In this document: positions 1-64,000 of the stretch, one piece after another
Layout: the number at the start of each line of letters is the position of its first letter
Position numbering within the stretch: the stretch's first letter is position 1
Source of the DNA: an uncultured Ruminococcus sp.
GTDB lineage: Bacteria; Bacillota; Clostridia; Oscillospirales; Acutalibacteraceae
NCBI GenBank assembly: GCA_902762375.1
Contig: CACWNY010000001.1
Span: 1 to 64,000 of the forward strand
DNA: 64,000 bases
Direction: 5' to 3'
Made by a program: the position numbers and the translations under genes
Notes under the pieces: model-generated
What the model was told of the DNA's origin: nothing
What the model saw: the letters and a program-made list of their open reading frames with translations, nothing else
Database searches by the model: none

Positions 1-88
1 TTTTGAAGATTCTTCGTCGCTTTCGCTCCTCAGAATGACAACAATATATTATTTCAAACAGGCTTTTTTCTTAAGTTGATGACATTGC
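1..88 (-). mobile_element. MITE-like element (8-bp TSD family), partial at window edge
   Basis: This is the end of a copy of the same element seen at 21647-21783 and 61547-61655, in the opposite orientation. It ends at position 88 with GACATTGC, the complement of the terminal inverted repeat GCAATGTC. The following CTATCAGG (89-96) would be its target duplication, but the other end lies outside the window. It sits at the same point in the flanking modular repeat as the 21.6 kb copy. Confidence 0.7.
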
Positions 89-338
89 CTATCAGGGGCT
101 TTGCCCCTGAACCCCACAAACTTTTTGAAAAAAGTTTGACAAAAACTTTCAAGGCTCACTTCGTTCGGAATGATTAGCTAAGTGTCAGCTATGACAATTA
201 AAAGTTTTTTGTCCACTTTTTTTCAAAAAAGTGGGCGGGATTGTTAAGGGCGGCAGCCCTTGACACGGGATTTTAAAGGGCGGTAGCCCTTTAATGGATA
301 AAAATTCAAAACAAAATTTGCCAAAGCAAATTTTGACA
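89..338. repeat. Modular hairpin repeat, copy 1 (inverted dimer)
   Basis: It has a forward arm beginning at S2 (CAGGGGC/GCCCCTG) and S3 (CAAAC-type), then the core with TTCGTTCGGAAT, then a reverse arm with S3 (CCAC-type), two GGGC/GCCC stems and S0 (311-338). The region from 1 to 419 holds only this repeat, the MITE end and the glgC leader. S0 ends in TTGACA (333-338), which resembles a -35 box, but no well-spaced -10 follows. Confidence 0.9.
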
Positions 339-354
339 GTGAACGGGTTGGATT

Positions 355-408
355 AACTCTTCATGTGAGAGTTCTTATCAATATAAAGACCTAGCATAAA
401 AAAGGAGG
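355..408 (+). promoter_or_regulatory. glgC leader with small hairpin and strong ribosome binding site
   Basis: AACTCT (355-360) and AGAGTT (368-373) can pair around a 7-base loop. AAGGAGG (402-408) lies 11 bases before the glgC ATG and fixes that start. No clear sigma-70 promoter was found. Confidence 0.5.
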
Positions 409-419
409 AACAATAAAAA

Positions 420-1637
420 ATGTATCCAAAGCAAAAAACAGTGGCAATGATACTGGCAGGTGGTCAGGGCAGTCGTCTTGGCGTGCTGACAAGAAAACTG
501 GCAAAGCCTGCTGTACCATTCGGAGGAAAATACAGAATTATTGACTTTCCACTGTCGAACTGTGTCAATTCGGGCATTAAGGCAGTAGGTGTTTTGACAC
601 AATATCAGCCGTTGGTACTCAATGAGTATATCGGTAACGGTCAGCCATGGGATTTGGACGGCACTTATGAAGGTGTGACCTGTTTAAGTCCCTATCAGCA
701 AATGGACGGTGCATATTGGTATTCAGGAACAGCCAACGCTATCTATCGCAATATCAACTTTATCGAAAGATATGACCCTGAATATGTAGTTGTTCTGTCG
801 GGTGACCACATCTACAAAATGGACTACTCCAAAATGATTAAACAACATAAAAAAACTAATGCAGCCTGTACGATTGCTGTCATTGAAGTTTCTAAAGAAG
901 AAGCGTCAAGATTTGGTATTCTGAACACCAATCCTGACGGCTCTATCTATGAATTTGAAGAAAAACCCGCACACCCGAAGAGTACCAATGCGTCGATGGG
1001 TATCTATGTATTCAGTTGGAATAAACTGAGAAAATACCTTGAGGCTGACGCTGCTGACGAAAAATCCAGCAACGATTTCGGTAAAGATGTTCTTCCCGCA
1101 ATGCTGAATGCAGGAGAGAGAATGTTCGCCTATGCGTTTGATGGTTACTGGAAAGATGTCGGCACTATCGACAGTCTTTGGGACGCTAATATGGACTTGC
1201 TCAATCCCAATGTTCCCATTGATTTGAGTGGCGAAAAAGACAAGATTTATTCCCGTAATCCTGTCATGCACCCTCAGTATATCGGCGAAAATGCCAACAT
1301 TCAGAACTCACTGGTCGCTGACGGTTGCGAAATTGATGGTAATCTGGAATTTTCCGTACTCTTTCCGGGCGTAAAAATCGGTACGGGGGCAACTATCACG
1401 GATTCCATTCTTATGCCGGGAGCAGTCGTTGAGGACGGTGCAACCGTAGAATATTCCATCGTTGCTGAAAATGCGGTTATCCGTAAGAATGCTCATGTCG
1501 GAGCAAAGCCCGAAGAGTTCAACAACCGTGACGAATGGGGTGTTGCTGTTATCGGAGAGGGTGTAAATGTAGCAGAGGGTTGCAGTGTAGCCCCTAAAGC
1601 AATGATTGATACAGATGTAACGGGAGGTAATCAGTAA
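420..1637 (+). CDS. glgC: Glucose-1-phosphate adenylyltransferase, catalytic subunit
   Basis: This cytoplasmic enzyme makes ADP-glucose from glucose-1-phosphate and ATP, the committed step of bacterial glycogen synthesis. The 405 residues match the family's usual length. The nucleotide-binding motif AGGQGSRLG is at residues 13-21, the conserved [16 protein letters not shown] segment follows, and the sugar-binding EEKP motif lies near residue 180. The C-terminal third has the hexapeptide pattern of a left-handed beta helix. It is the first gene of glgC-glgD-glgA, and its TAA stop shares one base with the glgD ATG. A strong AAGGAGG site supports the start. The intact motif marks this as the active partner of GlgD. 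Confidence 0.97.
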
Positions 1638-2752
1638 TGAAAAACAATGTACTTGGTCTGGTGTTCGGTAATAACCATGCCGACAGAATAGAATCCCTTA
1701 CCTCACACCGTGCGGTTGCATCTGTTCCTTTCGGCGGTAAGTACCGACTGATAGATTTTACTTTATCCAATATGACAAACAGTGGTGTACGCAATATCGG
1801 GATTATCGTCGATAAAAATTTCTTCTCCCTGATGGACCATGTGGGTTCAGGTAAGAGCTGGGAGTTGAACAGAAAAAATGGTGGTGTTCATCTGTTACCG
1901 CCGTATATTCAGTCAGGAAGAGCAATGGGTAGTTCTGAAATTGAAGCCATTTACACGATTGAGCGTTTTCTTCATGATTCCGATGAAGAATATGTATTGT
2001 TGTGTGAATGTGGCATGGTAGCTAACATTGACTTTGAACCCATGATACAACAACATATCGATACCAGTGCAGATTTTACGGTCATGTATGTCAACAACTT
2101 AGACAGTGAGGGCAGAAAAAATGCACTGGCAATGAAAATGAACTCCGAAAACAGAGTGGAAGAATTTTCTATCATACCGTCTGCAAAATCAGGTGAAAAT
2201 GTTGCTGTCGGAGCTATTCTGACCAACAAGAAACTGTTGATGAAAGTGGTTGAAGAATGTATCAGTACCAACAAACTCAACTATATGAAAGATGTATTCC
2301 AGCCTGAAGTCCAAAAATACAGATGTTTCGGCTACCGTTTCGGAGGATATTACTCTCTGATTTCGTCACAGGAAGAATACTTCTATGCCAACATGAGCCT
2401 TCTCAAAAAAGAAAATCGTCAGGCATTATTTAACGGAACAAAACCTATCTACACTAAAGTTCGTGATGATATGCCCAGCCGTTACGGTTTAGGGTCATCT
2501 GTTAAAAACTCTCTCATCGCACAGGGCTGTATCATTGAGGGTGAAGTCGAAAACAGTATCATTGCCAAAGGGGTAACCATAGGCAAAGGTGCAAAAGTCA
2601 GCAACTGTATCATCATGCAGGATACGAAAGTCGGCGATAACGCTACTCTGGGTTATGTCATCGCTGATAAAGATGTTGTCATCAAAGACAACAGAACATT
2701 ATTCGGTTATGACACATTCCCTATTTACATTCCCAGTGAGAAAGTGTTATAA
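1637..2752 (+). CDS. glgD: Glucose-1-phosphate adenylyltransferase-like subunit GlgD
   Basis: This is a paralogue of GlgC with 371 residues. It keeps the [17 protein letters not shown] segment and the C-terminal beta-helix repeats. In place of the catalytic AGGxGxRL loop it has FGNNHADRIESLT (about residues 10-22), so it is probably not catalytic by itself. In Firmicutes GlgD is known to associate with GlgC and modulate the heteromeric pyrophosphorylase. The start overlaps the glgC stop by one base (TAATG), indicating translational coupling. GlgA follows 36 bases downstream. Confidence 0.95.
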   Translation: MKNNVLGLVFGNNHADRIESLTSHRAVASVPFGGKYRLIDFTLSNMTNSGVRNIGIIVDKNFFSLMDHVGSGKSWELNRKNGGVHLLPPYIQSGRAMGSSEIEAIYTIERFLHDSDEEYVLLCECGMVANIDFEPMIQQHIDTSADFTVMYVNNLDSEGRKNALAMKMNSENRVEEFSIIPSAKSGENVAVGAILTNKKLLMKVVEECISTNKLNYMKDVFQPEVQKYRCFGYRFGGYYSLISSQEEYFYANMSLLKKENRQALFNGTKPIYTKVRDDMPSRYGLGSSVKNSLIAQGCIIEGEVENSIIAKGVTIGKGAKVSNCIIMQDTKVGDNATLGYVIADKDVVIKDNRTLFGYDTFPIYIPSEKVL

Positions 2753-2788
2753 TATATAAGTATAAAAAGATGGAGGTAGACAGATAAC

Positions 2789-4219
2789 ATGAAAATTCTT
2801 TATTGTACCAGTGAAGCGAATCCTTATGCAGGTTCAGGCGGACTTGCTGATGTTGCTGCTTCCTTACCGAAAACACTCAGACAGCGTGGTGTAGATTGTC
2901 GTGTGGTTATGCCCTTGTACGGCGATATTCCGCAGTATCTTAGAGATGGCATTAACTATATTACCAACTTCACCGTTCCTGTATCATGGAGACGACAGTA
3001 TTGTGGTCTTTTCTGGGCTCAGTATGATGGCGTGACATTCTACTTTATTGACAATGAGTACTATTTCAAAAGAAAAGGTTTGTATGGTTTCTATGATGAC
3101 GCAGAGAGATTTGCCTTTTTCTCCAGAGCTATCATGGAAATGTTGCCTTATATTGATTTCCACCCCGACCTTATCCACACCAATGACTGGCAGACCGCTT
3201 TAGTACCTACTTACTATTATTTCTTCTATTCCAAACTTCCTTGGTATCACAACATCAAAAGTCTGTATACCATTCACAATATCCAATATCAGGGTATGTA
3301 CGGTTGGGATGTCAATAAAGAGTGTGTAGGACTTCCCGCTGACTGTACCAAAATGATTGAAATGGACGGCAAACTCAATATGTCCAAAGGTGCTATCGAA
3401 ACTTCCACCAGAGTTTCCACCGTAAGCCCGTCCTATGCCAACGAAATCCTTGACCCTTGGTTCTCACACGGTCTTGACCAGATTTTGAAACATCGTGCCT
3501 ATAAACTTTGCGGTATTCTCAACGGTATCGACAACGACAGCTATAACCCCGCAACAGATATGCATATGTACGCTCACTATACCCCAGAATATCCGCAGGG
3601 TAAAGCAGAGTGTAAACGCAGATTGCAGGAAAGATTAAATCTTCCTCAGCGTGGAGATATTCCGATGATTGCTATGGTAACAAGACTTGTCAGCCACAAA
3701 GGACTGGATTTGGTCAAGGGCGGTATCGAAGAAATTATCTATCATAATGATGTACAGTTTGTTGTTCTGGGTTCAGGCGACAAAGAATATGAAGATTATT
3801 TCTGGTATCTCAACAACAAATATAAAGGCAAAGTCTGTTTCTGTCCAGGATTTGTTCCCGAACTGGCAAGAAAGATTTATGCAGGGTCTGATATATTCCT
3901 TATGCCGTCAAAGAGTGAACCTTGCGGACTTTCACAGATGATTGCTTTGCGTTACGGCAGTATTCCTGTTGTCAGAGAAGTCGGCGGTCTTAGAGATTCC
4001 ATTCACGACAGTCAGGACGGTTTCGGCAACGGCTTTACTTTCAAGAACTATGATTCTATGGATATGAACCATGCCCTCAGAAGAGCCATCAACGGCTACT
4101 GGAACCGTGACGGCTGGAGAACTCTCATGTACAGAGCCATGACCAGTGATAATTCTTGGAGTCGTTCCGCACAGGACTACATCAATGTCTATCAGGATAC
4201 CATCGACAACTGGAAATAA
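2789..4219 (+). CDS. glgA: Glycogen synthase (ADP-glucose type, GT5)
   Basis: This enzyme transfers glucose from ADP-glucose onto growing alpha-1,4-glucan chains. The 476 residues are typical of the family. The N-terminal loop reads SGGLADVAASLPK near residue 17, corresponding to KTGGLADV in E. coli but with small residues at the Lys-Thr positions. The C-terminal GT-B half has the conserved SEPCGLSQMIALRYG segment. A TGGAGGT ribosome binding site precedes the ATG. It is the last gene of the glg operon, and a stem-loop follows at 4247-4277. No branching enzyme or phosphorylase gene is in the window. Confidence 0.96.
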   Translation: MKILYCTSEANPYAGSGGLADVAASLPKTLRQRGVDCRVVMPLYGDIPQYLRDGINYITNFTVPVSWRRQYCGLFWAQYDGVTFYFIDNEYYFKRKGLYGFYDDAERFAFFSRAIMEMLPYIDFHPDLIHTNDWQTALVPTYYYFFYSKLPWYHNIKSLYTIHNIQYQGMYGWDVNKECVGLPADCTKMIEMDGKLNMSKGAIETSTRVSTVSPSYANEILDPWFSHGLDQILKHRAYKLCGILNGIDNDSYNPATDMHMYAHYTPEYPQGKAECKRRLQERLNLPQRGDIPMIAMVTRLVSHKGLDLVKGGIEEIIYHNDVQFVVLGSGDKEYEDYFWYLNNKYKGKVCFCPGFVPELARKIYAGSDIFLMPSKSEPCGLSQMIALRYGSIPVVREVGGLRDSIHDSQDGFGNGFTFKNYDSMDMNHALRRAINGYWNRDGWRTLMYRAMTSDNSWSRSAQDYINVYQDTIDNWK

Positions 4220-4246
4220 TTCATTTACAATAATCTCATAGACAAA

Positions 4247-4277
4247 GGGTCTGTTGCTTATTAAAGTAACAGACCCT
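4247..4277 (+). terminator. Stem-loop after glgA
   Basis: GGGTCTGTT and AACAGACCC form a perfect 9-bp stem with a 13-base loop, 27 bases after the glgA stop. The following tract TGAAAATTTT is only moderately T-rich, so this is a plausible but not textbook intrinsic terminator. Confidence 0.65.
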
Positions 4278-4290
4278 GAAAATTTTGTGT

Positions 4291-4543
4291 TTAAGGGCTT
4301 TGCCCTTAAAAATCCCACAAGGGGCTTTGCCCCTTGACCCCACCACTTTTGAAAAAGTGGACAAAACTTTTAATTGTCATAGCTGACACTTAGAGGAACA
4401 ATCCGAACGAAGTGAGCCATAAAAGTTTTTTGTCCACTTTTTTTCAAAAAAGTGGGCGGGGTTAAGGGGCGGCAGCCCCTTAGCAGGATTTTCAAGGGTG
4501 GCAACCCTTGAAACAGGATTTTTAAGGGCGGCAGCCCTTAAAC
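4291..4543. repeat. Modular hairpin repeat, copy 2 (inverted dimer)
   Basis: It has a forward arm S1-S2-S3-tail, a core with ATCCGAACGAAGTGAGCC, and a reverse arm S3-S2 followed by two S1 stems. One S1 stem is AAGGGT/AACCCTT, a compensated C:G to T:A change. It fills the glgA-DUF3592 intergenic space and stops 2 bases before the DUF3592 gene's stop codon on the minus strand. Confidence 0.9.
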
Positions 4544-4545
4544 TA

Positions 4546-4968
4546 CTATCGGCGAAGCATAACCAGTAACACGATAAACTTGATGACAAAGAATACACTT
4601 ATCAGACACATGATACCGCCAGCAACGATAAACACAATAGGAAAGACCATAGAAGCGGAGAAAATCTCATCAGGATTTTGTGGATTGTAATAAATTTCAA
4701 TGGTAGCACCTTCTGTAAAAGAAGCCACATATTCACCGAGTTCGTTAGAATACTTTTTGCCGTTTACCGTATACTCCACATAGACATCAGTATCTGAACT
4801 GTCATCTTCATTGATAGCCTCATGGGTTTCAATTTTAGTAATGACGGCGGTAGTTGTGGGATAGTCGTTTCTTTTCTGAACATTACCGATACCTAAAATC
4901 AGAAATACAACACCAGCGACTAAAATAATAATGGGAATAATAACTTGTGTGAAAAGTTTTTGAAACAT
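4546..4968 (-). CDS. DUF3592-like small membrane protein
   Basis: This is a small protein of about 140 residues with a hydrophobic segment near the N-terminus (IIPIIILVAGVVFLILGI), a soluble middle with a YVEYTVNGKKYSNE strand pattern, and a second membrane segment near the C-terminus. That layout matches DUF3592-type proteins, whose function is unknown. I chose the ATG at 4968 because an AAAGGA site precedes it. A longer frame up to 5013 would be encoded partly by the neighbouring hairpin repeat. It stands alone between repeat copies 2 and 3. Confidence 0.75.
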   Translation of the reverse strand: MFQKLFTQVIIPIIILVAGVVFLILGIGNVQKRNDYPTTTAVITKIETHEAINEDDSSDTDVYVEYTVNGKKYSNELGEYVASFTEGATIEIYYNPQNPDEIFSASMVFPIVFIVAGGIMCLISVFFVIKFIVLLVMLRR

Positions 4969-4995
4969 GACATTAACCAATCCTTTCTGACAGGA

Positions 4996-5268
4996 CAAAA
5001 TTTGCTTACGCAAATTTTGTCTGGAATTTTGGGGAGTTTAAGGGCTTTGCCCTTAAAAATCCCACAAGGGGCGTTGCCCCTTGACCCCACAAGCCTTTGA
5101 AAAGGCTTGACCGAAACTTTTAATTGTCATAGTCCGAAGTCGGATAAAGATTTCCGAACAAAGTGAGCCTTGAAAGTTTTTGTCAAACTTTTTTCAAAAA
5201 GTTTGTGGGGTTCAGGGGCAAAGCCCCTGACAGAGGTTCGGGGACAGCGTCCCCGACAGGGCAACCTT
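4996..5268. repeat. Modular hairpin repeat, copy 3 (inverted dimer)
   Basis: It has a complete forward arm S0-S1-S2-S3 (AAGCC-type)-tail, a core variant CCGAACAAAGTGAGCC, then a reverse arm with CAAAC-type S3, a CAGGGGC-type S2 and an extra GGGGAC/GTCCCC stem. Its final TTAA supplies the TAA stop of uppP (5267-5269). Confidence 0.9.
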
Positions 5269-6118
5269 AAACTCTGACGAAGTAATACAACAGGACAAGC
5301 AATCCCAGAACAATTCTGTACCAGCCGAATACTTTGAAGTCGTGTTTTTTGATAAACTTCAGCAAGAATTTGATGACGATAATAGAAACCACAAAAGCAA
5401 CTACAAACCCGATAGTGAGAATAATCAGTTCATAGGAGGTGAAGTTCAGACCAAATTTGACAAGTTTCAAAAGACTTGCCCCAGCCATAACGGGAATAGC
5501 CAGAAAGAAAGTAAATTCAGCCGCTACTGTTCGGGAAACGCCTATCATCAATGCACCGACAATCGTAGCTCCTGAACGGGAAACGCCAGGAAATATTGCC
5601 GCCAGAAGCTGAAACATACCGATAATCAAAGCAGTTTTATAGGAGAGTTGTGCAAGTGAATTGATTTCGGGTTTGCGTGTTTTGTTCCAGTTTTCGACCA
5701 CGATGAAAGCAATACCAAAAATTATCAGTGCGACAGCTACCACCACATAATGATACAGATATTTTTCGAGCAACTCATCAAACAGTACCCCGACAATAGC
5801 AGCAGGTATACAGGCAACGATGATTTTCAGCCATAAAGTAATAATATCCATATGCACATAGGCTTTGAGACCAGTTTCCTGACTGTTTTTGTCTTTCGCT
5901 TTGAACGGGAATATCTGTTTGAAAAAAATCACCACAACCGCCAGTATTGCCCCGAACTGTATGACCACTTCAAACATATTCCAGAACTCTTGCGATACTT
6001 TCAGCGGTAAGAGTTCTTTCAGCAAAATCATATGTCCCGTACTGCTTATCGGCAACCATTCGGTGATACCCTCTACAATTCCGAACAGCACGGCTTTTAA
6101 ATATTCAACAAATTCCAT
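5267..6118 (-). CDS. uppP: Undecaprenyl-diphosphatase UppP (BacA)
   Basis: This integral membrane enzyme dephosphorylates undecaprenyl pyrophosphate to regenerate the lipid carrier used for peptidoglycan and surface polysaccharides. The 283 residues are of typical length. The two family signatures are present: EGITEWLPISSTGH near residues 16-29, and FPGVSRSGATI near residue 175. About eight hydrophobic segments can be seen. The stop codon is contributed by the adjoining repeat. The gene starts 37 bases after the end of cysS on the same strand, so the two may be co-transcribed. The carrier is also needed by the polysaccharide cluster at 26-40 kb. Confidence 0.96.
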   Translation of the reverse strand: MEFVEYLKAVLFGIVEGITEWLPISSTGHMILLKELLPLKVSQEFWNMFEVVIQFGAILAVVVIFFKQIFPFKAKDKNSQETGLKAYVHMDIITLWLKIIVACIPAAIVGVLFDELLEKYLYHYVVVAVALIIFGIAFIVVENWNKTRKPEINSLAQLSYKTALIIGMFQLLAAIFPGVSRSGATIVGALMIGVSRTVAAEFTFFLAIPVMAGASLLKLVKFGLNFTSYELIILTIGFVVAFVVSIIVIKFLLKFIKKHDFKVFGWYRIVLGLLVLLYYFVRV

Positions 6119-6155
6119 AATACTCTGTTATTGTCCTTTCGTGTTTTATTCATGA

Positions 6156-7568
6156 TTATTCTTTGAACGACCATGTTATGCCATTTGGCGTATCTTTCAC
6201 GATAACATTTCTCATGGCAAGTTCATTACGGATAGCGTCAGCCGTAGTCCAGTCTTTATTTTTACGGGCGATGGTACGCTTTTCAATGAGAGCTTCAATT
6301 TCGGCAATTTCAGGATTGTCAGAGGAAATATTTTTCTGTTGTGTTTTTTCCTGAATGAGGTCAAGGGAAAGCACCTTATCCATTTCAGAAAGAATATATA
6401 ATTTTGTATTGCCGTTAAGTTTGGATTTGACCACATCATATACTACTGTCAGAGCTTGTGCAGTATTGAGGTCGTTATCCATAGCGGATTGGAAACTGTC
6501 AAAGAACGGTTTCGCCGAAGTGAAATCATATTCGCCGTCTGTAGGGGAGAAAGTCTGAATTTTCTTAATGAGCTTGTCATAAGAGATAGCGGTATTGTCA
6601 AGGCTTTCGTAAGTAAAGACAAGCGGTTTTCTGTAGTGCGATTGCAGACAGAACATACGGTAGACCAGTGGATTATAGCCTTTTTCCTCCAGAAGTGAAA
6701 CGGTCAGGAAATCGCCTTTGGACTTACTCATTTTTCCTCTTTTGTCGTTGAGGTGCAGAACATGGAACCAATAGTTACACCACTTATGCCCTAAAAAGGC
6801 TTCACTTTGAGCAATTTCGTTGGTATGGTGCGGAAAAGCGTTGTCGATACCACCGCAGTGGATATCCAGATATTCTCCCAGATGTTTAATGCTGATTGCC
6901 GAACATTCAATATGCCAACCGGGATAACCGTACCCCCACGGACTTTCCCATTTCAATTCCTGGTCATCAAATTTCGATTTGGTAAACCATAAAACAAAAT
7001 CACTTTTATTCTTTTTATTTTCATCAGCCTCAACACTGTCACGCACACCGACAGCCAGTTCTTCTTCATTCTGATTACCCAGTACATAATAATTTTCTAA
7101 TTTTGAAGTATCAAAATAAACATTTCCACCTTGTATGTAGGCATAGCCCTTTTCCAGCAACACCGAAACCATCTGAATAAATTCATCAATACAGTTTGTG
7201 GCAGGTTCTACCACATCAGGATATTTGATGTTCAGTTTCTTGCAGTCCGTAAAGAAAGCGTCTGTATAGAATTTTGCAATTTCCATGACGGTTTTGTGTT
7301 CTCTTTTTGCTCCCGAAAGCATTTTATCTTCGCCTGTATCAGCGTCACTGGAAAGATGTCCCACATCAGTAATATTCATTACCCTTTTTACATCATATCC
7401 CGCAAAACGCAGATATTTTTCCAGAACATCTTCCATAATATAAGTTCTTAAATTTCCGATGTGGGCATAATGATAGACAGTAGGTCCGCAAGTGTACATA
7501 TTGACTTTCTTACCGTTATGCGGAATAAATTCCTGTTTTGTCTGACCCAGTGTATTATAAAGTTGCAT
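6156..7568 (-). CDS. cysS: Cysteinyl-tRNA synthetase
   Basis: This class I aminoacyl-tRNA synthetase charges tRNA-Cys. The 470 residues match the usual length. The zinc/HIGH region reads [17 protein letters not shown] near residues 27-43, the second zinc site region contains GWHIECS, and the KMSKSKG loop lies near residue 277. The C-terminal DALR-type region ends in [20 protein letters not shown] site lies just upstream of the ATG. It is followed by uppP on the same strand. Confidence 0.97.
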
Positions 7569-7602
7569 GGTATCATCTCCTTAAAACCTTGATAGCCTAT
7601 CT

Positions 7603-7737
7603 CCGAACGAAGTGAGCCGAAAAAGTTTTTGTCAAACTTTTTTCAAAAAGTTTGTGGGGTCAAGGGGCAAAGCCCCTTGTGGGATTTTCAAGGGTGAAAC
7701 CCTTGAAACAGGATTTTTAAGGGCGGTAGCCCTTAAA
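7603..7737 (-). repeat. Modular hairpin repeat, copy 4 (core half plus reverse arm)
   Basis: It begins with CCGAACGAAGTGAGCC, then CAAAC-type S3, S2, a compensated S1 (AAGGGT/ACCCTT) and a standard S1. The terminal TTAA provides the TAA stop of the malic enzyme gene (7733-7735). Confidence 0.88.
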
Positions 7738-8905
7738 CTCGGGCAACACCTGATTTTCTGGCAGCGTCCATTACCGCTTTTGCTACTGTCTGACTGATGC
7801 GTTTGTCCAGTGCGTCAGGTAAGATGTAATCTTCACAAAGTTTATCCTCCGTCACCAGTGAGGCAATCGCATAAGAGGCAGCAATATTCATTTCTTCGTT
7901 GATTTCCTTTGCCCGACAGTCCAAAGCTCCACGAAAAATTCCAGGAAAAGCCAGTACATTGTTAATCTGGTTGGCAAAGTCTGAACGACCTGTACCGACA
8001 ATCCTTGCTCCACCTTTTTTGGCTAAGTCGGGCATAATTTCGGGAACAGGATTAGCCATTGCAAAAACAATCGCATTTTCATTCATGGTCTGAACCATTT
8101 CCTGTGTGAGAATACCTGCCGCCGATACACCGATAAACAAATCTCTGCCCTTTACAGCGTCAGCAAGTGTACCCGTAATTTTTTCACGGTTGGTAATTTT
8201 ACTCATTTCCGCCTTAGCTTCATTCAGACGGGGGTCACCTTCAGTGATAATGCCTTTAGCGTCTACCATGACAATATTCTTTACGCCTAAACGCATTAAA
8301 TGTTTGGCAATGGCAATTCCCGCTGAACCTGCACCGCTGATAACCGCTTTGATTTCGTCCAGTTTTTTGTTGACGATTTTCAACGCATTGATGGTTGCCG
8401 CTGCTACAACAATCGCTGTACCGTGCTGGTCATCGTGGAAAACAGGAATATCACAGATTTCCTTTAATTTTTTCTCAATTTCGAAACATCGGGGAGCGGC
8501 AATATCTTCCAGATTAATTCCCCCGAAACTTCCCGAAATCAGATATACCGTCCGTACAATCTCATCGACATCTTTTGAACGCACACAAAGCGGAAAAGCG
8601 TCCACATCAGCAAAAGATTTGAACAATGCACATTTGCCCTCCATAACAGGCATACCTGCTTCAGGACCTATATCTCCCAGTCCCAGTACCGCTGTGCCGT
8701 CTGTGACAACCGCTACCAGATTTTTTCTTCTGGTAAGTTCGAATGATTTGTCGTAGTCGTTGTGAATGACCATACAGGGTTCAGCTACTCCGGGTGTATA
8801 CGCTACCGCCAAATCGTGCGAATTTTCCAATGGCGGACGAACCGTCACTTCAATTTTACCGTTCCATTCATAATGTTTCTGTAAGGATTCCTCTCTGATA
8901 TCCAT
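7733..8905 (-). CDS. NAD(P)-dependent malic enzyme, short bacterial form
   Basis: The enzyme oxidatively decarboxylates malate to pyruvate, linking C4 acids to central metabolism. The 390 residues correspond to the catalytic plus Rossmann domains without a phosphotransacetylase-like extension. Visible signatures are AVAYTPGVAEPC (near residue 32), the metal/substrate region GDIGPEAGMPVMEGK, and the dinucleotide loop GAGSAGIAIAKHLMRLG (near residue 190). The coenzyme preference cannot be told from this reading. The stop codon comes from repeat copy 4. No operon partner is close, because cysS is 164 bases away across the repeat. Confidence 0.93.
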   Translation of the reverse strand: MDIREESLQKHYEWNGKIEVTVRPPLENSHDLAVAYTPGVAEPCMVIHNDYDKSFELTRRKNLVAVVTDGTAVLGLGDIGPEAGMPVMEGKCALFKSFADVDAFPLCVRSKDVDEIVRTVYLISGSFGGINLEDIAAPRCFEIEKKLKEICDIPVFHDDQHGTAIVVAAATINALKIVNKKLDEIKAVISGAGSAGIAIAKHLMRLGVKNIVMVDAKGIITEGDPRLNEAKAEMSKITNREKITGTLADAVKGRDLFIGVSAAGILTQEMVQTMNENAIVFAMANPVPEIMPDLAKKGGARIVGTGRSDFANQINNVLAFPGIFRGALDCRAKEINEEMNIAASYAIASLVTEDKLCEDYILPDALDKRISQTVAKAVMDAARKSGVARV

Positions 8906-9003
8906 ATGGCAACTTCCTTTCCTGTGTTTTGATTATCAATCCTATATATATTATTACGATTACGGAATTTTGTCAATTCTTTTGCGTGGCAAAGTCAGTT
9001 AAG

Positions 9004-9229
9004 TTTAAGGGCTTCGCCCTTAAAAATCCCATCAGGGGCTTTGCCCCTGAACCCCACGAACTTTTTGAAAAAAGTTCGACAAAAACTTTTAATTGTCAAC
9101 TTTGAGATAACATTCCGAACGCAGTGAGCCATAAAAGTTTTTTGTCCACTTTTTTTCAAAAAAGTGGGCAGGATTTTTAAGGGCGGCAGCCCTTAAATCA
9201 GGGGTTCAAGGACGGAAAGTCCCCGACAG
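9004..9229. repeat. Modular hairpin repeat, copy 5 (inverted dimer)
   Basis: It has a forward arm S1-S2 (CAGGGGC)-S3 (CGAAC-type)-tail, a core variant CCGAACGCAGTGAGCC, then a reverse arm S3 (CCAC)-S1 and an extra GGGG/CCCC-rich end. Apart from this repeat and a small stem-loop, the 393 bases between the malic enzyme and amylase genes hold nothing recognisable. Confidence 0.88.
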
Positions 9230-9249
9230 ACAGTACTTAAAGTAGCAGA

Positions 9250-9271
9250 CGGGTAGCTTAATCGCTACCCG
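9250..9271 (-). terminator. Stem-loop downstream of the amylase gene
   Basis: CGGGTAGC and GCTACCCG pair perfectly around a 6-base loop, 27 bases after the amylase stop on the minus strand. The T tract is poor, so termination strength is uncertain. Confidence 0.5.
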
Positions 9272-9298
9272 CCTACCGAGATGTATTATAATGAGTTG

Positions 9299-11455
9299 TT
9301 AGTTAGATTGTGTTACGGTGAATGTACCATTAGCTCCCCAACCTGTTGCCTTGATGACAGTTCCGTTGGCAGTACTGAGGTCAGAAGTCTGGTTCCATTT
9401 GTTATCCCAGTTATTTTCGGTTGTACCACCGTTCATTCTGACAACGATGAAGTTGGTATAACCGTCAGGAATGTCCGCTTTGAATGAACTTCCTGAACCA
9501 CTCATATTAATCCACTTGTTGTCGGTATCACTCTTCCATACATACAGTACCCATCTTTCTGTACCCGTTGCGATAGCAGAAGGGTCAAGAGAAACAGTAT
9601 TGCTAGGAACAGGATTAGTAGGACTTGTAGGAGTTGTGGGGGTTGTAGGTGAAGTGGGATTTTCTACGCCGACAAGCGTACCTATATTATAGGTGTTGGT
9701 ATAACCAACAAGATATCTCATCACGGCGACAATATCTCCGACAGAAACTTTGCTGTCGCCTGTAACATCAGCACTTTTCAGACTTGTGCCTGTAAGGGTT
9801 GTACTGCCGACTACCACTTTCTGCATAAGTACGCAGTCTTTCATATTAACAGCCTTATCACCGTTGGCGTCACCTATCATGTAGCTTTCGCCTGCTGTGG
9901 TAGGTTTTTCGGTGGGTTTTGTAGTAGGCTGTGTGGGTTGAGTGGGCTGTGTGGGAGGTTCTGTGGCATTATAGACCACTGCTACACCTGTACTTCCAAT
10001 CTGACCGCTGATTTGTCCGCCTGATACGGTAAAAGTATTGCCTGTAATCTGGTCTTTGTAAGTACCGTCTTTCATGATGTGTGCGGGAACGCTTACCTGC
10101 TGTGAACTTCCACCAACATTGACAAGTACTACACCGTCTGTTCCTCTTTCCACATAAGCTACTGAACCACTGTATGCTACATATTCATTCTGTCCTGCAT
10201 AATAATTGTGGAATTTGTTTACAGCAACGACTTCATCACTGAAACACTGTGTGGAATTGACTGTACCTATTTTTGTGGTAAAGCCGTTTGTTCTGGCAAA
10301 GTACAAAGCCGTTGCTTTATTTCTTGCTCCGACCATACCCCATGTCTTGTTGATATCAAAATCACTGACATCATTGGAGCGTTCATATTCGTTTTCACTC
10401 TGGTTAGCATAGGTATCGTGAGATTCTGCCCAGAGTACAGCTTTGTCAGGAGATGTGCCTTTATGGTAAGAACCGTCTGCCACACCCTGTACATTTTTAT
10501 TTTTCATAGATGTTCTGATACTGTTGCCGACCGTATTTTCTGTAACAGACATATATTTGGTATAGCCTGTAATAGCAGGACCACCACCCTCTGTGGTCTG
10601 GTTGAGCACTTCTCCGTAACAGTAAAGACTGACACCTTTTGTCTGTGCATAAGAAGTTGCGTCAGGAATAACATTCGACCAGAAAGTATATTCGCCACCT
10701 TCATCAGGTACGCTGATGTGTTTTGCTGCGTCAAAACGGAAACCGTCTACACCTGTATCAATACATTCTCTGAGATAATTTTTTACATAAGTCTGAATTT
10801 TGGTGTTTTCTGTATTCAAATCAGGCAAGCCGTTCATTGAACCGTGTGTAATGCTGTAACGATTACCATAGTTAATCTCTGTAAATCCGTCACTGTGCCA
10901 ACAGTTGCTGTCGTTTCGGATATCGTCAGGAATAGAAGGGGATAAGTCATACCCACTCTTATTACCAAGATGATTAGCTACTACATCGACAATCACTTTG
11001 ATACCGTATTTGTCAGCCTCTGTACAAAGAGCTTCCAAATCTGCTTTTGTGCCTAAAGCACTGTAGCCTGACTGTGTTTCCAGTGCAAAGGAAGCAGGTT
11101 GATAATATACCCACCAACCGTCATTTGCTTTACCTGCCGTTGATTCCTTACAATGCTGTAAAACCGTAGTCTGTACGGCGGTATAACCTGCCTGTGCAAT
11201 CTGGGGAAGTTTTTCCTTGATGTTGCTCAGTGACCATTCCCATGCGTGCAGAATAACACCGTCCTGAATGTTGTCTTTCAGACCGTAAGCATTTGCTGAA
11301 CTTTCTGTCTGAACTGTTGTTGCGTCTGCTGTCTGTTTGTCGTTCACGGTAGCCGTTGTAGTAATTGCTGAAGTTACCCCCACTGCCGAAACCATCGCAC
11401 AAACAAGCATGACACTCAATGTCTTTTTGCCAATAAAACTTTTCTTGAGAAACAT
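9299..11455 (-). CDS. Secreted alpha-amylase (GH13) with dockerin and CBM26-like starch-binding module
   Basis: This is a secreted starch-degrading enzyme of 718 residues. A signal peptide covers about residues 1-31. The GH13 catalytic domain (about 60-500) shows the nucleophile Asp in GFRFDAAKH, the acid Glu in CYGEV and the third Asp in AESHDTYAN. A Pro/Thr linker follows. A type I dockerin (about 528-590) has two calcium loops, GDANGDKAVN and ADVTGDSKVS. A second Pro/Thr linker leads to a C-terminal module with WVLYVWKSDTDNKW and NNWDNKWNQTSDL, typical of CBM26. Dockerins bind cohesins on scaffoldins, so the enzyme probably joins an amylosome-like complex. No cohesin gene is in the window. 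An AGGAGG site lies 10 bases upstream of the ATG. Confidence 0.95.
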   Translation of the reverse strand: MFLKKSFIGKKTLSVMLVCAMVSAVGVTSAITTTATVNDKQTADATTVQTESSANAYGLKDNIQDGVILHAWEWSLSNIKEKLPQIAQAGYTAVQTTVLQHCKESTAGKANDGWWVYYQPASFALETQSGYSALGTKADLEALCTEADKYGIKVIVDVVANHLGNKSGYDLSPSIPDDIRNDSNCWHSDGFTEINYGNRYSITHGSMNGLPDLNTENTKIQTYVKNYLRECIDTGVDGFRFDAAKHISVPDEGGEYTFWSNVIPDATSYAQTKGVSLYCYGEVLNQTTEGGGPAITGYTKYMSVTENTVGNSIRTSMKNKNVQGVADGSYHKGTSPDKAVLWAESHDTYANQSENEYERSNDVSDFDINKTWGMVGARNKATALYFARTNGFTTKIGTVNSTQCFSDEVVAVNKFHNYYAGQNEYVAYSGSVAYVERGTDGVVLVNVGGSSQQVSVPAHIMKDGTYKDQITGNTFTVSGGQISGQIGSTGVAVVYNATEPPTQPTQPTQPTTKPTEKPTTAGESYMIGDANGDKAVNMKDCVLMQKVVVGSTTLTGTSLKSADVTGDSKVSVGDIVAVMRYLVGYTNTYNIGTLVGVENPTSPTTPTTPTSPTNPVPSNTVSLDPSAIATGTERWVLYVWKSDTDNKWINMSGSGSSFKADIPDGYTNFIVVRMNGGTTENNWDNKWNQTSDLSTANGTVIKATGWGANGTFTVTQSN

Positions 11456-11585
11456 AGCTTGTTTCCTCCTTCTTAAAATTTCTCATTCTCTATTTTATCA
11501 TCTTTTCTTTTATTTTCCTATTGTCTTTTCCGTAAAATATACGACAATGTTTTTGTGCAATATGTCAAAGTCTGCCTTCAGGGAG

Positions 11586-11903
11586 TTTAAGGGCCGTCAG
11601 TCGGGGAGTTCCTCCCCGAACCCCTGATTTAAGGGCTACCGCCCTTAAAAATCCTGCTCAGGGACTTTGCCCCTGAACCCCACCCACTTTTTGAAAAAAG
11701 TGGGTCAAAAACTTTCAAGGCTCACTGCGTTCGGAATGATTAGCTAAGTGTCAGCTATGACAATTAAAAGTTTTTTGTCCACTTTTTTTCAAAAAAGTGG
11801 GCGGGATTTTTAAGGGCGGCAGCCCTTAAAACAGGATTTTAAAGGGCGGTAGCCCTTTAACTCATCAAAATCCAAACAAAATTTGCCAAAGCAAATTTTG
11901 ACA
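11586..11903. repeat. Modular hairpin repeat, copy 6 (longest inverted dimer)
   Basis: It starts with an extra GGGGAG/CTCCCC stem, then a forward S1-S2-S3 arm, the core GGCTCACTGCGTTCGGAATG, and a full reverse arm S3-S1-S1-S0. It occupies nearly all of the space between the amylase promoter region and the end of the LRR gene. Nothing else is recognisable in 11456-11937 apart from the AT-rich amylase upstream region. Confidence 0.9.
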
Positions 11904-11937
11904 ATACTTTTTCGTAAACATTCATTTTTGCAACTGA

Positions 11938-14025
11938 CTACTCATTTGTTACGGTAACGGTACAGATTTGTGTTTTTCCGTTATAAGTTTTGCCTGTGAT
12001 GTTGACCGTTCCTGTATTTTCAGCCATAATTACTCCGCTACCACTTATGGTTGCCACTGACTTATCAGGAGAATTATAAATGACGGTTCTTGCATATTCT
12101 CCTGTATTAAACTGACTTTCCAGATAGAATGTTTCTCCCTGTTTAAGGGTGAGATTGGTCTGATTAAAGGTAAGTGAGGTCGGAGCATTTCTGACGGTAA
12201 CACGGCAAGTTGCTTTTTGACCGTTGTAAGTAGTAATGCTGACAAGTGCTGTACCTATGGATTTTGCCATAACAATTCCGCTGTCTGTAACTGTTGCCAC
12301 TTCGGGGTGGTTTGATGAAAATGTCAGTACCCTTGACGCTTCATCTTTTGCCAGACTGCCCTCAAGATAAAATGTTTCGCCTAAACCCATAATGCTGTTT
12401 TTACGGTTGATGGAAATACTTGTAGGAGCTTTTTTTACGGTAAGACGGCAAGTTGCTTTTTTTCCGTTGTAGGTAGTTGCGGTGATGATGGTAGTTCCTG
12501 TAGATTTGGTTGTGATTACTCCGTTAGAACGAACTGTTGCTACTGATGTATCACTGGAAGTGTAAGTGATGTTACCCATAAATTCACCGTCAGGTACAGT
12601 GGGGATTAGGGTAAATTTTTCTTTTAGTCCTAAAATCAAGGCATTTTTATTGAGGGTTAGTTTACTGGGAGCATTCAGCACATTCACCTGACAAACTGCT
12701 GTCTGACCATCTTCGGTTGTTACGGTAATTCTGGTTCTGCCTGTTTTCTTAGCGGTTACTTTTCCGTTGGCATCTACACTTGCCACCATTACATTACTGC
12801 TTTTCCACTGCAGTTTTGTAGAAACTATGATGGTTGCCTTGAGTAAATCCATCTGTCCTGTTCCCAATGTTATTGCACTTTTATCCAACGATATAATCGA
12901 CTTATAATCATAATGTATCTTTGCTTTATATAATTCTGCATTACTATTATCGTCATTGTTGATATTCATTGATTCCCAATTCTTCTGTGTTCCCGTATAA
13001 TAAACATCTGACAATTTATTGCACCCATGAAACGCATAATCCTGTATATATGTTATACTTGCAGGAATAAAAATATTTTTCAGATTTTTACAGCCCAAAA
13101 ACATACATCTTCCTATAGAACTCATTCTATTAGAAAGACAGATATTCTTTAAATTCACACAACCTTCAAATATCGAATCCTCTCCCTCGTCTACAGTGTT
13201 GGGAATAATCATATCTGTCAGATTTTCACAACAACTAAACGCACCTGCTCCTAAATCAGTAACACTTTCAGGAATTTTATAGGTTGTTTCTTTTTTGCCT
13301 GCAGGATAACACAATAATTCTCTTTTGCCTTGAGTAAATAAAATACCATTTTCCGAAATGTACCATTTATTGTTACTGTCGACCTCTATATTCTGCAAAT
13401 TCTGACAATACAAAAACGGATTTTGTATCCTTTGAACATTTCTTGGAATTTTGACATTGATTAACCCTGTTTCACAAAAAGCACCATATTCTATATCGGT
13501 TATATTATCGGGAATGGTAATGCTTTTCAACTCTGTACAACCTGCAAAAACACTGTTTGACAGTGTCTTTAATCCTTTGGGAATAGTGATTTTATTCAGA
13601 CTTTGACATTCTCCGAAAGCAAGATATTCTATATAGGATATACTGTCGGGCAGGTTGATACTTTTCAAAGCCGTACAGCCAAAAAATGCACCTTCGCCGA
13701 TAACCTGTATACTGTCAGGTAAGCTGACAGAGGTTATCTTGTCATAATCCATAAAGGCAACATTATTTATGCAGACTACAGGCATACCATAAATGTTTGA
13801 CGGTACACTGACTTTTGTGCCTTTACCTGTATAGTCTGTAATGATAACCATATTCTCATAAACCGCATAGGAAAAATCGCCATAAGTATACTCTTCAAAT
13901 GTTTCGTCCATACTTTCCAGAATGTTGGTAGGATAGGCGGTTGTTGTGATTACCGTTGCTGTTATCAGACTATAAGACAGCAGTACCGACAATATCACAG
14001 ATAATAATTTTTTAGAAAATTTCAT
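11938..14025 (-). CDS. Secreted BspA-like leucine-rich-repeat protein with four Big_2 domains
   Basis: A 695-residue exported protein of unknown ligand. A signal peptide covers about residues 1-30. A TYGDFSYAVYENMVIITDYTG strand region then leads into roughly ten LRR_5 repeats of about 23 residues (pattern FxxCxxLxxIxIPxxVxxI). The C-terminal half has four Ig-like Big_2 domains with the hallmark VATVxxxGxxxAKxxGxxxIT. Such proteins are commonly surface adhesins or scaffolds. There is no sortase motif, dockerin or membrane anchor, so release or non-covalent attachment is inferred. It is related to the proteins at 53.6 and 63.1 kb. A perfect 22-bp inverted repeat lies upstream. Confidence 0.9.
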   Translation of the reverse strand: MKFSKKLLSVILSVLLSYSLITATVITTTAYPTNILESMDETFEEYTYGDFSYAVYENMVIITDYTGKGTKVSVPSNIYGMPVVCINNVAFMDYDKITSVSLPDSIQVIGEGAFFGCTALKSINLPDSISYIEYLAFGECQSLNKITIPKGLKTLSNSVFAGCTELKSITIPDNITDIEYGAFCETGLINVKIPRNVQRIQNPFLYCQNLQNIEVDSNNKWYISENGILFTQGKRELLCYPAGKKETTYKIPESVTDLGAGAFSCCENLTDMIIPNTVDEGEDSIFEGCVNLKNICLSNRMSSIGRCMFLGCKNLKNIFIPASITYIQDYAFHGCNKLSDVYYTGTQKNWESMNINNDDNSNAELYKAKIHYDYKSIISLDKSAITLGTGQMDLLKATIIVSTKLQWKSSNVMVASVDANGKVTAKKTGRTRITVTTEDGQTAVCQVNVLNAPSKLTLNKNALILGLKEKFTLIPTVPDGEFMGNITYTSSDTSVATVRSNGVITTKSTGTTIITATTYNGKKATCRLTVKKAPTSISINRKNSIMGLGETFYLEGSLAKDEASRVLTFSSNHPEVATVTDSGIVMAKSIGTALVSITTYNGQKATCRVTVRNAPTSLTFNQTNLTLKQGETFYLESQFNTGEYARTVIYNSPDKSVATISGSGVIMAENTGTVNITGKTYNGKTQICTVTVTNE

Positions 14026-14073
14026 TGTATATTCTTCCTAATAATAGCTAAAATTTTTAAAAATCATTTCTTA

Positions 14074-14131
14074 TTACTGTACCTATTGTTATTTTACCAC
14101 TCGTTACACAAAATAACAATAGGTACAGTAA
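14074..14131. promoter_or_regulatory. Perfect 22-bp inverted repeat upstream of the LRR gene
   Basis: Arms at 14074-14095 and 14110-14131 are perfectly complementary (outer part TTACTGTACC/GGTACAGTAA) around a 14-base spacer. It lies 49-106 bases upstream of the 11.9-14.0 kb LRR gene on its coding strand and is unrelated to the modular repeat. It could be an operator, a leader hairpin or a solo insertion remnant. Confidence 0.6.
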
Positions 14132-14192
14132 ATTTTACCGCAATATTTTTATAAAAAATTTCCAACTGAGCGGTTAAAACGCAAGTAATTAT

Positions 14193-14334
14193 TGTCAAAA
14201 TTTGCTTTGGCAAATTTTGTTTTGAATTTTTATGTATTAAAGGGCTTCGCCCTTTAAAATCCCACAAGGGGCTTTGCCCCTTGACCCCACAAGCCTTTGA
14301 AAAGGCTTGACCGAAACTTTTAATTGTCATAGCT
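14193..14334 (+). repeat. Modular hairpin repeat, copy 7 (forward monomer)
   Basis: It is complete: S0-S1-S2-S3 (AAGCC/GGCTT variant)-tail TAATTGTCATAGCT. It sits in the divergent space between the LRR gene and the lipid kinase gene. In 14026-14378 the only other structure is the 22-bp inverted repeat. Confidence 0.9.
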
Positions 14335-14378
14335 TACAATGAAGGAAAAGTATTATGACAGAAAGGGAAGGGTTTAAA

Positions 14379-15281
14379 ATGGATAAGAAAAAAGCCTTAG
14401 TGCTAGTCAACCAGAAAGCAGGAACAGGAAAAGCAGTAGACGGTCTGATGAACATTGTGACCAGACTGACATATGAGGGATATGAACCGATAGTTTACCC
14501 CGTTATTCCCTATACAGAATTTGTATCAGAAAATTTTCTGGTGGAATATGACGGAAAAATACAGCTTGTGGTATGCAGTGGCGGTGACGGTACATTAAAT
14601 CATGTGGTACAGGGTGTCATGCAGATGAAACAGAAACCGACAGTAGGCTATATTCCTACAGGCAGTACCAACGATTTTGCCAGAAGTCTGCACATTCCCA
14701 CTGATTTTGACAAGGCATTGGATATCATCGTCAGTGGCAGACCGTTTACCTATGATGTGGGTAAGATGAACGGCAAATATTTCAATTATGTGGTAGCGTT
14801 CGGGGCGTTTTCGGCGATAAGCTATGCTACCAAACAGGAACTCAAAAATGTATTCGGACACGCTGCGTATATTCTCAGTGGCATAGGGGAGTTTTATCAG
14901 AATATCAATTACAGTTGCCATATGAAAATTGAAACGGACGGCGAAATTCATGAGGGCGATTATGTTTTCGGAGCGGTGTGCAATTCCACTTCCATAGGTG
15001 GTATGAGATTTCTGGACAGTGCCGATGTTTCTCTGAATGACGGTAAAATGGAATTAATCCTCATTCCTACACCTAAAAATTTACAGGTACTTTCAGCAGT
15101 TCTGTTCGATTTGAAGAACAATGTCGCCAACAGCAAATATATTATTTATAAGACAGTCACCGATATCAAATTTATTTCTGACGAACATACAGCATGGTCG
15201 TTGGACGGTGAATTTGGCGGAAAAAGTAATGTCACCGAAATTCGTATTGTTCCTGACGCTATTACTATTATGACGGAGTAA
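14379..15281 (+). CDS. Diacylglycerol/lipid kinase family protein (DagK/YegS-like)
   Basis: This ATP-dependent lipid kinase probably phosphorylates diacylglycerol, recycling it to phosphatidic acid for membrane lipid synthesis. About 300 residues match the family. The signature loop SGGDGTLNHVV lies near residue 67 and PTGSTNDFARSL near residue 96, followed by the beta-sandwich domain ending in a WSLDGEFGG segment. I chose the ATG at 14379 because GAAAGGGAAGGG precedes it. The ATG at 14355 (eight residues longer) is also possible and has its own GAAGGAAA. The gene ends 2 bases before the next gene, so they form an operon. Confidence 0.9.
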   Translation: MDKKKALVLVNQKAGTGKAVDGLMNIVTRLTYEGYEPIVYPVIPYTEFVSENFLVEYDGKIQLVVCSGGDGTLNHVVQGVMQMKQKPTVGYIPTGSTNDFARSLHIPTDFDKALDIIVSGRPFTYDVGKMNGKYFNYVVAFGAFSAISYATKQELKNVFGHAAYILSGIGEFYQNINYSCHMKIETDGEIHEGDYVFGAVCNSTSIGGMRFLDSADVSLNDGKMELILIPTPKNLQVLSAVLFDLKNNVANSKYIIYKTVTDIKFISDEHTAWSLDGEFGGKSNVTEIRIVPDAITIMTE

Positions 15282-15283
15282 TC

Positions 15284-15916
15284 ATGGTAACGAAAGATAT
15301 TTTATGGCTTGATGTATCGTTTCTGAACGATGATACGCTTTTTGAAAAGTATTATCACAATCTGTCCCCTTACCGCAAGGCAAAAACTGACCGCTATCGC
15401 CATCGTAAAGATAAAAATTTATCCGTAGGAGCAGGAATATTGCTGGGTAATTTTTTACAGCCGTTCGGCAAACAAGAAAAAGATATGCAGTACCGTTTCT
15501 CTGAAAACGGTAAGCCGTTTTTCTGTGATTTTGACCGTTATTTCAGCATATCCCATTCGAAAAAGATGGTGGCGGTATCTTTTTCGGAGAGGGAAACAGG
15601 TTGTGACATTCAGTATTGTGACGGCAAAGACAACAAGAAGATTGCTCAGCGTTTTTTTACCTCCTATGAATATGATACTGTTGTTAGTTCTCAAAACCTC
15701 TCTGAAACTTTTTATCGTATATGGACTGTCAAGGAAAGTTATCTGAAACTGACAGGGCAGGGAATAGGTAACGGACTGAATTTTTTTGAAGTGCGTTTCC
15801 AGAACAACCATGCTGAACTGTTTCGGGGTGGCAAAAAAGTTCCTGTGGATATCAAGGAATACCGTCATAAAAATTATTGGATTGCTGTCTGTGAGTTTAA
15901 GAGCTATCACCCTTGA
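15284..15916 (+). CDS. 4'-phosphopantetheinyl transferase, Sfp type
   Basis: The enzyme attaches the phosphopantetheine arm of coenzyme A to acyl or peptidyl carrier proteins. The 210 residues suit the Sfp/HetI group. Signature regions are SISHSKKMVAVSF (near residue 86), the magnesium-binding GCDIQ, and WTVKESYLKLTGQGIG near residue 146 with the conserved WxxKExxxK pattern. The ribosome site GGAG lies inside the end of the upstream lipid kinase gene, 2 bases away. The last residues, EFKSYHP and the stop, are encoded by a degenerate edge of repeat copy 8. No carrier protein or NRPS/PKS gene is nearby, so the partner may be the fatty-acid ACP. Confidence 0.9.
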   Translation: MVTKDILWLDVSFLNDDTLFEKYYHNLSPYRKAKTDRYRHRKDKNLSVGAGILLGNFLQPFGKQEKDMQYRFSENGKPFFCDFDRYFSISHSKKMVAVSFSERETGCDIQYCDGKDNKKIAQRFFTSYEYDTVVSSQNLSETFYRIWTVKESYLKLTGQGIGNGLNFFEVRFQNNHAELFRGGKKVPVDIKEYRHKNYWIAVCEFKSYHP

Positions 15917-16101
15917 AAATCCTACCCACTCTTTCCTCAAAATGTTATCTCAAGGTATAGCTGTGACAATTAAAAGTTTTTGTCGAACTTTTTTCAAAAA
16001 GTTCGTGGGGTCAAGGGGCAAAGCCCCTTGTGGGATTTTAAAGGGCAACGCCCTTTAACTCCTCGAAAAAAATCCAGAATTTGCGTAAGCAAATTCTGAC
16101 A
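15896..16101 (-). repeat. Modular hairpin repeat, copy 8 (degenerate core plus reverse arm)
   Basis: A degenerate S1 (TTTAAGAGCTATCACCCTT) overlaps the end of the phosphopantetheinyl transferase gene. It is followed by TGACAATTAAAAG, CGAAC-type S3, S2, S1 and an S0 variant in which CAGAATTTGC pairs with GCAAATTCTG, a compensated A:T to G:C change. Confidence 0.85.
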
Positions 16102-16134
16102 TCATCTTCTTAAAAAATGACGAATGTTCTAAAA

Positions 16135-16184
16135 GAGAAACGGTAAATTGTATTTATGAAAAATACAATTTGCCGTTTCTTTTC
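16135..16184 (+). terminator. Long stem-loop upstream of the lysis genes
   Basis: GAAACGGTAAATTGTATT pairs with AATACAATTTGCCGTTTC with one mismatch around a short loop and is followed by TTTTC. It probably terminates transcription from the lipid kinase/transferase operon and may act in both directions. Confidence 0.65.
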
Positions 16185-16438
16185 ATAGCCGTATGGGGGA
16201 AACCTTGAAATATTGAGCAAAAAAATTGCCCTGATATGGGCAATTTTCCATAATAAAAAGTAATTTTACAGAGGGATAATCTCAAAAATTCTGTTTTCGG
16301 AATGATATATACACTGTTTTTCTTTAGATGAGATTATCACTCTTGTGAATTAAGAGAACATTTTTCTGATAGTGGCATATGATATAACAGACAAGCCTAT
16401 TTTACAGAAAAGTAAAAAATTATAAGAGGTGAAAAATT
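16185..16438 (+). promoter_or_regulatory. Structured leader of the endolysin-holin pair
   Basis: This is AT-rich and non-coding. It has a stem-loop AAAATTGCCC/GGGCAATTTT (16222-16247) and a 14-base inverted repeat with one mismatch (16270-16283 and 16330-16343, GATAATCTC/GAGATTATC) spaced 46 bases apart, which could be a regulator site. AGAGGTG 7 bases before the GTG at 16439 is the ribosome binding site. No confident promoter was found. Confidence 0.5.
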
Positions 16439-17251
16439 GTGAACGAAATTGAAAAAGTAATTAGTATTGCTAAAGAACAAATCGGCAACAGTGCAGAGAA
16501 ATATCGTAAGTGGTATTACGGTTATAATGCACAAGATGTAGCGTGGTGTGCGGTATTTGTTTCATGGCTGTTCAGTCAGGCAGGTATCGACATGGTGAAA
16601 ACTGATGGTGCAGGGTGTTTTGCTCGTGAGGGAAATGGCATATATGGTGTCTGGTACGAAAGCGAATATTCTGACCGTTCCACTACACCTAAGGTAGGGG
16701 ACATTGTCACATTTGTGTGGAATTATGCAGGTCGCTATTATCAGAACGATAAGTATTACAGTGACCATGTCGGTATTGTCTATGCGGTAGACGATAGCTA
16801 TATCTATACCATTGAAGGCAATGCAGGGGCAAGTAATGATACCAGTACGGTCAAATATAAATCGTACAGTCGCACAAGTGGTGCAATCAACGGCTATTTC
16901 AGACCAAATTATAAAGTATCAGAAAGTGAGGAAAATACAATGGAACTTCAAAAAGGAAATAAAAATAATTTTGTGCTGGCTTATAAGTCCTTACTTATTC
17001 AGGCAAAAACACTAGGAATTATCAGTCAAAAAGTAGACGAAAGCAACAGCTTCGGTGACGGAACTTATAAGGCTACTATCGAAATTCAAAAGAAATTCAA
17101 CCTTGATGTTGATGGTATCGCTGGTGTGCAGACTATCACCGCTTTACGCAATGCTATCAATAATGAACTTACGCAAATCAAAAAGTCTAAATCAGACAGG
17201 AATATCGTACTCGATGAAGTTATTACCACAGTCGGTAAAATGAAAGTGTGA
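16439..17251 (+). CDS. Phage-type endolysin: CHAP domain plus peptidoglycan-binding domain
   Basis: This is a predicted peptidoglycan hydrolase. The N-terminal 150 residues form a CHAP/NlpC-like cysteine hydrolase with Cys37 in AWCAVFVSW, His110 in SDHVGIVY and EGNAG near residue 126. The C-terminal part has a PG_binding_1 signature (FGDGTYKATIEIQKKF, then VDGIAGVQTITAL). It has no signal peptide, as expected of a holin-dependent endolysin. Translation starts at GTG 16439 behind AGAGGTG. The stop TGA overlaps the holin start. It resembles phage lysis enzymes, but no capsid or packaging genes are adjacent. Neighbouring genes on the right run on the opposite strand. Confidence 0.88.
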   Translation: MNEIEKVISIAKEQIGNSAEKYRKWYYGYNAQDVAWCAVFVSWLFSQAGIDMVKTDGAGCFAREGNGIYGVWYESEYSDRSTTPKVGDIVTFVWNYAGRYYQNDKYYSDHVGIVYAVDDSYIYTIEGNAGASNDTSTVKYKSYSRTSGAINGYFRPNYKVSESEENTMELQKGNKNNFVLAYKSLLIQAKTLGIISQKVDESNSFGDGTYKATIEIQKKFNLDVDGIAGVQTITALRNAINNELTQIKKSKSDRNIVLDEVITTVGKMKV

Positions 17252-17700
17252 GAAAAGTGCATAATAAGGAAACTCTCTTACATACCGTTATGGCAACTGC
17301 TCTGGGAACATTCCTGGCTTATTTAAGCAATCTTGCTGTGCCTATGGTCGTTCTTATTGTGGTTATGGTCGTTGATTACGCAACGGGTATGTTGAATGCG
17401 TGGCTCAAAAATCAACTCGACAGCCGTAAAGGTATTCTCGGTATTCTCAAAAAAATAGCCTATTTTGCGTTGGTTATTGTCGGTATGGTGGTGGATTATA
17501 TCTTGAGTTCCGCCTTTGTGAAAATGAATTTGAATTTGCCTGTCGGAAATTGTATCGGTATTATTGTGGTTGTCTGGCTCATTATCAATGAGATTATTTC
17601 TATTCTGGAAAATCTCTCCGCCATAGGTATTCCTCTTCCCAAATTTTTACAACACATTGTCGCCCATATCAAAGATAACTTCGACAATATAAACGATTAA
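17248..17700 (+). CDS. Phage holin (toxin-secretion/phage-lysis holin family)
   Basis: This is a 150-residue membrane protein with about three or four hydrophobic segments, fitting the Clostridial phage holin family (Phage_holin_4). Phage holins open the membrane so that a leaderless endolysin can reach the wall. The GTG start overlaps the endolysin TGA by 4 bases (GTGA), indicating coupled translation. A second GTG 9 bases downstream is an alternative. A strong intrinsic terminator follows at 17736-17780. Whether it serves a relic prophage or a host-controlled release function cannot be told from the sequence. Confidence 0.85.
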   Translation: MRKVHNKETLLHTVMATALGTFLAYLSNLAVPMVVLIVVMVVDYATGMLNAWLKNQLDSRKGILGILKKIAYFALVIVGMVVDYILSSAFVKMNLNLPVGNCIGIIVVVWLIINEIISILENLSAIGIPLPKFLQHIVAHIKDNFDNIND

Positions 17701-17735
17701 CTTTCAGAAAATAAATTTTTCTCTTAAACAAAACA

Positions 17736-17780
17736 CACCCTCTCTTTTCATAACATTGATAAAGAGAGGGTGCTTTTTTT
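17736..17780. terminator. Intrinsic terminator between the holin and the methyltransferase gene
   Basis: CACCCTCTCTTT and AAAGAGAGGGTG form a perfect 12-bp stem around a 13-base loop, followed by CTTTTTTT. It is strong for the holin transcript and, being symmetric, may also serve the converging methyltransferase gene. Confidence 0.92.
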
Positions 17781-17806
17781 AATATTATTGTTCAAGGTTG
17801 CTGTTT

Positions 17807-18409
17807 TCAGAGCAATCCATTTTTATTGTGTTTTTTTCCGAAATAACGGTTGACAGATTTTTGATAATCCACATAATCCTGTCCGAAACGGACAAGTAAA
17901 AAATCTTCTTCCACATTCACAATCTGAAGATGAAAGGCAGTGACGGTTACAACAGTAACAATCAGCAAAGGTAAATTTAAAAAAGTCATCAGAAAACCGA
18001 TATAAGTAAGGTCGAAACCAAGAAAAGCAGGATTTCTGCTCCAAGCATAAATTCCGTTGGTAATGAGTTCTGTTTTTTCTTTGTCAGAAACACCTGCACG
18101 CCAGTTATTTTTCATATCCATTACAGATTTTATGAATATGCCTGTACCGAGTGTAGCGAGGATAAGTCCGATAATGCTGATGGCATGAGAAATAATTTTA
18201 TTGTAAGAAATAATGGAGATAATGGTTACCACAGCAATCACATAACTGCTGATTTTCAGCCATATTTCAATCACTTTGGGAACGCCTGTTTTTCCTTTAC
18301 CTAACTGGTCGGTTTGTATGCCCATACTTTTTTGGTGCAACATCTTGATAATATAGCAACCGTAAAATGTCAGAAAAATAACAAAAGCGATTATTTTATA
18401 GTATATCAA
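17807..18409 (-). CDS. Isoprenylcysteine carboxyl methyltransferase-like membrane protein
   Basis: This integral membrane protein has 200 residues and about five hydrophobic segments. The C-terminal half carries the ICMT/PEMT-type pattern: LITNGIYAWSRNPAFLGF, then a glutamate-containing segment NVEEDFLLVRFGQDYVDYQ, consistent with S-adenosylmethionine binding. Bacterial members methylate small or lipid substrates that are mostly unknown, so the substrate is not assigned. The start is TTG at 18409, supported by AAAGGAG 9 bases upstream. It stands alone between the lysis pair and the flavin reductase gene. Confidence 0.82.
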   Translation of the reverse strand: MIYYKIIAFVIFLTFYGCYIIKMLHQKSMGIQTDQLGKGKTGVPKVIEIWLKISSYVIAVVTIISIISYNKIISHAISIIGLILATLGTGIFIKSVMDMKNNWRAGVSDKEKTELITNGIYAWSRNPAFLGFDLTYIGFLMTFLNLPLLIVTVVTVTAFHLQIVNVEEDFLLVRFGQDYVDYQKSVNRYFGKKHNKNGLL

Positions 18410-18522
18410 TGAGGTTTACTCCTTTTGTTTTATGTTTGTGTGATTTATTCTCTTTGTTTTTCTCACTTTCATTTTCATAAAAATGTTGCCAGTCAATTTC
18501 AATACTTTCCCCCTAGAACTAA

Positions 18523-19080
18523 TTACAAGATAGAAATATTACGCATACATTCCTGTAAAATGGTTGTTACATCAGCCCCCTGAATATCTAACCCGACAGC
18601 TTTTATCCATTCGACATCATTAATGCCGTAGAAGTTCTGAGCCAAAGCCCTCACATACCCGAAGCCGTACTCCTCAGGAACATAAGTTCCCCCAACTGTT
18701 GTGACATAATATAATTTCTTTGCTTTACACAGTCCGACAGGTATGCCGTTTTCGGTATAGCGGAATGTGATACCCACAACATTAATCTGTTCCAGAAACT
18801 GTTTAAGCGTGGCGGGAAAGGATAAGTCCCAGAAAGGTGATGCTATCACGATTTTATCGGCACGGGCAAATTGCCTTGCTAAGTCAAACATGGGGTTGTC
18901 ATATTGTTGTGTTGAGATGAGCCTGTCCCGTTTGTCCAGAAAAGCACTATCGACTTTCGGAAACGAAATCTCTGACAGTCGCAGTTCTTCAATTTGTTCC
19001 TGTGTTTCCGAAAGCAGATAATCGGCAAGTATTTTTGTTCTTGAATTACTCCGTACACAGGCGTTAATATAAAGTATCAT
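18523..19080 (-). CDS. FMN-dependent NAD(P)H oxidoreductase, flavodoxin-like fold
   Basis: A cytoplasmic flavoprotein of 185 residues in the NADPH-dependent FMN reductase/azoreductase-like group. The N-terminal strand ILYINACVRSNSRTK carries the phosphate-binding turn. IASPFWDLSFPATLKQFLEQ near residue 80 is the conserved flavin-contact region, and TTVGGTY near residue 127 matches the second loop. Family members reduce quinones, nitro or azo compounds, but the physiological substrate is unknown. AAAGGAG precedes the ATG. It lies between the methyltransferase gene and the GDP-sugar genes, with repeat copy 9 separating it from manA. Confidence 0.85.
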   Translation of the reverse strand: MILYINACVRSNSRTKILADYLLSETQEQIEELRLSEISFPKVDSAFLDKRDRLISTQQYDNPMFDLARQFARADKIVIASPFWDLSFPATLKQFLEQINVVGITFRYTENGIPVGLCKAKKLYYVTTVGGTYVPEEYGFGYVRALAQNFYGINDVEWIKAVGLDIQGADVTTILQECMRNISIL

Positions 19081-19112
19081 TTTACTTCTCCTTTGCGGTT
19101 CACAAACCGTAT

Positions 19113-19263
19113 TGACAAAATTTGCTTACGCAAATTTTGGAAATTTATGGGGAGTTAAAGGGCGTTGCCCTTTAAAATCCTATGAGGGGCGTTGCCCCTC
19201 AACCCCACGAACTTTTTGAAAAAAGTTCGACAAAAACTTTCAGTTGTCATAGCTAACACTTAG
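19113..19263 (+). repeat. Modular hairpin repeat, copy 9 (forward monomer)
   Basis: It contains S0-S1-S2 with the GAGGGGC/GCCCCTC variant, CGAAC-type S3 and a tail (AGTTGTCATAGCT). Compared with other copies, the outer S2 pair has changed together, A:T or C:G to G:C. It fills the space between manA and the reductase gene. Confidence 0.9.
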
Positions 19264-19272
19264 CGGATATTT

Positions 19273-20289
19273 TCAACAGCTCACTTTCAGGAGAGAGGCT
19301 TTTCCGTGAATGTGCATAGAAACAGAGTTAGCAGGAACGAAGATACAGTCACCTTTAAAGAACGGAAGTGCTTCATTTTTGTAGAACATCACTCCGCAAC
19401 CACCCACACAAAGCAATACATTAAAGGAAATGCTACCAATCTGTAAGGTAACCATATGGTGATTGATTTCGGTGTTAAGGATAATACGCTCCACCTGAAA
19501 ATACGGACAACGGCAAAGCAATTCCGAAGCCCAGCCGAGTTGATATTTCAGCACACGCATAGGTTGACGGGGCGTTGTACAGCCATTGAGATTAGCAACG
19601 GCAAGAGCCTTATCGACATGAAGCGGACGCTTTTTACCATTTTTGTCAACACGGTCATAATCATAAAGTCTGTAAGTGAGATTAGAGTTTTCCTGAATTT
19701 CCACGATTAACGCACCCGCACCGATAGCGTGGATAGTTCCTGAAGGAATGTAAAAGACATCATCTTTTTTGACAGATACTTTTTGCAGAAACTTGTCGAG
19801 AGTACCGTTTTGTACAGCGGTTTTAATTTGTTCCCGACTTGATGTATGATGTAAGCCATAGACGAACTGTGTATTCGGAGATGCGTCAAGAACATACCAC
19901 ATTTCGGATTTACCGAGCTGACCGTTTTCGTAAATGTGGGCATACTCATCGTTGGGGTGAACCTGTACGGACAAATCCTTTTTTGCGTCAATAAATTTGA
20001 TGAGTATAGGGAGTTCAGATTTATTTTGGTGATGAGTTCCCATAAATTCGGGGTGAAGTTTGAGGACTTCGGGCAAAGACAGTCCCGAAAACAGACCGCT
20101 GACAACCATACTTGAACCGTCAGGGTGAGTAGAACATTCCCAAGTTTCCGCCAAAGGGGAGAGAGGAATAGCTTTGCCGAAATCGTAATTCAGTCGGTCA
20201 CCGCCCCAGAGATAATCTTTACCGACAGGTTTTAACAGAAAGGGAGTATGAATATTAGTTGAGCGGGAATTTCTGTTTATCCTGTACAT
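19273..20289 (-). CDS. manA: Mannose-6-phosphate isomerase, class I
   Basis: The enzyme interconverts fructose-6-phosphate and mannose-6-phosphate, feeding GDP-mannose synthesis. It has about 338 residues with the zinc-site signatures VQVHPNDEYAH and GKSEMWYVLDA, and the IPSGTIHAIGAGALIVEIQE region. I chose the ATG at 20289 because GGGGAGG sits 5 bases upstream. A longer frame beginning at TTG 20316 has no comparable site. The start overlaps the end of manC by 35 bases, so the two are translationally linked. It is the last gene of gmd-fcl-manC-manA. ManC carries its own cupin isomerase-like domain, so the isomerase step may be duplicated. Confidence 0.93.
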   Translation of the reverse strand: MYRINRNSRSTNIHTPFLLKPVGKDYLWGGDRLNYDFGKAIPLSPLAETWECSTHPDGSSMVVSGLFSGLSLPEVLKLHPEFMGTHHQNKSELPILIKFIDAKKDLSVQVHPNDEYAHIYENGQLGKSEMWYVLDASPNTQFVYGLHHTSSREQIKTAVQNGTLDKFLQKVSVKKDDVFYIPSGTIHAIGAGALIVEIQENSNLTYRLYDYDRVDKNGKKRPLHVDKALAVANLNGCTTPRQPMRVLKYQLGWASELLCRCPYFQVERIILNTEINHHMVTLQIGSISFNVLLCVGGCGVMFYKNEALPFFKGDCIFVPANSVSMHIHGKASLLKVSC

Positions 20290-21565
20290 TGATATCCTCC
20301 CCAAGCTGAACTTCAATTAACTGAAGTTCGGTCTTTGCAAAGACCGTGTGACGGCAACCTGCCTGCATGGTAATCACATCGCCGACAGTAAGTTCCTGTT
20401 CCATACCGTCAACGATGGTAGTACCCTCACCTTTGATACAGACCCAGACTTCATCACGGTTTTTATGACTGTGATAATTCATACTGTTACCTGGATTAAG
20501 CGTGACCTTGATAGTCAGGCTTTTAGCCTCAACATCGAGTACACGGAAACTGCCCCAAGATTTTTCGGCAAACATAATCTGTTGGTTAATTTTATCGACA
20601 TAAGGTTTGATATAGCTGGACTGTTCCTTGTCCGAAACGAGTATTCCTTCGGGACTTGCGGAAATGACCACATCGTGCAGACCCATTGCCAGTATAGGGA
20701 CATTCAGTTCGTTGATGATATTTACACCCGAACAATTTTCATTCATGACAGCGTCACCGATAATATTTTCCGCCATAGCTTCGGTGAGGGTATTCCAAGT
20801 GCCTAAGTCTTTCCACTGACCGCCGAACCGCATGACCTGAATTTTATTTTCTTTTTCAACAACGGCATAGTCAAAGCTGATTTTGGTCAGGGTATCGTAT
20901 TTGGCGAACAGGTCGTTATAGTCGGTAAAGTTGATAAGTTTGTGGGCGATATCGAGAACATAGCCGAGCTTATAGGCAAAGACACCGCCATTCCAGATTG
21001 CCCCCTGAGAGATATATTGTTTTGCGGTTTCCACATCAGGTTTTTCCTTGAATACCGAAACAAAGCTGACGGTATCTTTGGTTTTGGGGATAATATAGCC
21101 GTATTTTTCACTGGGATAGGTCGGTTCGATACCCATAAGAACGAGGTTGGCTTCACCCTTGTCAGCCTGTTTTCCGAGAGTGTTAAGGGCGACAAAATAT
21201 TCATCTTCAACATAGGGGTCTACAGGGCATACCACGACAGCTTCATTTTCAGGTACGCCGAGTACATCGTGCAGATAGGCGGTAGCCAGAGCAATCGCAG
21301 GAAAGGTATCACGGCGACACGGTTCAACAGAAATTCCCACTTCTTCACCAAGCTGATTGTGAATAGCAGAAATCTGTGTTTTTGAGGTAGCTATGGTAAC
21401 TTTGGCAGTGTTGTCGATTTTTTTAATCTGACGATAAACACGCTGAACCATAGATTCATAGCCGTCGTCCGTTTTGAATATCTTGATAAACTGTTTTGAG
21501 CGTATATCATTGGAAAGTGGCCACAGACGCTTTCCCGAACCGCCTGACAGCAATATGATGTTCAT
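20255..21565 (-). CDS. manC: Mannose-1-phosphate guanylyltransferase with C-terminal cupin domain
   Basis: The enzyme makes GDP-mannose from mannose-1-phosphate and GTP. It has 436 residues. The nucleotidyltransferase motif LSGGSGKRLWPLS is near the N-terminus, and CPVDPYVED and EKPDVETAKQYI mark the catalytic core. The last 110 residues form a cupin (NYHSHKNRDEVWVCIKGEG) like the type II mannose-6-phosphate isomerase domain of ManC/AlgA proteins. I chose the ATG at 21565 (GAAAGG 9 bases upstream) over the TTG 9 bases earlier. No phosphomannomutase gene is present locally. The gene lies between fcl and manA. Confidence 0.93.
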   Translation of the reverse strand: MNIILLSGGSGKRLWPLSNDIRSKQFIKIFKTDDGYESMVQRVYRQIKKIDNTAKVTIATSKTQISAIHNQLGEEVGISVEPCRRDTFPAIALATAYLHDVLGVPENEAVVVCPVDPYVEDEYFVALNTLGKQADKGEANLVLMGIEPTYPSEKYGYIIPKTKDTVSFVSVFKEKPDVETAKQYISQGAIWNGGVFAYKLGYVLDIAHKLINFTDYNDLFAKYDTLTKISFDYAVVEKENKIQVMRFGGQWKDLGTWNTLTEAMAENIIGDAVMNENCSGVNIINELNVPILAMGLHDVVISASPEGILVSDKEQSSYIKPYVDKINQQIMFAEKSWGSFRVLDVEAKSLTIKVTLNPGNSMNYHSHKNRDEVWVCIKGEGTTIVDGMEQELTVGDVITMQAGCRHTVFAKTELQLIEVQLGEDINVQDKQKFPLN

Positions 21566-21613
21566 GAAATCCAACCTTTCTATAAATATATCGGTAAGGC
21601 TTTTGAGGGGGAG

Positions 21614-21853
21614 TTAAAGGGCTTTGCCCTTTAAAATCCTACAAGGGCAATGTCATCAACTTAAGAAAAAAGCCTTTTAGAAATAATATATTGCTGTCAT
21701 TCTGAGAAGCGAAAGCGACGAAGAATCCTATTAAGATTCCTCACACTGCGTTCGGAATGACAACCTTAAGTTGACGACATTGCCTACAAGGGGCTTTGCC
21801 ACTTGACCCTACAAGCCTTTGAAAAGGCTTGACCGAAACTTTTAATTGTCACC
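21614..21853 (+). repeat. Modular hairpin repeat, copy 10 (forward monomer split by a MITE)
   Basis: S1 (to 21632) is separated from S2-S3 (AAGCC-type)-tail by the 137-bp element at 21647-21783. S2 carries an uncompensated change (CCAC in place of CCCC), so this copy is partly decayed. Confidence 0.88.
21639..21791 (+). mobile_element. MITE-like element with 8-bp target duplication, nested in repeat copy 10
   Basis: The element spans 21647-21783. Its ends are GCAATGTCATCAACTTAAG and the complement of GCAATGTCGTCAACTTAAG, one mismatch in 19. CTACAAGG occurs immediately on both sides (21639-21646 and 21784-21791) as a target duplication. Removing the element and one duplicate restores a normal repeat copy. 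The interior has TGTCATTCTGAG and CGACGAAGAATC segments. There is no coding capacity, so it must have been moved by an enzyme encoded elsewhere. Confidence 0.85.
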
Positions 21854-21878
21854 GTTTGAGGTGAGATTATTTTTTGGT

Positions 21879-22823
21879 TTATCGTTCTGCCCGCATAGGA
21901 TTGTTGAGGAAATCCTGATAAGAAAGTCTGATACCTTCTTCAAGTTCGGTCTTATATTTCCAGCCGAGTGCTTCAGCCTTTGAAACATCGAGCAGTTTTC
22001 TAGGAGTGCCGTTAGGTTTGGTGCTATCCCAACGAATTTCTCCATTGTAGCCGACAACTTTTGCGACAAGTTCGGTCAATGCTTTGATAGTCAGTTCTTT
22101 ACCCGTACCAGCGTTGACGGTTTCATTTCCGCTGTAGTGGTTCATTAAGAATACGCATAAGTTAGCGAGGTCGTCAACATAGAGAAACTCACGCAAAGGT
22201 GAACCATCACCCCAGCAGGTAACATATTCCGCACCGTTTTCTTTAGCTTCATGAAAACGGCGGATAAGGGCAGGAAGAACATGACTGTGTGTCGGGTGAT
22301 AGTTATCGTTAGGGCCATAAAGGTTGGTGGGCATAACGCTGATATAGTCTGTACCGTACTGTCTGTTAAGAAATTCGCAGTATTTCAGACCTGAGATTTT
22401 CGCCAGTGCATAAGCCTCATTTGTTTTTTCGAGTTCACTTGTCAGCAGACAGCTTTCTTTCATAGGTTGCGGTGCCATGCGGGGATAGATACACGAAGAC
22501 CCGAGAAACTCCAGTTTTTTACAGCCGTTTTTCCATGCGGAGTGAATGACATTCATTTCAAGTATCATATTGTCGTACATAAAATCAGCGAGAGCGTTCT
22601 GGTTGGCGACGATACCTCCGACTTTTGCGGCAGCTAAGAATACATATTCTGGTTTTTCTTCGGCAAAGAATTTTTCTACATCATCTTGTCGGCAAAGGTC
22701 AAGTTCTTTATGGGTGCGTGTGAGAATATTGGTGTAGCCTTGTCGTTCCAGTTCACGGACGATTGCCGAACCGACCATTCCTCTATGACCTGCCACATAT
22801 ATTTTAGCGTCTTTTTCCATCAT
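21879..22823 (-). CDS. fcl: GDP-L-fucose synthase (GDP-4-keto-6-deoxymannose epimerase/reductase)
   Basis: This short-chain dehydrogenase-type enzyme completes GDP-L-fucose synthesis from the product of Gmd. It has 314 residues. The NADP-binding GHRGMVG lies near residue 13, with [10 protein letters not shown], the catalytic SSCIYP and the [13 protein letters not shown] Tyr-x-x-x-Lys motif near residue 137. The substrate region [14 protein letters not shown] is typical. It lies downstream of gmd on the same strand, separated by repeat copy 11. No dedicated fucosyltransferase was recognised, though several unassigned glycosyltransferases lie at 29-38 kb. Confidence 0.95.
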
Positions 22824-22925
22824 AATTGATTTCCCCTTTTATCGTGCGATGTTATCAGTTTTATAAAATGTAAAAATCGTTATTGAAAAGTGGTTGAATA
22901 ATTTTCTGAATAAAAAATCAACCTG

Positions 22926-23025
22926 TAGCTATGACAATTAAAAGTTTTGTCCACTTTTTCAAAAGTGGTAGGGGTCAAGGGGACAAAGTCCCCTTGTGGG
23001 ATTTTTAAGGGCAAAGCCCTTAAAC
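22926..23025 (-). repeat. Modular hairpin repeat, copy 11 (reverse monomer)
   Basis: It has tail, S3, S2 variant AAGGGGAC/GTCCCCTT (one extra pair on both sides) and S1, with no S0. It lies inside the gmd-fcl operon and ends 4 bases from the gmd stop. Confidence 0.88.
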
Positions 23026-23029
23026 TCCA

Positions 23030-24079
23030 TTATCGTGCGTTCAGCATGGCTTTTTCCTGTTTAGCGAGTTTTCTGTCGTGTTCCGCCATGATACGGATAA
23101 GTTCCGTATAGCTTGTTTTCTGTGGATTCCAACCAAGAACCGTTTTCGCCTTTGTAGGGTCACCCCAGAGGTTATCGACATCTGTAGGTCTGAACCACTG
23201 AGGATTGACGCACACCAACATTTTACCTGTCTGAGCGTCATAGCCTTTTTCGTCAATGCCCTCACCTTCCCAGCGGATAGTGATACCGTTTACGGCAAAA
23301 GCCTTTTCGGTAAAATCACGGACAGTATGCTGTTCGCCTGTAGCAATGACGAAATCTTCAGGTGTTTCGTGCTGGAGAATTAACCACATACACTCCACAT
23401 AATCTTTAGCATATCCCCAGTCACGCAGACTATCCATGTTACCAAGTTCCAGATGGTCCTGAAGTCCTTCGGCAATTCTTCCTGCCGCAAGGGTGATTTT
23501 TCTGGTAACGAAATTTTCGCCCCGTCTTTCCGATTCGTGGTTGAACAGAATACCGTTGACGGCAAACATACCGTAAGCCTCTCTGTATTCTTTGGTAATC
23601 CAGAAACCGTACTGTTTGGCAACCGCATATGGACTGTAAGGGTGAAAGGGTGTTGTTTCTCTCTGGGGAATTTCTTCAACCTTGCCGAAAAGTTCTGAGG
23701 TGGACGCCTGATAGATTTTTGTTTTCTTCGTCAGCCCCAAAATACGGACGGCTTCAAGAATACGCAATACCCCGATAGCATCAACATCACCGCTGTATTC
23801 GGGTACATCAAAACTGACCTGAACATGACTTTGAGCAGCAAGGTTATAAATTTCATCAGGCTGGATAAGACCGATGATACGCACAAGCGAAGATGAATCC
23901 GTCAAATCGCCGTCATGGAGCATGATGGCATTTTCAGCGATGAGGTGGTCAATTCTTGCGGTGTTGGCAATAGATGCCCGTCTGGTAATTCCGTGAACTT
24001 CATAGCCCTTTTCCAGCAGAAACTCTGCAAGATAAGAACCGTCCTGACCTGTGATACCTGTAATTAGTGCTTTTTTCAT
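23030..24079 (-). CDS. gmd: GDP-mannose 4,6-dehydratase
   Basis: The enzyme converts GDP-D-mannose to GDP-4-keto-6-deoxy-D-mannose, the entry step to GDP-L-fucose and related deoxysugars. The 349 residues match the family. Signatures include [19 protein letters not shown] at the N-terminus, [12 protein letters not shown], the catalytic Thr region STSELFGKV, and the [11 protein letters not shown] Tyr-x-x-x-Lys site near residue 150. It is the first gene of the GDP-fucose group and is followed by fcl. Repeat copy 12 lies immediately upstream. Confidence 0.96.
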
Positions 24080-24133
24080 AATAATTCCTCTTTCCTGATA
24101 ATTCCTATAAAATATTCAGCGAAGTGCTGGCGT

Positions 24134-24295
24134 TGACAATTAAAAGTTTTTGTCCACTTTTTTCAAAAAGTGGTGGGGTCAAGAGGCAAAGCCCCTTGTG
24201 GGATTTTAAAAGGCAAAGCCCTTTAATCGGAAAAATTCCAATGGGGTCAAGGGGCGATAGCCCCTTGTGGGATTTTAAAGGGCGAAGCCCTTTAA
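24134..24295 (-). repeat. Modular hairpin repeat, copy 12 (reverse monomer with duplicated S2-S1)
   Basis: The order is tail, S3, S2, S1, then a second S2 and S1. The two S2-S1 blocks have different loops (AAA and GATA/GAA types), so the duplication is not recent. The first S2 has a mismatch (AGAGGC). Confidence 0.87.
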
Positions 24296-24578
24296 CTACA
24301 TTTATTTTCGAATTATATCATAAATGTCGGGTTTAGTAAAGTGTGTGATAATGTTATCTATATGTATAGCTTTTTACATAAATAAATCTTTATTATTGTA
24401 TAACATTTATATAAATAACAGAAATTTCATCAGCAGATAAAAAATTTTCTGAAATTATCCTGATAAAGGGCAATTTTCTTCTGTCTGGAAAAGTATAGTG
24501 AAAGGGGTTACATAAGTTCTACCCAAAATCTCTTATGAACCGCTTATCAAAATCTTTACTTTCAGGAGAAAAATGACT
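24296..24578. other. AT-rich intergenic region upstream of the phage-tail-like pair
   Basis: There is no repeat copy, terminator or convincing sigma-70 promoter in these 283 bases. It probably contains the promoters for gmd (leftward) and the 24.6 kb genes (rightward). CAGGAG at 24563-24568 is the ribosome binding site for the next gene. Confidence 0.4.
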
Positions 24579-24875
24579 ATGAACAAAATCAATAAATGCG
24601 GAATGCTCTTTTATGAAAACAATGTTCCCGATTTCGGCAGTATCGAGAAAATTCCTTGTAGCGGTAATGTTGTTCTGCTTGCGGAAGATATTCCGAAACT
24701 CAACAGTGTACTCACTCAGTCAGGTTGTCAGGCTTATCTGGTGGAAAATGAAAGTTTCAGCTTTCACACAGGAGATTTAGCCTATATTGTCGACTGGATT
24801 ACCGAAGAAAGCGGAGCAGTCTATATGTACCACAGTGGAACAGACTGTTGGTATGAAATCATTCCCAATGAATAA
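24579..24875 (+). CDS. Small hypothetical protein paired with a phage-tail-like protein
   Basis: This protein of about 98 residues has no family I recognise. It is soluble, rich in aromatic residues and Cys, and has no signal peptide or membrane segment. The ATG at 24579 suits the CAGGAG site (10 bases). ATG 24573, two residues earlier, is also possible. It lies 19 bases upstream of the 410-residue structural-like protein on the same strand, while most genes around both run the opposite way. The arrangement of a small protein before a tail-like protein is common in phage tail modules, so a phage origin is inferred, not shown. Confidence 0.6.
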   Translation: MNKINKCGMLFYENNVPDFGSIEKIPCSGNVVLLAEDIPKLNSVLTQSGCQAYLVENESFSFHTGDLAYIVDWITEESGAVYMYHSGTDCWYEIIPNE

Positions 24876-24894
24876 TCAGCGAAAGGATAACTTC

Positions 24895-26127
24895 ATGAAT
24901 AAAGTGATTAAGACAAAAGAAATTAATCCGTTCGAACTTATGCTGTACAGACACAGAAACATTATCACGAAAACCAAAGCCATCAGTGGAAATGTACCTA
25001 TGGTGTTCACAGCAAAGAAAACGGGCAGTCTTAAAAACTACCGTATTTACGGCAACACCCAGACGCTTACCCGTCAATACAGCGGACAAACCCCGTTGCA
25101 TTTTCCGATAACAGATGGAAATGTGAATAACTATCGTATTTACGGCAATACCGTAAATGGTGAAAATGTCGGAGATTTGGTCACCGACACCCAAAGCGAA
25201 AATTATGGAAAATATCTTGTTCCCATTGCCAACAACGGAACGAATATCAGTATTTATCTTGATGAACCGTTAAGAAAAGTCGGCAGTGAGTATGATTATG
25301 TAGACTATGCCAGTCAGAAGTGGTACAGGGTCAGGAAAAATCTGTTGGACAATACAGGGACAAGTACAGTGATAAACGGTCTTACAATTACGGTCAATGC
25401 GGATAAAAGTATCACCTGCAACGGTACAGCGAACGGTCTTACCGTGTTTTTTGTAGGCAATTATCTGTTACAGAAAGATGTTGTCTATAAATTGTCAGGT
25501 TGTCCGACAGGGGGCGGTGTAAGTACCTACCGTCTGGATATCAGAGATTTGTCGGGAGTAACTATCAACGGTCATGCCGACAACGGAAGTGGGTATACCT
25601 TTTCCGAAAACGATGATACGCCTTGTAGTTGTAAAATCCGTATTGCGTCAGGGGTTACTTGTGACAATCTCACATTCTACCCGATGATTTGTAAAGCCAG
25701 CATAACCGACAGTACCTATGAACCCTATATTGACAATACCGAAGTTTCTGTTTTATTGCCGTCACTCCCGACACAATCCGCAGATAATACACTTGTTGTC
25801 AACACGACAGTTTCACCGTCTGGTATTGAGGTCGGTGTAGGGGAGAGGGTATCTGTAGGAGATAAGACGGAAAATACAAGTTATCGTGTGCCGATAACGG
25901 TAGGCAATCAGACAACGAACATTTATCTTTCAGAACCACTTGCCAAGTCGGGAAACAATTCTGATTACATAGACTATGCTACCCAGAAAAGATATAATGC
26001 TGATGGTACGGTACAGGATATTACTCTTGTGGAATTGACTGTTTCGCAAGGTACGAACACTTTGACGGTAGGAACAGAGGTGCAACCGTCCGAAATACTG
26101 TTGCAGGGAAAAATTCAGGAAATATAA
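24895..26127 (+). CDS. Phage minor structural/tail-like protein
   Basis: This is a 410-residue protein with beta-rich composition and no signal peptide. Two NNYRIYGN-type motifs occur near the N-terminus. A duplicated module follows: SIYLDEPLRKVGSEYDYVDY and, near the C-terminus, NIYLSEPLAKSGNNSDYIDY. Between them NLLDNTGTSTVINGLTITVN and FYPMICKASITDSTYEPY resemble carbohydrate-binding-like segments of phage tail or baseplate proteins in Clostridia. GAAAGGA lies 7 bases before the ATG at 24895. It is probably a prophage remnant or domesticated tail gene. No tail tube, sheath or tape measure gene is nearby. Repeat copy 13 follows directly. Confidence 0.68.
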   Translation: MNKVIKTKEINPFELMLYRHRNIITKTKAISGNVPMVFTAKKTGSLKNYRIYGNTQTLTRQYSGQTPLHFPITDGNVNNYRIYGNTVNGENVGDLVTDTQSENYGKYLVPIANNGTNISIYLDEPLRKVGSEYDYVDYASQKWYRVRKNLLDNTGTSTVINGLTITVNADKSITCNGTANGLTVFFVGNYLLQKDVVYKLSGCPTGGGVSTYRLDIRDLSGVTINGHADNGSGYTFSENDDTPCSCKIRIASGVTCDNLTFYPMICKASITDSTYEPYIDNTEVSVLLPSLPTQSADNTLVVNTTVSPSGIEVGVGERVSVGDKTENTSYRVPITVGNQTTNIYLSEPLAKSGNNSDYIDYATQKRYNADGTVQDITLVELTVSQGTNTLTVGTEVQPSEILLQGKIQEI

Positions 26128-26129
26128 TC

Positions 26130-26244
26130 TGTCAAAATTTGCGTACGCAAATTTTGTTTTGAATTTTTATCCATTAAAGGGCTTCGCCCTTTAAAATCCC
26201 ACAAGGGGCTTTGCCCCTTGACCCCACCACTTTTGAAAAAGTGG
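26130..26244 (+). repeat. Modular hairpin repeat, copy 13 (forward, no tail)
   Basis: It has S0-S1-S2-S3, starting 3 bases after the tail-like gene stop. Its right half (from 26191) is translated on the minus strand as the end of the flippase gene, so the repeat links two converging genes. Confidence 0.9.
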
Positions 26245-27750
26245 ATTTCGCAGACCCAATAATTTTTCTTTAAACAGGAAAACCTGTTCCCTGAAGAATA
26301 TCATATCGACAGTGAATGTGGCAATGAAGGAAACCACAAAAACGATGATGGCATTGATAAGCCATGTCAGATAAGAATCGGCTGTTGGTAATTTGACAAA
26401 GAAGAAGAAAGTAATCACGATACCCATAGTTGCCAGATAGGAAATCAGTCTGAATATGAACTGAGAGAAATTGCGATGGATTAAATTTTTAGAAACATAA
26501 TACGCATAATGAAATGTTCGGAATACCATAGCCAGCAGTGTGCCGATAGCAACGCCAACAATACCAAAGTTTATCGACAGAATAACAGAAGTTCCCAGAT
26601 TAATACCAGCTTCGATATACGAACTTTTTTTTGTTTGTTTAAAATGCCCTGCTACTTCGACAATATTCTGATAGGGTATTCTTATACAGAAAAACACATA
26701 GGCAAAAGCCATGATATATCCGAACAATGGGCGGTTATAATCGACATCATGAACACCTGAGGTATAGACCAGTACGAACGGTGTAACCAGAACACAGGTG
26801 CTGGAATATAGCGTGGTACAGAGAGAATAGATGAGAAATTCATATAATTTCAGATTTTTCTGCAAAGCATCTGTTTCATTTTTAGCCATCATATTGCCGA
26901 AAGCCGCACCAATACCATTGGTGAAAGCTCTAATCATACCCGTAATTGCTTTGATTACCATGAAGTAAACGGTGTAGACGGAAACTTCCAGTGTGTTGGC
27001 AACAATCGTCAGAATGACAATATCCGTGTTATCTCTGATAAGCATAGCTACCTGTTGAGCGAATGCGTCCCATCTTTGTTTAATCGCACTGTTGTCTGGT
27101 TCGACATTTTTACGGATTTTGTATTTCTTTCTAACGATAATATTCACGGCAACAGGATTAAGAGCAAATACGATGGCACTTCCCATCTTGACACCGTGAA
27201 TGCCAAACCCCAGTTTTATCAGGATAGCTGCAATAATCACATTGACAACCGTTGTTGTGGCGGAAAGAATGGAAACAATATACTGACATTGGTCAGCCTC
27301 AAGCAACATCTGATAGGTAATGCCAAAGTAATACTGTGCAAATGTGCTGAAACCGATAATCAGTACAAGTGTAGCGGCAAAAAGCAGTTCAAATTCTTTG
27401 CTGACAAGCAAGGGATAAACGATTGCCAGAATGGTAAGTCCTGCCACAAATAACAGAGCCACTTTTCTCATAAAGATTTCAGTTGCTCTGATAATCCGAC
27501 TGATGGTGAGGTTATCGTGATTAGCAAGTGGTTTATACAGTGCTGCTTTTGTGACAGCAGAAACACCTGCACGAAAAAGCGTCATAAAAGACAGAAATTG
27601 TGTAATAGACTGCGTAATTCCGTTGTATTTTGAACCAAAAGTGCTAAGAATTATTCTCGGCAAAATCAAACCACATATAATCAGACATATTTCAGCAGTT
27701 ATTCCTGCTACTCCATTATACAAAGCTTTCTTACTTCTTGACTTCATCAT
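26191..27750 (-). CDS. Polysaccharide flippase, Wzx-like (MATE/MOP superfamily)
   Basis: This is a predicted exporter of lipid-linked oligosaccharide repeat units across the cytoplasmic membrane. It has 519 residues with about 12-14 hydrophobic segments. The N-terminus GVAGITAEICLIICGLILPRIIL is typical of oligosaccharide flippases. GGGAG precedes two adjacent ATG codons (27750 and 27747). The last 18 residues (NPLFQKWWGQGAKPLVGF) and the stop are encoded by repeat copy 13, so the original C-terminus was probably replaced or extended. It is the last gene of the surface polysaccharide cluster. Confidence 0.9.
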   Translation of the reverse strand: MMKSRSKKALYNGVAGITAEICLIICGLILPRIILSTFGSKYNGITQSITQFLSFMTLFRAGVSAVTKAALYKPLANHDNLTISRIIRATEIFMRKVALLFVAGLTILAIVYPLLVSKEFELLFAATLVLIIGFSTFAQYYFGITYQMLLEADQCQYIVSILSATTTVVNVIIAAILIKLGFGIHGVKMGSAIVFALNPVAVNIIVRKKYKIRKNVEPDNSAIKQRWDAFAQQVAMLIRDNTDIVILTIVANTLEVSVYTVYFMVIKAITGMIRAFTNGIGAAFGNMMAKNETDALQKNLKLYEFLIYSLCTTLYSSTCVLVTPFVLVYTSGVHDVDYNRPLFGYIMAFAYVFFCIRIPYQNIVEVAGHFKQTKKSSYIEAGINLGTSVILSINFGIVGVAIGTLLAMVFRTFHYAYYVSKNLIHRNFSQFIFRLISYLATMGIVITFFFFVKLPTADSYLTWLINAIIVFVVSFIATFTVDMIFFREQVFLFKEKLLGLRNPLFQKWWGQGAKPLVGF

Positions 27751-27876
27751 ATCACTCCCATATGATTTATTTCCTGCCTGAATAATCTATGGTGTATTTT
27801 TTCAGGTTTTCATTTTTAATCCTTATCTATTTATCCTTATTTTTAGGCGATGTTATCTATTTAAAGTGTTTCAGGG

Positions 27877-28016
27877 CAAAATTTTCTTACGAAAATTTTG
27901 TTTTGGATTTTTATGCGTTTAAGGGCTTCGCCCTTAAAAATCCCACAAGGGGCTGCCGCCCCTTGACCCTGCCCACTTTTTTGAAAAAAAGTGGACAAAA
28001 AACTTTTAATTGTCAC
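27877..28016 (+). repeat. Modular hairpin repeat, copy 14 (forward monomer)
   Basis: It contains S0 variant CAAAATTTTC/GAAAATTTTG (a compensated G:C to T:A change), S1, S2 with a CTGCCG loop, CCAC-type S3 and a tail whose complement TGACAATTAA ends the polymerase gene. Confidence 0.9.
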
Positions 28017-29199
28017 CGCTTAAGGTGGATAGTTGATTTCTTTGTCGGAGTTCGTATGTTGCCAGCGGAAACATGGACATCATGGAAAGATAGGTAAATA
28101 AAGAATAGGAAACCTGTCCGATATCTACCAACATCAAAGAAATAATGCAGGCTATCCAGAATGTAGCATATTCGTCAGATTTGTTTTTGATAAAGGTAAT
28201 CAGTGTTTTGATATGAAGCCAATAAAAAGCGACCAGTCCGAGCAGATTCAAATCGGCAAAGAGTTCGGCAAAGTTATTGTGAGCATACAAACCTCTTGCA
28301 TTGTAAAAGCGGTAGTTATCCAGTCCTACACCGATAATGCTGTCAAATCCGACCCATATAGCGTCAATAGCAAAAGCCATTCTGTTTTCGGTACTGACAT
28401 CTTCCTCACCGACACTGGCTAACCGCCAGCCGATAAGATTATAGAATACCGTATTTTGCATCAGAAGAGTAAACAGAATATAGGCGGTAATGCCAATCAG
28501 AGCAATTTTCAGGAATTTTCTCTTTCCGCCCATAAACATAACAGCAATCATTAAAGCGGCAACAACAAATGTTTTTCTTGAACCCGTCATAACCGAACCG
28601 AGAGAGATTACCCCAAGACCTGATAAACATAAAATTCTGTTGATTACCTTATACTTCAGCAGATATACACCCGACAATAGGGCAATAAAAAGATTATAGG
28701 CAGTAATATTGAACTGTTCGTTTTCGGTCATACTAATTCGCAGACCCGTAAGGTATTTGGCATTAGTTCTCAGAATGGTGACAATACTCAGTTGTGTAAT
28801 CTGGAAAGAAAAAATGACGATACCGCTTAAAAAAAAAGCAATAAAGAACAGATTGGTTTTTCGTTTGGTATAGCAATAAAGAGAAACCAGCAATACCTCA
28901 AGAATAACCCCTGATAGCCTTGAAATCATATCAAGAGAGTTATCTCTATGACCAGCCACCAGACTTATGCCAAAGGCAACACCGATAAATAAAGCACTCC
29001 ACTTCATGAAATCGTTCATTTTTATGCTTTTGGAAAAGTATAATTGCAGGAGAATGACAATAAAAAATGTATATCTGAAATAAGTAAAAAGATAGCCGTA
29101 ACCGACAATGACACGAAAGGTGACCCGTGCGATGATGAACAGCATGAACAGGATATCTGTAATGGTATCACTGGAAAGTCGCCATTTTTTCTTTAGCAT
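28006..29199 (-). CDS. O-antigen/polysaccharide polymerase-like membrane protein (Wzy type)
   Basis: This multi-spanning membrane protein of about 397 residues has ten or so hydrophobic segments and a larger extracytoplasmic loop with YNARGLYAHNNFAE. The MTGSRKTF segment near the middle is typical of Wzy/O-antigen ligase proteins. It is inferred to join exported repeat units into a chain. The ATG at 29199 is preceded by AGGTGAG, and a longer frame begins inside the upstream glycosyltransferase gene. The final Gly-Asp-Asn and TAA stop are read from the tail of repeat copy 14. It lies between a GT4 glycosyltransferase gene and the flippase gene. Confidence 0.85.
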   Translation of the reverse strand: MLKKKWRLSSDTITDILFMLFIIARVTFRVIVGYGYLFTYFRYTFFIVILLQLYFSKSIKMNDFMKWSALFIGVAFGISLVAGHRDNSLDMISRLSGVILEVLLVSLYCYTKRKTNLFFIAFFLSGIVIFSFQITQLSIVTILRTNAKYLTGLRISMTENEQFNITAYNLFIALLSGVYLLKYKVINRILCLSGLGVISLGSVMTGSRKTFVVAALMIAVMFMGGKRKFLKIALIGITAYILFTLLMQNTVFYNLIGWRLASVGEEDVSTENRMAFAIDAIWVGFDSIIGVGLDNYRFYNARGLYAHNNFAELFADLNLLGLVAFYWLHIKTLITFIKNKSDEYATFWIACIISLMLVDIGQVSYSLFTYLSMMSMFPLATYELRQRNQLSTLSGDN

Positions 29200-29213
29200 A
29201 CAACTCACCTGTA

Positions 29214-30293
29214 TTAGTGCAAGAATTTTTGCAGATACGCAGTCCACATATCGACAATTTTATCAAGTTTTAATGTGGAATTGATTTGAAAAGCATTATT
29301 TTCCAACTGATGACGATATTTTTCGTCACCAAGCAATTTATTCATTTCCTTTGATAAGGAAACATCGTCATCAATATCGACCAGAACACCGTTGATACCG
29401 TTGTCAATCAGATATTCCGCACCGCCTCCGCTACAACGAGTAGAAAGACAGGCTTTTCCGAGTGACATGGCTTCTATGAGAGCATTAGGCATTCCCTCAT
29501 GATTAGAAGTCAGAACAAACAGTTTAGCGTGTTTTACGAGGTCAGTGGGGTCTTTGATATTGCCCAGAAAGTCAACATTTTCCGAAATGCCAAGTTCATT
29601 GACCGTCCTGACAAACTTATCCAAATCCTTTCCCGAACCTGCCAGTTTCAGTCGCATGGACGGATATTTTTTCACTACTTCAGCAAAAGCACGGAATAAC
29701 ATGGACTGATTTTTCTGTGCATCGTCAAGTCGTCCGACAGTAATGATGTAATCTTCAATTTCGACATCAGATTTTTGCGATACCGCATAGCTTTGTCTGA
29801 CGGGGTTGGGAATGACGGCAATATCTTTTTTGCCTGAATAGTGTTTTTCATAGTATGCCTTAATTTGCGGTGTCTGAACGACATAGCCTTTCGCCATAGG
29901 GTAGAAAAATTTTTTCTGAATACGAAACGACATCTTCTGAAAACTTTTATAAGGGTCCATTCTTTCGCAGATGACAGGTACGGCATTTGTTCCTTTTGCT
30001 CCCATCACGGCATCGAAATTCATCGGAAACCCAAATCCGACAATCACATCTGCTTTAAAACGGATAGCTTCTTTTCTTATGTTGGCATATCGTCTTTTGC
30101 GTCTTTGCAACGCATTACCCTCCGCACCGTAAAGCTGAACGGTTACCCCTGATAAATCATCAGCACTGTCTGTTCCGTACATCACCATAATTTCGACATT
30201 ATGACCTCGTTTTGCGATTTCAGGGGCGATACTTCTCAATACATTTTCAGCACCGCTGAAACTTAATTTTCCAATCAAAAATATAATATTCAT
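29214..30293 (-). CDS. Glycosyltransferase, GT4 family
   Basis: This is a predicted cytoplasmic retaining glycosyltransferase with a GT-B fold and 359 residues. The N-terminus has the acceptor-side GKLSFSGAENVLRSIAPEIAKRGH. The C-terminal donor domain has VGRLDDAQKNQ and SNHEGMPNALIEAMSLGK with the E-x7-E pattern of GT4. The sugar donor and acceptor are not predictable. The polymerase gene begins 14 bases after its stop. Repeat copy 15 separates it from the upstream F420-hydrogenase-beta-like gene. Confidence 0.92.
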   Translation of the reverse strand: MNIIFLIGKLSFSGAENVLRSIAPEIAKRGHNVEIMVMYGTDSADDLSGVTVQLYGAEGNALQRRKRRYANIRKEAIRFKADVIVGFGFPMNFDAVMGAKGTNAVPVICERMDPYKSFQKMSFRIQKKFFYPMAKGYVVQTPQIKAYYEKHYSGKKDIAVIPNPVRQSYAVSQKSDVEIEDYIITVGRLDDAQKNQSMLFRAFAEVVKKYPSMRLKLAGSGKDLDKFVRTVNELGISENVDFLGNIKDPTDLVKHAKLFVLTSNHEGMPNALIEAMSLGKACLSTRCSGGGAEYLIDNGINGVLVDIDDDVSLSKEMNKLLGDEKYRHQLENNAFQINSTLKLDKIVDMWTAYLQKFLH

Positions 30294-30344
30294 ATAACTT
30301 TCCTATCTTTTTCCACCTGTGCGGTTGGAATGATTTTCTCATGG

Positions 30345-30415
30345 TATAGCTATGACAATTAAAAGTTTCGGTCAAGCCTTTTCAAAGGCTTGTGGGGTCA
30401 AGGGGCAAAGCCCCT
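30345..30415 (-). repeat. Modular hairpin repeat, copy 15 (short reverse copy)
   Basis: Only the tail, AAGCC-type S3 and S2 are present. It ends 2 bases before the stop of the F420-hydrogenase-beta-like gene. The shortest copy seen, it shows that S3-S2-tail can stand alone. Confidence 0.85.
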
Positions 30416-30416
30416 C

Positions 30417-31565
30417 TTATTTTTTTATTCTTGTTTTACGCAGTATGGGTTTGACAAGATGAATGAGTTTTGCTTTGAAAGTCGCCTTACCGTATTTTTC
30501 TATGCAGTACGAACTTCCTTTTGTTTCGTATTCTGTCCAAAACATATCATAGCCTTCGGGTTGCTGGCTTGATGACTTAAGGCGAGGTTGCAGACAGTTT
30601 TCCACTTCAACTTCTATGATATCTCCGTTGATTTTAGCCTTGTCAAAAAATGACAGTCCCTTTTCTGAATTGACCAGCATAATAGAATTGCCTTCGGAAC
30701 TGGCAAAATCAGGGTACTTTTCATTGACCCCCCAGAAATCACCCAGTGTGAAATCAGCAGGACGATGAAGACCCGCATATTGACAGTGAAAACAAGATTT
30801 CCGCATATAATGATAATAATAGTTAGCATATTGGGTACTGTAATGTTTTTTCTTTTCGCCCTCAAAGAGGAAAGATTCCTCATGACCTTTCCAGCCGATA
30901 CGGAAGGAATCCCTGAAATTGAAAGCGGTAAGTTTTTTTCCGTATTTTGTTTCAAGATAGGTTTTGTAGTCGTCAAAGAGTTTCGGACTGGGAACACCCT
31001 GACAGATAATATCAACGGTAATCAGATTGGTAGTATCTGTTTTCTTTTTTTTCAGATAACGCAACAGTCCTGCCACCTGACACGCCGTTCCTGAAAACAT
31101 GACCGCTTTGTTATAGATTAAATCCTGTCTGATTTGCGAAAAAGCGTTACCAAGTTCAGACTGAACATATTTACTGCCCTGTAACCGTTTCAAATCGTCT
31201 AAGGAAGTGACTTTTATGTGAACGACATTTAACGACTTATCAAAAGCGACACCCCATACAGAACCGCCGTTTCTAATCATGGTTTCCGCAAGCATATAGA
31301 ACGCACCGCCCGAACGGCTGGACTGAAGAATATTCTTGTCTTTATGGTGCATACCATATGCCCTGAGGGTAGCCGACCATGAATTTTCCTTGCTGAAATC
31401 ACAGACATTTCGGCACATATCACAATGAATACACAAATCTTCATCAATGGCAGGAATGGAAAATCCGTGAGAATCCGTTATCATTTTGATAGCGTTTTTA
31501 GGACAGATATTTACACAGGCAGTACAACCGCAACATTCCTCATTGATATGGGAATCAAGAAACAT
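30417..31565 (-). CDS. Coenzyme F420 hydrogenase/dehydrogenase beta-subunit-like ferredoxin protein
   Basis: This redox protein of about 382 residues occurs in surface polysaccharide clusters. The N-terminus has two 4Fe-4S motifs, CCGCTACVNICPKNAI and CIHCDMCRNVCDF. The rest matches the FrhB-like domain, with SSRSGGAFYMLAETMI, FSGTACQVAGLLRYL, CQGVPSPKLFDDY and ADFTLGDFWG. FrhB-like proteins use flavin and iron-sulfur clusters, but in this setting the substrate is unknown and a role in sugar modification is inferred. ATG 31565 follows AGGAGGT and overlaps the end of the upstream pyruvyl-transferase-like gene by 11 bases. Confidence 0.88.
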   Translation of the reverse strand: MFLDSHINEECCGCTACVNICPKNAIKMITDSHGFSIPAIDEDLCIHCDMCRNVCDFSKENSWSATLRAYGMHHKDKNILQSSRSGGAFYMLAETMIRNGGSVWGVAFDKSLNVVHIKVTSLDDLKRLQGSKYVQSELGNAFSQIRQDLIYNKAVMFSGTACQVAGLLRYLKKKKTDTTNLITVDIICQGVPSPKLFDDYKTYLETKYGKKLTAFNFRDSFRIGWKGHEESFLFEGEKKKHYSTQYANYYYHYMRKSCFHCQYAGLHRPADFTLGDFWGVNEKYPDFASSEGNSIMLVNSEKGLSFFDKAKINGDIIEVEVENCLQPRLKSSSQQPEGYDMFWTEYETKGSSYCIEKYGKATFKAKLIHLVKPILRKTRIKK

Positions 31566-32595
31566 GATTATTCTGCACCTCCTGAAAACTTGAAAGCAGA
31601 AACTTTTCTGATACAGCAATTTTTTCTGTTTTTATCCGATTAATCCTCTCATAGTCTATATTTTTGCCGAACTTATCCTCCAGTAATGAACCGTCAACGG
31701 AAAATCTGTCCTGCAAGGAAAATTCGTCCAGTAAAGAAATGATTTTATTGGAGTAATTAGCAAGGGTAACAAATTCCTTGTTGAAGATAATGCTGAAAAC
31801 CGTACCGTGAAAGGTAGAAGTAATGACTGCCTGACTGTTTTTAATATAGGATATCCATTCAAAAGGTGTGAGCATAGGATTTTCGTCAGCCCAGTCACAT
31901 TTAGAACCTGTAGCAATGATTTTCAGATTACGGTTTCGGGCAAATTGGATAATCTGTTGCGTATCGTCAGCCGAAAAGCCGTAGGTATATACGAACAGAT
32001 AGTTTTCATGTTGGTTTATGGGAAGTAAGTCCTCATAAAAATCGTGAAGAAAAGTAGGGTCAAGCACTCTTTGGACATCTTTCACCCCGAAATCTTTCAT
32101 GAGTTGTTCGGTATGGTCATCTCTGACAGAAACATGGTTCAGTTTTCGTATTCCAGCGGTATACGGAAAGAGTTTAAGGTGTTTTACGGCACAGCGTCCT
32201 GAACAGGGAGCATAAGAAATGGTCTGTCGTGCGGATTTATAGGGTCTGAAAAACAGCGGTAAATGATTGGCGGTCATATTTTTGACATTCCAGACTTCAT
32301 CACTGCCGATAATGGCGACATCATAAATACAATTATCTTTTTCATCAAAATGCAGACGGCTTTGTGCGTCATCTATAACAGACTGAATTTCATTGCGGTA
32401 TTCCAGAACGGCTTTATCTGTTTTTTTGTCTTTCAGGAAGGTGAACAGATTGGGGTTATTGGCACGATGGCGTTTAATCTTAGCCTCAATTCCCTTTGAG
32501 CGGAGAAACTGTTGCATAGCATAGGCTTGCAGGAAAGCACCGTAATTGGGAGCATTATAATAGGTAATCACTAAAGCAGAAGGTAAAGTATTCAT
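31555..32595 (-). CDS. Polysaccharide pyruvyl transferase family protein
   Basis: Predicted to add ketal-linked pyruvate to sugar residues, using phosphoenolpyruvate. It has 346 residues with a typical start YYNAPNYGAFLQAYAMQQFL, the GSDEVWNVKNMT segment, YAPCSGR, VRDDHTEQLM, and a C-terminal STFHGTVFSIIFNKEF histidine motif. The family also includes members of unproven activity. The partner F420-hydrogenase-beta-like gene overlaps its end, a pairing often seen in polysaccharide loci. It starts 12 bases after the end of the upstream GT2 gene. Confidence 0.9.
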   Translation of the reverse strand: MNTLPSALVITYYNAPNYGAFLQAYAMQQFLRSKGIEAKIKRHRANNPNLFTFLKDKKTDKAVLEYRNEIQSVIDDAQSRLHFDEKDNCIYDVAIIGSDEVWNVKNMTANHLPLFFRPYKSARQTISYAPCSGRCAVKHLKLFPYTAGIRKLNHVSVRDDHTEQLMKDFGVKDVQRVLDPTFLHDFYEDLLPINQHENYLFVYTYGFSADDTQQIIQFARNRNLKIIATGSKCDWADENPMLTPFEWISYIKNSQAVITSTFHGTVFSIIFNKEFVTLANYSNKIISLLDEFSLQDRFSVDGSLLEDKFGKNIDYERINRIKTEKIAVSEKFLLSSFQEVQNNHVS

Positions 32596-32607
32596 CAGAC
32601 CACCTCA

Positions 32608-33399
32608 TCATTTGTTTCTGTATAACATACCGACAAATTTTTTATATTTTCTGACCAGTTTTGGATTTCCGACAATTTTTTTTCGGATATGCGGTAAAGT
32701 CAACGCAATTCTGAAACGGTAGACAAACCGCTGTACGGGGGTAAAGTATTGTTTCTGGAGTTGTTTGACTTCGCTGACAATACACTTTCTGTTTTTTTCG
32801 TCCTCCGAGAACCCCGAACCTTTATAATTGGCAACAATCACGGGGATATATTCTGTGTTGAGTTTTTCCTTTACGACAGTATACATCAAGATTTCCTTAT
32901 CGGCAGATACTTTATAATGACAGTCGAATTTTTTTTGCTGGAGATACTCTCTTTCAAAAATCATTGCCTGATGACATATCATGGAACGATAGCAGAAAAA
33001 GGGGGTGAGATTTTTAGGAGAGTTGCTGTTGACTTTCAATGTTTCGTTATAGCAACGACCATAATATAATGATACATCAGACTTTTTCATACATTCTGCA
33101 ATTTTTGTCAGACTATGCTTGTCTGGAAATTTATCGCCTGCATTTAAGAAGATGAGGTAATCACCTGTTGCCAAATCAATGCCCTGATTCATTGCGTCAT
33201 AAATGCCAGTATCAGCTTTTCGGGTTATTTGAAGATGATGATTATTTTCGGGCAATTTTTCGACCGAACCATCTGAAGAATTACCGTCCTTGACAATGAT
33301 TTCAAAGTTGTCATAATCCTGTTCCAGTACCGAATGGACGGTATCGTGTAAATCATTGCCTGCATTAAGACACACGGTAATAATACTGAATTTTATCAT
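32608..33399 (-). CDS. Glycosyltransferase, GT2 family
   Basis: This is an inverting GT-A glycosyltransferase of 263 residues. The N-terminus FSIITVCLNAGNDLHDTVHSVL, VKDGNSSDGS (first Asp motif), DTGIYDAMNQGIDLATGDYL and FLNAGD (the DXD-like position is degenerate) are typical of WcaA-like GT2 proteins. Its start overlaps the upstream GT4 stop by 4 bases (ATGA), so they are coupled. It is similar to the GT2 gene at 37.1 kb, and both share the SGIYNAMN/TGIYDAMN motif. The donor sugar is unknown. Confidence 0.92.
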   Translation of the reverse strand: MIKFSIITVCLNAGNDLHDTVHSVLEQDYDNFEIIVKDGNSSDGSVEKLPENNHHLQITRKADTGIYDAMNQGIDLATGDYLIFLNAGDKFPDKHSLTKIAECMKKSDVSLYYGRCYNETLKVNSNSPKNLTPFFCYRSMICHQAMIFEREYLQQKKFDCHYKVSADKEILMYTVVKEKLNTEYIPVIVANYKGSGFSEDEKNRKCIVSEVKQLQKQYFTPVQRFVYRFRIALTLPHIRKKIVGNPKLVRKYKKFVGMLYRNK

Positions 33400-34685
33400 C
33401 TGCCCAACCTCCGAAGTAATTTTCTTGCCATCGTTTCCAACCCGATAACCGAAACGCCGTTTTTAATATGAAGTTTCTTTTTGAGATTTCGGTTAAGTAT
33501 TCTCCATCTTTTCAGATTGGTATGATAGAAACTGTCGGGGGAACGATAGGGAATAGTTTCACCGTTTATCACCGCATGGAACAGTTCATGCCATTGTTGG
33601 ATAATGATTTCGGGAGCAAAGGATTTACTCAGAAGATAGCCCTCAGCACCATACTGTTCATTTTTGGGGATATCTTTCAGCAGTTCGATAACTTTTTCGG
33701 GAAGTTCTTTTTCGTTTTGATAGAGCAGACCTGTTTTTTTGTCAATCACGGTATCCAGAAAACCGCCTTTGGCTATTGTGACAACAGGAACACTCATACT
33801 TTCAAAATCCAATGCACTTATTCCGAAAGTTTCGGTGCGTCCTGTAGGGTTCACTACTCCCACAGAGGTATGAGCGATGACTTCATCTTTTTCCGCACCG
33901 AGTACCCCCAGAAAGTGAACGGACGGCAGAATATTACCTGTTTCGTCCGTCAGACAAGGCATAATCCGTTTTTCAAAAGCCTTGTCCGCAATCCCGTAAG
34001 ACCCGAGTTGAGCATCACGGCTATAAAGTTTACCACTTCCGATAACATTGAGTTCGGCATTTGGTACAGCAGATAAGATTGTTTTCCACGCTGTCGCCAG
34101 AACCTGAAACCCTTTCATTGGCACAAGAGAACCAATATAGGTCACAACAGGTTTATCAACAGATTTTCGTCTTATTTTTTCGTTTTGAGGGTACATATTG
34201 TATATGTAAGTGGACTTATCGATAATTTTATGGTCAATATAGCGGTCATATTGCTGTCGTCCGACAAAGACATTTGCCTTGACATATCTGCATTTTACCA
34301 GACGCTCACAATAGTCCGCTAAATAATAATTGTGACCCCAAGTAATGACATTGATTTTGGAATTGTCTGCATTTTCAAAAAAAGTTTCGGGCAAAGGCTG
34401 TCCGTTGTACAGTGAACTGACAACAAGCACATCAGCACCGCTTTTTTTTGCCTGATACGGCACTTCCAACAAATCCTTGCATACGATGATTTCATCAACT
34501 GACGGCAGAAGTCCGTTATCGTGTACAATCAGAACGACTTTATCCGAAGGATATTGTTTTTTGTAAATCTGAGCCAGAAAAAGAATACAGTATTCCGTTC
34601 CGCCGATACCCGGATTTCCGATTAACAGGTTACTACAGTCCACATTTTTAATTCCGCTGTTATTGATATAAATACATATGTTCAT
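33396..34685 (-). CDS. Glycosyltransferase, GT4 family
   Basis: This is a GT-B glycosyltransferase of 429 residues. The acceptor half includes IGNPGIGGTEYCILFLAQIY. The donor half has VTYIGSLVPMKGFQ and TGRTETFGISALDFESMSVP, the E-x7-E motif of GT4. The C-terminal 60 residues are basic (LKRWRILNRNLKKKLHIKNG) and may contact membrane or lipid-linked acceptor. It overlaps the downstream GT2 gene by 4 bases and lies 4 bases after the upstream glycosyltransferase gene. The sugar specificity is unknown. Confidence 0.92.
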   Translation of the reverse strand: MNICIYINNSGIKNVDCSNLLIGNPGIGGTEYCILFLAQIYKKQYPSDKVVLIVHDNGLLPSVDEIIVCKDLLEVPYQAKKSGADVLVVSSLYNGQPLPETFFENADNSKINVITWGHNYYLADYCERLVKCRYVKANVFVGRQQYDRYIDHKIIDKSTYIYNMYPQNEKIRRKSVDKPVVTYIGSLVPMKGFQVLATAWKTILSAVPNAELNVIGSGKLYSRDAQLGSYGIADKAFEKRIMPCLTDETGNILPSVHFLGVLGAEKDEVIAHTSVGVVNPTGRTETFGISALDFESMSVPVVTIAKGGFLDTVIDKKTGLLYQNEKELPEKVIELLKDIPKNEQYGAEGYLLSKSFAPEIIIQQWHELFHAVINGETIPYRSPDSFYHTNLKRWRILNRNLKKKLHIKNGVSVIGLETMARKLLRRLGR

Positions 34686-34689
34686 GGTT

Positions 34690-35781
34690 TCAAGCCTCTA
34701 CAAACTGTATCAAAGCATTTTTGAATTGCAAATCGTCGGTATAAACTTTTTTCTCAAGTTCATGAAAGTCCTTATCCAGAGTTTCTTTATGTATACCACG
34801 ATACCAGTGATAGATATCGTCAGCCAGAGTTTGAACGGAGTGCATATCCACATCGAATTTCAGTGCATAATTGCCGACATATTCCGAAACATAAGAACCT
34901 GAATATAAAAGAAGTGGTATTCGGTATTTTATAGCGTCATACATTTTTACCTGAAGAGCGGTACGCATTTTGGGGTCTTTGTCGTATTCATAGACACAGT
35001 GGAGAATATCCGTTTCCTCAGCAAATTTGGAGATATCCGAAATTTCATATCGTCCTGTAAAGTGGATATTCTGATAACCTTGTTTTTCGCAATACTGTCT
35101 GATTTCCTCAAAGAAGCCTTCACCATGATAAGTAAGCGTAAATCTTTTGTCATTACCGAACACATCACAGAACGAAGTGTTGAAATAAGGCTGTCTGACC
35201 ATTCCCCAGAAAACAATGCGGATAGGCAATTCTGTATTGACTTTTGCATGATTACCTGAATTTTGGCAAAGTTCCCGTGTATTATGAGAGAGTATGATGT
35301 GGTCAGTTTTTTCGACTTCCAAATCTTTCAGAAATCCGAAAGAGGACATCATCGTAAATTCTGACTTTCGGATAAGTTTACGGACAATCGTTTTAAAGAA
35401 TTTGCTTTTAGTTTCTTTGGTAAGGTCACGGTAATCATAGATATACTTTCCCTGATATTTTCTGGTGAGGATATCATACAGAGGTACAGCGGTAGGGGTA
35501 GTCAATATAATAAGCTTTTGATATTTTTTTTCTTTGATAACTTTCCGCATGAAGAAAGCGTAGCCAAGAAAGGAAAGTATCTTTTTATGAAAAGGAAGAT
35601 AGGTATTTACTTTGCGGTCATAAGAAATAGCATTCCCGTTGAAATCTTTTTTATATTCGATACCCGTTCTGTTCCAGAAAACGACTTCATAATCAGAAAT
35701 ATTCAATTCATCTAAAATATTGGTATATTTCAATGTGAACGGCATGAGATGGAGATCATTAAAACCGATAATGCCAATCAT
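34690..35781 (-). CDS. Glycosyltransferase-like protein, GT-B fold
   Basis: A 363-residue cytoplasmic protein predicted to be a GT4-like or related glycosyltransferase. The N-terminal half contains a Rossmann-like IIGFNDLHLMPFTLKYTNIL and KYIYDYRDLTKET. The C-terminal half has RIVFWGMVRQPYFN, FTGRYEISDISKFAEETDI and KMYDAIKYRIPLLLYSG, resembling donor-binding regions, but the E-x7-E motif is weak. The position inside a run of glycosyltransferase genes supports the call. It ends 4 bases before the start of the next GT4 gene. Confidence 0.78.
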   Translation of the reverse strand: MIGIIGFNDLHLMPFTLKYTNILDELNISDYEVVFWNRTGIEYKKDFNGNAISYDRKVNTYLPFHKKILSFLGYAFFMRKVIKEKKYQKLIILTTPTAVPLYDILTRKYQGKYIYDYRDLTKETKSKFFKTIVRKLIRKSEFTMMSSFGFLKDLEVEKTDHIILSHNTRELCQNSGNHAKVNTELPIRIVFWGMVRQPYFNTSFCDVFGNDKRFTLTYHGEGFFEEIRQYCEKQGYQNIHFTGRYEISDISKFAEETDILHCVYEYDKDPKMRTALQVKMYDAIKYRIPLLLYSGSYVSEYVGNYALKFDVDMHSVQTLADDIYHWYRGIHKETLDKDFHELEKKVYTDDLQFKNALIQFVEA

Positions 35782-35851
35782 GTGATATCACCTTTTCTGT
35801 CAAATGGCTATAGCGGTATGCCCACTTTAGGCGGTAACAATCAGATAATTA

Positions 35852-35984
35852 TGTCAAAATCTGCTTACGCAGATTTTGTATTGATTTTCGGGAGTTTAAG
35901 GGCTTCGCCCTTAAAAATCCCACAAGGGGCTTTGCCCCTTGACCCCACCACTTTTGAAAAAGTGGACAAAACTTTTAATTGTTA
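35852..35984 (+). repeat. Modular hairpin repeat, copy 16 (forward monomer)
   Basis: It contains S0 variant CAAAATCTGC/GCAGATTTTG (a compensated T:A to C:G change), S1, S2, CCAC-type S3 and tail. The right-hand half (35911-35984) is translated as the C-terminus of the second pyruvyl-transferase-like protein. Confidence 0.9.
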
Positions 35985-37023
35985 TCATTTTGAGTTTTTC
36001 GTTGTTGAGGTAGTCCAAATCAATTTTGACGGGGTGTTTTTCGATATCGACAGCCCCTACACGATGAAGTAAAGCACTTCTGCCCGTTTTGGCAAACAGA
36101 AAAGCCGAATTTCCATATGCCAGTGTGATAGCACAGGCATGAACTCTGTCAGAAAGTGTCAATTCGGCTTCGGCATAGATATTGGCATAGGTATGGGGAA
36201 TATCCGCACAGAATGAATTGTCATAGCGATATACTTTTCGCATGAACATCGGAGAAAATCGATGGTCAGTACGGATAACGGTATATTTTCCGATTGTTGC
36301 AGGTCGTTTTCTGCGGGGCAGAGGACTCATGGCATAGACAAGAGCGTCTGTGAAGCGGTCTGTTTTCAGTCCCAGACGGGAAAATACACCACCGAACTTC
36401 ATGCCGATAGTCTGACCGTTGAAATCAAACGAAATATCTGTTTTCTTTTGAGGTTCATCTATATAAATGTAGGGTTCATCAATCTTATCAAAGTTCACAG
36501 CCATCAGCGGAGGCAAATCCGTTGAAACAGGCTGATAGCAGTCAGGCATAAAAAAAGCAAAGCAGATACCATCATAAATATTCTCCAGACAATCCTTGAA
36601 AGTGTCATAGGTATCCGTATCACGGGTAGTCATCACATAAGGGGGATTGGTTTTGAAGTATTCTTTGATTTCAGCGATGACGGTTTCATCATATTTCATC
36701 ATGCCGGCACTGAGTATCATATACTTAATGCCTCGTGATTTAAGTGTATCCAATGTTTTTTTCCAGATAGGAAGAAATGCTCTGGTAAGCACAGGACCAA
36801 GTAAACAGACATAATCCACATTCAGGTGCGACCAATAATCGATAGCCCATGGTGGATTGCCTTTATTTGTATTCCATTGTGTGATATAGGCAGGCTGGTC
36901 AAAGACCATAGTAACATTTTCGTTACCAAAGACCTGTTTCAGTACATAATCCGCACCAAGATTAAAAAAAGCGTTTCCGATATTTGGCGACCAGTAACCA
37001 CCGATATATGCAACTTTTTTCAT
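35911..37023 (-). CDS. Polysaccharide pyruvyl transferase family protein with repeat-encoded C-terminus
   Basis: Second protein of this family in the cluster, about 370 residues. It begins with KKVAYIGGYWSPNIGNAFFNLGA split by normal spacing, has GPVLTRAFLPIW and TRDTDTYDTF, and the C-terminal ELTLSDRVHACAITLAYGNSAFLF segment with the conserved Arg-Val-His. Its sequence differs clearly from the 31.6 kb member, so it may act on another sugar or be a divergent relative. ATG 37023 follows GAAAGGA. The last 24 residues, ITIKSFVHFFKSGG and onward, are read from repeat copy 16. That tail is probably not part of the original protein. Confidence 0.83.
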   Translation of the reverse strand: MKKVAYIGGYWSPNIGNAFFNLGADYVLKQVFGNENVTMVFDQPAYITQWNTNKGNPPWAIDYWSHLNVDYVCLLGPVLTRAFLPIWKKTLDTLKSRGIKYMILSAGMMKYDETVIAEIKEYFKTNPPYVMTTRDTDTYDTFKDCLENIYDGICFAFFMPDCYQPVSTDLPPLMAVNFDKIDEPYIYIDEPQKKTDISFDFNGQTIGMKFGGVFSRLGLKTDRFTDALVYAMSPLPRRKRPATIGKYTVIRTDHRFSPMFMRKVYRYDNSFCADIPHTYANIYAEAELTLSDRVHACAITLAYGNSAFLFAKTGRSALLHRVGAVDIEKHPVKIDLDYLNNEKLKMITIKSFVHFFKSGGVKGQSPLWDF

Positions 37024-37059
37024 CAGCAATATTTCCTTTCTGTAACCATCTTATTTCAC

Positions 37060-37818
37060 TCAGCTTTTCAGTCTGAAATAGAAAGATTTAAGAATTTCCC
37101 ACCCATAGGATTCCAGCCAGTAAACGGGATTGTAACCGTTATCACGATAGATATGGTATTTTTCTTTGGCTCTGGACAGCACTTTTTTCATTCTCACATC
37201 AGTACTAATTCCATCAGCGGGAAAGTTGGTGATAATTTCAGGGATTACTCTGATTTTGATATTGGTTTTGCGGAGTTTGGTATAGAGATGGAAATCCGCA
37301 TAGGCACGAAATCTTTCATCGAAACCATATTTTTGATAGATTTCTCTTTTCAGGAACATACTCGGGTGATTCCAGTGACGGCTTGTAACAGGGAACTTGT
37401 CATATTTTGACATCTTGACAGTAACACTGCCGTTAGGATTGATATAATTCAGCCCACCATAAGTCAGGTCAAAGCTGTCCTGATGATAGAAATTATTGAC
37501 TTTCTGGAGTGCGTCAGTTTCATACCAATCTCCTGCATTCAGAAAAGAGAGAAAATCCCCTGTTGCTATTCGGACACCCTTATTCATAGCATTATAGATA
37601 CCACTGTCTTTTTCGCTGATAACACGATAGATAATGTGTTTTTCTGCAAAGCGGTCTTTGTATGAGTCAGCAATTTCTACCGTTTTATCCGTAGACTTAC
37701 CATCAATAATCAGATACTCATACGGAACATAGGATTGGTTCAGCACAGATTCAATCGTTTTTGCCAAGATACTTTCGGCATTATAAACCACTGTTACCAC
37801 AGTAAATTTCAAGTTCAT
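37060..37818 (-). CDS. Glycosyltransferase, GT2 family
   Basis: This inverting GT-A glycosyltransferase has about 252 residues. FTVVTVVYNAESILAKTIES, the nucleotide-binding IDGKSTDKTVE and DSGIYNAMNKGVRIATGDFL are diagnostic, followed by FLNAGDWYETDAL. HPSMFLKREIYQKYGFDE lies in the acceptor half. I chose ATG 37818 over the ATG 9 bases earlier because GGAAGGG is spaced better. It is related to the 32.6 kb GT2 gene. It lies between an epimerase gene and the second pyruvyl-transferase-like gene. Confidence 0.92.
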   Translation of the reverse strand: MNLKFTVVTVVYNAESILAKTIESVLNQSYVPYEYLIIDGKSTDKTVEIADSYKDRFAEKHIIYRVISEKDSGIYNAMNKGVRIATGDFLSFLNAGDWYETDALQKVNNFYHQDSFDLTYGGLNYINPNGSVTVKMSKYDKFPVTSRHWNHPSMFLKREIYQKYGFDERFRAYADFHLYTKLRKTNIKIRVIPEIITNFPADGISTDVRMKKVLSRAKEKYHIYRDNGYNPVYWLESYGWEILKSFYFRLKS

Positions 37819-37841
37819 ATATACCATACCCTTCCAAATGG

Positions 37842-38846
37842 TCAGAACAGACCTTCTTTGTTACAATCCTCAAACCAATCTCTGAAAGTATCTTCAAACG
37901 AATAGTGGAACTTATAGTCTGTTTCAGAAAGTTTTTTTCCGCAGATATTGGTAGACACCATAAGTTTTTTCACTCTGTCGGGGTGTATGCCGACTTTTTT
38001 TCCGCCTATCGGGCCGAAGATGTAAGCGGCAGGCATTAAAATCCATGATGGTATCAACAGGATATGTCGTTTCATGTCGGTTGCTTTCTGCATAGTTTCG
38101 CAGATTTGCTGGATATTGTAGGCAGGTTCAAAAGTACAGTTAAAGACATCTGTACCCACAAAACTGTTGTCTATCATTCTGTACTTGAAAAACTGCACCA
38201 GTTCCTTGACATAGATACAAGCCTTGATAGTATCTTTACGCCCTGCATAAAAGAAATATCTTTTTTTCTGTCCTTTATAAAGACGGGTCATATTACCGTG
38301 TTCGCCCTTACCATAGACGATACCGGGACGAACGATAGTCAGTTCTCTTTTATTTTTATCAGCAATCTGCCATTTTTCGTGAATTTTTTCCGCAACCAGT
38401 TTGCTGATACCGTAAGGTGTATTGGGTGTGGGCAAAGTTTTTTCTGTTTTGAGTTCTTCAGCAGCTCCATACGGTGCGATGGAACTGGTAAACAGAATTT
38501 TATGAATGTTATGTTTTTCCGCAAAAGCCACTATATTTTCTGCACCCTTGATATTGGTTTCAAAATAGGCATAATCAGGGTGTCCCGGTGTACGGTGAAC
38601 AGCCGCAAGATTAAAGATAATATCATTTTCAGTCGGTGTAAAATCAAATTCGATGGGGTTTCTGACATCTAGTCGGATATATTCTACACCATCGTTCTTT
38701 TCTACAATTCCAGGAACGACACCCTCTTCACCGGGCATGACAATATCAATATCATAAATTTTATCGTTTTTATTTTTTATTTTGTTCAACAAATGAATAA
38801 GATGTGTTCCGATAAAACCGGAACCTCCGAAAATGATATAATTCAT
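37842..38846 (-). CDS. NAD-dependent epimerase/dehydratase
   Basis: An extended short-chain dehydrogenase of 334 residues that modifies a nucleotide sugar. The NAD-binding motif GGSGFIGTHL is at the N-terminus, FNLAAVHRTPGHPDY follows, and the catalytic Ser and Tyr-x-x-x-Lys lie in TSSIAPYG and TPYGISKLVAEK. The Rossmann fold is clear, but the substrate is not. It is most like UDP-glucose 4-epimerase/dehydratase relatives. It starts just downstream of repeat copy 17 and is followed 24 bases later by the GT2 gene. Confidence 0.88.
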   Translation of the reverse strand: MNYIIFGGSGFIGTHLIHLLNKIKNKNDKIYDIDIVMPGEEGVVPGIVEKNDGVEYIRLDVRNPIEFDFTPTENDIIFNLAAVHRTPGHPDYAYFETNIKGAENIVAFAEKHNIHKILFTSSIAPYGAAEELKTEKTLPTPNTPYGISKLVAEKIHEKWQIADKNKRELTIVRPGIVYGKGEHGNMTRLYKGQKKRYFFYAGRKDTIKACIYVKELVQFFKYRMIDNSFVGTDVFNCTFEPAYNIQQICETMQKATDMKRHILLIPSWILMPAAYIFGPIGGKKVGIHPDRVKKLMVSTNICGKKLSETDYKFHYSFEDTFRDWFEDCNKEGLF

Positions 38847-38911
38847 TGTCTGTTAATCCTTTCTCATCAAAATTGCGGGATTTAATATCAGTCATTATAA
38901 AAAAACAACTT

Positions 38912-39058
38912 ATAGCTATGACAATTAAAAGTTTTTGTCCACTTTTTTCAAAAAGTGGTAGGGGTCAAGGGGACGAAGTCCCCTTGTGGGATTTTTAAGG
39001 GCGAAGCCCTTAAACTCCTCAAAATCAGACCAAAATTTGCGTAAGCAAATTTTGACAA
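38912..39058 (-). repeat. Modular hairpin repeat, copy 17 (complete reverse monomer)
   Basis: It has tail, S3, S2 variant AAGGGGAC/GTCCCCTT, S1 and S0. S2 matches copy 11 in having the extra compensated pair, suggesting related copies. It ends 2 bases from the epimerase stop. Confidence 0.9.
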
Positions 39059-39059
39059 T

Positions 39060-40109
39060 TTATAGTTTGTAGAATGACTTATACCATTCAGCAAAATTTC
39101 TAAGTCCGTCACGCAGAGGCGTACTTGGGCGGAAACCATAATCTTTTTCCAGTGCATCAGTATCGGCATAAGTGACTGGTACATCGCCTGCCTGCATGGG
39201 AACAAATTCTTTATGTGCATCAAAATCATAATCCTTTGGCAATATACCTGCACGGACAAGTTCTTCCGAAAGAATTTGCACAAAGTTCAGTAAATTTTCA
39301 GGTTGATTGTTGCCGATGTTGTAAACAGCATAAGGAGGAATAGGTAACCCGTCATCACCGTTTTTCTTTTCGGGAGCTTTCTGCATGACCCGAACAACAC
39401 CCTCAACGATATCATCAATATAAGTAAAATCACGCATACAGTTGCCGTAATTGAATATTTTTATCGTTTCGCCGTTGACCAGTTTATCGGTAAATCCGAA
39501 GTAAGCCATATCAGGGCGTCCAGCAGGACCGTAAACGGTAAAGAAACGAAGTCCTGTTGAGGGTATGTTATAGAGTTTGGAATAAGCGTGAGCCATCAGT
39601 TCATCAGATTTTTTGGTAGCGGCATATAAGGAAACAGGATTGTCCACTTTGTCCTCTGTACTATAAGGGACTTTCTTGTTTGAACCGTAAACGGAAGAAC
39701 TTGAAGCATACACAAGATGTTCCACAGGGGAATTACGGCAAGCCTCCAGAATATTAAAAAATCCGACAAGATTAGACTCTATGTAAGCATCTGGATTAGT
39801 AATCGAATAACGAACACCAGCCTGAGCAGCAAGATTGACTACCACTGTCGGATTATAAGTTTGGAATATTGATACAATCGCATTTTTGTCAGCAATATTT
39901 CCTTTAATAAATATAAAATTTTTGTTTTTGTTTAGTTCTTTCAGACGATACTCTTTCAATCTGACATCGTAATAGTCATTCATATTATCAATGCCGATAA
40001 TTGTAGCGGTTGGTATATCTGCCAGTAGTCGTTTAACGAGATTTGCACCAATAAATCCCGCCGCACCTGTTACGATAATGTTTTTTCCATCAAGACGAAT
40101 ATCAGTCAT
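39060..40109 (-). CDS. UDP-glucuronate 4-epimerase-like NAD-dependent epimerase
   Basis: This epimerase has 349 residues. GKNIIVTGAAGFIGANLVK holds the NAD-binding motif. NLAAQAGVRYSITNPDAYI and SSSSVYGSNKKVPYS are characteristic of UDP-glucuronate/UDP-GlcNAc 4-epimerases (LspL/WbpP/CapI group). SLYAATKKSDELMAHAYS has the catalytic Tyr-x-x-x-Lys, and VYGPAGRPDMAYFGFT is the substrate-binding region. It probably supplies UDP-galacturonate or a similar sugar to the polymer. As the most upstream gene of the continuous cluster, it is preceded by a 118-base gap likely to hold the promoter. Confidence 0.9.
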   Translation of the reverse strand: MTDIRLDGKNIIVTGAAGFIGANLVKRLLADIPTATIIGIDNMNDYYDVRLKEYRLKELNKNKNFIFIKGNIADKNAIVSIFQTYNPTVVVNLAAQAGVRYSITNPDAYIESNLVGFFNILEACRNSPVEHLVYASSSSVYGSNKKVPYSTEDKVDNPVSLYAATKKSDELMAHAYSKLYNIPSTGLRFFTVYGPAGRPDMAYFGFTDKLVNGETIKIFNYGNCMRDFTYIDDIVEGVVRVMQKAPEKKNGDDGLPIPPYAVYNIGNNQPENLLNFVQILSEELVRAGILPKDYDFDAHKEFVPMQAGDVPVTYADTDALEKDYGFRPSTPLRDGLRNFAEWYKSFYKL

Positions 40110-40227
40110 GAAGTCACCTCTTAATCGAAATCAAGTATCCACAAATTTACGCACATTTTAACATACTTAACTGAAAAAATCAAGTAAATATCGGTCATGA
40201 AGGCTTTTTCAACTGAGTAGCTGAAAA

Positions 40228-40977
40228 TCAAATCATAAAGCCATAATTTTTTAACATTTTTGTATTATGAAATTTTCTTTTATCCAATTCGGTCATAGTT
40301 TGCAGAAGTAATGTCGGACTGGCATAGATTTCGTCACGAGGTCTGACAATTTTTTGATATAGCATTGTCTGATATTCCTTAATATTGTCGGAATAATCGT
40401 GGTTAGGGTTCATATTAGGATTTTCTGACAATCTTTTCTGATAGCGTTCCACTAAATCGGATAAATCCTCATGATTATTGATTTTCACTAATACATATAA
40501 ATCACGATAATTATTGAAATCTTTTCTGATGAGAGCTATTTTCATCAATTTACAGTGTTCAACATATTTTTCCAGAGTATTTATTGTATTTATATAAGGT
40601 AATAATTTATCTTGAACTTGTTTAAATGATTTTTCCAATACAGCAGGAATAGAATGGTTGTCGTAATGTAAAGCGTAGTAATTATCAAAATCTTTTTGGA
40701 AATTATCTTCATCGGGACGACAAAGTTCTACAAGACAAACAGAGGCAAACGACAAATACTCTGATGTTAAATTACTGCTGTATAAACTCAGAACAGAAAA
40801 ATTCAGGGCAAATGCTTTTTTTCCTTTTATCATAGAATGCATAGGGTGAAAGGAAATGGTATGAAGAATTTCGTTATTGATAATTCTTCCGAAACAGGGT
40901 ATTCCTTTTAATTTTATGAAACCGTAAGGTTTTAAGTTATCTTTATAATATTGATTAAATGCAGAAACAAAAGACAT
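40228..40977 (-). CDS. Hypothetical protein, possibly DUF4304-like
   Basis: A soluble protein of about 249 residues with no signal peptide. The N-terminal FNQYYKDNLKPYGFIKLKGI and FGRIINNEILHTISFH resemble the beginning of DUF4304-type proteins of unknown function, but I cannot confirm this. The C-terminal half is helical and charged. ATG 40977 is preceded by AAAGGA. A longer frame (to 41028) begins in a hydrophobic stretch without support. It lies downstream of the HD-domain gene by 63 bases and is AT-richer than its neighbours, which may hint at separate acquisition. Confidence 0.62.
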   Translation of the reverse strand: MSFVSAFNQYYKDNLKPYGFIKLKGIPCFGRIINNEILHTISFHPMHSMIKGKKAFALNFSVLSLYSSNLTSEYLSFASVCLVELCRPDEDNFQKDFDNYYALHYDNHSIPAVLEKSFKQVQDKLLPYINTINTLEKYVEHCKLMKIALIRKDFNNYRDLYVLVKINNHEDLSDLVERYQKRLSENPNMNPNHDYSDNIKEYQTMLYQKIVRPRDEIYASPTLLLQTMTELDKRKFHNTKMLKNYGFMI

Positions 40978-41040
40978 AGTAAAAAATCCTTTATAAAAGA
41001 GTGTCACAGTGCCTGAATAGTCAAACACTGTGACATAATA

Positions 41041-41643
41041 TCAATCCACCATAGATGTGTGCTTTTCACGAAGATAAGTGGATTCCAAATCAGAGAGATG
41101 TAATTTTACAGCGATGGGATATTTTTCATAAGCCTGACTCATAGCATAGCCTGTAGTTTCCTCAAAACCGCCCATATGCCAGCGGATAGCCATAGCCTCA
41201 TCAATTTTCAGACGCATAAATCTTTCAATGAGAAAGACGGATTTTTCGCCATGACCGTAAGGAAAAGCATCTTCAATGGCGTAATAAGGAACTTTTTCCC
41301 ATTTACCCGTTTCCTCATTTTTGACATTTCGGGTAGAAACTTTATAAAAATTAGCTTTACATAAGTCATGGAGTAAGGCGGTAATAGCAAAACTTTCGAT
41401 ATTGTCGGTTTCTTCATCGTAGTGTTTTTCCATCATGACATTAAAGACGCTGATACTGTGCATAACCAGACCATGTTCACAAGCACAATGATATTTTGTG
41501 CTTGCAGGGGCGGTAAAGAAATCCGTTTTACTTATCCAGTCAAGCAGGCGGTCTTTTCCGGGACGGGTGACATACTGATTAAAGATTTCCAGAAATTCTG
41601 TTTTATAGTCATGCGTACTGTTATTGTTTTCAAGATTGTTCAA
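41041..41643 (-). CDS. HD-domain phosphohydrolase-like protein
   Basis: This cytoplasmic protein of about 200 residues has the HD-domain metal pattern: HCACEHGLVMHSISVF provides the first His, TALLHDLCKANF the His-Asp pair, and a downstream GHGEKSVFLIERFM/RWHMGG helps complete the site. HD proteins hydrolyse nucleotides or other phosphate esters, but the substrate is not predictable. The probable start is TTG 41643, with AAAGGAG 9 bases upstream. The TTG at 41652 is too close to that site. It is upstream of the DUF4304-like gene on the same strand. Confidence 0.8.
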   Translation of the reverse strand: MNNLENNNSTHDYKTEFLEIFNQYVTRPGKDRLLDWISKTDFFTAPASTKYHCACEHGLVMHSISVFNVMMEKHYDEETDNIESFAITALLHDLCKANFYKVSTRNVKNEETGKWEKVPYYAIEDAFPYGHGEKSVFLIERFMRLKIDEAMAIRWHMGGFEETTGYAMSQAYEKYPIAVKLHLSDLESTYLREKHTSMVD

Positions 41644-41672
41644 AACAGACAACTCCTTTCTTTAAGAGAATA

Positions 41673-41815
41673 TGACAAAATTTGCGTAAGCAAATTTTGT
41701 TTTGTATTTGGGGAGTTTAAGGGCGTTGCCCTTAAAAATCCCACAAGGGGTTGCCACCCCTTGACCCTGCCCACTTTTTGAAAAAAGTGGACAAAAACTT
41801 TCAAGTTTCACCGCC
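41673..41815 (+). repeat. Modular hairpin repeat, copy 18 (forward monomer)
   Basis: It contains S0, S1, S2 variant AAGGGGT/ACCCCTT (a compensated C:G to T:A change at the stem top), CCAC-type S3 and an altered tail. The compensation mirrors the AAGGGT/ACCCTT change seen in S1 of copies 2 and 4. Confidence 0.9.
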
Positions 41816-41828
41816 AGACGATGGAGAG

Positions 41829-42380
41829 TTACATTAAGGTATCATCATAAATAGCTCTTATACCGCCGATAAATTTGGGGCGTGTGCGTGCGGCGATAAT
41901 TCTTGCCTGACCAATAGTGCGTTGTCTGAGGGGAACGGGTACAGCAGTTTCTTTAAGGTGCATACCAATAAGTACACCACCGATATCAATACCAGCGTCA
42001 GCTTTGATTTTTTCGACAACAACGGGATTGTGAAGGGACTGATAAGTAGCGGTAGCGAAAGACCCACCAGCTTTAGGTTGAGGGATAACATTGACAATTT
42101 CGAAGCCTTTTTTTTCAGCGATTTCCCTTTCAAGGACGATAGCACGGTTAAGATGTTCGCAACACTGAGAAGCTATGTAGATATGGTGTTGGGAGAGGAT
42201 TTTATATATCACCTCAAATACAGCTTTAGCCAGTTCAGGAGTGGAGTTAGTGCCTGGATTATTGCCCGTGATTTCGCTGGTGGAACAGCCGATGACACAG
42301 ATATCGCCGTCTTTGAGTTTAGCCACAGAGAGCAGTTCATTAACGACAGTTTCAGTTTCTGTAAGGATTGGATTTATCAT
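41829..42380 (-). CDS. UPF0340/YwlG-like protein (TIGR01440 family)
   Basis: A conserved Firmicutes protein of 183 residues and unknown function. Distinctive segments are VIGCSTSEITGNNPGTNST, IYIASQCCEHLNRAIVLERE, PQPKAGGSFATATY and DIGGVLIGMHLKETAVPVPL. The conserved Cys, His and Glu residues suggest a metal- or cofactor-binding role, but this is inference. ATG 42380 is chosen over 42389 because the GAAACGGA site would touch the earlier ATG. It is transcribed divergently from the polyamine transporter, with the 173-bp MITE between them. Confidence 0.88.
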   Translation of the reverse strand: MINPILTETETVVNELLSVAKLKDGDICVIGCSTSEITGNNPGTNSTPELAKAVFEVIYKILSQHHIYIASQCCEHLNRAIVLEREIAEKKGFEIVNVIPQPKAGGSFATATYQSLHNPVVVEKIKADAGIDIGGVLIGMHLKETAVPVPLRQRTIGQARIIAARTRPKFIGGIRAIYDDTLM

Positions 42381-42454
42381 GATTATCATTCCGTTTCAAA
42401 AAATATTTTCAATCCTTATTATAATATTTTTTTCAGAAAAAGCAACAGTATACA

Positions 42455-42647
42455 ACAGATATTCCAGGACAAACGCATGAATTAACAAAGTGTAAATTTT
42501 TTATGATGTATTTGTTAAGTCGTGAATAGAACATCACTTTTGAATGTTTAGTATTATTCACAATATCAATTATTTGTGTTATACATTTACTAATTAAACA
42601 TTTTGTTCATAAAAAATTAACTCATGCGTTTGTCCTGACAGATATTC
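42455..42647. mobile_element. MITE-like element, 173 bp, with 10-bp target duplication
   Basis: The element spans 42465-42637. Its ends pair as CAGGACAAACGCATGA and the exact complement, extending to 21 bases with one mismatch, and the inner parts are also partly complementary. ACAGATATTC is duplicated directly outside each end (42455-42464 and 42638-42647). The interior is AT-rich and non-coding. It is unrelated in sequence to the 8-bp-duplication family. It lies between the UPF0340 gene and the potA promoter. Confidence 0.82.
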
Positions 42648-42717
42648 TGATAAAAGGAATTATTTTGTTGATTAATTTAAAAATAAAAAGAGGGGAAAAA
42701 ATATTTTTCTGATTTTC

Positions 42718-42767
42718 TTGACTAAAGTGTTATCGTGCTTTACAATGTATTTTGGCTGAAATCAGCC
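42718..42767 (+). promoter_or_regulatory. Sigma-70 promoter of the polyamine transporter, with palindrome at the start site
   Basis: TTGACT (42718-42723), a 17-base spacer and TACAAT (42741-42746) form a near-consensus promoter. GGCTGA-AA-TCAGCC (42754-42767) is a perfect palindrome at about +1, either an operator or a hairpin at the 5' end of the transcript. Confidence 0.82.
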
Positions 42768-42781
42768 TACTAAAATGAAAA

Positions 42782-42815
42782 GTAATTACGAATTACGCAT
42801 TACGAATTACAAATT
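42782..42815 (+). repeat. AATTACG-type short repeat in the potA leader
   Basis: About four degenerate copies of AATTACG lie between the potA promoter and its start codon. The same sequence occurs inverted after gpmI at 53312-53337. If translated it would give an artificial Asn/Tyr/Arg/Ile-rich extension to PotA. Confidence 0.75.
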
Positions 42816-42840
42816 GAAAAAAATTGGGGGTCATAATGAG

Positions 42841-44262
42841 TTGAGTAACAATCCTGTAGTTTCTTTAAAAGATGTTGAAGTGTCGTTTGACGGTGAGGTA
42901 ATTCTGGACAAACTCAATCTGGACATTGAGCATGAAGAATTTATCACACTTCTTGGACCCAGCGGTTGTGGAAAGACAACTACGCTGAGAATTATCGGGG
43001 GCTTTCTGCAACCTGACAGCGGAGAAATTTATTTTGATGGAGAATGTATCAACAATCTTCCGCCCAACAAACGAAATGTAAATACTGTTTTTCAGAAATA
43101 TGCATTGTTTCCACATTTGAATGTTTATGAGAATGTTGCTTTCGGGCTGAAACTGAAGAAGAAATCCAAAGAAGAAATTGATAAAGCCGTCATGAAAATG
43201 CTTGCGGTTGTTGACCTGAAGGGGTATGAAAAGCGACCGATAGCCAAGCTGTCAGGAGGACAGCAACAGAGGGTAGCCATAGCCAGAGCGTTGGTATGTG
43301 ACCCTAAGGTTTTGTTGCTTGATGAACCGCTTGGAGCGTTGGATTTGAAATTGCGAAAAGATATGCAAATCGAACTCAAGCAGTTACAGCACCAGTTAAA
43401 AACAACCTTTGTTTTTGTCACTCACGACCAGGAAGAGGCACTGACGATGTCGGACAGAGTGGTTGTCATGAACAACGGTAAAATCGAACAGATAGGCACA
43501 CCGACAGATATTTATAATGAACCTGCCAACGCATTTGTTGCAGATTTTATTGGTGAGGCAAATATTCTTAACGGTATCATGAAAGAGGACGGTACAGTTA
43601 TTCTTCAAGGAAAGGAAATCGAATGTATTGATACAGGATTTAAACCCTACCAACCCGTTGATGTTGTGATAAGACCCGAAGATGTTGAAATAGTCGATGT
43701 CAAAGAGGGAATGTTGACAGGCACTGTACAAGATGTTGTGTTTAAAGGTGTACATTATGAAATGGAAGTTATCAGTGATGACTGTCTGTGGTTAATTCAG
43801 AGTACAACCTGCAAAGATACAGGAACAGAAATTGGTATGCGTGTCATTCCTGAAAATATTCACATCATGAATAAATTATTTCCGACAGAAGATAATATTT
43901 TCACCGCAAAAGTTGTTGTCGGTCATGCGGAAGAAAATTCTATGGAAATTGAGATAGAAGAAACGGTTATCAAAGTTGAGGGACATTGTTATGCCGAAGG
44001 AACTACCCTTGAAATTACTTTACCGCCGTCAGGCGTATATGTACCTGGTGACGGTAACGGACAGCTTGAAGCCTATATCGAATCGGTTATCTACAAGGGC
44101 AAATACAACGAAATTATTCTGGAAACCGAAAATCACCGTTGGTTGATGACAAGTCTGCAAGATGAACAGGTAGCCACAAGTATTCCGATATGTTTCAACT
44201 TTGAGAATGCCCATTTTTCGGAGGATTATAAGGGTGGTGAATATGGAGGTGACGAAGAATGA
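42841..44262 (+). CDS. potA: Spermidine/putrescine ABC transporter ATPase PotA
   Basis: The ATPase subunit powers polyamine import with PotB, PotC and PotD. The Walker A reads GPSGCGKTT (near residue 39), the Q-loop region [10 protein letters not shown], the signature [15 protein letters not shown] and the Walker [12 protein letters not shown], followed by [14 protein letters not shown]. It is longer (about 474 residues) than the usual 350-380, because after one TOBE domain (about 280-350) a second TOBE-like segment follows (about 360-465). TTG 42841 is chosen as start (GGGGG upstream). A frame from ATG 42775 would be encoded by an AATTACG repeat. Its end overlaps potB by 4 bases. Confidence 0.93.
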
Positions 44263-45050
44263 AATCCAAAGCACCTTCTATACCGTACTTAATCTGGATG
44301 TTACTTTTTACCATAATACCGCTGATTATGGTAATTTACTATGCGTTTACGGACAAAAGCGGTAATTTCACCATACAGACTTTCAAAGACAGTCTGTTTT
44401 ATACTGATGTATTTATCAGGTCATTATGGATAGCCTTAGTATCGACACTGTTGTGTCTGGTGCTTGCCTATCCGTTAAGTTATGTGATGTCACGGTCTTC
44501 CAGAAGAGGACAGAATATTTTAACCATGCTGATAATGTTGCCGATGTGGATGAACTTTATTCTGCGGATTTACGCATGGGTATTGCTGTTACAGAATGAC
44601 GGTCTGATTGATTTAGCCGTAAAGTTTTTAGGGTTAGATGTTCCACTGTTAGGCAATGCAGGAGCAGTTATCTTAGGCATGGTCTATAACTATCTGCCGT
44701 TCATGATACTGCCCATTCATGCGGTTATGCTGAAAATCGACAACAGTCTGATAGAAGCCTCAAAGGACTTAGGAGCAAACAAATTCAATGTTTTCCGCAA
44801 AGTGGTATTCCCGTTAAGTATACCGGGAATTATCAGCGGAACGACTATGGTATTTGTTCCGACTGCCAGTACTTTTCTGGTTGCACAGTACTTAGGCGGT
44901 ACAGGAGATAAAATGATTGGTGATGTCATCGAAAACATTTTCCAGAGGGATAAGAATGTAGGTTCAGCGATATCGTTGGTGTTGATGGTGATTATTCTGC
45001 TTTTCATTATTGTGATGAACAAATTCGGTGATGAGGAGGTAGTGGCATGA
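44259..45050 (+). CDS. potB: Spermidine/putrescine ABC transporter permease PotB
   Basis: One of two membrane subunits of the polyamine importer. It has 263 residues with about six transmembrane segments. The ATPase-contacting EAA loop reads [25 protein letters not shown] split over the conserved EAA---G positions near residue 165. The ATG overlaps the potA stop (ATGA) and the end overlaps potC in the same manner, showing tight coupling. The order potA-potB-potC-potD is the usual one for this transporter. Confidence 0.93.
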
Positions 45051-45844
45051 AAAGAAAAATGTCTGTCCCCTCAATAATTTATATTATAGTTGTTATGATT
45101 TTTCTGTATCTGCCGATATTTGTGCTGATACTGTATTCGTTCAATGACGGTAAAACTTCTGTCTGGAAAGGCTTTACCTTAAGATGGTATTCGGAACTGT
45201 TCAACAGTGTACCTATCATGACTTCACTGAAAAATACCATCATTATTGCCATACTTGCGTCAGTTATTTCGACCGTACTTGGCACATTGGCATCTGTGGG
45301 AATATTCAACATGAAAAATCCTTTGCGAAGTATTGTTACCAATGTTTCCAATGTACCCATTATCAACCCTGAAATTGTAACAGGTGTATCTTTTATGTTG
45401 CTGTTTGTATTTGTGGGAAACCTGTTTAATTTTGAAATGGGCTTTGGTACAGTTCTGATAGCACATATCAGTTTTTGTACACCGTATGTTATTCTCAATG
45501 TCATGCCAAAGCTCCGACAGATGGATTACAGTATATACGAAGCTGCTTTGGACTTAGGTTGTAACGAAAGACAAGCCTTTTTCAAGACAGTTATCCCTGA
45601 AATCATGCCGGGAGTGATTTCAGGGCTGTTAATGTCTTTTACTTATTCTCTTGACGATTTTGTCATTACCTATTTTACACGAGGGGCAAAATTCCAGACA
45701 CTTCCTATTGAAATTTATACCATGCTCAAAAGAAGAATTTCCCCGACAATAAACGCTCTTTCCACATTGCTTTTTGTTATCACCATTACCATTTTAATCA
45801 TCGTCAATATTCGTGAGGCAAAAACAGAAGAAACACACAGTTAA
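45047..45844 (+). CDS. potC: Spermidine/putrescine ABC transporter permease PotC
   Basis: This is the second membrane subunit, 265 residues and about six transmembrane segments. The EAA loop appears as YEAALDLGCNERQAFFKTVI near residue 163. SLDDFVITYFTRGA near residue 200 is characteristic of PotC. It starts in a 4-base overlap with potB. The stop TAA is followed at once by repeat copy 19, which separates potC from potD. Confidence 0.93.
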   Translation: MKRKMSVPSIIYIIVVMIFLYLPIFVLILYSFNDGKTSVWKGFTLRWYSELFNSVPIMTSLKNTIIIAILASVISTVLGTLASVGIFNMKNPLRSIVTNVSNVPIINPEIVTGVSFMLLFVFVGNLFNFEMGFGTVLIAHISFCTPYVILNVMPKLRQMDYSIYEAALDLGCNERQAFFKTVIPEIMPGVISGLLMSFTYSLDDFVITYFTRGAKFQTLPIEIYTMLKRRISPTINALSTLLFVITITILIIVNIREAKTEETHS

Positions 45845-46108
45845 AGGGCGGTTAAGGGCGTTGCTCTTAACAATCCTATCAGGGGCTTTGCCCCTGAACC
45901 CCACAAACTTTTTGAAAAAAGTTTGACAAAAACTTTCAAGATTTACTCAAATCCAGATTATTTATCAAAGTGTCAGCTATGACAATTAAAAGTTTTTTGT
46001 CCACTTTTGGGGGAAAAGTGGGCGGGGTTAAGGGGCGGCAGCCCCTTAGCAGGATTTTCAAGGGTGGCAGCCCTTGAAACGGGATTTTTAAGGGCGGTAG
46101 CCCTTAAA
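45845..46108. repeat. Modular hairpin repeat, copy 19 (inverted dimer inside the pot operon)
   Basis: It has a forward S1 (degraded)-S2-S3 (CAAAC) arm, a diverged core that lacks CCGAACGAAGTGAGCC, and a reverse S3-S2-S1-S1 arm. The third stem is AAGGGT/AGCCCTT, a G-U intermediate between the two compensated forms. It lies between potC and potD. Confidence 0.9.
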
Positions 46109-46128
46109 CTGAAAGGAGTTTGTTTGCA

Positions 46129-47196
46129 ATGAAAAAATTTATCAGTGTTTTGATGAGTGCCTTAATTGTCGGCACAAGTGTGTTTATGTTGTCAGGCTGT
46201 GGCAACGGCGAAAAACAACAGGAACTGAATGTCTTTAACTGGGGAGAGTATATCTCCAACGGTGAGGACGGTACGATTGACACTATCCGTGAGTTTGAAA
46301 ACAGATACAATGTCAAAGTCAATTACACCAACTATGAATCCAACGAAGAAATGTACAATCTCATCAAAGAAAGTAACTCCAGTTACGATGTTATTGTACC
46401 ATCTGACTACATGATAAGCAAACTTATCAAAGAAGATATGCTGGAGAAAATCAACTTTGACAATGTTCCTAACTTTGCCAACATCATGGAAAAATACAAA
46501 AAGACCGACTTTGACCCTACAGGAGAATATTCTGTACCGTATGACTGGGGCGTTGTTGCATTAGTATACAATAAGACTATGGTAAAAGAAAAACCGAAGA
46601 GTTTCAGTGTACTTTGGGACAAACAGTACAGCGGAAATATCTTAATGTTCAACAATTCCAGAGATGCTATGGCAATCGCTATGCGTCTGAAAGGTATCAA
46701 TCCGACCGAAATTACCAAAAAGGATATTGATGTAGCATCGGCTTACCTTAAAGAACAGAAACCTTTGCTGAAAAAATATGTCATGGACCAGGTATTCACC
46801 GAAATGGAAGGTGACCAGGCAGCAATGGCACCGTATTATGCAGGTGATGTTGCGGTAATGATGTCCAATAACGAAAATCTTGACTATATGTTACCTGAAG
46901 AGGGGTCTAACTGGTTTATGGATTCCATGTGTATTCCAAAAACTACTCAGAATAAAGAACTTGCCGAAAAATTCATCAACTTTATGCTTGAACCTGAAAT
47001 CGGCAAGGCTAACATCGAATATCTAGGCTATTCCACACCTAACCAGAAAGTCTATGATTTGCTTGATGAAGATGTCAAAAATAATGAACTCAACTATCCT
47101 AAAGAAGAATATCTCAAAAAATGCTATACTTTCTCTGATTTACCGCAAGATGTCTATGATTATATGCAGGAAGAATTTCTGAAAGTGCAGGCGTAG
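46129..47196 (+). CDS. potD: Spermidine/putrescine-binding lipoprotein PotD
   Basis: The extracellular polyamine-binding component, 355 residues. A lipoprotein signal peptide (MKKFISVLMSALIVGTSVF) ends in the lipobox LSGC. The mature protein begins with LNVFNWGEYIS, a hallmark of PotD/PotF-type proteins, followed by SYDVIVPSDYMISKL and VPYDWGVVALVYNK. Later AMAPYYAGDVAVMMS and FINFMLEPE are typical. ATG 46129 is supported by GAAAGGAG (46111-46118). A terminator follows at 47211-47251. It probably belongs to the pot transcript despite repeat copy 19. Confidence 0.95.
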   Translation: MKKFISVLMSALIVGTSVFMLSGCGNGEKQQELNVFNWGEYISNGEDGTIDTIREFENRYNVKVNYTNYESNEEMYNLIKESNSSYDVIVPSDYMISKLIKEDMLEKINFDNVPNFANIMEKYKKTDFDPTGEYSVPYDWGVVALVYNKTMVKEKPKSFSVLWDKQYSGNILMFNNSRDAMAIAMRLKGINPTEITKKDIDVASAYLKEQKPLLKKYVMDQVFTEMEGDQAAMAPYYAGDVAVMMSNNENLDYMLPEEGSNWFMDSMCIPKTTQNKELAEKFINFMLEPEIGKANIEYLGYSTPNQKVYDLLDEDVKNNELNYPKEEYLKKCYTFSDLPQDVYDYMQEEFLKVQA

Positions 47197-47210
47197 TCTT
47201 TTCTTACAAA

Positions 47211-47251
47211 AAACAAACGCAGAGCGTAAAAACTCTTGCGTTTGTTTTTTT
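47211..47251 (+). terminator. Intrinsic terminator after potD
   Basis: CAAACGCAGAG and CTCTTGCGTTTG pair with one bulge around an 8-base loop, followed by TTTTTTT. It is a well-formed Rho-independent terminator 15 bases after the stop. Confidence 0.9.
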
Positions 47252-47443
47252 CAGTAAATGTTTTCTATAAATTTTGACAGATGACAATTATTATAATGTT
47301 CTCATGAATATATTAACATTTTCTGAACATTTTGATTTACGGAAATATTCTGACATGGTTGTAATTGACTTTGAAGGGAGATTATGATAAAATTGCCATA
47401 ATAAGAATGAATATAATGAAGATATTAGGAGATTTTTTGAATT

Positions 47444-48655
47444 ATGAGAACAATTCCTTTTTCTCCGCCTGATATAACGGAATCAGAGATAGAGGCAGTG
47501 GCGGAAACATTGCGTTCGGGGTGGATAACCACAGGACCGAAAACGAAAGAGTTTGAAAAAAAGGTTGCTGAATTTCTTGGAACGAAAAAGGCAGTAGCAT
47601 TAGGGTCATGTACGGCGGCACTGGAACTGACATTAAGAATATTAGGTATCGGTGAAGGTGATGAAGTCATCGTATCAGCATATACCTATACAGCAAGTGC
47701 GGCGTGTATTGCCCATACGGGAGCAAAAATTGTCATGGTAGATACAGCTCCTGAATCGTTTTTGATAGACCCTGACGAAGTAGCCAAAGCCATTACGCCC
47801 AGAACAAAAGCGGTCATTCCCGTAGACATTGCGGGGAAGATGTGCGATTATAGAGATATTCTCAAAGTGGTTGAGAGTAAAAAAGCCCTGTTCACGCCTA
47901 AAAATGATATTCAAAGACTTTTCGGAAGAGTGATTGTTGTAGCGGATTCGGCACACGGATTTGGGTCGAGCCAGCATGGAATTATGAGCGGTCGTATGGC
48001 AGATTTTACGGCTTTTTCTTTACACGCTGTCAAGACTATTACATCAGCCGAAGGCGGTATTGCCACATGGAAAACCAAAGAAGGTCTTGATGATGAATGG
48101 TTGTACAAACAGTATATGTTGTATTCTTTGCACGGTCAGACAAAAGACGCTTTACACAAAACCTATGCAGGTGCATGGGAATATGATATTGTTATTCCGG
48201 GATATAAATGTAATATGACAGATATTCAGGCAGCGATTGCCTTAGTGCAACTGCGACGCTTTAAAGAAATTCAGGGCAGACGGCGTGACATTATCAAGAT
48301 GTACGATAAAGCAATGGACGAAATGGGAGTAGGATATCTTCACCATGTCAATAACGATTTCGTCACCAGTTGTCACATTTATCTGACAAGGGTCAATGGT
48401 ATAGGACACAAAGAACGCAATGAAATCATTGACAGAATGGCAGATAAAGGTGTTGCCTGTAATGTGCATTTCAAACCGTTGCCTATGATGACGGCTTACA
48501 AAGATATGGGATTTGATATTAACGATTATCCTAATGCGTATGCTCATTACAAAAACGAAATCACCTTACCGTTGCATACCAAATTATCCGATGATGATGT
48601 CAAGTATGTTATCGACTGTTACAGAGCAGTGCTGACAGATTTACATTTAATCTAA
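47444..48655 (+). CDS. DegT/DnrJ/EryC1-type aminotransferase
   Basis: This PLP-dependent sugar aminotransferase-like enzyme has 403 residues. It begins with IPFSPPDITESEIEAVAETL, has GWITTGPKTKEFE and LGSCTAALELTL (cofactor phosphate), DSAHGFGS (cofactor-contacting Asp) and the Schiff-base Lys in FSLHAVKTITSAEGG. Family members transaminate keto-sugars for surface polysaccharides or antibiotics. Here it stands apart from the polysaccharide cluster, so the substrate is open. AGGAG lies 12 bases upstream, slightly far. No terminator lies directly after it, only repeat copy 20. Confidence 0.9.
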   Translation: MRTIPFSPPDITESEIEAVAETLRSGWITTGPKTKEFEKKVAEFLGTKKAVALGSCTAALELTLRILGIGEGDEVIVSAYTYTASAACIAHTGAKIVMVDTAPESFLIDPDEVAKAITPRTKAVIPVDIAGKMCDYRDILKVVESKKALFTPKNDIQRLFGRVIVVADSAHGFGSSQHGIMSGRMADFTAFSLHAVKTITSAEGGIATWKTKEGLDDEWLYKQYMLYSLHGQTKDALHKTYAGAWEYDIVIPGYKCNMTDIQAAIALVQLRRFKEIQGRRRDIIKMYDKAMDEMGVGYLHHVNNDFVTSCHIYLTRVNGIGHKERNEIIDRMADKGVACNVHFKPLPMMTAYKDMGFDINDYPNAYAHYKNEITLPLHTKLSDDDVKYVIDCYRAVLTDLHLI

Positions 48656-48663
48656 TTATGGCG

Positions 48664-48758
48664 GTGACAATTAAAAACTTTTGGTCAAACTTTTTTTCAA
48701 AAAAGTTTGGCAGAATTGTTAAGGGTGGCAGCTCTTAACACAGGATTTTAAAGGGTGC
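48664..48758 (-). repeat. Modular hairpin repeat, copy 20 (short reverse copy)
   Basis: It has the tail, a CAAAC-type S3 and one GTTAAGGGT/GCTCTTAAC stem, with no S2. It is more divergent than most copies. In 48656-48969 the rest is the pgk promoter and leader. Confidence 0.78.
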
Positions 48759-48825
48759 TTTATTTGTCGGGATTTGTTGAGAATAATAATTTTTTTGTTT
48801 TATACAATAAATTAGGGAATAACTC

Positions 48826-48936
48826 TTGAAAATTATGGGAAATTATTATAAAATAGAGGTTGTACAAAGTAAATCTGCGAATTAGCGGAAAACTTTTACT
48901 TTATCTGTTTTTGTACCCGTACTTTTTTACGGTACA
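48826..48936 (+). promoter_or_regulatory. pgk: pgk promoter and structured leader
   Basis: TTGAAA (48826-48831), a 17-base spacer and TAAAAT (48849-48854) form a good promoter. The transcript leader of about 110 bases can fold AAAGTAAA (48866) with TTTACTTT (48895), and TTGTACC (48911) with GGTACAA (48930) just before the ribosome site. A second TTGTAC at 48860 could compete for the same GTACAA. Confidence 0.65.
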
Positions 48937-48969
48937 ATTAAAAATATTTTCTGAAAGGAAGTTTTTTCA

Positions 48970-50184
48970 ATGGGATTTTTAGACAAAGTTACAGTTGATG
49001 ACCTCAATGTAAAAGGAAAGAAAGTACTTGTCCGTTGTGATTTCAATGTACCGCTCAAAGACGGCGTTATCACCAACGACAACAGAATTACAGCAGCATT
49101 ACCCACAATCAAGAAATTGGTTGATGACGGCGGTAAAGTTATTTTGTGTTCCCATCTTGGCAAGCCGAAGAACGGTGCAGAAGCTAAATTCTCACTTGCC
49201 CCTGTAGCGGTAAGACTGGGTGAATTGCTTGGTAAAGAAGTTGTATTTGCTGATGATGACGAAGTAGTCGGCGAAAACGCAAAGAAAGCCGTTGCTGAAA
49301 TGAAAGACGGCGATGTTGTTTTATTACAGAACACTCGTTTCCGCAAAGAAGAAACCAAAAATATCGAAGCATTCAGTAAAGAACTTGCTTCACTTGCTGA
49401 TGTATTCGTCATGGACGCTTTCGGTTCATCACATAGAGCTCACTGTTCAACAGTAGGTGTTACCGACTATCTGAACGAAACAGCTGTTGGTTATCTCATG
49501 CAGAAAGAAATCAACTATCTTGGCAACGCAGTAGAACAGCCTGTAAGACCTTTTGTTGCTATTCTTGGTGGTGCAAAAGTTGCGGATAAACTCAATGTTA
49601 TCTCCAATCTGCTTGAGAAGTGCGACACACTGATTATCGGTGGTGGTATGGCTTACACATTCCTGAAAGCACAGGGTCTTGAAGTTGGAAACTCTCTTGT
49701 TGACGACAGCAAAATTGACTACTGTAAAGAAATGATGGAAAAAGCAGAAAAACTCGGTAAAAAACTTTTACTTCCTGTTGATACAATGGTAGCTGATTCA
49801 TTCCCTAATCCTATTGACGCTGAAATTACTGTAGAATGTGTAGATGTTACCGCAATTCCCGCTGATAAAGAGGGTCTGGACATCGGCACAAAGACACAGG
49901 AACTCTTTGCGGACGCTGTAAAATCCGCTAAGACAGTTGTCTGGAATGGACCTATGGGTGTATTTGAAAATCCTATTCTGGCAAAGGGAACAATCGCCGT
50001 AGCGAAAGCACTTGCTGAAACAGATGCTACAACCATTATCGGTGGTGGAGATTCTGCAGCGGCTGTTATTCAGCTTGGATTTGCTGACAAGATGAGCCAC
50101 ATTTCTACAGGTGGCGGAGCTTCTCTTGAATATCTTGAAGGCAAAGTACTTCCTGGTATTGCCGCTATTGCTGATAAGAAATAA
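48970..50184 (+). CDS. pgk: Phosphoglycerate kinase
   Basis: The glycolytic enzyme makes ATP from 1,3-bisphosphoglycerate. The 404 residues are usual. The N-terminus [16 protein letters not shown] is the family signature. [16 protein letters not shown] and [12 protein letters not shown] follow, and the nucleotide-binding WNGPMGVFE and [10 protein letters not shown] lie near the C-terminus. GAAAGGAAG precedes the ATG. It heads the run pgk-tpiA-pyrE-gpmI, although a stem-loop and repeat copy 21 separate it from tpiA. No gap or eno gene is in the window. Confidence 0.97.
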
Positions 50185-50198
50185 TCTGGTAAAAAGTC

Positions 50199-50225
50199 AG
50201 GGACGGATATTTTTTGTCCGTCCCT
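50199..50225 (+). terminator. Stem-loop after pgk
   Basis: AGGGACGGA and TCCGTCCCT form a perfect 9-bp stem around a 9-base T-rich loop, 14 bases after the pgk stop. It is followed by TAATT, not a T run, so it may attenuate or stabilise the transcript. Confidence 0.65.
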
Positions 50226-50236
50226 TAATTACAATG

Positions 50237-50412
50237 TGGGGCGTTGCCTTGTGAGGGGCGTTGCCCCTCAACCCCATCAGGGGCGTTGCCCCTGAACCCC
50301 ACGAACTTTTTGAAAAAAGTTCGACAAAAACTTTCAAGGCTCACTTCGTTGCGGGATTTTTAAGGGCGGCAGCCCTTAAATCAGGGGTTCGGGGAGGAAC
50401 TTCCCCGACAGG
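50237..50412. repeat. Modular hairpin repeat, copy 21 (rearranged)
   Basis: It has two successive S2 stems (GAGGGGC/GCCCCTC, then CAGGGGC/GCCCCTG), CGAAC-type S3, a truncated core GGCTCACTTCGTT, a reverse S1 and an extra GGGGAGG/TTCCCC stem. The two adjacent S2 stems differ only by a compensated outer pair. Confidence 0.87.
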
Positions 50413-50445
50413 ATAACCCCTGAACAAGAGAAAGGAATGTTTATT

Positions 50446-51213
50446 ATGAATAAAAAACTCAGAAAAGCTGTTATTGCAGGTAACTGGAAAATGAATAAAA
50501 CACCATCAGAAGCAAAAGTACTTCTGGAAGAAATGATACCGTTGGTAAAAGACGCAGACTGTGAAGTTATCGCTTGCGTACCTTATGTTGACATCTGTAC
50601 CGCTGTTGATACTGTAAAAGGAACAAACATTAAAATTGGTGCTGAAAACTGTCACTGGGAAGAAAAAGGTGCTTTCACAGGCGAAATTTCTACAGGTATG
50701 CTTAAAGAACTCGGTGTAGAATATGTTGTACTCGGTCACAGCGAAAGAAGACAGTATTTCGGCGAAACAGACGAAACCGTAAACAAGAGAACAAAAGCTG
50801 TTTTGAAAGCAGGCTTGAAACCCATTGTATGTGTTGGCGAACTCCTTTGGGAACGCAAATGCAACATCACAGAAGAAGTTGTCGCAAGACAGATTAAATT
50901 AGATTTGTTTGATGTTTCGGCAGAAGATGTTAAGAATGTTATCATTGCTTACGAACCTGTATGGGCAATCGGCACAGGCATGACCGCTACTGACGAACAG
51001 GCAGAAGAAGTTTGTGCCTTAATCAGAGATACACTGGCAAAACTCTATGGACAAGAAATTGCTGACGGTATTACCATTCAGTACGGCGGTTCAATGAACG
51101 ATGGAAATGCAGAAGCACTCCTTTCCAAAGAAAATGTAGACGGTGGTCTTATTGGTGGTGCGTCACTGATAGCGACTAAATTTGCAAGTATCGTCAGTGC
51201 AGCAAGCAAATAA
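50446..51213 (+). CDS. tpiA: Triosephosphate isomerase
   Basis: It interconverts dihydroxyacetone phosphate and glyceraldehyde-3-phosphate. About 255 residues, normal length. AGNWKMNKT holds the active-site Asn and Lys, LGHSERRQYF the catalytic His, and AYEPVWAIGTG the catalytic Glu and flexible loop. QYGGSMNDGNAEALL is the phosphate-binding region. ATG 50446 is preceded by AAAGGA, and an in-frame start 9 bases earlier is less likely. It is followed 24 bases later by pyrE and then gpmI. Confidence 0.97.
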   Translation: MNKKLRKAVIAGNWKMNKTPSEAKVLLEEMIPLVKDADCEVIACVPYVDICTAVDTVKGTNIKIGAENCHWEEKGAFTGEISTGMLKELGVEYVVLGHSERRQYFGETDETVNKRTKAVLKAGLKPIVCVGELLWERKCNITEEVVARQIKLDLFDVSAEDVKNVIIAYEPVWAIGTGMTATDEQAEEVCALIRDTLAKLYGQEIADGITIQYGGSMNDGNAEALLSKENVDGGLIGGASLIATKFASIVSAASK

Positions 51214-51237
51214 TTTCTTAACGGAGTGTTTTTTAAT

Positions 51238-51768
51238 ATGACAAAATCAGAAGTTGCTAAAAAAATATACGAACTTTCTCATATTACAGGAGAATTTCTT
51301 TTAAGGTCGGGACAGATTTCGAATGAATATTTTGACAAGTATCTGTTTGAAGCCAATCCCATTGTGCTGAAAGAAATTGCCAAAATCATGTCTGAACTTA
51401 TCCCCGAAGGTACAGAAGTTCTGGCAGGTCTGGAAATGGGAGGTATTCCTGTTGTGACAGCCATTTCAGCCAACACAGGTATGCCTGCTGCTTTCGTCAG
51501 AAAAAAGGCAAAAGAATACGGTACTTGCAAACTTGCCGAAGGTACAGATGTTACAGGTAAGCGTGTTCTGATAATCGAAGATGTTGTCACCACAGGTGGA
51601 GCTATCATCAAAGGTGCGGAAGAACTCAGAAAAAAGGGTGCTATCATTGACAGCGTACTTTGTGTCATTCAGAGAGCCGACAAAGCTACCGATATCCTTG
51701 CTGAAGCAGGACTGAAACTCATTCCCGCATTTACGATGGACTACATCAAAGAACAGGTCGGGGAATAA
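51238..51768 (+). CDS. pyrE: Orotate phosphoribosyltransferase
   Basis: The pyrimidine synthesis enzyme joins orotate and PRPP to form OMP. It has 176 residues. The PRPP-binding motif VLIIEDVVTTGGAIIKGAEE is clear near residue 110, and AAFVRKKAKEYG and GEFLLRSGQISNEYFDKY fit the family. ATG 51238 follows CGGAG, and a frame 12 bases earlier has no support. The gene is embedded between tpiA and gpmI with short spacings (24 and 18 bases), which is unusual for a pyrimidine gene. Another phosphoribosyltransferase activity cannot be excluded by eye. Confidence 0.92.
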   Translation: MTKSEVAKKIYELSHITGEFLLRSGQISNEYFDKYLFEANPIVLKEIAKIMSELIPEGTEVLAGLEMGGIPVVTAISANTGMPAAFVRKKAKEYGTCKLAEGTDVTGKRVLIIEDVVTTGGAIIKGAEELRKKGAIIDSVLCVIQRADKATDILAEAGLKLIPAFTMDYIKEQVGE

Positions 51769-51786
51769 CGGTCTAGGAGGTTTGAA

Positions 51787-53313
51787 ATGATGAAGAAACC
51801 TACAGTTTTAATTATTATGGACGGTTACGGAATTGCCCCTGCCACAAGCGGTAATGCAGTAACCACAGCGAAAAAGCCTAACTTAGATAAATTCTTTTCC
51901 GAAAATCCCTATACAACCATAGGAGCATCAGGACTTGCAGTAGGTTTGCCTGACGGTCAGATGGGTAACAGTGAAGTAGGTCACACCAACATGGGTGCAG
52001 GAAGAATTGTTTATCAGGATTTGACAAGAATTACCAAAGCTATTCAGGACGGCGAATTTGATACCAATGAAGTTTTGTTGAGTGCTATCGAAAATGTCAA
52101 GAAGAACAATTCCGCATTGCACATTATGGGACTTACCTCTGATGGTGGTGTACACAGTTTCAACGGTCATCTGTATGCTTTGCTTTCTCTTGCGAAAAAG
52201 CAAGGGGTTGAAAAAGTATTCTACCATGCTTTTATGGACGGTCGTGATGTTCCGCCCACAAGCGGTAAAGACTATATTGCCGAATGTCTGGATAAAATGA
52301 AAGAAATCGGAGTAGGAAAGATTGCTACCGTTGAGGGCAGATATTACGCTATGGACAGAGATACCAACTGGGATAGAGTAGAAAAAGCCTATTCTGCGAT
52401 GGTCTATGGTGAAGGAAATCATTCTTGTTGTGCGGTCAAGTGCATGGAAGATTCTTATGCTGACGGTGTAACTGATGAATTTGTCATTCCTACAGTAATT
52501 GACGGTGCTGAACCTATCAAAGCCAATGATTCTCTTGTATTTATCAATTTCCGTCCCGACCGTGCCAGAGAAATCACCAGAACTTTTGTTGACCCTGATT
52601 TCAAAGGGTTCGAAAGAAGAAACGGAATGTTCCCGTTATATTTTGTCTGCATGACAGAATATGATGCAACTATGCCCAATGTGGAAATTGCATTCAAATC
52701 ACAGGAACTGAACAATACATTCGGAGAATATCTTGCATCACTTGGAAAGACACAGCTTAGAATTGCCGAAACCGAAAAATATGCTCATGTCACCTTTTTC
52801 TTCAACGGCGGTATAGAAGCACCGTATGAGGGTGAGGACAGAGTGCTTGTTGCCTCTCCGAAAGTTGCTACTTACGATTTACAGCCCGAAATGAGTGCCT
52901 ATGAAGTTTGTGATAAAGTTGTCGAAAGAGTAAAAAGCGGTAAGTATGACGCTGTTATTCTTAACTTTGCCAACTGCGATATGGTAGGTCACACAGGCAT
53001 ATTCGATGCTGCGGTAAAAGCGGTAGAAGCTGTTGATGAATGTGTCGGCAGAGTAGTCAATGCGGTCAATGAGATGGGCGGTATCACCCTTATCACTGCT
53101 GACCATGGCAATGCTGATAAGATGGTCGATACAGACGGCAGTCCGTTTACCGCTCATACCACAAACCTTGTTCCGCTTTGCATTGTCGGTTACGACTGCA
53201 AACTGAAACAAGAAGGTGGAAAACTTTCTGATTTAGTTCCCACAATGTTACAGATGATGAACATTCCTCAACCTAAAGAAATGACAGGTCAAAGCCTGAT
53301 TATTAATGCGTAA
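51787..53313 (+). CDS. gpmI: 2,3-bisphosphoglycerate-independent phosphoglycerate mutase
   Basis: It converts 3-phosphoglycerate to 2-phosphoglycerate using two metal ions. The 508 residues are typical. VLIIMDGYGIAP starts the phosphatase-like domain. QMGNSEVGHTNMGAGR has the phosphoserine (NSEVGH). FINFRPDRAREITR and HVTFFFNGG follow, and the metal ligands lie in FANCDMVGHTG and TADHGNADKM. TAGGAGG sits upstream of two adjacent ATG codons. It is the last gene of the pgk-tpiA-pyrE-gpmI run. The TAA stop merges into an AATTACG-type repeat, and a terminator follows. Confidence 0.97.
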   Translation: MMKKPTVLIIMDGYGIAPATSGNAVTTAKKPNLDKFFSENPYTTIGASGLAVGLPDGQMGNSEVGHTNMGAGRIVYQDLTRITKAIQDGEFDTNEVLLSAIENVKKNNSALHIMGLTSDGGVHSFNGHLYALLSLAKKQGVEKVFYHAFMDGRDVPPTSGKDYIAECLDKMKEIGVGKIATVEGRYYAMDRDTNWDRVEKAYSAMVYGEGNHSCCAVKCMEDSYADGVTDEFVIPTVIDGAEPIKANDSLVFINFRPDRAREITRTFVDPDFKGFERRNGMFPLYFVCMTEYDATMPNVEIAFKSQELNNTFGEYLASLGKTQLRIAETEKYAHVTFFFNGGIEAPYEGEDRVLVASPKVATYDLQPEMSAYEVCDKVVERVKSGKYDAVILNFANCDMVGHTGIFDAAVKAVEAVDECVGRVVNAVNEMGGITLITADHGNADKMVDTDGSPFTAHTTNLVPLCIVGYDCKLKQEGGKLSDLVPTMLQMMNIPQPKEMTGQSLIINA

Positions 53314-53337
53314 TTTGTAATGCGTAATTCGTAATTA
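53312..53337 (-). repeat. AATTACG-type short repeat after gpmI
   Basis: This stretch (TAATGCGTAATTCGTAATTAA at its end) is the near-identical inverted counterpart of 42782-42806 in the potA leader. Both are runs of the heptamer AATTACG with GCATTACG variants. It contains the gpmI stop codon. Confidence 0.75.
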
Positions 53338-53345
53338 ATAAAATT

Positions 53346-53389
53346 TACCCCGTAGTTCAAAGACTGAACTATGGGGTATTGCTTTTTTA
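53346..53389. terminator. Intrinsic terminator after gpmI
   Basis: TACCCCGTAGTTCA pairs with TGAACTATGGGGTA around a 5-base loop, with one G-T pair, followed by TTGCTTTTTT. It is a strong terminator for the glycolytic run. Confidence 0.92.
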
Positions 53390-53412
53390 ATTGAAAACCA
53401 AAAGTGGGGCGG

Positions 53413-53553
53413 TGACAATTAAAAGTTTTTGTCCACTTTTTTCAAAAAGTGGGCGGGGTTAAGGGGCGGCAGCCCCTTAGCGGGATTTTAAAGGGCGGCA
53501 GCCCTTTAACGGATAAAAATTTCAAACAAAATTTGCGTAAGCAAATTTTGACA
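53413..53553 (-). repeat. Modular hairpin repeat, copy 22 (complete reverse monomer)
   Basis: It has tail, CCAC-type S3, S2, S1 and S0, all with perfect stems, ending 6 bases before the stop of the large LRR gene. It is one of the best-preserved single arms. Confidence 0.92.
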
Positions 53554-53559
53554 TATAAA

Positions 53560-56500
53560 TTATCCTACAGTAATTTCGCAAGTGGCGACCAGTCCATCTG
53601 ACGCAATTACCTTGACAGTTGCCGAACCTGAACCTCTTGCGACAACTCTACCACTGGAATTTACTGTGGCAACAGCAGTATTGGTACTTTTGAAAGTATA
53701 AGTTACCGTATCGTCCGCAGGAGTAAGGGTAGGAGTGAGAACATATTGTTCGGCAACATTCATTGTCAGACTGGTTTTATCCAGTGTCAGAGTTTTCGGC
53801 AAAGTGACATTGACCGTACAGGTTGCTGTCAGACCGCTGTCTGTTCTGACCGTAATTGTTGCCGTACCCTCATCTCTTGCCACAATTCTGCCACTGGAAT
53901 TGACAGTCGCTACCGCAGGATTATTACTCTTGAAAGTATAAGTAACCTGTGTAGCAGGAGTTACGGTTGGTGTCAGAGTATACTGTTGGGCGACATTCAT
54001 ATCCAGAGTTGTTTTGTCAAGAGTAAGTGTTGTGCTTGATTTTACGGTAACAGTGCAGGTTGCCGTAAGACCGTTGGAAGTTCTCACGGTAATTTTTGCC
54101 GTACCCTCACCTCTTGCCACAACTCTGCCGTTGGAATTAACAGTCGCTACCGCAGGATTACTACTCTTGAAAGTATATTCCGTAATGGCATCAGACGGGG
54201 TAATTGTCGGAATAAGTGTATACATATCCTTGATATTCATTGTCAGTTTTGTTTTGTTGAGGGTAAGTGTTTCGGGACTTTTATGTACTGTGACTTGGCA
54301 GGTAGCTTTTTTGCCGTTTTCTGTGATAACAGTAATCGTTACTGTACCCTCACCTCTTGCCACAACTCTACCGCTGGAATTGACTGTTGCGACAGTCGTA
54401 TTACTACTCTTGAAAGTATAAGTTGTTGCTACCGCAGGTGTTACCGTAGGCGTAAGCGTATACATTTCTTTTACACCAAGAGAAAGTGTTGTCTTATCAA
54501 GTGTAACAGACTGAGGATAAATCTTTACGGTTACCTTACAGGTAGCTGTTTTGCCGTCAACAGTGGTTGCGGTGATGGTTGCTGAACCCGTAGCCTTAGC
54601 CGTGACAGTACCGTTTTCGTCCACTGTGGCAACAGAAGTCTTGCTACTTGTCCATGTGACTTGCGGAGTGTAATATTCAGGCGTAAATGTTGCGGTAAGC
54701 GTGGCGGTTGTTCCTTTTTCGATAGTCATGGCTGACTTGTTCAGGACAATATCACCTGAATTATAATGTACCGTTGCTGTATTGAAAGGAGCAATACTTG
54801 GTTTGGTCATAGTCTCCCATTGTTCTTGTGTACCCAGATAATAGATATCCATAAGTTTTGCGTCAGTGAAGAAAGCATAATTATCAATCTGTTCCAGAGT
54901 AGCAGGAATGACAACGCTTTCCAGATTATCACAGCCGGCAAAAGTTCTGTAACCTAATTCCGTAATACCTTTGGGAACAACCAGATTTTTCAAAGATTTG
55001 CAGTCAGAGAAAGCATAAGCACCTATCTGTGTTACACTGTCAGAAATTTTAACTTCGGCAAGTCTTAAACAGCTTTGAAATGCGTTGGCGTAAATCGTAA
55101 GCACATCGTCAGGAATTTCTATATAGGTAAGAGAAGAACAGTTACGGAATGCACTGCTGCCAATCTGACCGACAGAAGAGGGTATAGTAATATTTTCCAG
55201 ATTTGAACAGTTATAGAACATACCGCTTCCGATTGCAGAAAGTGAGGCAGGTAATTTAACTGTTTTCAGAGCGGTACAGCCCTCAAAAACAGAATTGCCC
55301 AATGTGACCACACTGTCAGGAATAGTCATGGAAGTCAGTGAAGTACAGTAGGCAAAGGCAGAGCTGTCTATTGTTGCCACACCGGAAGAAATCTGTACAT
55401 TTTTCAGAGCGGAACAGTTGTAGAATGCACTGCTGTTAATTTTCTGAATACCATCAGGAATGGAAACAGAAGTAAGAGCTGTACAATTTCTGAAAGTGCC
55501 ATTACCCAATGTAGTAAGAGAAGAAGAAATACTTACACTTTTCAGATTAGAGCAAGCGTCAAACAGATAATTTCCGATAGAGGTCACACTATTCGGAATA
55601 GTCACAGAAGTCAGACCTGACTTAGTGAAAGCATTATCATTTATACCGGTAACTGTATTGGGAATACTGATTGTTTTCAACGATGAACAGCCATTAAAGG
55701 CATTAGCGTAGATTTTGGTAACACCAACAGGAATATTTACCGATGTCAGGCTGGTGCAGTTACTCAAGACACTGTTGGCTATTTCTGTAATTCCGGAGGG
55801 AAGAACTAACCTAGTCAGAGCGGAACAGCCGGAAAAAGCAGAGCTTTGTATTGAAGTCACACTTTCGGGAATATTGACATTGACAAGAGCGGTACAGTTA
55901 AAAAATACAGCTGAACTGATGGTTGTAACGCCGTCAGGAATAGTTACCTGTTGTAAGCCTGTACAGTTTGCAAAGAAGTGACCGGGAATAGTTTTCCATG
56001 TAGAGGGAACAGTAAAAGAAGTGATATTATTGCAGTGTTCCAGAATATTACCACCTACAGAAGTTACGGTATTGGGAATAGTAAGGCTGTTCAGACCGGA
56101 ATATGCAAAGGCATAAGTTTTAATATTGGTTACGGTTGAAGGGATAGTGAATGAAGTCATTGCCGTACAGCCATAGAAAGCATGGTCACCGATTTCAGTA
56201 ATTGCTCCATTGAAATTCACTTTAGTAAGTGATGTACAACCGCTGAAAATTCCGCTGGGAATTCTGGTGATTTTACCGGGTAAAGTGACCTGTGTGAACG
56301 AAGTGCAGTTCAGAAAAGCATAAGGACCTATCAGGGTAATGTTTTCAGAAAGTGAAATTCCCTGCAGATTGATACAGTCGGCGAAAGCATAATTTCCGAT
56401 ATTGGTAACACTTGCGGGAATGGAAATCTGTTCCAAAGCCTTACAGTTTCGGAATAAGGCTTCTCCGAGAATATGGATATTGTCAGGCAGCTGAACATTG

Positions 56501-57282
56501 TTCAAGGCAAAGCAATTATGGAAAACATAGGAATCCAGTGCAGTAACGGAATTGGGAATAGATATGGCGGTTAATTGTTCACAGTCACTGAAAGCGGCGA
56601 TACCAATTTCCGTAACAGTGTTCGGGATAACAATATTGTTAAGTACTTTACAATTCTGAAACGCATAACCACCGATTTTCAAAAGATGATTTGGTAAGCT
56701 GACCGAAGCAAGTTTACTGCAATAGCGGAATGTATTATTTTCAATGGCAGTAACGCTGTCAGGAATATTGATACTTGTCAGACTTGAACAACCGGAAAAC
56801 GCAGATGTGCCTATCGTGGTGAGTGAATCAGGTAAGGTAATGGAAGTGATACTATTACAATAATTGAATGCACTGCTGTTGATGGTTTGCAAGTGGTCAG
56901 ATAATACAACTTCGGATAAATTATAGCAGGCGTAGAATGCCCATTGTCCGATAGAGATTACCGTATCAGGAATGGTAACAGAAATGATAGAACGGTTATT
57001 GCTGAAAGCACTGTCACCGATAGCCACAACACTTTTATCATCAATGGTATCAGGAATAACAACAGTAGCAGCTGTACCGTTATATTTTTTAATTGTAACG
57101 GTATTATTTTCTACAGTATAGGTAAAGTCTCCATAGGTGTAAGTATCGGTTGCTTTTGATATTTCTCTTGCTTGTGCATTGACGGTTACTTGCGGTGTTT
57201 GAGCAGCCGACACGACCGCCATCGAACTTTGCAGCAACAAAGCTATCATAATACATGACAAACCTTTTTTCAGAATTTTCAT
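53560..57282 (-). CDS. Large secreted BspA-like LRR protein with five Big_2 domains
   Basis: A 1240-residue exported protein. The signal peptide is about residues 1-27. After a TYGDFTYTVENNTVTIKKYNG region come about 32 LRR_5 repeats of 22-23 residues (pattern FxxCxxLxxVxIPxxVTxIxxxAF) to about residue 800. Five Big_2 domains follow with near-identical FKSSNxAVATVNSSGRVVARGEG segments. It ends in CEITVG with no sortase, dockerin or membrane anchor, so it is probably released or non-covalently held. LRR/Big_2 proteins often mediate adhesion, but the ligand is unknown. The close similarity among the Big_2 copies suggests recent internal duplication. Confidence 0.93.
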   Translation of the reverse strand: MKILKKGLSCIMIALLLQSSMAVVSAAQTPQVTVNAQAREISKATDTYTYGDFTYTVENNTVTIKKYNGTAATVVIPDTIDDKSVVAIGDSAFSNNRSIISVTIPDTVISIGQWAFYACYNLSEVVLSDHLQTINSSAFNYCNSITSITLPDSLTTIGTSAFSGCSSLTSINIPDSVTAIENNTFRYCSKLASVSLPNHLLKIGGYAFQNCKVLNNIVIPNTVTEIGIAAFSDCEQLTAISIPNSVTALDSYVFHNCFALNNVQLPDNIHILGEALFRNCKALEQISIPASVTNIGNYAFADCINLQGISLSENITLIGPYAFLNCTSFTQVTLPGKITRIPSGIFSGCTSLTKVNFNGAITEIGDHAFYGCTAMTSFTIPSTVTNIKTYAFAYSGLNSLTIPNTVTSVGGNILEHCNNITSFTVPSTWKTIPGHFFANCTGLQQVTIPDGVTTISSAVFFNCTALVNVNIPESVTSIQSSAFSGCSALTRLVLPSGITEIANSVLSNCTSLTSVNIPVGVTKIYANAFNGCSSLKTISIPNTVTGINDNAFTKSGLTSVTIPNSVTSIGNYLFDACSNLKSVSISSSLTTLGNGTFRNCTALTSVSIPDGIQKINSSAFYNCSALKNVQISSGVATIDSSAFAYCTSLTSMTIPDSVVTLGNSVFEGCTALKTVKLPASLSAIGSGMFYNCSNLENITIPSSVGQIGSSAFRNCSSLTYIEIPDDVLTIYANAFQSCLRLAEVKISDSVTQIGAYAFSDCKSLKNLVVPKGITELGYRTFAGCDNLESVVIPATLEQIDNYAFFTDAKLMDIYYLGTQEQWETMTKPSIAPFNTATVHYNSGDIVLNKSAMTIEKGTTATLTATFTPEYYTPQVTWTSSKTSVATVDENGTVTAKATGSATITATTVDGKTATCKVTVKIYPQSVTLDKTTLSLGVKEMYTLTPTVTPAVATTYTFKSSNTTVATVNSSGRVVARGEGTVTITVITENGKKATCQVTVHKSPETLTLNKTKLTMNIKDMYTLIPTITPSDAITEYTFKSSNPAVATVNSNGRVVARGEGTAKITVRTSNGLTATCTVTVKSSTTLTLDKTTLDMNVAQQYTLTPTVTPATQVTYTFKSNNPAVATVNSSGRIVARDEGTATITVRTDSGLTATCTVNVTLPKTLTLDKTSLTMNVAEQYVLTPTLTPADDTVTYTFKSTNTAVATVNSSGRVVARGSGSATVKVIASDGLVATCEITVG

Positions 57283-57309
57283 TAACAGACCTCTCCTTTA
57301 TTTAAAATG

Positions 57310-57325
57310 AGTACCATACGGTACT
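57310..57325 (-). promoter_or_regulatory. Palindrome upstream of the large LRR gene
   Basis: AGTACC-ATAC-GGTACT is a perfect 6-bp inverted repeat 28 bases upstream of the ATG, close to the AGGAGAGG ribosome site. It may be an operator or small hairpin in the leader. It shares GTACC/GGTAC with palindromes at 14074 and 48911. Confidence 0.45.
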
Positions 57326-57439
57326 ATTAAAGTAATTTTAATATGTTGGTTGATAATTTGCAATAGATTTTGGGAATTTTCTTTTTTGCATAACAAAACA
57401 GATGAAAAATTGACAGCATGAACAAAAAGTTATATATTA

Positions 57440-57584
57440 TGTCAAAATTTGCATACGCAAATTTTGTTTTAAATTTTTGGGAGTTAAAGGGCTTCGCCCT
57501 TTAAAATCCCATCAGGGGCGTTGCCCCTGAACCCCACGAACTTTTTGAAAAAAGTTCGACAAAAACTTTTAATCGTCATAGCTA
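57440..57584 (+). repeat. Modular hairpin repeat, copy 23 (forward monomer)
   Basis: It has S0 (CATAC loop), S1, S2 (CAGGGGC/GCCCCTG), CGAAC-type S3 and tail TTTTAATCGTCATAGCT. It lies between the divergent LRR and yfhO genes, just upstream of the yfhO promoter. Confidence 0.9.
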
Positions 57585-57618
57585 TAGGTTGCTTTTTCAT
57601 AATTACGAATACATTAAA

Positions 57619-57647
57619 TTGACAGCTATAGAAAAAAGTTATATAAT
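57619..57647 (+). promoter_or_regulatory. Consensus sigma-70 promoter of the YfhO gene
   Basis: TTGACA (57619-57624), a 17-base spacer and TATAAT (57642-57647) match the consensus exactly. The predicted transcript leader is only about 16 bases before ATG 57670, so the gene is probably expressed strongly and with little leader control. Confidence 0.88.
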
Positions 57648-57669
57648 AACTGAAAGGGAGGGGGAGAGT

Positions 57670-60096
57670 ATGGTATTACACCGTGTCCGAATACCGAAAG
57701 CGGAGAAAAAACATTACGGTTTAAGAGCATTCCTGTTGGGATTGTTGGTGGCAACTGTTATCTACTTACCGTTTATGATTTATGATAAGGGTTTATTTTT
57801 ATATTACGGAGATTTCAATGTACAGCAGGTTTCGTTTTACCAACTTATACACGATACAATACAAAACGGTAATATCGGTTGGAGTAACAAGACGGATTTA
57901 GGGGCAAACATTATCGGGTCATATTCATTTTATATATTAGGCAGTCCGTTTTTCTGGCTGACAATGATAGCCCCGAGCAAAGCTGTACCCTATTTTATAG
58001 GACCTTTATTAATTTTGAAAACAGCTTGTATGTCTTTTACCGCCTATATTTATTTACGGCGATATACCTATGATAAAAATTTTGCCGTTTTAGGCGGATT
58101 GCTATATGCTTTTTCGGGATTTACCTGTTTCAACATTTTCTTCAATCATTTTCACGAACCAATGATAATATTCCCCCTGTTGTTGTCCGCTATAGACGAA
58201 CTTTTTCTCAACAACCGCAAAGGTGTTGTGGCACTTGCGGTATGTTTCAGCGGACTGTTCAATTATTATTTTTTTGTGGGACAAGTGATATTTGTCATTT
58301 TGTACTGGCTGTTCAGGATATTTTCGAAATCCTATCCATTCCGAATCCGAAATATGCTGGCAGTACTTTTTGAAAGTGTTGTCGGGTTAGGTATGGCGAT
58401 GATACTTTTATTACCCACCATACTTTGTGTAACACAGAACAGTCGTGTAACGAACTATCTCAACGGCTGGGGCGGACTGGTCTACAGCAGTCCGCAACGG
58501 TACATCAACATTCTGACCGCCTTTTTATTTCCCCCTGAATTGCCTGCCTTTCCGACCTTTACACCTGACGCTAACAACAAATGGGGTTCATTATCAGGCT
58601 GGTTACCGTTATTCGGTCTGAGCGGAGTGGTAGCTTTTCTGACGAGAAAGAACGGTCACTGGCTGAAGAAATTTTTACCATTTTTATTTTTTGTTGCCTT
58701 TATTCCCTTGCTGAACAATATGTTTCAGTTATTCAATGCACAATATTATGCCCGTTGGATGTATATGCTTGTATTGATGATGGTATTGGCAACTTGTATG
58801 TCGTTGGAAGATTACCGAAGTAAATGGGCATATGCGATAGGAGTAGTTACTTTTCTGACAGGGTTTTTCTCTGTTGTGATTGCTTTCATGCCGAAGTATA
58901 CGAAAAATTCCGCAGGAGAGAAAAAATATACATTCGGGCTGATGGGGTCAAAAATCATATTTTTTGTTCATTGTGCGATTGTGGTATTTTGTCTGATACT
59001 GCTTATTTTTCTGATGATTTTCTTTCGCAAAAGAAAGAAACTTTTATCTGTTATCAGTATTGTTTTAGTTTGTGTCATATCCGCAGGCTACAGCATATAT
59101 ATTATCGGTATGGGAAAAACACACGGTTACGATTCACAGAAATATATGAGAGGATTGGTCATCAATCACAAAGACGATATCCATTTGCCGAACAGTGAAA
59201 ATGTACGGACAGATTTCTATAAAATGATGGATAATTCAGGAATGTTCTGGCAGTTGCCGAACATACAGGCTTTTCACAGTGTAGTACCAGGTTCAATCAT
59301 GGAATTTTACAACAACATAGGTGTAACGAGAGATGTTGGTTCACGACCTGATACGGGCGAATATGCTATCCGTCCATTACTTTCGGTAAAGTGGCTGATT
59401 GACTATGTTGACGATGACAATAATTTCAGTTCAGACAATGGTGTTACAGCTATGCCTGGCTGGAAATATTATGACAGACAAAGTCAGTTTGACATATGGG
59501 AAAACGAATATTATATTCCTATGGGTTTCTGGTATGATAACTACATTTCCGAAAAGGATTATGAAGTATGTCAGACCTATAACCGTTCAAAGCTCATGCT
59601 GAGGGCGATGGTGCTGACAAACGAACAGATAAAAAAATACCCGTTCATCGAAAAGAAACTCATCACTAGTCATGACTTGTCGTATAACAAAGCGGAATAC
59701 TTTGAAAACTGCAAAGACCGTCAGCAAAATTCCTGCAAAGACTTTGCTTATCATGACAGCAGTTTCACCGCCACAGTCGACCGAACAGGCAAAAAAGAGA
59801 ATACCTTAGTATTTTTCAGTGTGCCGTATGAAGAAGGCTGGACAGCGACTGTCAACGGAAAAAAAGTGGATATTGAAAAAGTCAATATAGGATTTATGGC
59901 AGTAGAAGTACCGTCTGACACGGTCAGCAAAGTAGAGTTTACTTACACGACACCTGGACTGTCTACAGGGATTACTATTACAGGAATTTCCGTAACCGTT
60001 TTTTTGCTGTATATTTTGTTTATGGTGTTGTACAGTAAAAAAACAGACAGAAAACCTTTGCCTAAGCCAAGAAAATTTCGGATAAAGGAAGTTTAA
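57670..60096 (+). CDS. YfhO-family membrane protein
   Basis: This polytopic membrane protein has about 809 residues. Roughly 12 transmembrane segments occupy the first 550 residues, with early conserved features YYGDFNVQQVSFYQ and NGNIGWSNKTDLGANIIGSYSFY typical of YfhO. An extracytoplasmic domain follows, ending with VFFSVPYEEGWTATVNGKKV, and a last membrane helix. The family is linked to glycosylation of lipoteichoic acid or other wall polymers in Firmicutes, with a GT-C-like fold. GGGAGGGGGAG precedes ATG 57670. An upstream frame would cross the promoter. The TAA stop lies inside repeat copy 24. Confidence 0.9.
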   Translation: MVLHRVRIPKAEKKHYGLRAFLLGLLVATVIYLPFMIYDKGLFLYYGDFNVQQVSFYQLIHDTIQNGNIGWSNKTDLGANIIGSYSFYILGSPFFWLTMIAPSKAVPYFIGPLLILKTACMSFTAYIYLRRYTYDKNFAVLGGLLYAFSGFTCFNIFFNHFHEPMIIFPLLLSAIDELFLNNRKGVVALAVCFSGLFNYYFFVGQVIFVILYWLFRIFSKSYPFRIRNMLAVLFESVVGLGMAMILLLPTILCVTQNSRVTNYLNGWGGLVYSSPQRYINILTAFLFPPELPAFPTFTPDANNKWGSLSGWLPLFGLSGVVAFLTRKNGHWLKKFLPFLFFVAFIPLLNNMFQLFNAQYYARWMYMLVLMMVLATCMSLEDYRSKWAYAIGVVTFLTGFFSVVIAFMPKYTKNSAGEKKYTFGLMGSKIIFFVHCAIVVFCLILLIFLMIFFRKRKKLLSVISIVLVCVISAGYSIYIIGMGKTHGYDSQKYMRGLVINHKDDIHLPNSENVRTDFYKMMDNSGMFWQLPNIQAFHSVVPGSIMEFYNNIGVTRDVGSRPDTGEYAIRPLLSVKWLIDYVDDDNNFSSDNGVTAMPGWKYYDRQSQFDIWENEYYIPMGFWYDNYISEKDYEVCQTYNRSKLMLRAMVLTNEQIKKYPFIEKKLITSHDLSYNKAEYFENCKDRQQNSCKDFAYHDSSFTATVDRTGKKENTLVFFSVPYEEGWTATVNGKKVDIEKVNIGFMAVEVPSDTVSKVEFTYTTPGLSTGITITGISVTVFLLYILFMVLYSKKTDRKPLPKPRKFRIKEV

Positions 60097-60204
60097 GGGC
60101 GTTGAGTTTAAGGGCGTTGCCCTTAAAAATCCCATCAGGGGTGTTGCCCCTGAACCCCACGAACTTTTTGAAAAAAGTTCGACAAAAACTTTTAATTGTC
60201 ACCA
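60092..60204 (+). repeat. Modular hairpin repeat, copy 24 (forward, no S0)
   Basis: It has a duplicated S1 start, S1, S2 with a G-U pair (CAGGGGT/GCCCCTG), CGAAC-type S3 and tail. It begins inside the last codons of the YfhO gene and supplies its TAA (60094-60096). Confidence 0.9.
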
Positions 60205-60244
60205 CTATACCTTGAGATAACATTAACGGAAGGAGAAATGATAA

Positions 60245-61522
60245 ATGTCATTTGGAGAGAAGATTCTTGAATACAGAGAAGAAATCCTGAAAGATTTGGC
60301 AAATCTGATAGCGATAGATTCCGTTTCTGTAGAGGGAAAGGAAAAACCGCAACAAGCCTTGAATTATATGCTCAGGCGTGCCGAAGAAATGGGACTTTCT
60401 ACAGCCAATATAGACAATATCGCAGGTCATGTTGAGTACGGAGAGGGTGAAAAACTTTGCGGAGTGCTTACTCATCTTGATGTTGTTCCCGCAGGTGACC
60501 GCTGGACATATGAACCGTTTACCCTCACCAGAGCAAATGGCAGACTGTATGGCAGAGGTGTTGCTGATGATAAAGGTTCAGCGGTGATTACCTTATATTG
60601 CCTGAAAGTTCTGAAAGATAATGGTATTGTTTCTGATAAGCGGATAAGAGCCATTTTCGGTACGAATGAAGAAGTCGGCATGACAGATATGCAACACTAT
60701 TTTTCAAAAGAACCTTTGCCAGATATAGGCTTTACGCCTGACTCTGATTATGGTATTTGTTGTTGTGAGAAAGGCATTTTACAATTTTCACTGACGGGCA
60801 GTAATGAAAACTGTATCATTAAATCTGCTTACGGAGGAAATGCTGTCAATGCAGTGCCTGACAGAGCAGTTTTCAAACTCAATGATTACAGCAAGAATAT
60901 ATTTTTTGGGAAAGCATCTCATGCAATGGAACCGCACAAAGGCAAAAATGCGATTATCATAGGTCTGAAAAAGTTTTCTGACCAGTTTGCCAGAAAAGAA
61001 TTTGGTGATTTGTTTTGTTTTATCTTACGGTACATTTCTGACCAGACAGATGGCGGGTCATTAGGAATAAAACAAGCTGACAGTCGTTCAGGAGAACTGA
61101 CACTGAATATAGGGGTAATCCGTGCTGATGAACATTCTGCGACAGTAAAGATAGATATCCGTTATCCTGTCAGTGCCGATTATGAAAAAATCATACAGAC
61201 CATCAAAGCAAAAGCAGAAGAGTATCATCTTACTTTCACATTGGATAATCATTCCGAACCTCTCAATATATCCCAAGACAGTGACATTGTGCGTATTCTG
61301 AGCAAGTCTTACAGAACCGTAACCGCTACAGACCCTGTGATTTACTCTACAGGTGGCGGAACATATGCAAGAACATTACAAAACAAAGGTGTTGCTTTTG
61401 GACCTGTATTTTCTGATGACTACTCCAATATGCACCGTCCTGATGAATCACTCAATGAGGAAAAATACTTTTTGCACGCACAGATTTGTTTAGAAGCGAT
61501 GTATGAAATGTTCACCGCATGA
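60245..61522 (+). CDS. M20-family dipeptidase (PepV/Sapep-like)
   Basis: A zinc-dependent cytoplasmic dipeptidase of 425 residues, probably hydrolysing dipeptides at the last step of peptide use. Metal ligands appear in the expected order: THLDVVPAGD (His), YGRGVADDKGSAV (Asp), GTNEEVGMTD (Glu), FTPDSDYG (Asp) and DDYSNMHRPDE (His). It is shorter than the typical 460-470 residues of PepV, mainly within the lid domain. AAGGAG lies upstream of the ATG. It stands between repeat copy 24 and a MITE, downstream of the YfhO gene. Confidence 0.9.
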   Translation: MSFGEKILEYREEILKDLANLIAIDSVSVEGKEKPQQALNYMLRRAEEMGLSTANIDNIAGHVEYGEGEKLCGVLTHLDVVPAGDRWTYEPFTLTRANGRLYGRGVADDKGSAVITLYCLKVLKDNGIVSDKRIRAIFGTNEEVGMTDMQHYFSKEPLPDIGFTPDSDYGICCCEKGILQFSLTGSNENCIIKSAYGGNAVNAVPDRAVFKLNDYSKNIFFGKASHAMEPHKGKNAIIIGLKKFSDQFARKEFGDLFCFILRYISDQTDGGSLGIKQADSRSGELTLNIGVIRADEHSATVKIDIRYPVSADYEKIIQTIKAKAEEYHLTFTLDNHSEPLNISQDSDIVRILSKSYRTVTATDPVIYSTGGGTYARTLQNKGVAFGPVFSDDYSNMHRPDESLNEEKYFLHAQICLEAMYEMFTA

Positions 61523-61538
61523 AAAATAATATATCCCC

Positions 61539-61663
61539 CGAACGAAGCAATGTCGTCAACTTAAGAAAAAAGCCTTTTCAAAATAATATATTGCTGTCAT
61601 TCTGAGGAGCAAAAGCAACGAAGAATCTTCAAAAGATTCCTCATGACGACATTGCCGAACGAA
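61539..61663 (+). mobile_element. MITE-like element with 8-bp target duplication CGAACGAA
   Basis: The 109-bp element spans 61547-61655 and begins GCAATGTCGTCA with its exact complement at the right end. CGAACGAA lies on both sides (61539-61546 and 61656-61663). The target is the core CCGAACGAAGTGAGCC of a modular repeat copy. Compared with the 21.6 kb copy it lacks about 30 bases near the right end. There is no coding capacity. Confidence 0.87.
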
Positions 61664-61760
61664 GTGAGCCTTAAAAGTTTTTGTCAAACTTTTTTCAAAA
61701 AGTTTGTGGGGTCAAGGGGCGAAGCCCCTTGTGGGATTTTTAAGGGCAAAGCCCTTAAAC
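61656..61760 (-). repeat. Modular hairpin repeat, copy 25 (core half plus reverse arm)
   Basis: It starts in the core (CGAACGAAGTGAGCC), with CAAAC-type S3, S2 and S1 and no S0. The MITE insertion at 61547-61655 lies in the core of this copy. The left arm expected beyond the MITE is missing. Confidence 0.88.
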
Positions 61761-61784
61761 TATATGAAAGGAATGTGACTGTGA

Positions 61785-62810
61785 ATGAATGCTGAAAAGA
61801 TGTTAAAAAAACAGGCAAAAACAATTTTAGCCAGAGATAACTGGGCAAAATCCATTACAGGATTTCTGATGGTACTGTTAGTTTTAGGGATAGGTTTTAT
61901 TGTCATCAACATTGCCACGCTGTTTATCGGCAGTCTTTTTACTGATGACGGAAGCATTAATTTTGCCAATATTGGTATCATTAATATTATTCTTTGTCTG
62001 CTGATTTGTGTGGGAGCGTTAGCCGTATTGATATTGATGTCGCCGTTGTATACAGGATATATCAGATTTATTGCCGACTGTCGTGACGGCGACAGCGGTG
62101 ATATCAACGATATTTTCTATTATTTCAGCAAAGAGAAATATTTCGAAACCGTTCAGTTCAATATTTATCTCTTTATCAAGAAAGCGGTATATTTGTTATT
62201 GTTTTCCCTGCCTGTGGTAGGATTGCTGTTACTTTCCGATAATTCTCTCTACCAGACCGCTTTACAGATAGGTGCAGTATGGGTAGGCGGAGCGTGTCTG
62301 TTCGGATATTTTTTTATTTCCCGTCTGTATATTCTGTCTGAATATTTATATGTCAGAGGTTTTCATTACGAAAAAGAATCGGATATCGCCAAAGCGTCAA
62401 AATATATCGTCAAGAGAAACTTAGGCAAAGTTATGGGAATATATGTATCGTATCTTGGGTGGCTGATATTGTGTTTTCTGGTGATACCCATTGTGTTTGT
62501 TTATCCCTATTTCAAACATACCGCTGTATTGAGCTACTCCTATCTTTACGATATCGAAAACAGTAATCCCCAATCTCCACTGTATCAATCCGATAAACCG
62601 TCAGAACCCAATCCGCCTGTTTCTGAAATCCAACCTCAGGAAACCCAATTCTCCGAAACTCAAGCCGAAGAAACCCAATTCCCTGAAATTCAACCCGAAG
62701 AAACCCAATTCTTCGAAACTCAAGCCGAAGAAACCCAATTCCCCGAAACTCAACCCGAAGAAACCCAATTCCCCATTTCTGAAACGGAACAGTCTGACGA
62801 TGACAATTAA
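61785..62810 (+). CDS. DUF975-type membrane protein with a C-terminal 10-residue tandem repeat
   Basis: A 341-residue membrane protein with about five or six hydrophobic segments (residues 20-245), matching DUF975: KMLKKQAKTILARDNWAKSI at the N-terminus and YIRFIADCRDGDSGDINDIF. The function of the family is unknown. The C-terminal 80 residues are soluble and carry about four and a half copies of a decapeptide, EETQFPETQP/EETQFSETQA, alternating in pairs. The stop and the last two residues (Asp-Asn) are encoded by the tail of repeat copy 26. GAAAGGAA precedes ATG 61785 by 11 bases. Confidence 0.82.
   Translation: MNAEKMLKKQAKTILARDNWAKSITGFLMVLLVLGIGFIVINIATLFIGSLFTDDGSINFANIGIINIILCLLICVGALAVLILMSPLYTGYIRFIADCRDGDSGDINDIFYYFSKEKYFETVQFNIYLFIKKAVYLLLFSLPVVGLLLLSDNSLYQTALQIGAVWVGGACLFGYFFISRLYILSEYLYVRGFHYEKESDIAKASKYIVKRNLGKVMGIYVSYLGWLILCFLVIPIVFVYPYFKHTAVLSYSYLYDIENSNPQSPLYQSDKPSEPNPPVSEIQPQETQFSETQAEETQFPEIQPEETQFFETQAEETQFPETQPEETQFPISETEQSDDDN
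62640..62776 (+). repeat. In-frame 30-bp tandem repeat in the DUF975 gene
   Basis: About 4.5 units of 30 bases with the shared GAAGAAACCCAATTC block encode a Glu/Thr/Gln/Pro-rich acidic tail. Alternating units are more alike, so the higher-order period is 60 bases. Such arrays can change length by slippage. Confidence 0.88.
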
Positions 62811-62924
62811 AAGTTTTTTGTCCACTTTTTTTCAAAAAAGTGGTGGGGTGCAGGGGCAAAGCCCCGCTGGGATTGTCAAGGGCAAAGCCCTTGACACAGG
62901 ATTTTAAAGGGCAAAGCCCTTTAA
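62801..62924 (-). repeat. Modular hairpin repeat, copy 26 (reverse, duplicated S1)
   Basis: It has a tail TGACAATTAAAAG overlapping the end of the DUF975 gene, CCAC-type S3, a partly decayed S2, and two S1 stems, one extended as TGTCAAGGGC/GCCCTTGACA and one as TTAAAGGGC/GCCCTTTAA, again a set of paired changes. Confidence 0.9.
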
Positions 62925-62947
62925 TAGAAATTTTTTCCTGAAGATAA

Positions 62948-63062
62948 TTGACACATCTGTATAAAAATGATAATATAATCGTATAGATTTTTTGTTGTTA
63001 TTCTTAAAGGACAAGCATTTGTCATTTAAGACTGATATACATATTATTTTACTCAGGAGGTA
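62948..63062 (+). promoter_or_regulatory. Promoter and hairpin leader of the third LRR gene
   Basis: TTGACA (62948-62953), a 17-base spacer and TAATAT (62971-62976) form a promoter. The leader contains a 13-bp stem with one mismatch (63002-63031, CTTAAAGGACAA/TTGTCATTTAAG, GCAT loop). CAGGAGG (about 63055-63061) is the ribosome binding site. Confidence 0.72.
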
Positions 63063-63066
63063 GTTT

Positions 63067-64000
63067 ATGGAGGACAAAGAAAGGTATCGTTCCTCAGACA
63101 TTCCAAAATCTGCATTGAGTATAATACTTACAGCATCGTTGCTACTCAATGGCGGATATTGTATGAGTGTCGGAGCGGACAACACCACACCCAATGATAA
63201 TTCGCCGTCAGTTTCCGAAAAGCGTAAGACAGATGCGACATTATCAAAGTCAGTGACAGAAACCGTACAGAAAAATTCTGTGTCTAAAGACAAAAAAGAA
63301 ACTAAACTTTCATCAGGAGAGGTTATTGAAACAAGTATCTATGACTTTGAATATAAACTCTCTGAAGACGATGAAGTGATTATCACAAAGTATATCGGCA
63401 CAGATACAGAAGTGGTTATTCCAGAAGATTTCAACGGCTACTATGTTATTGAAATTGCAAATGAGGCTTTTTACAGAAGCAATGTCACATCGGTAAAACT
63501 TTCGTCGACCGTAGAAAAAATCGGCAGACAGGCTTTTTACGACTGTACCAGTCTGCAAACGGTTGATTTCGGAGAAAGTCTGAAAGAAATCGGTGATAAT
63601 GCTTTTTCCTATTGTTATGCTCTGGAAAGCGTTGATTTGCCTGATACCTGTACAAAAATAGAGTATAGTGCATTTTACAACTGTACAGGTCTGAAAACAC
63701 TTAATTTAGGACAAAATATGGAGTTTTTAGGTAACAGTGCATTCCAGTATTGCTATGCGTTGGAGAGTATTGTTCTTCCTGATTCTCTTACCAGTATGGG
63801 AACATACTGTTTCTACAATAACAGAACGGCTAAAACAGTCAAATTCGGAAAAGGACTTAAGAATATTTCGTACTGTGCCTTTTCATACTGTTATGCTTTG
63901 ACTTCGGTAGAATTTCCCGAAAATCTGGAATCGATTGATGATTATGCGTTCAGTTCCTGTACAGCTTTGTCAGAAATCATATGGTCAGATAACATCAAGT
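63067..64000 (+). CDS. BspA-like leucine-rich-repeat protein, N-terminal part (runs off the window)
   Basis: At least 311 residues are present with no stop before the window end. A charged N-terminus (MEDKERYRSSDIPK) precedes a hydrophobic export-type segment (SALSIILTASLLLNGGYC). A Ser/Thr/Lys-rich linker follows to about residue 85, then an IYDFEYKLSEDDEVIITKYIG region. About eight LRR_5 repeats come next (FYDCTSLQTVDFGESLKEIG and similar) with a recurring FSYCYALxSV variant. It is related to the proteins at 11.9 and 53.6 kb but on the other strand and with a different linker. Export is likely. The C-terminal domains are unseen. Confidence 0.88.
   Translation, partial: MEDKERYRSSDIPKSALSIILTASLLLNGGYCMSVGADNTTPNDNSPSVSEKRKTDATLSKSVTETVQKNSVSKDKKETKLSSGEVIETSIYDFEYKLSEDDEVIITKYIGTDTEVVIPEDFNGYYVIEIANEAFYRSNVTSVKLSSTVEKIGRQAFYDCTSLQTVDFGESLKEIGDNAFSYCYALESVDLPDTCTKIEYSAFYNCTGLKTLNLGQNMEFLGNSAFQYCYALESIVLPDSLTSMGTYCFYNNRTAKTVKFGKGLKNISYCAFSYCYALTSVEFPENLESIDDYAFSSCTALSEIIWSDNIK

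Follow-up and report, generated by a model that had tools for sequence, protein, structure and literature searches.

The palindrome at positions 11586-11903 lies in a stretch of 64,000 nucleotides (the window) from a Ruminococcus-like gut bacterium. An earlier, sequence-only reading had described it as two arms facing each other, and this is confirmed by inverted-repeat search and by folding. The inverted-repeat search pairs 11623-11660 with 11798-11835 (89% complementary) and 11628-11656 with 11832-11860 (93% complementary), and the folding energy of 11586-11903 is -144.2 kcal/mol, as against -81.7 for shuffled sequence (z -11.7). The arms are built as rows of hairpins that are palindromic in themselves, so single hairpins contribute part of the inverted-repeat signal. 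Even with this contribution, the order A-B-C-D / D-C-B-A is truly mirrored. Six long palindromic copies of this kind were found in the window. Four of these doublets came from the arm scan (4371, 5121, 9090 and 11716). The arm and doublet scans tolerate few mismatches and so miss degraded copies; the other two, 92-338 and 45853-46108, escaped them and were recognised by reading. The features are listed in Table 1.

Table 1. Arms, doublets and MITEs in the window, by position
Feature	Positions	Strand	Remarks
Doublet	92..338	+	93% identical to the 11586-11903 doublet
Doublet	4290..4542	-	Y core at 4403-4418
Doublet	4995..5240	-	Y core at 5154-5169, 1 mismatch
Lone Y arm	7602..7740	+	full doublet at the same place in G002
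Doublet	9002..9241	-	Y core at 9115-9130, 1 mismatch; spacing 43
Y arm of the 11586-11903 doublet	11602..11718	-	directed leftward, with hairpins F, A, B, C and the D motif; sequence, inverted repeats, arm scan
Y head (core)	11719..11734	-	CCGAACGCAGTGAGCC on the minus strand, 1 mismatch; core search
Spacer between the two heads	11735..11752	.	D motif to D motif 50 nt; arm scan
X head	11753..11763	+	AGCTATGACAA, the TAATTGTCA tail on the other strand; sequence
X arm	11764..11860	+	D motif, hairpin C and two A-type hairpins tagged GGGAT/AGGAT
E hairpin, outer X end	11877..11900	.	sequence, E motif
Second MITE, complete	21647..21783	.	duplication CTACAAGG flanking both ends
X monomer	30313..30410	+	left terminal repeat CCACCTGTGCGGTTG of the first MITE
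Doublet	45853..46108	+	stop codon on one side, next Shine-Dalgarno site on the other
X monomer with E hairpin	53413..53553	+	
X monomer with E hairpin	57440..57583	-	
Second MITE within a Y core	61547..61655	+	terminal repeat GCAATGTCGTCAACTTAAG; duplication CGAACGAA at 61539-61546 and 61656-61663
Lone Y arm	61656..61759	+	core split off by the second MITE

The plan of an arm, as read from the copies, begins with a head and the D motif (TTAAAAGTTTTTGTC). Next comes hairpin C (for example, CCACTTTTTTTCAAAAAAGTGG), which is separated by a TGGGGT or GCGGGGT tag from hairpin B (TCAAGGGGC..GCCCCTTG). A GGGAT or AGGAT tag then leads to hairpin A (TTTAAGGGC..GCCCTTAAA), and sometimes an outer hairpin E follows. 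Two heads are common: Y, which is CCGAACGAAGTGAGCC, and X, which is AGCTATGACAA and whose complement holds TAATTGTCA. A conserved core had been placed at the centre of the palindrome, and its conservation holds. With up to 3 mismatches it has 8 matches in the window against 0.12 expected, and exact matches number 61+64 genome-wide against 0+0 for the reversed pattern. The symmetry of the centre does not hold, however, since the core, CCGAACGAAGTGAGCC, heads only one of the two arms. The head of the opposite arm is TAATTGTCA (complement TGACAATTA), which had earlier been taken for a tail.

The stems of the arm hairpins co-vary almost perfectly. At the second outer level of hairpin B, counted over the hairpins with a GGGG(C/T) core, 243 of 249 pairs are Watson-Crick, as against 119 with the 3' side shuffled. 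The third level of the same hairpins gives 239 of 249 (114 shuffled), and the second level of hairpin C gives 252 of 268 (111 shuffled). The pairing ends sharply at the tag. Stems were counted by script; RNAalifold on a MAFFT alignment skipped hairpin C because its variants are shifted in that alignment. Rfam gave no match in the window, the stretch 11500-12000 returning only matches far below the gathering scores.

The arm scan covered 734,246 of the 2,445,555 bases of G000, the genome of the window (the window itself, L112-L131 and L158-L171). It found 286 arms, of which 171 carry X, 85 carry Y and 30 carry other heads. By extrapolation, the whole genome would hold roughly 950 arms and 200 doublets. 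When heads within 90 nt are counted as a head-to-head pair, there are 61 such pairs, and 53 of them have 49-52 nt between the same motifs. The pairing of heads is strongly uneven: 55 of the 61 join X to Y, three join Y and two join X to another head, one joins two other heads, and X-X and Y-Y pairs number 0. Among neighbours within 400 nt, 61 are head-to-head, three tail-to-tail and three tandem. Plasmid and phage collections gave no match for the repeat at blastn sensitivity, one exact arm pattern was absent from viral contigs, and no description of this repeat was found in the open-access literature.

Of the gaps between script-predicted genes, 263 are 120 bases long or longer, and 182 of these contain an arm. 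Convergent gaps are occupied most often (32/40), followed by tandem (133/182) and divergent ones (17/41), and the median distance from an arm to a stop codon is 58 nt. Such a preference would suit arms that are passive, being spread by homologous recombination or gene conversion and kept as bidirectional terminators or as mRNA-stabilising hairpins. The almost perfect pairing of the stems is also in its favour, as is the replacement of whole hairpins between orthologous doublets, which was observed at one locus when G000 was compared with the sister species G002. At other orthologous doublets of these two species, one whole hairpin unit has been lost, and one B hairpin has changed from T-A to G-C in a compensatory manner on both sides. 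From the few loci compared, it looks as if hairpin units are exchanged as cassettes. Passive spread is nevertheless rather unlikely. Copies stand at sites that are empty in sister species, which conversion alone does not explain, and the heads show no bias with respect to transcription (20 vs 14 of 34 tandem doublets). Further, the outer stem levels have G-U in 5 cells and A-C in 4, which is no excess (6 vs 1 at the innermost pair, the cells being few), so that no clear sign of selection at the RNA level is seen. Mobile elements with two hairpins are known from fungal mitochondria, where the hairpins stay paired through compensatory changes and appear at new sites; the likeness is one of description, and they differ in residing in other genomes and in having shorter units.

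Single X arms are mostly not broken doublets. For 95 of the 114 X monomers, the upstream sequence matched a MITE left end best; for the other 19, it matched the doublet best. The X heads of monomers are also more uniform (0.841, or 0.874 in those with the left end) than those of doublets (0.742). This first MITE, the X monomer, is about 140-230 bp long and has terminal inverted repeats at both ends (YYACCTG(T/A)GCGGTTG; 131 genome matches with at most one mismatch). In the 734 kb there are 23 end-to-end candidates, unfiltered and some of them poor. Their 8-bp flanks match at a mean of 5.48 of 8 positions, against 4.72 when re-paired (maximum 5.30 in 2,000), and flanks matching at 7 or more of the 8 positions occur in 9 of the 23 (re-paired mean 2.8, maximum 9); the duplication signal is modest because the targets are AT-rich. 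In G002, an empty site for this MITE was found at L119:10920, and the X monomer at 57440-57583 is missing from the G002 sequence, which is collinear up to that point. The first MITE also occurs in the sister species G001, G003 and G005. Short tandem runs of AATGCGTAATTCGTAAT lie beside or inside a long form of its left end, upstream of many X monomers (L118:1011, L113:15661).

The X monomer resembles the MITEs of DDE insertion sequences in its terminal inverted repeats, its 8-bp duplication signal, its AT-rich targets, its size and its non-coding nature. It differs from them in carrying, as its cargo, a structured array of hairpins that also makes up the doublet, and no parent insertion sequence was found for it. 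Probably, a DDE-type transposase acts on it in trans and generates an 8-bp duplication of an AT-rich target. Searches for Y1 and DDE_Tnp_1 genes turned up no transposase with either set of ends, for the MITE or for the doublet; the sequence-only reading had proposed to look for a Y1 or other transposase flanked by the arms. The DDE_Tnp_1 loci that were found are not bounded by the ends of the first MITE. Three pairs of such ends 2.4-3.2 kb apart (C2, C52 and C83) were considered as a possible autonomous element and enclose ordinary genes; about 100 of the 131 terminal-repeat places were listed for this inspection, and a pair may have been missed.

Another MITE family is often inserted in the hairpin arrays. 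It has ends of the type GCAATGTCRTCAACTTAAG (64 end matches genome-wide) and 8-bp duplications. One of its copies accounts for a break exactly at the core, at 61539-61663: the break was caused by the insertion of this second, unrelated MITE together with its 8-bp duplication. The left end of the doublet 92-338 adjoins a remnant of the same family (70-88), and further copies lie at L124:5599-5756 and L129:14719-14919. The interior of the second MITE holds a TCATTCCGAACGCAGTGTGAGGAATCT-like stretch and ATTCTTCGTCGCTTTCGCTCCTCAGAATGACA (window 1-40, 21600-21700 and 61560-61640). As the Y core closely resembles the TCATTCCGAACGCAGTGTGAGGAATCT-like stretch, the Y head may derive from the repeat of this MITE.

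The observations support a doublet that spreads and amplifies as one unit, because its spacing is nearly fixed, X is paired with Y, and a sister species has its own amplified version. The sequence-only reading had held the dimer to be parental and the monomers to be its deletion products. This stands for the doublet as a unit and for deletion at two loci, and it is not supported for the X monomers. At window position 7602, the lone Y arm of G000 has a doublet as its counterpart in G002, which is a direct case of deletion. At L123:~545, an X arm present in G000 is missing in G002, again giving a single copy by deletion. Thus, single Y arms can be broken doublets. Their Y core is slightly less uniform than that of doublets (0.889 vs 0.930), a difference that is not significant (60/1,000 permutations). 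REPIN singlets are reported (PMC3116915) as less uniform than doublets, which is the reverse of what the X heads show here.

Alternatively, the doublet may have been the original cargo of the MITE, the ends being lost later and the X monomers arising by internal deletion. This is the best rival because of one locus in G003 (L201), where one of the 15 doublets has a MITE-like end on each side and the 8-bp duplication, AATAATTT, is perfect. The right terminal repeat also persists on the X side of 7 of the 61 doublets of G000. Of the remainder, 51 have neither end and three have a weak one on the Y side. None of the 61 has both, and no outer terminal repeat or duplication could be defined for the doublet. 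Moreover, none of the 23 end-to-end MITE candidates contains the Y core, and G001 and G005 carry the MITE with hardly any Y core (1 and 0 matches). That the doublet began as MITE cargo is unlikely. Preference is given to a doublet that is moved or copied through a folded single strand by an enzyme, a tentative choice that is held to be less improbable than either the loss of MITE ends or recombination. In the doublet, a Y-headed and an X-headed hairpin arm stand opposite one another, the short centre between them being almost constant in length, and the whole is probably copied as one.

Six species of one genus were compared, namely G000 and its sister species G001-G005. With at most 2 mismatches, the Y core has 225 matches in G000, 102 in G002, 66 in G003, one each in G001 and G004, and none in G005. 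The loci of G002 and G003 were retrieved by means of the Y core, which biases them towards Y arms, and among the matches listed the spacing in G002 is 49-51 nt in 15/15 doublets, whereas in 12/15 doublets of G003 the partner of Y is a different head, in most cases a hairpin, and the spacing is 65-68 nt. The only doublet seen in G001 has the other head and the 65-68 nt spacing, as in G003. These findings support the view that G003 amplified its own version of the doublet with a different partner head. The same plan with different heads and spacings across species means that the doublet plan is shared and its centre is species-specific. The doublet 45853-46108 is found in G002 as well, and the corresponding site in G003 is empty. 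One contig filed under G003 (RUG11803), L048, is 91-94% identical to G000 (L169), against about 75-85% for most other G003 contigs compared, and is possibly contamination or transfer.

A covariance model of one arm gave at least 73 matches each in G000-G003 and G005, and three in G004. For three further genera of the family the counts were 24, 23 and 8; there the hairpins differ and the rows are looser. A related D-C-B layout with other stem sequences was seen in other genera of the family (L177-L183; G022, G004, G040, G049, G016, G013 and G007). In the gap at window 50184-50437 and in its orthologues (L143:3390-3710 and L139:2780-3095), which follow the same gene, the hairpin rows of G001 and G005 are different and unrelated, as if this gap attracted hairpin elements.

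The two arms of a doublet are less alike than chance would have them. The same type of C stem occurs in both arms of one of the 55 X-Y doublets, as against 13.8 expected, and none of 10,000 shuffles is as low. Whichever side it stands on, the long-stem CCAC type of C is partnered with the GAAC, AAAC or AAC types. Over 48 nt, arm identity is 0.768 within a doublet and 0.827 after re-pairing (0/5,000 re-pairings as low). Alike arms occur in 0/15 doublets of G003 (52/5,000 re-pairings as low) and in 2/15 of G002, the latter not significant alone (1,118/5,000). A possible cause is that identical inverted arms would add up to a long palindrome, liable to be cut or deleted by the cell, and that the arms would be kept unlike in this way. 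In E. coli, expression of SbcCD was lethal without RecA when a 246 bp interrupted palindrome was present (PMC3315005), and this makes the avoidance of identical arms reasonable to suppose. The rule of unlike arms could also be partly a founder effect.

In bacteria, the multiplication of short hairpin repeats is tied mostly to RAYT transposases. The sequence-only reading had invoked a TnpA-REP-like Y1 transposase, and this mechanism is unsupported. No Y1 match was obtained in G001 (100% complete), G003, G004 and G005, the absence in G003 (84% complete) and G005 (90%) being weak for those two alone, and G002 gave a fragment only. In G000, one frame-broken IS605-type tnpA and fragments are present. 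The broken gene, at L031 (G000 C12:31.5 kb), is directly followed by a tnpB-like frame at the contig end. The doublet does share much with REPINs and BIMEs: an inverted pair of hairpin units, a conserved spacer length, a mostly intergenic position with fewer arms in divergent gaps, and a short conserved G-rich tag before the hairpins. Amplification of the doublet as a unit, which has been argued for REPINs (PMC3116915), and the breakage of doublets into singlets are further points of likeness. On the other hand, REPs are defined by a GTAG/GTGG tetranucleotide (PMC3686654); the 5' tetranucleotide of this type is absent here, the tags being GGGGT, GGGAT and AGGAT. Here, moreover, an arm consists of several hairpins in a row, the heads of the two partners differ, X singlets vary less than the X arms of doublets and belong to an independent MITE rather than being remnants, and no RAYT or other intact Y1 gene was found. 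It is, therefore, very improbable that these are REPINs or BIMEs proper, that is, REP doublets moved by RAYT (a Y1 tyrosine transposase). The doublet works like a REPIN in geometry, without membership. It can also be likened, by description, to the stem-loop repeat families of Cozzuto et al. 2008, which (PMC2267715) are intergenic, share a secondary structure and are mostly of unknown function.

Taken together, the intergenic gaps are probably occupied by two linked kinds of non-autonomous mobile DNA, the X-monomer MITE and a separately amplified doublet. A further and more doubtful reading makes the doublets swappable sets of hairpin cassettes, which would require unlike arms, exchange hairpins at the G-rich tags between copies scattered over the genome and spread without Y1 through an enzyme of the host or of a transposon that has so far not been connected with repeats of this kind. 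As part of the same reading, each hairpin would fold locally, the whole could not become a long palindrome, and the related hairpin rows seen elsewhere in the family, in other genera, would represent branches of their own.

The family is very dense and follows a REPIN-like doublet plan, yet no RAYT-type enzyme was found, and sister species differ in the heads of the partner arm. With this plan, the species-specific heads and some empty sites, both the mobilising enzyme and the selection against identical arms become testable.

Follow-up and report, generated by a model that had tools for sequence, protein, structure and literature searches.

Copies of a short non-coding element with IS4-type ends and 10-bp target duplications in an uncultured Ruminococcus genome

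In insertion sequences of the IS4 subgroup, the ends follow the signature -AATR--------WTW----, and the direct repeats are 10-13 bp long (De Palmenaer et al. 2008, PMC2266710, Table 1). IS4-family ends are also used non-autonomously, by the MIC231/IS231 mobile insertion cassettes of the Bacillus cereus group, which have duplications of 10-12 bp (cited in PMC2266710), and MITECca01 of Cardinium (PMC9769881) is an example, in a bacterial genome, of a short non-coding element that shares its ends with a parental IS. Here we describe a non-autonomous transposon (MITE) in a 64,000-nucleotide stretch of DNA from an uncultured Ruminococcus sp. (from here on, the window). It resembles the IS4 subgroup in its end signature and in the length of its direct repeats, and intact elements bearing its ends show the YREK motif and are matched by NF033592, whereas the MITE itself lacks a transposase gene and has about one tenth of the size. 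It shares with MIC231 the non-autonomous use of IS4-family ends and duplications of similar length. IS231 ends, however, start with CAT, and passenger genes are present in the cassettes, whereas the MITE is non-coding. In contrast to the MITE, MITECca01 is ~240 bp long and has a parent of the IS982 family in the same genome.

A reading of the sequence without database searches (the sequence-only reading) had quoted the 12-mer GCAATGTCGTCA as the end of the MITE. With one mismatch allowed, the window contains this 12-mer 5 times, compared with 0.21 times expected from shuffles (none of 100 shuffles reached 5). The inverted ends and the direct repeat flanking them are indeed present. However, the base preceding CAATG varies across the genome (G, C, or A), and the outermost G and C of the quoted end therefore belong to the target and not to the element. 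Because these two bases had been counted as element, the duplication had been given as 8 bp; it is in fact a perfect 10-bp duplication of CCGAACGAAG (Table I), which indicates a different IS family. The right copy of CCGAACGAAG at the same time forms the initial 10 bp of another, dispersed palindromic repeat (61655-61759). In uninterrupted copies of this host repeat (e.g. at window position 7604), the CGAACGAAG motif is present only once, and thus the left copy of CCGAACGAAG is a true duplication. Both further window copies that had been reported are present, with limits revised as shown in Table I.

Table I. Coordinates of the MITE copies, their target-site duplications, and related IS4-type sequences
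Feature	Position or source	Strand	Description
MITE as assembled	61548..61654	+	107 bp, CAATGTCGTCA...TGACGACATTG; true length probably ~133 bp
Left target-site duplication CCGAACGAAG	61538..61547	.	Perfect 10-bp match to 61655-61664
Left terminal inverted repeat CAATGTCGTCAACTTAAG	61548..61565	+	18 bp; end common to ~46 own-genome loci and to intact IS4-family elements elsewhere
Right terminal inverted repeat TGACGACATTG	61644..61654	-	11 bp as printed; 18 bp in full copies
Right target-site duplication CCGAACGAAG	61655..61664	.	Start of dispersed palindromic repeat
Probable assembly-collapse junction	61643..61644	.	96-97 bp into element; right arm short by about 26 bp
Second MITE copy	21648..21782	+	135 bp, 18-bp ends; inserted in palindromic repeat
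Left target-site duplication CCTACAAGGG, second copy	21638..21647	.	Perfect 10 bp
Right target-site duplication CCTACAAGGG, second copy	21783..21792	.	Perfect 10 bp
Third MITE copy	1..87	-	Truncated by contig start; contig begins inside element
Decayed IS4-type transposase fragment	C29:838-1251 (L090)		Own genome
Decayed IS4-type transposase fragment	C33:12596-12907 (L120)		Own genome; carries YREK motif
Intact IS, L243	Tannerellaceae		1451 bp; same ends, perfect 10-bp duplication
Intact IS, L264	Lachnospiraceae COE1		2036 bp, partly masked; same ends, perfect 10-bp duplication
Intact IS, L277	Clostridium hydrogenum		1593 bp; same ends, perfect 10-bp duplication
Intact IS, L289	Ruminococcus RUG12166		1420 bp; same ends, perfect 10-bp duplication
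Intact IS, L297	Viral collection		1526 bp; same ends, without duplication
L301	Window's own taxonomic family		Ends with one mismatch, 10-bp duplication
L302	Window's own taxonomic family		Ends with two to three mismatches, 10-bp duplication
L299	Window's own taxonomic family		Similar, more end mismatches

The MITE gave 42 BLAST matches in its own genome, and its end CAATGTCRTCAACTTAAG, when at most 2 mismatches were allowed, was found there at 64 places (43 forward and 21 reverse) compared with none for the reversed control pattern; when grouped, these places form about 46 loci, each having an exact 18-nt end on one side or both. By looking for each left flank again beyond the element, we detected perfect duplications at 22 distinct elements, 10 bp long in all but one (11 bp, in contig C53, which appears twice in the duplication table, so that its 23 rows represent 22 elements). 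The 10-mers on the two sides match within each copy but vary between copies, placing the flanking repeats outside the element, as had been supposed; the other genomic copies likewise have the anticipated matching ends and duplications, the latter being 10-11 bp and not 8 bp long. The elements are thus short, non-coding, and numerous, with 18-bp ends and a separate target-site duplication for each copy, as is characteristic of a MITE. Two-ended copies are mostly 122-138 bp long, and the commonest clean length is 133 bp. Two elements (C29:2141-2273 and C29:20631-20779) have the same ends with unrelated or rearranged interiors, as expected if only the ends matter; the former has a 10-bp duplication and an unrelated interior of 97 bp. 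Further, two copies with both ends (C19:10094 and C5:34029) have no matching duplication, owing either to a misjoin or to recombination. We note that, in related genera (L154, L166, L157, L171, L186, and L251), the same ends bound short elements, 163-307 bp long, whose interiors are unrelated and some of which have 10-bp duplications. The loci bearing the terminal repeat in relatives are short MITEs with unrelated interiors and no adjacent transposase.

The end CAATGTCRTCAACTTAAG agrees with the IS4-subgroup signature at every conserved position, and the duplications of the MITE fall within the range of that subgroup. An exact-end scan of genome and viral collections revealed intact IS elements of 1.4-2.0 kb with the same ends, four of them with perfect 10-bp duplications (Table I); because the first five intact elements had been sought by an exact match to the end, the sharing of ends is in part selected. 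Over 25 bp, the left end of the MITE matches one end of the IS from Clostridium hydrogenum base for base, and viral contigs contain five stretches with the ends, one of which holds an intact IS. The transposases of L289 and L297 score above the cut-off of NF033592 (IS4 family transposase), and the Y(2)R(3)E(6)K motif is present in all eight transposases compared, which are only about 21-36% identical in pairs. Measured against the spacing criteria of the IS4 subgroup (D-D, 60-110 residues; D-E, 100-150 residues), the D-D spacing is 76-82 residues, the second D being missed by the pattern in two of the eight, and the D-E spacing is 110-111 residues in three transposases and 90-91 residues in three. 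A search of solved structures gave no sequence match for the L289 transposase. Overall, we consider it very likely that this is an IS4-family MITE mobilised in trans by an IS4-type transposase and that the printed 107-bp form is a collapsed ~133-bp copy. We infer movement by cut-and-paste: ~133 bp of non-coding DNA with its 18-bp inverted ends would be recognised by an IS4-type DDE transposase given in trans, which would excise the MITE and paste it elsewhere, producing the 10-bp (once 11-bp) duplication. GC-rich, partly palindromic 10-mers are the preferred targets, and, as these abound in the palindromic intergenic repeats of the genome, most copies lie there.

A non-mobile palindromic repeat (REP/BIME-like or a terminator), with the flanking repeats forming part of it, would accord with the strong hairpin into which the MITE folds (z = -5.8) and with its position among palindromic intergenic repeats; a search of Rfam gave no family that fits the MITE and one chance-level hit in the neighbouring repeat. 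This explanation is nevertheless refuted by the copy-specific duplications and is opposed by the IS4-family elements bounded by the same ends and by the empty orthologous sites, and we regard it as very improbable. As the sequence-only reading had proposed a look for such sites in relatives, we note that both window loci lack the MITE in the congener G003. At the locus of the 107-bp copy, only a few bases separate the two genes in G003 (73% identical genes), and both the MITE and the palindromic repeat next to it are missing. At the 21648 locus, about 49 bp in G003 take the place of 313 bp in the window, and MITE and repeat are likewise both missing. Because the host repeat is missing there too, these empty sites are not base-precise. 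Mobilisation by another IS family, one giving 8-bp duplications, has in its favour only the earlier 8-bp count and is hardly credible, given that the duplications are 10 bp (once 11 bp) long and that the ends match those of IS4-type elements. The call of a non-autonomous transposon thus stands, on the number of loci and perfect duplications, the IS4-family elements with the same ends, and the empty orthologous sites.

The length of 109 bp originally assigned to the window copy is 107 bp as printed, and this too is probably an assembly artefact of an element of ~133 bp, with about 26 bases lost. Among the one-ended copies in which the contig continues (n = 25), 23 are forward and 2 are reverse (binomial p = 2e-5), and 23 of the 25 retain the low-coordinate end; because contig orientation is arbitrary, this asymmetry is not biological. 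In 22 of these 23 copies, the retained length is 87-106 bp, counted from the low-coordinate end in either element orientation, which indicates a break at a fixed distance and not at a fixed place in the element. Contigs that end within the element stop 87-99 bp in (119 bp in one case), and the copy at C37:54721 still has an NNNN join (C37:54818) at the same depth, with the two sides overlapping. Further, in two-ended copies, short stretches are duplicated or lost at about 97 bp, and the break in the window copy lies 96-97 bp in. Clean full copies (C29:68584 and those in C19 and C53) are 133 bp long, as is a copy in the congener G004. The assembler would collapse a ~133-bp copy where a contig reaches about one k-mer into the repeat. 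Among the other copies with a single end, some may have arisen by real deletion. That the 107-bp form is instead a real short subtype, mobile in its own right and with a right end of 11 bp, as the sequence-only reading had taken it, would agree with three copies that have both outer ends and perfect 10-bp duplications: the one at 61548-61654, C4:16130 (107 bp), and C7:18813 (104 bp). However, the junctions of these short forms all differ, the right side keeping TGACGACATTG, GACGACATTG, or CGACATTG, and all three lie near 97 bp from the low-coordinate end, at the same distance as the one-sided breaks described above, so that a short subtype appears unlikely. Given that a collapse is probable, the 107-bp length should not be used. 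More generally, when such repeats are studied in draft genomes, the length of a single copy and the occurrence of one-ended copies can be products of assembly, and this origin can be read from a strand asymmetry that is impossible for biology.

The MITE targets GC-rich, partly palindromic sequences, most of them inside an abundant palindromic intergenic repeat. Position 1 of the duplications is C in 21 of the 23 rows and position 10 is G in 16 (22 elements), with 61% G+C compared with 40% in the window; palindromic pairs average 1.83 of 5 compared with 1.24 in window 10-mers (p = 0.003), and 15 of the 23 rows have a GC hairpin module no more than 35 bp away compared with 4% of random window positions, the rows not being fully independent because related target sequences recur. 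Duplications of intact IS elements also include palindromes, e.g. AGCAGCTGCT (L299). This describes an IS4-type MITE family that is common to several genera of one bacterial family and has a clear target preference. The host repeat is a ~105-nt mosaic of palindromic modules that occupies many intergenic gaps (61655-61759, 7603-7707, and many others) and has very many copies in the same genome and in congeners; as it is missing from the two orthologous G003 sites, it seems to be dynamic itself. It is conceivable, if not quite our favoured view, that the MITE and its IS4-type mobilisers home to GC-rich, partly palindromic 10-mers at the edges of these repeats, with one repeat family serving as a safe landing site for another and the two families spreading together between genes.

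An intact transposase in the same genome is not a defining feature of a MITE. No intact transposase of the IS4 type was found in the 119-contig draft of this genome, and the copies are thus either relics of a lost partner or have a partner absent from the draft, as could be the case for a multicopy IS. The sequence-only reading had proposed a search for the terminal repeat beside a transposase gene; none of the DDE_Tnp_1 genes of the genome has these ends within reach, and we rejected them as partners. Of the two decayed transposase fragments in Table I, neither has the terminal repeat at its ends, and the one in C29 has no match in ten end-bearing relatives and is therefore not the common mobiliser. 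Finally, elsewhere in the window, a 341-amino acid reading frame without a Pfam match (61785-62810) contains a 30-nt tandem repeat at 62623-62802, and a 1240-amino acid reading frame at 53560-57282 has internal repeats of ~240 nt.
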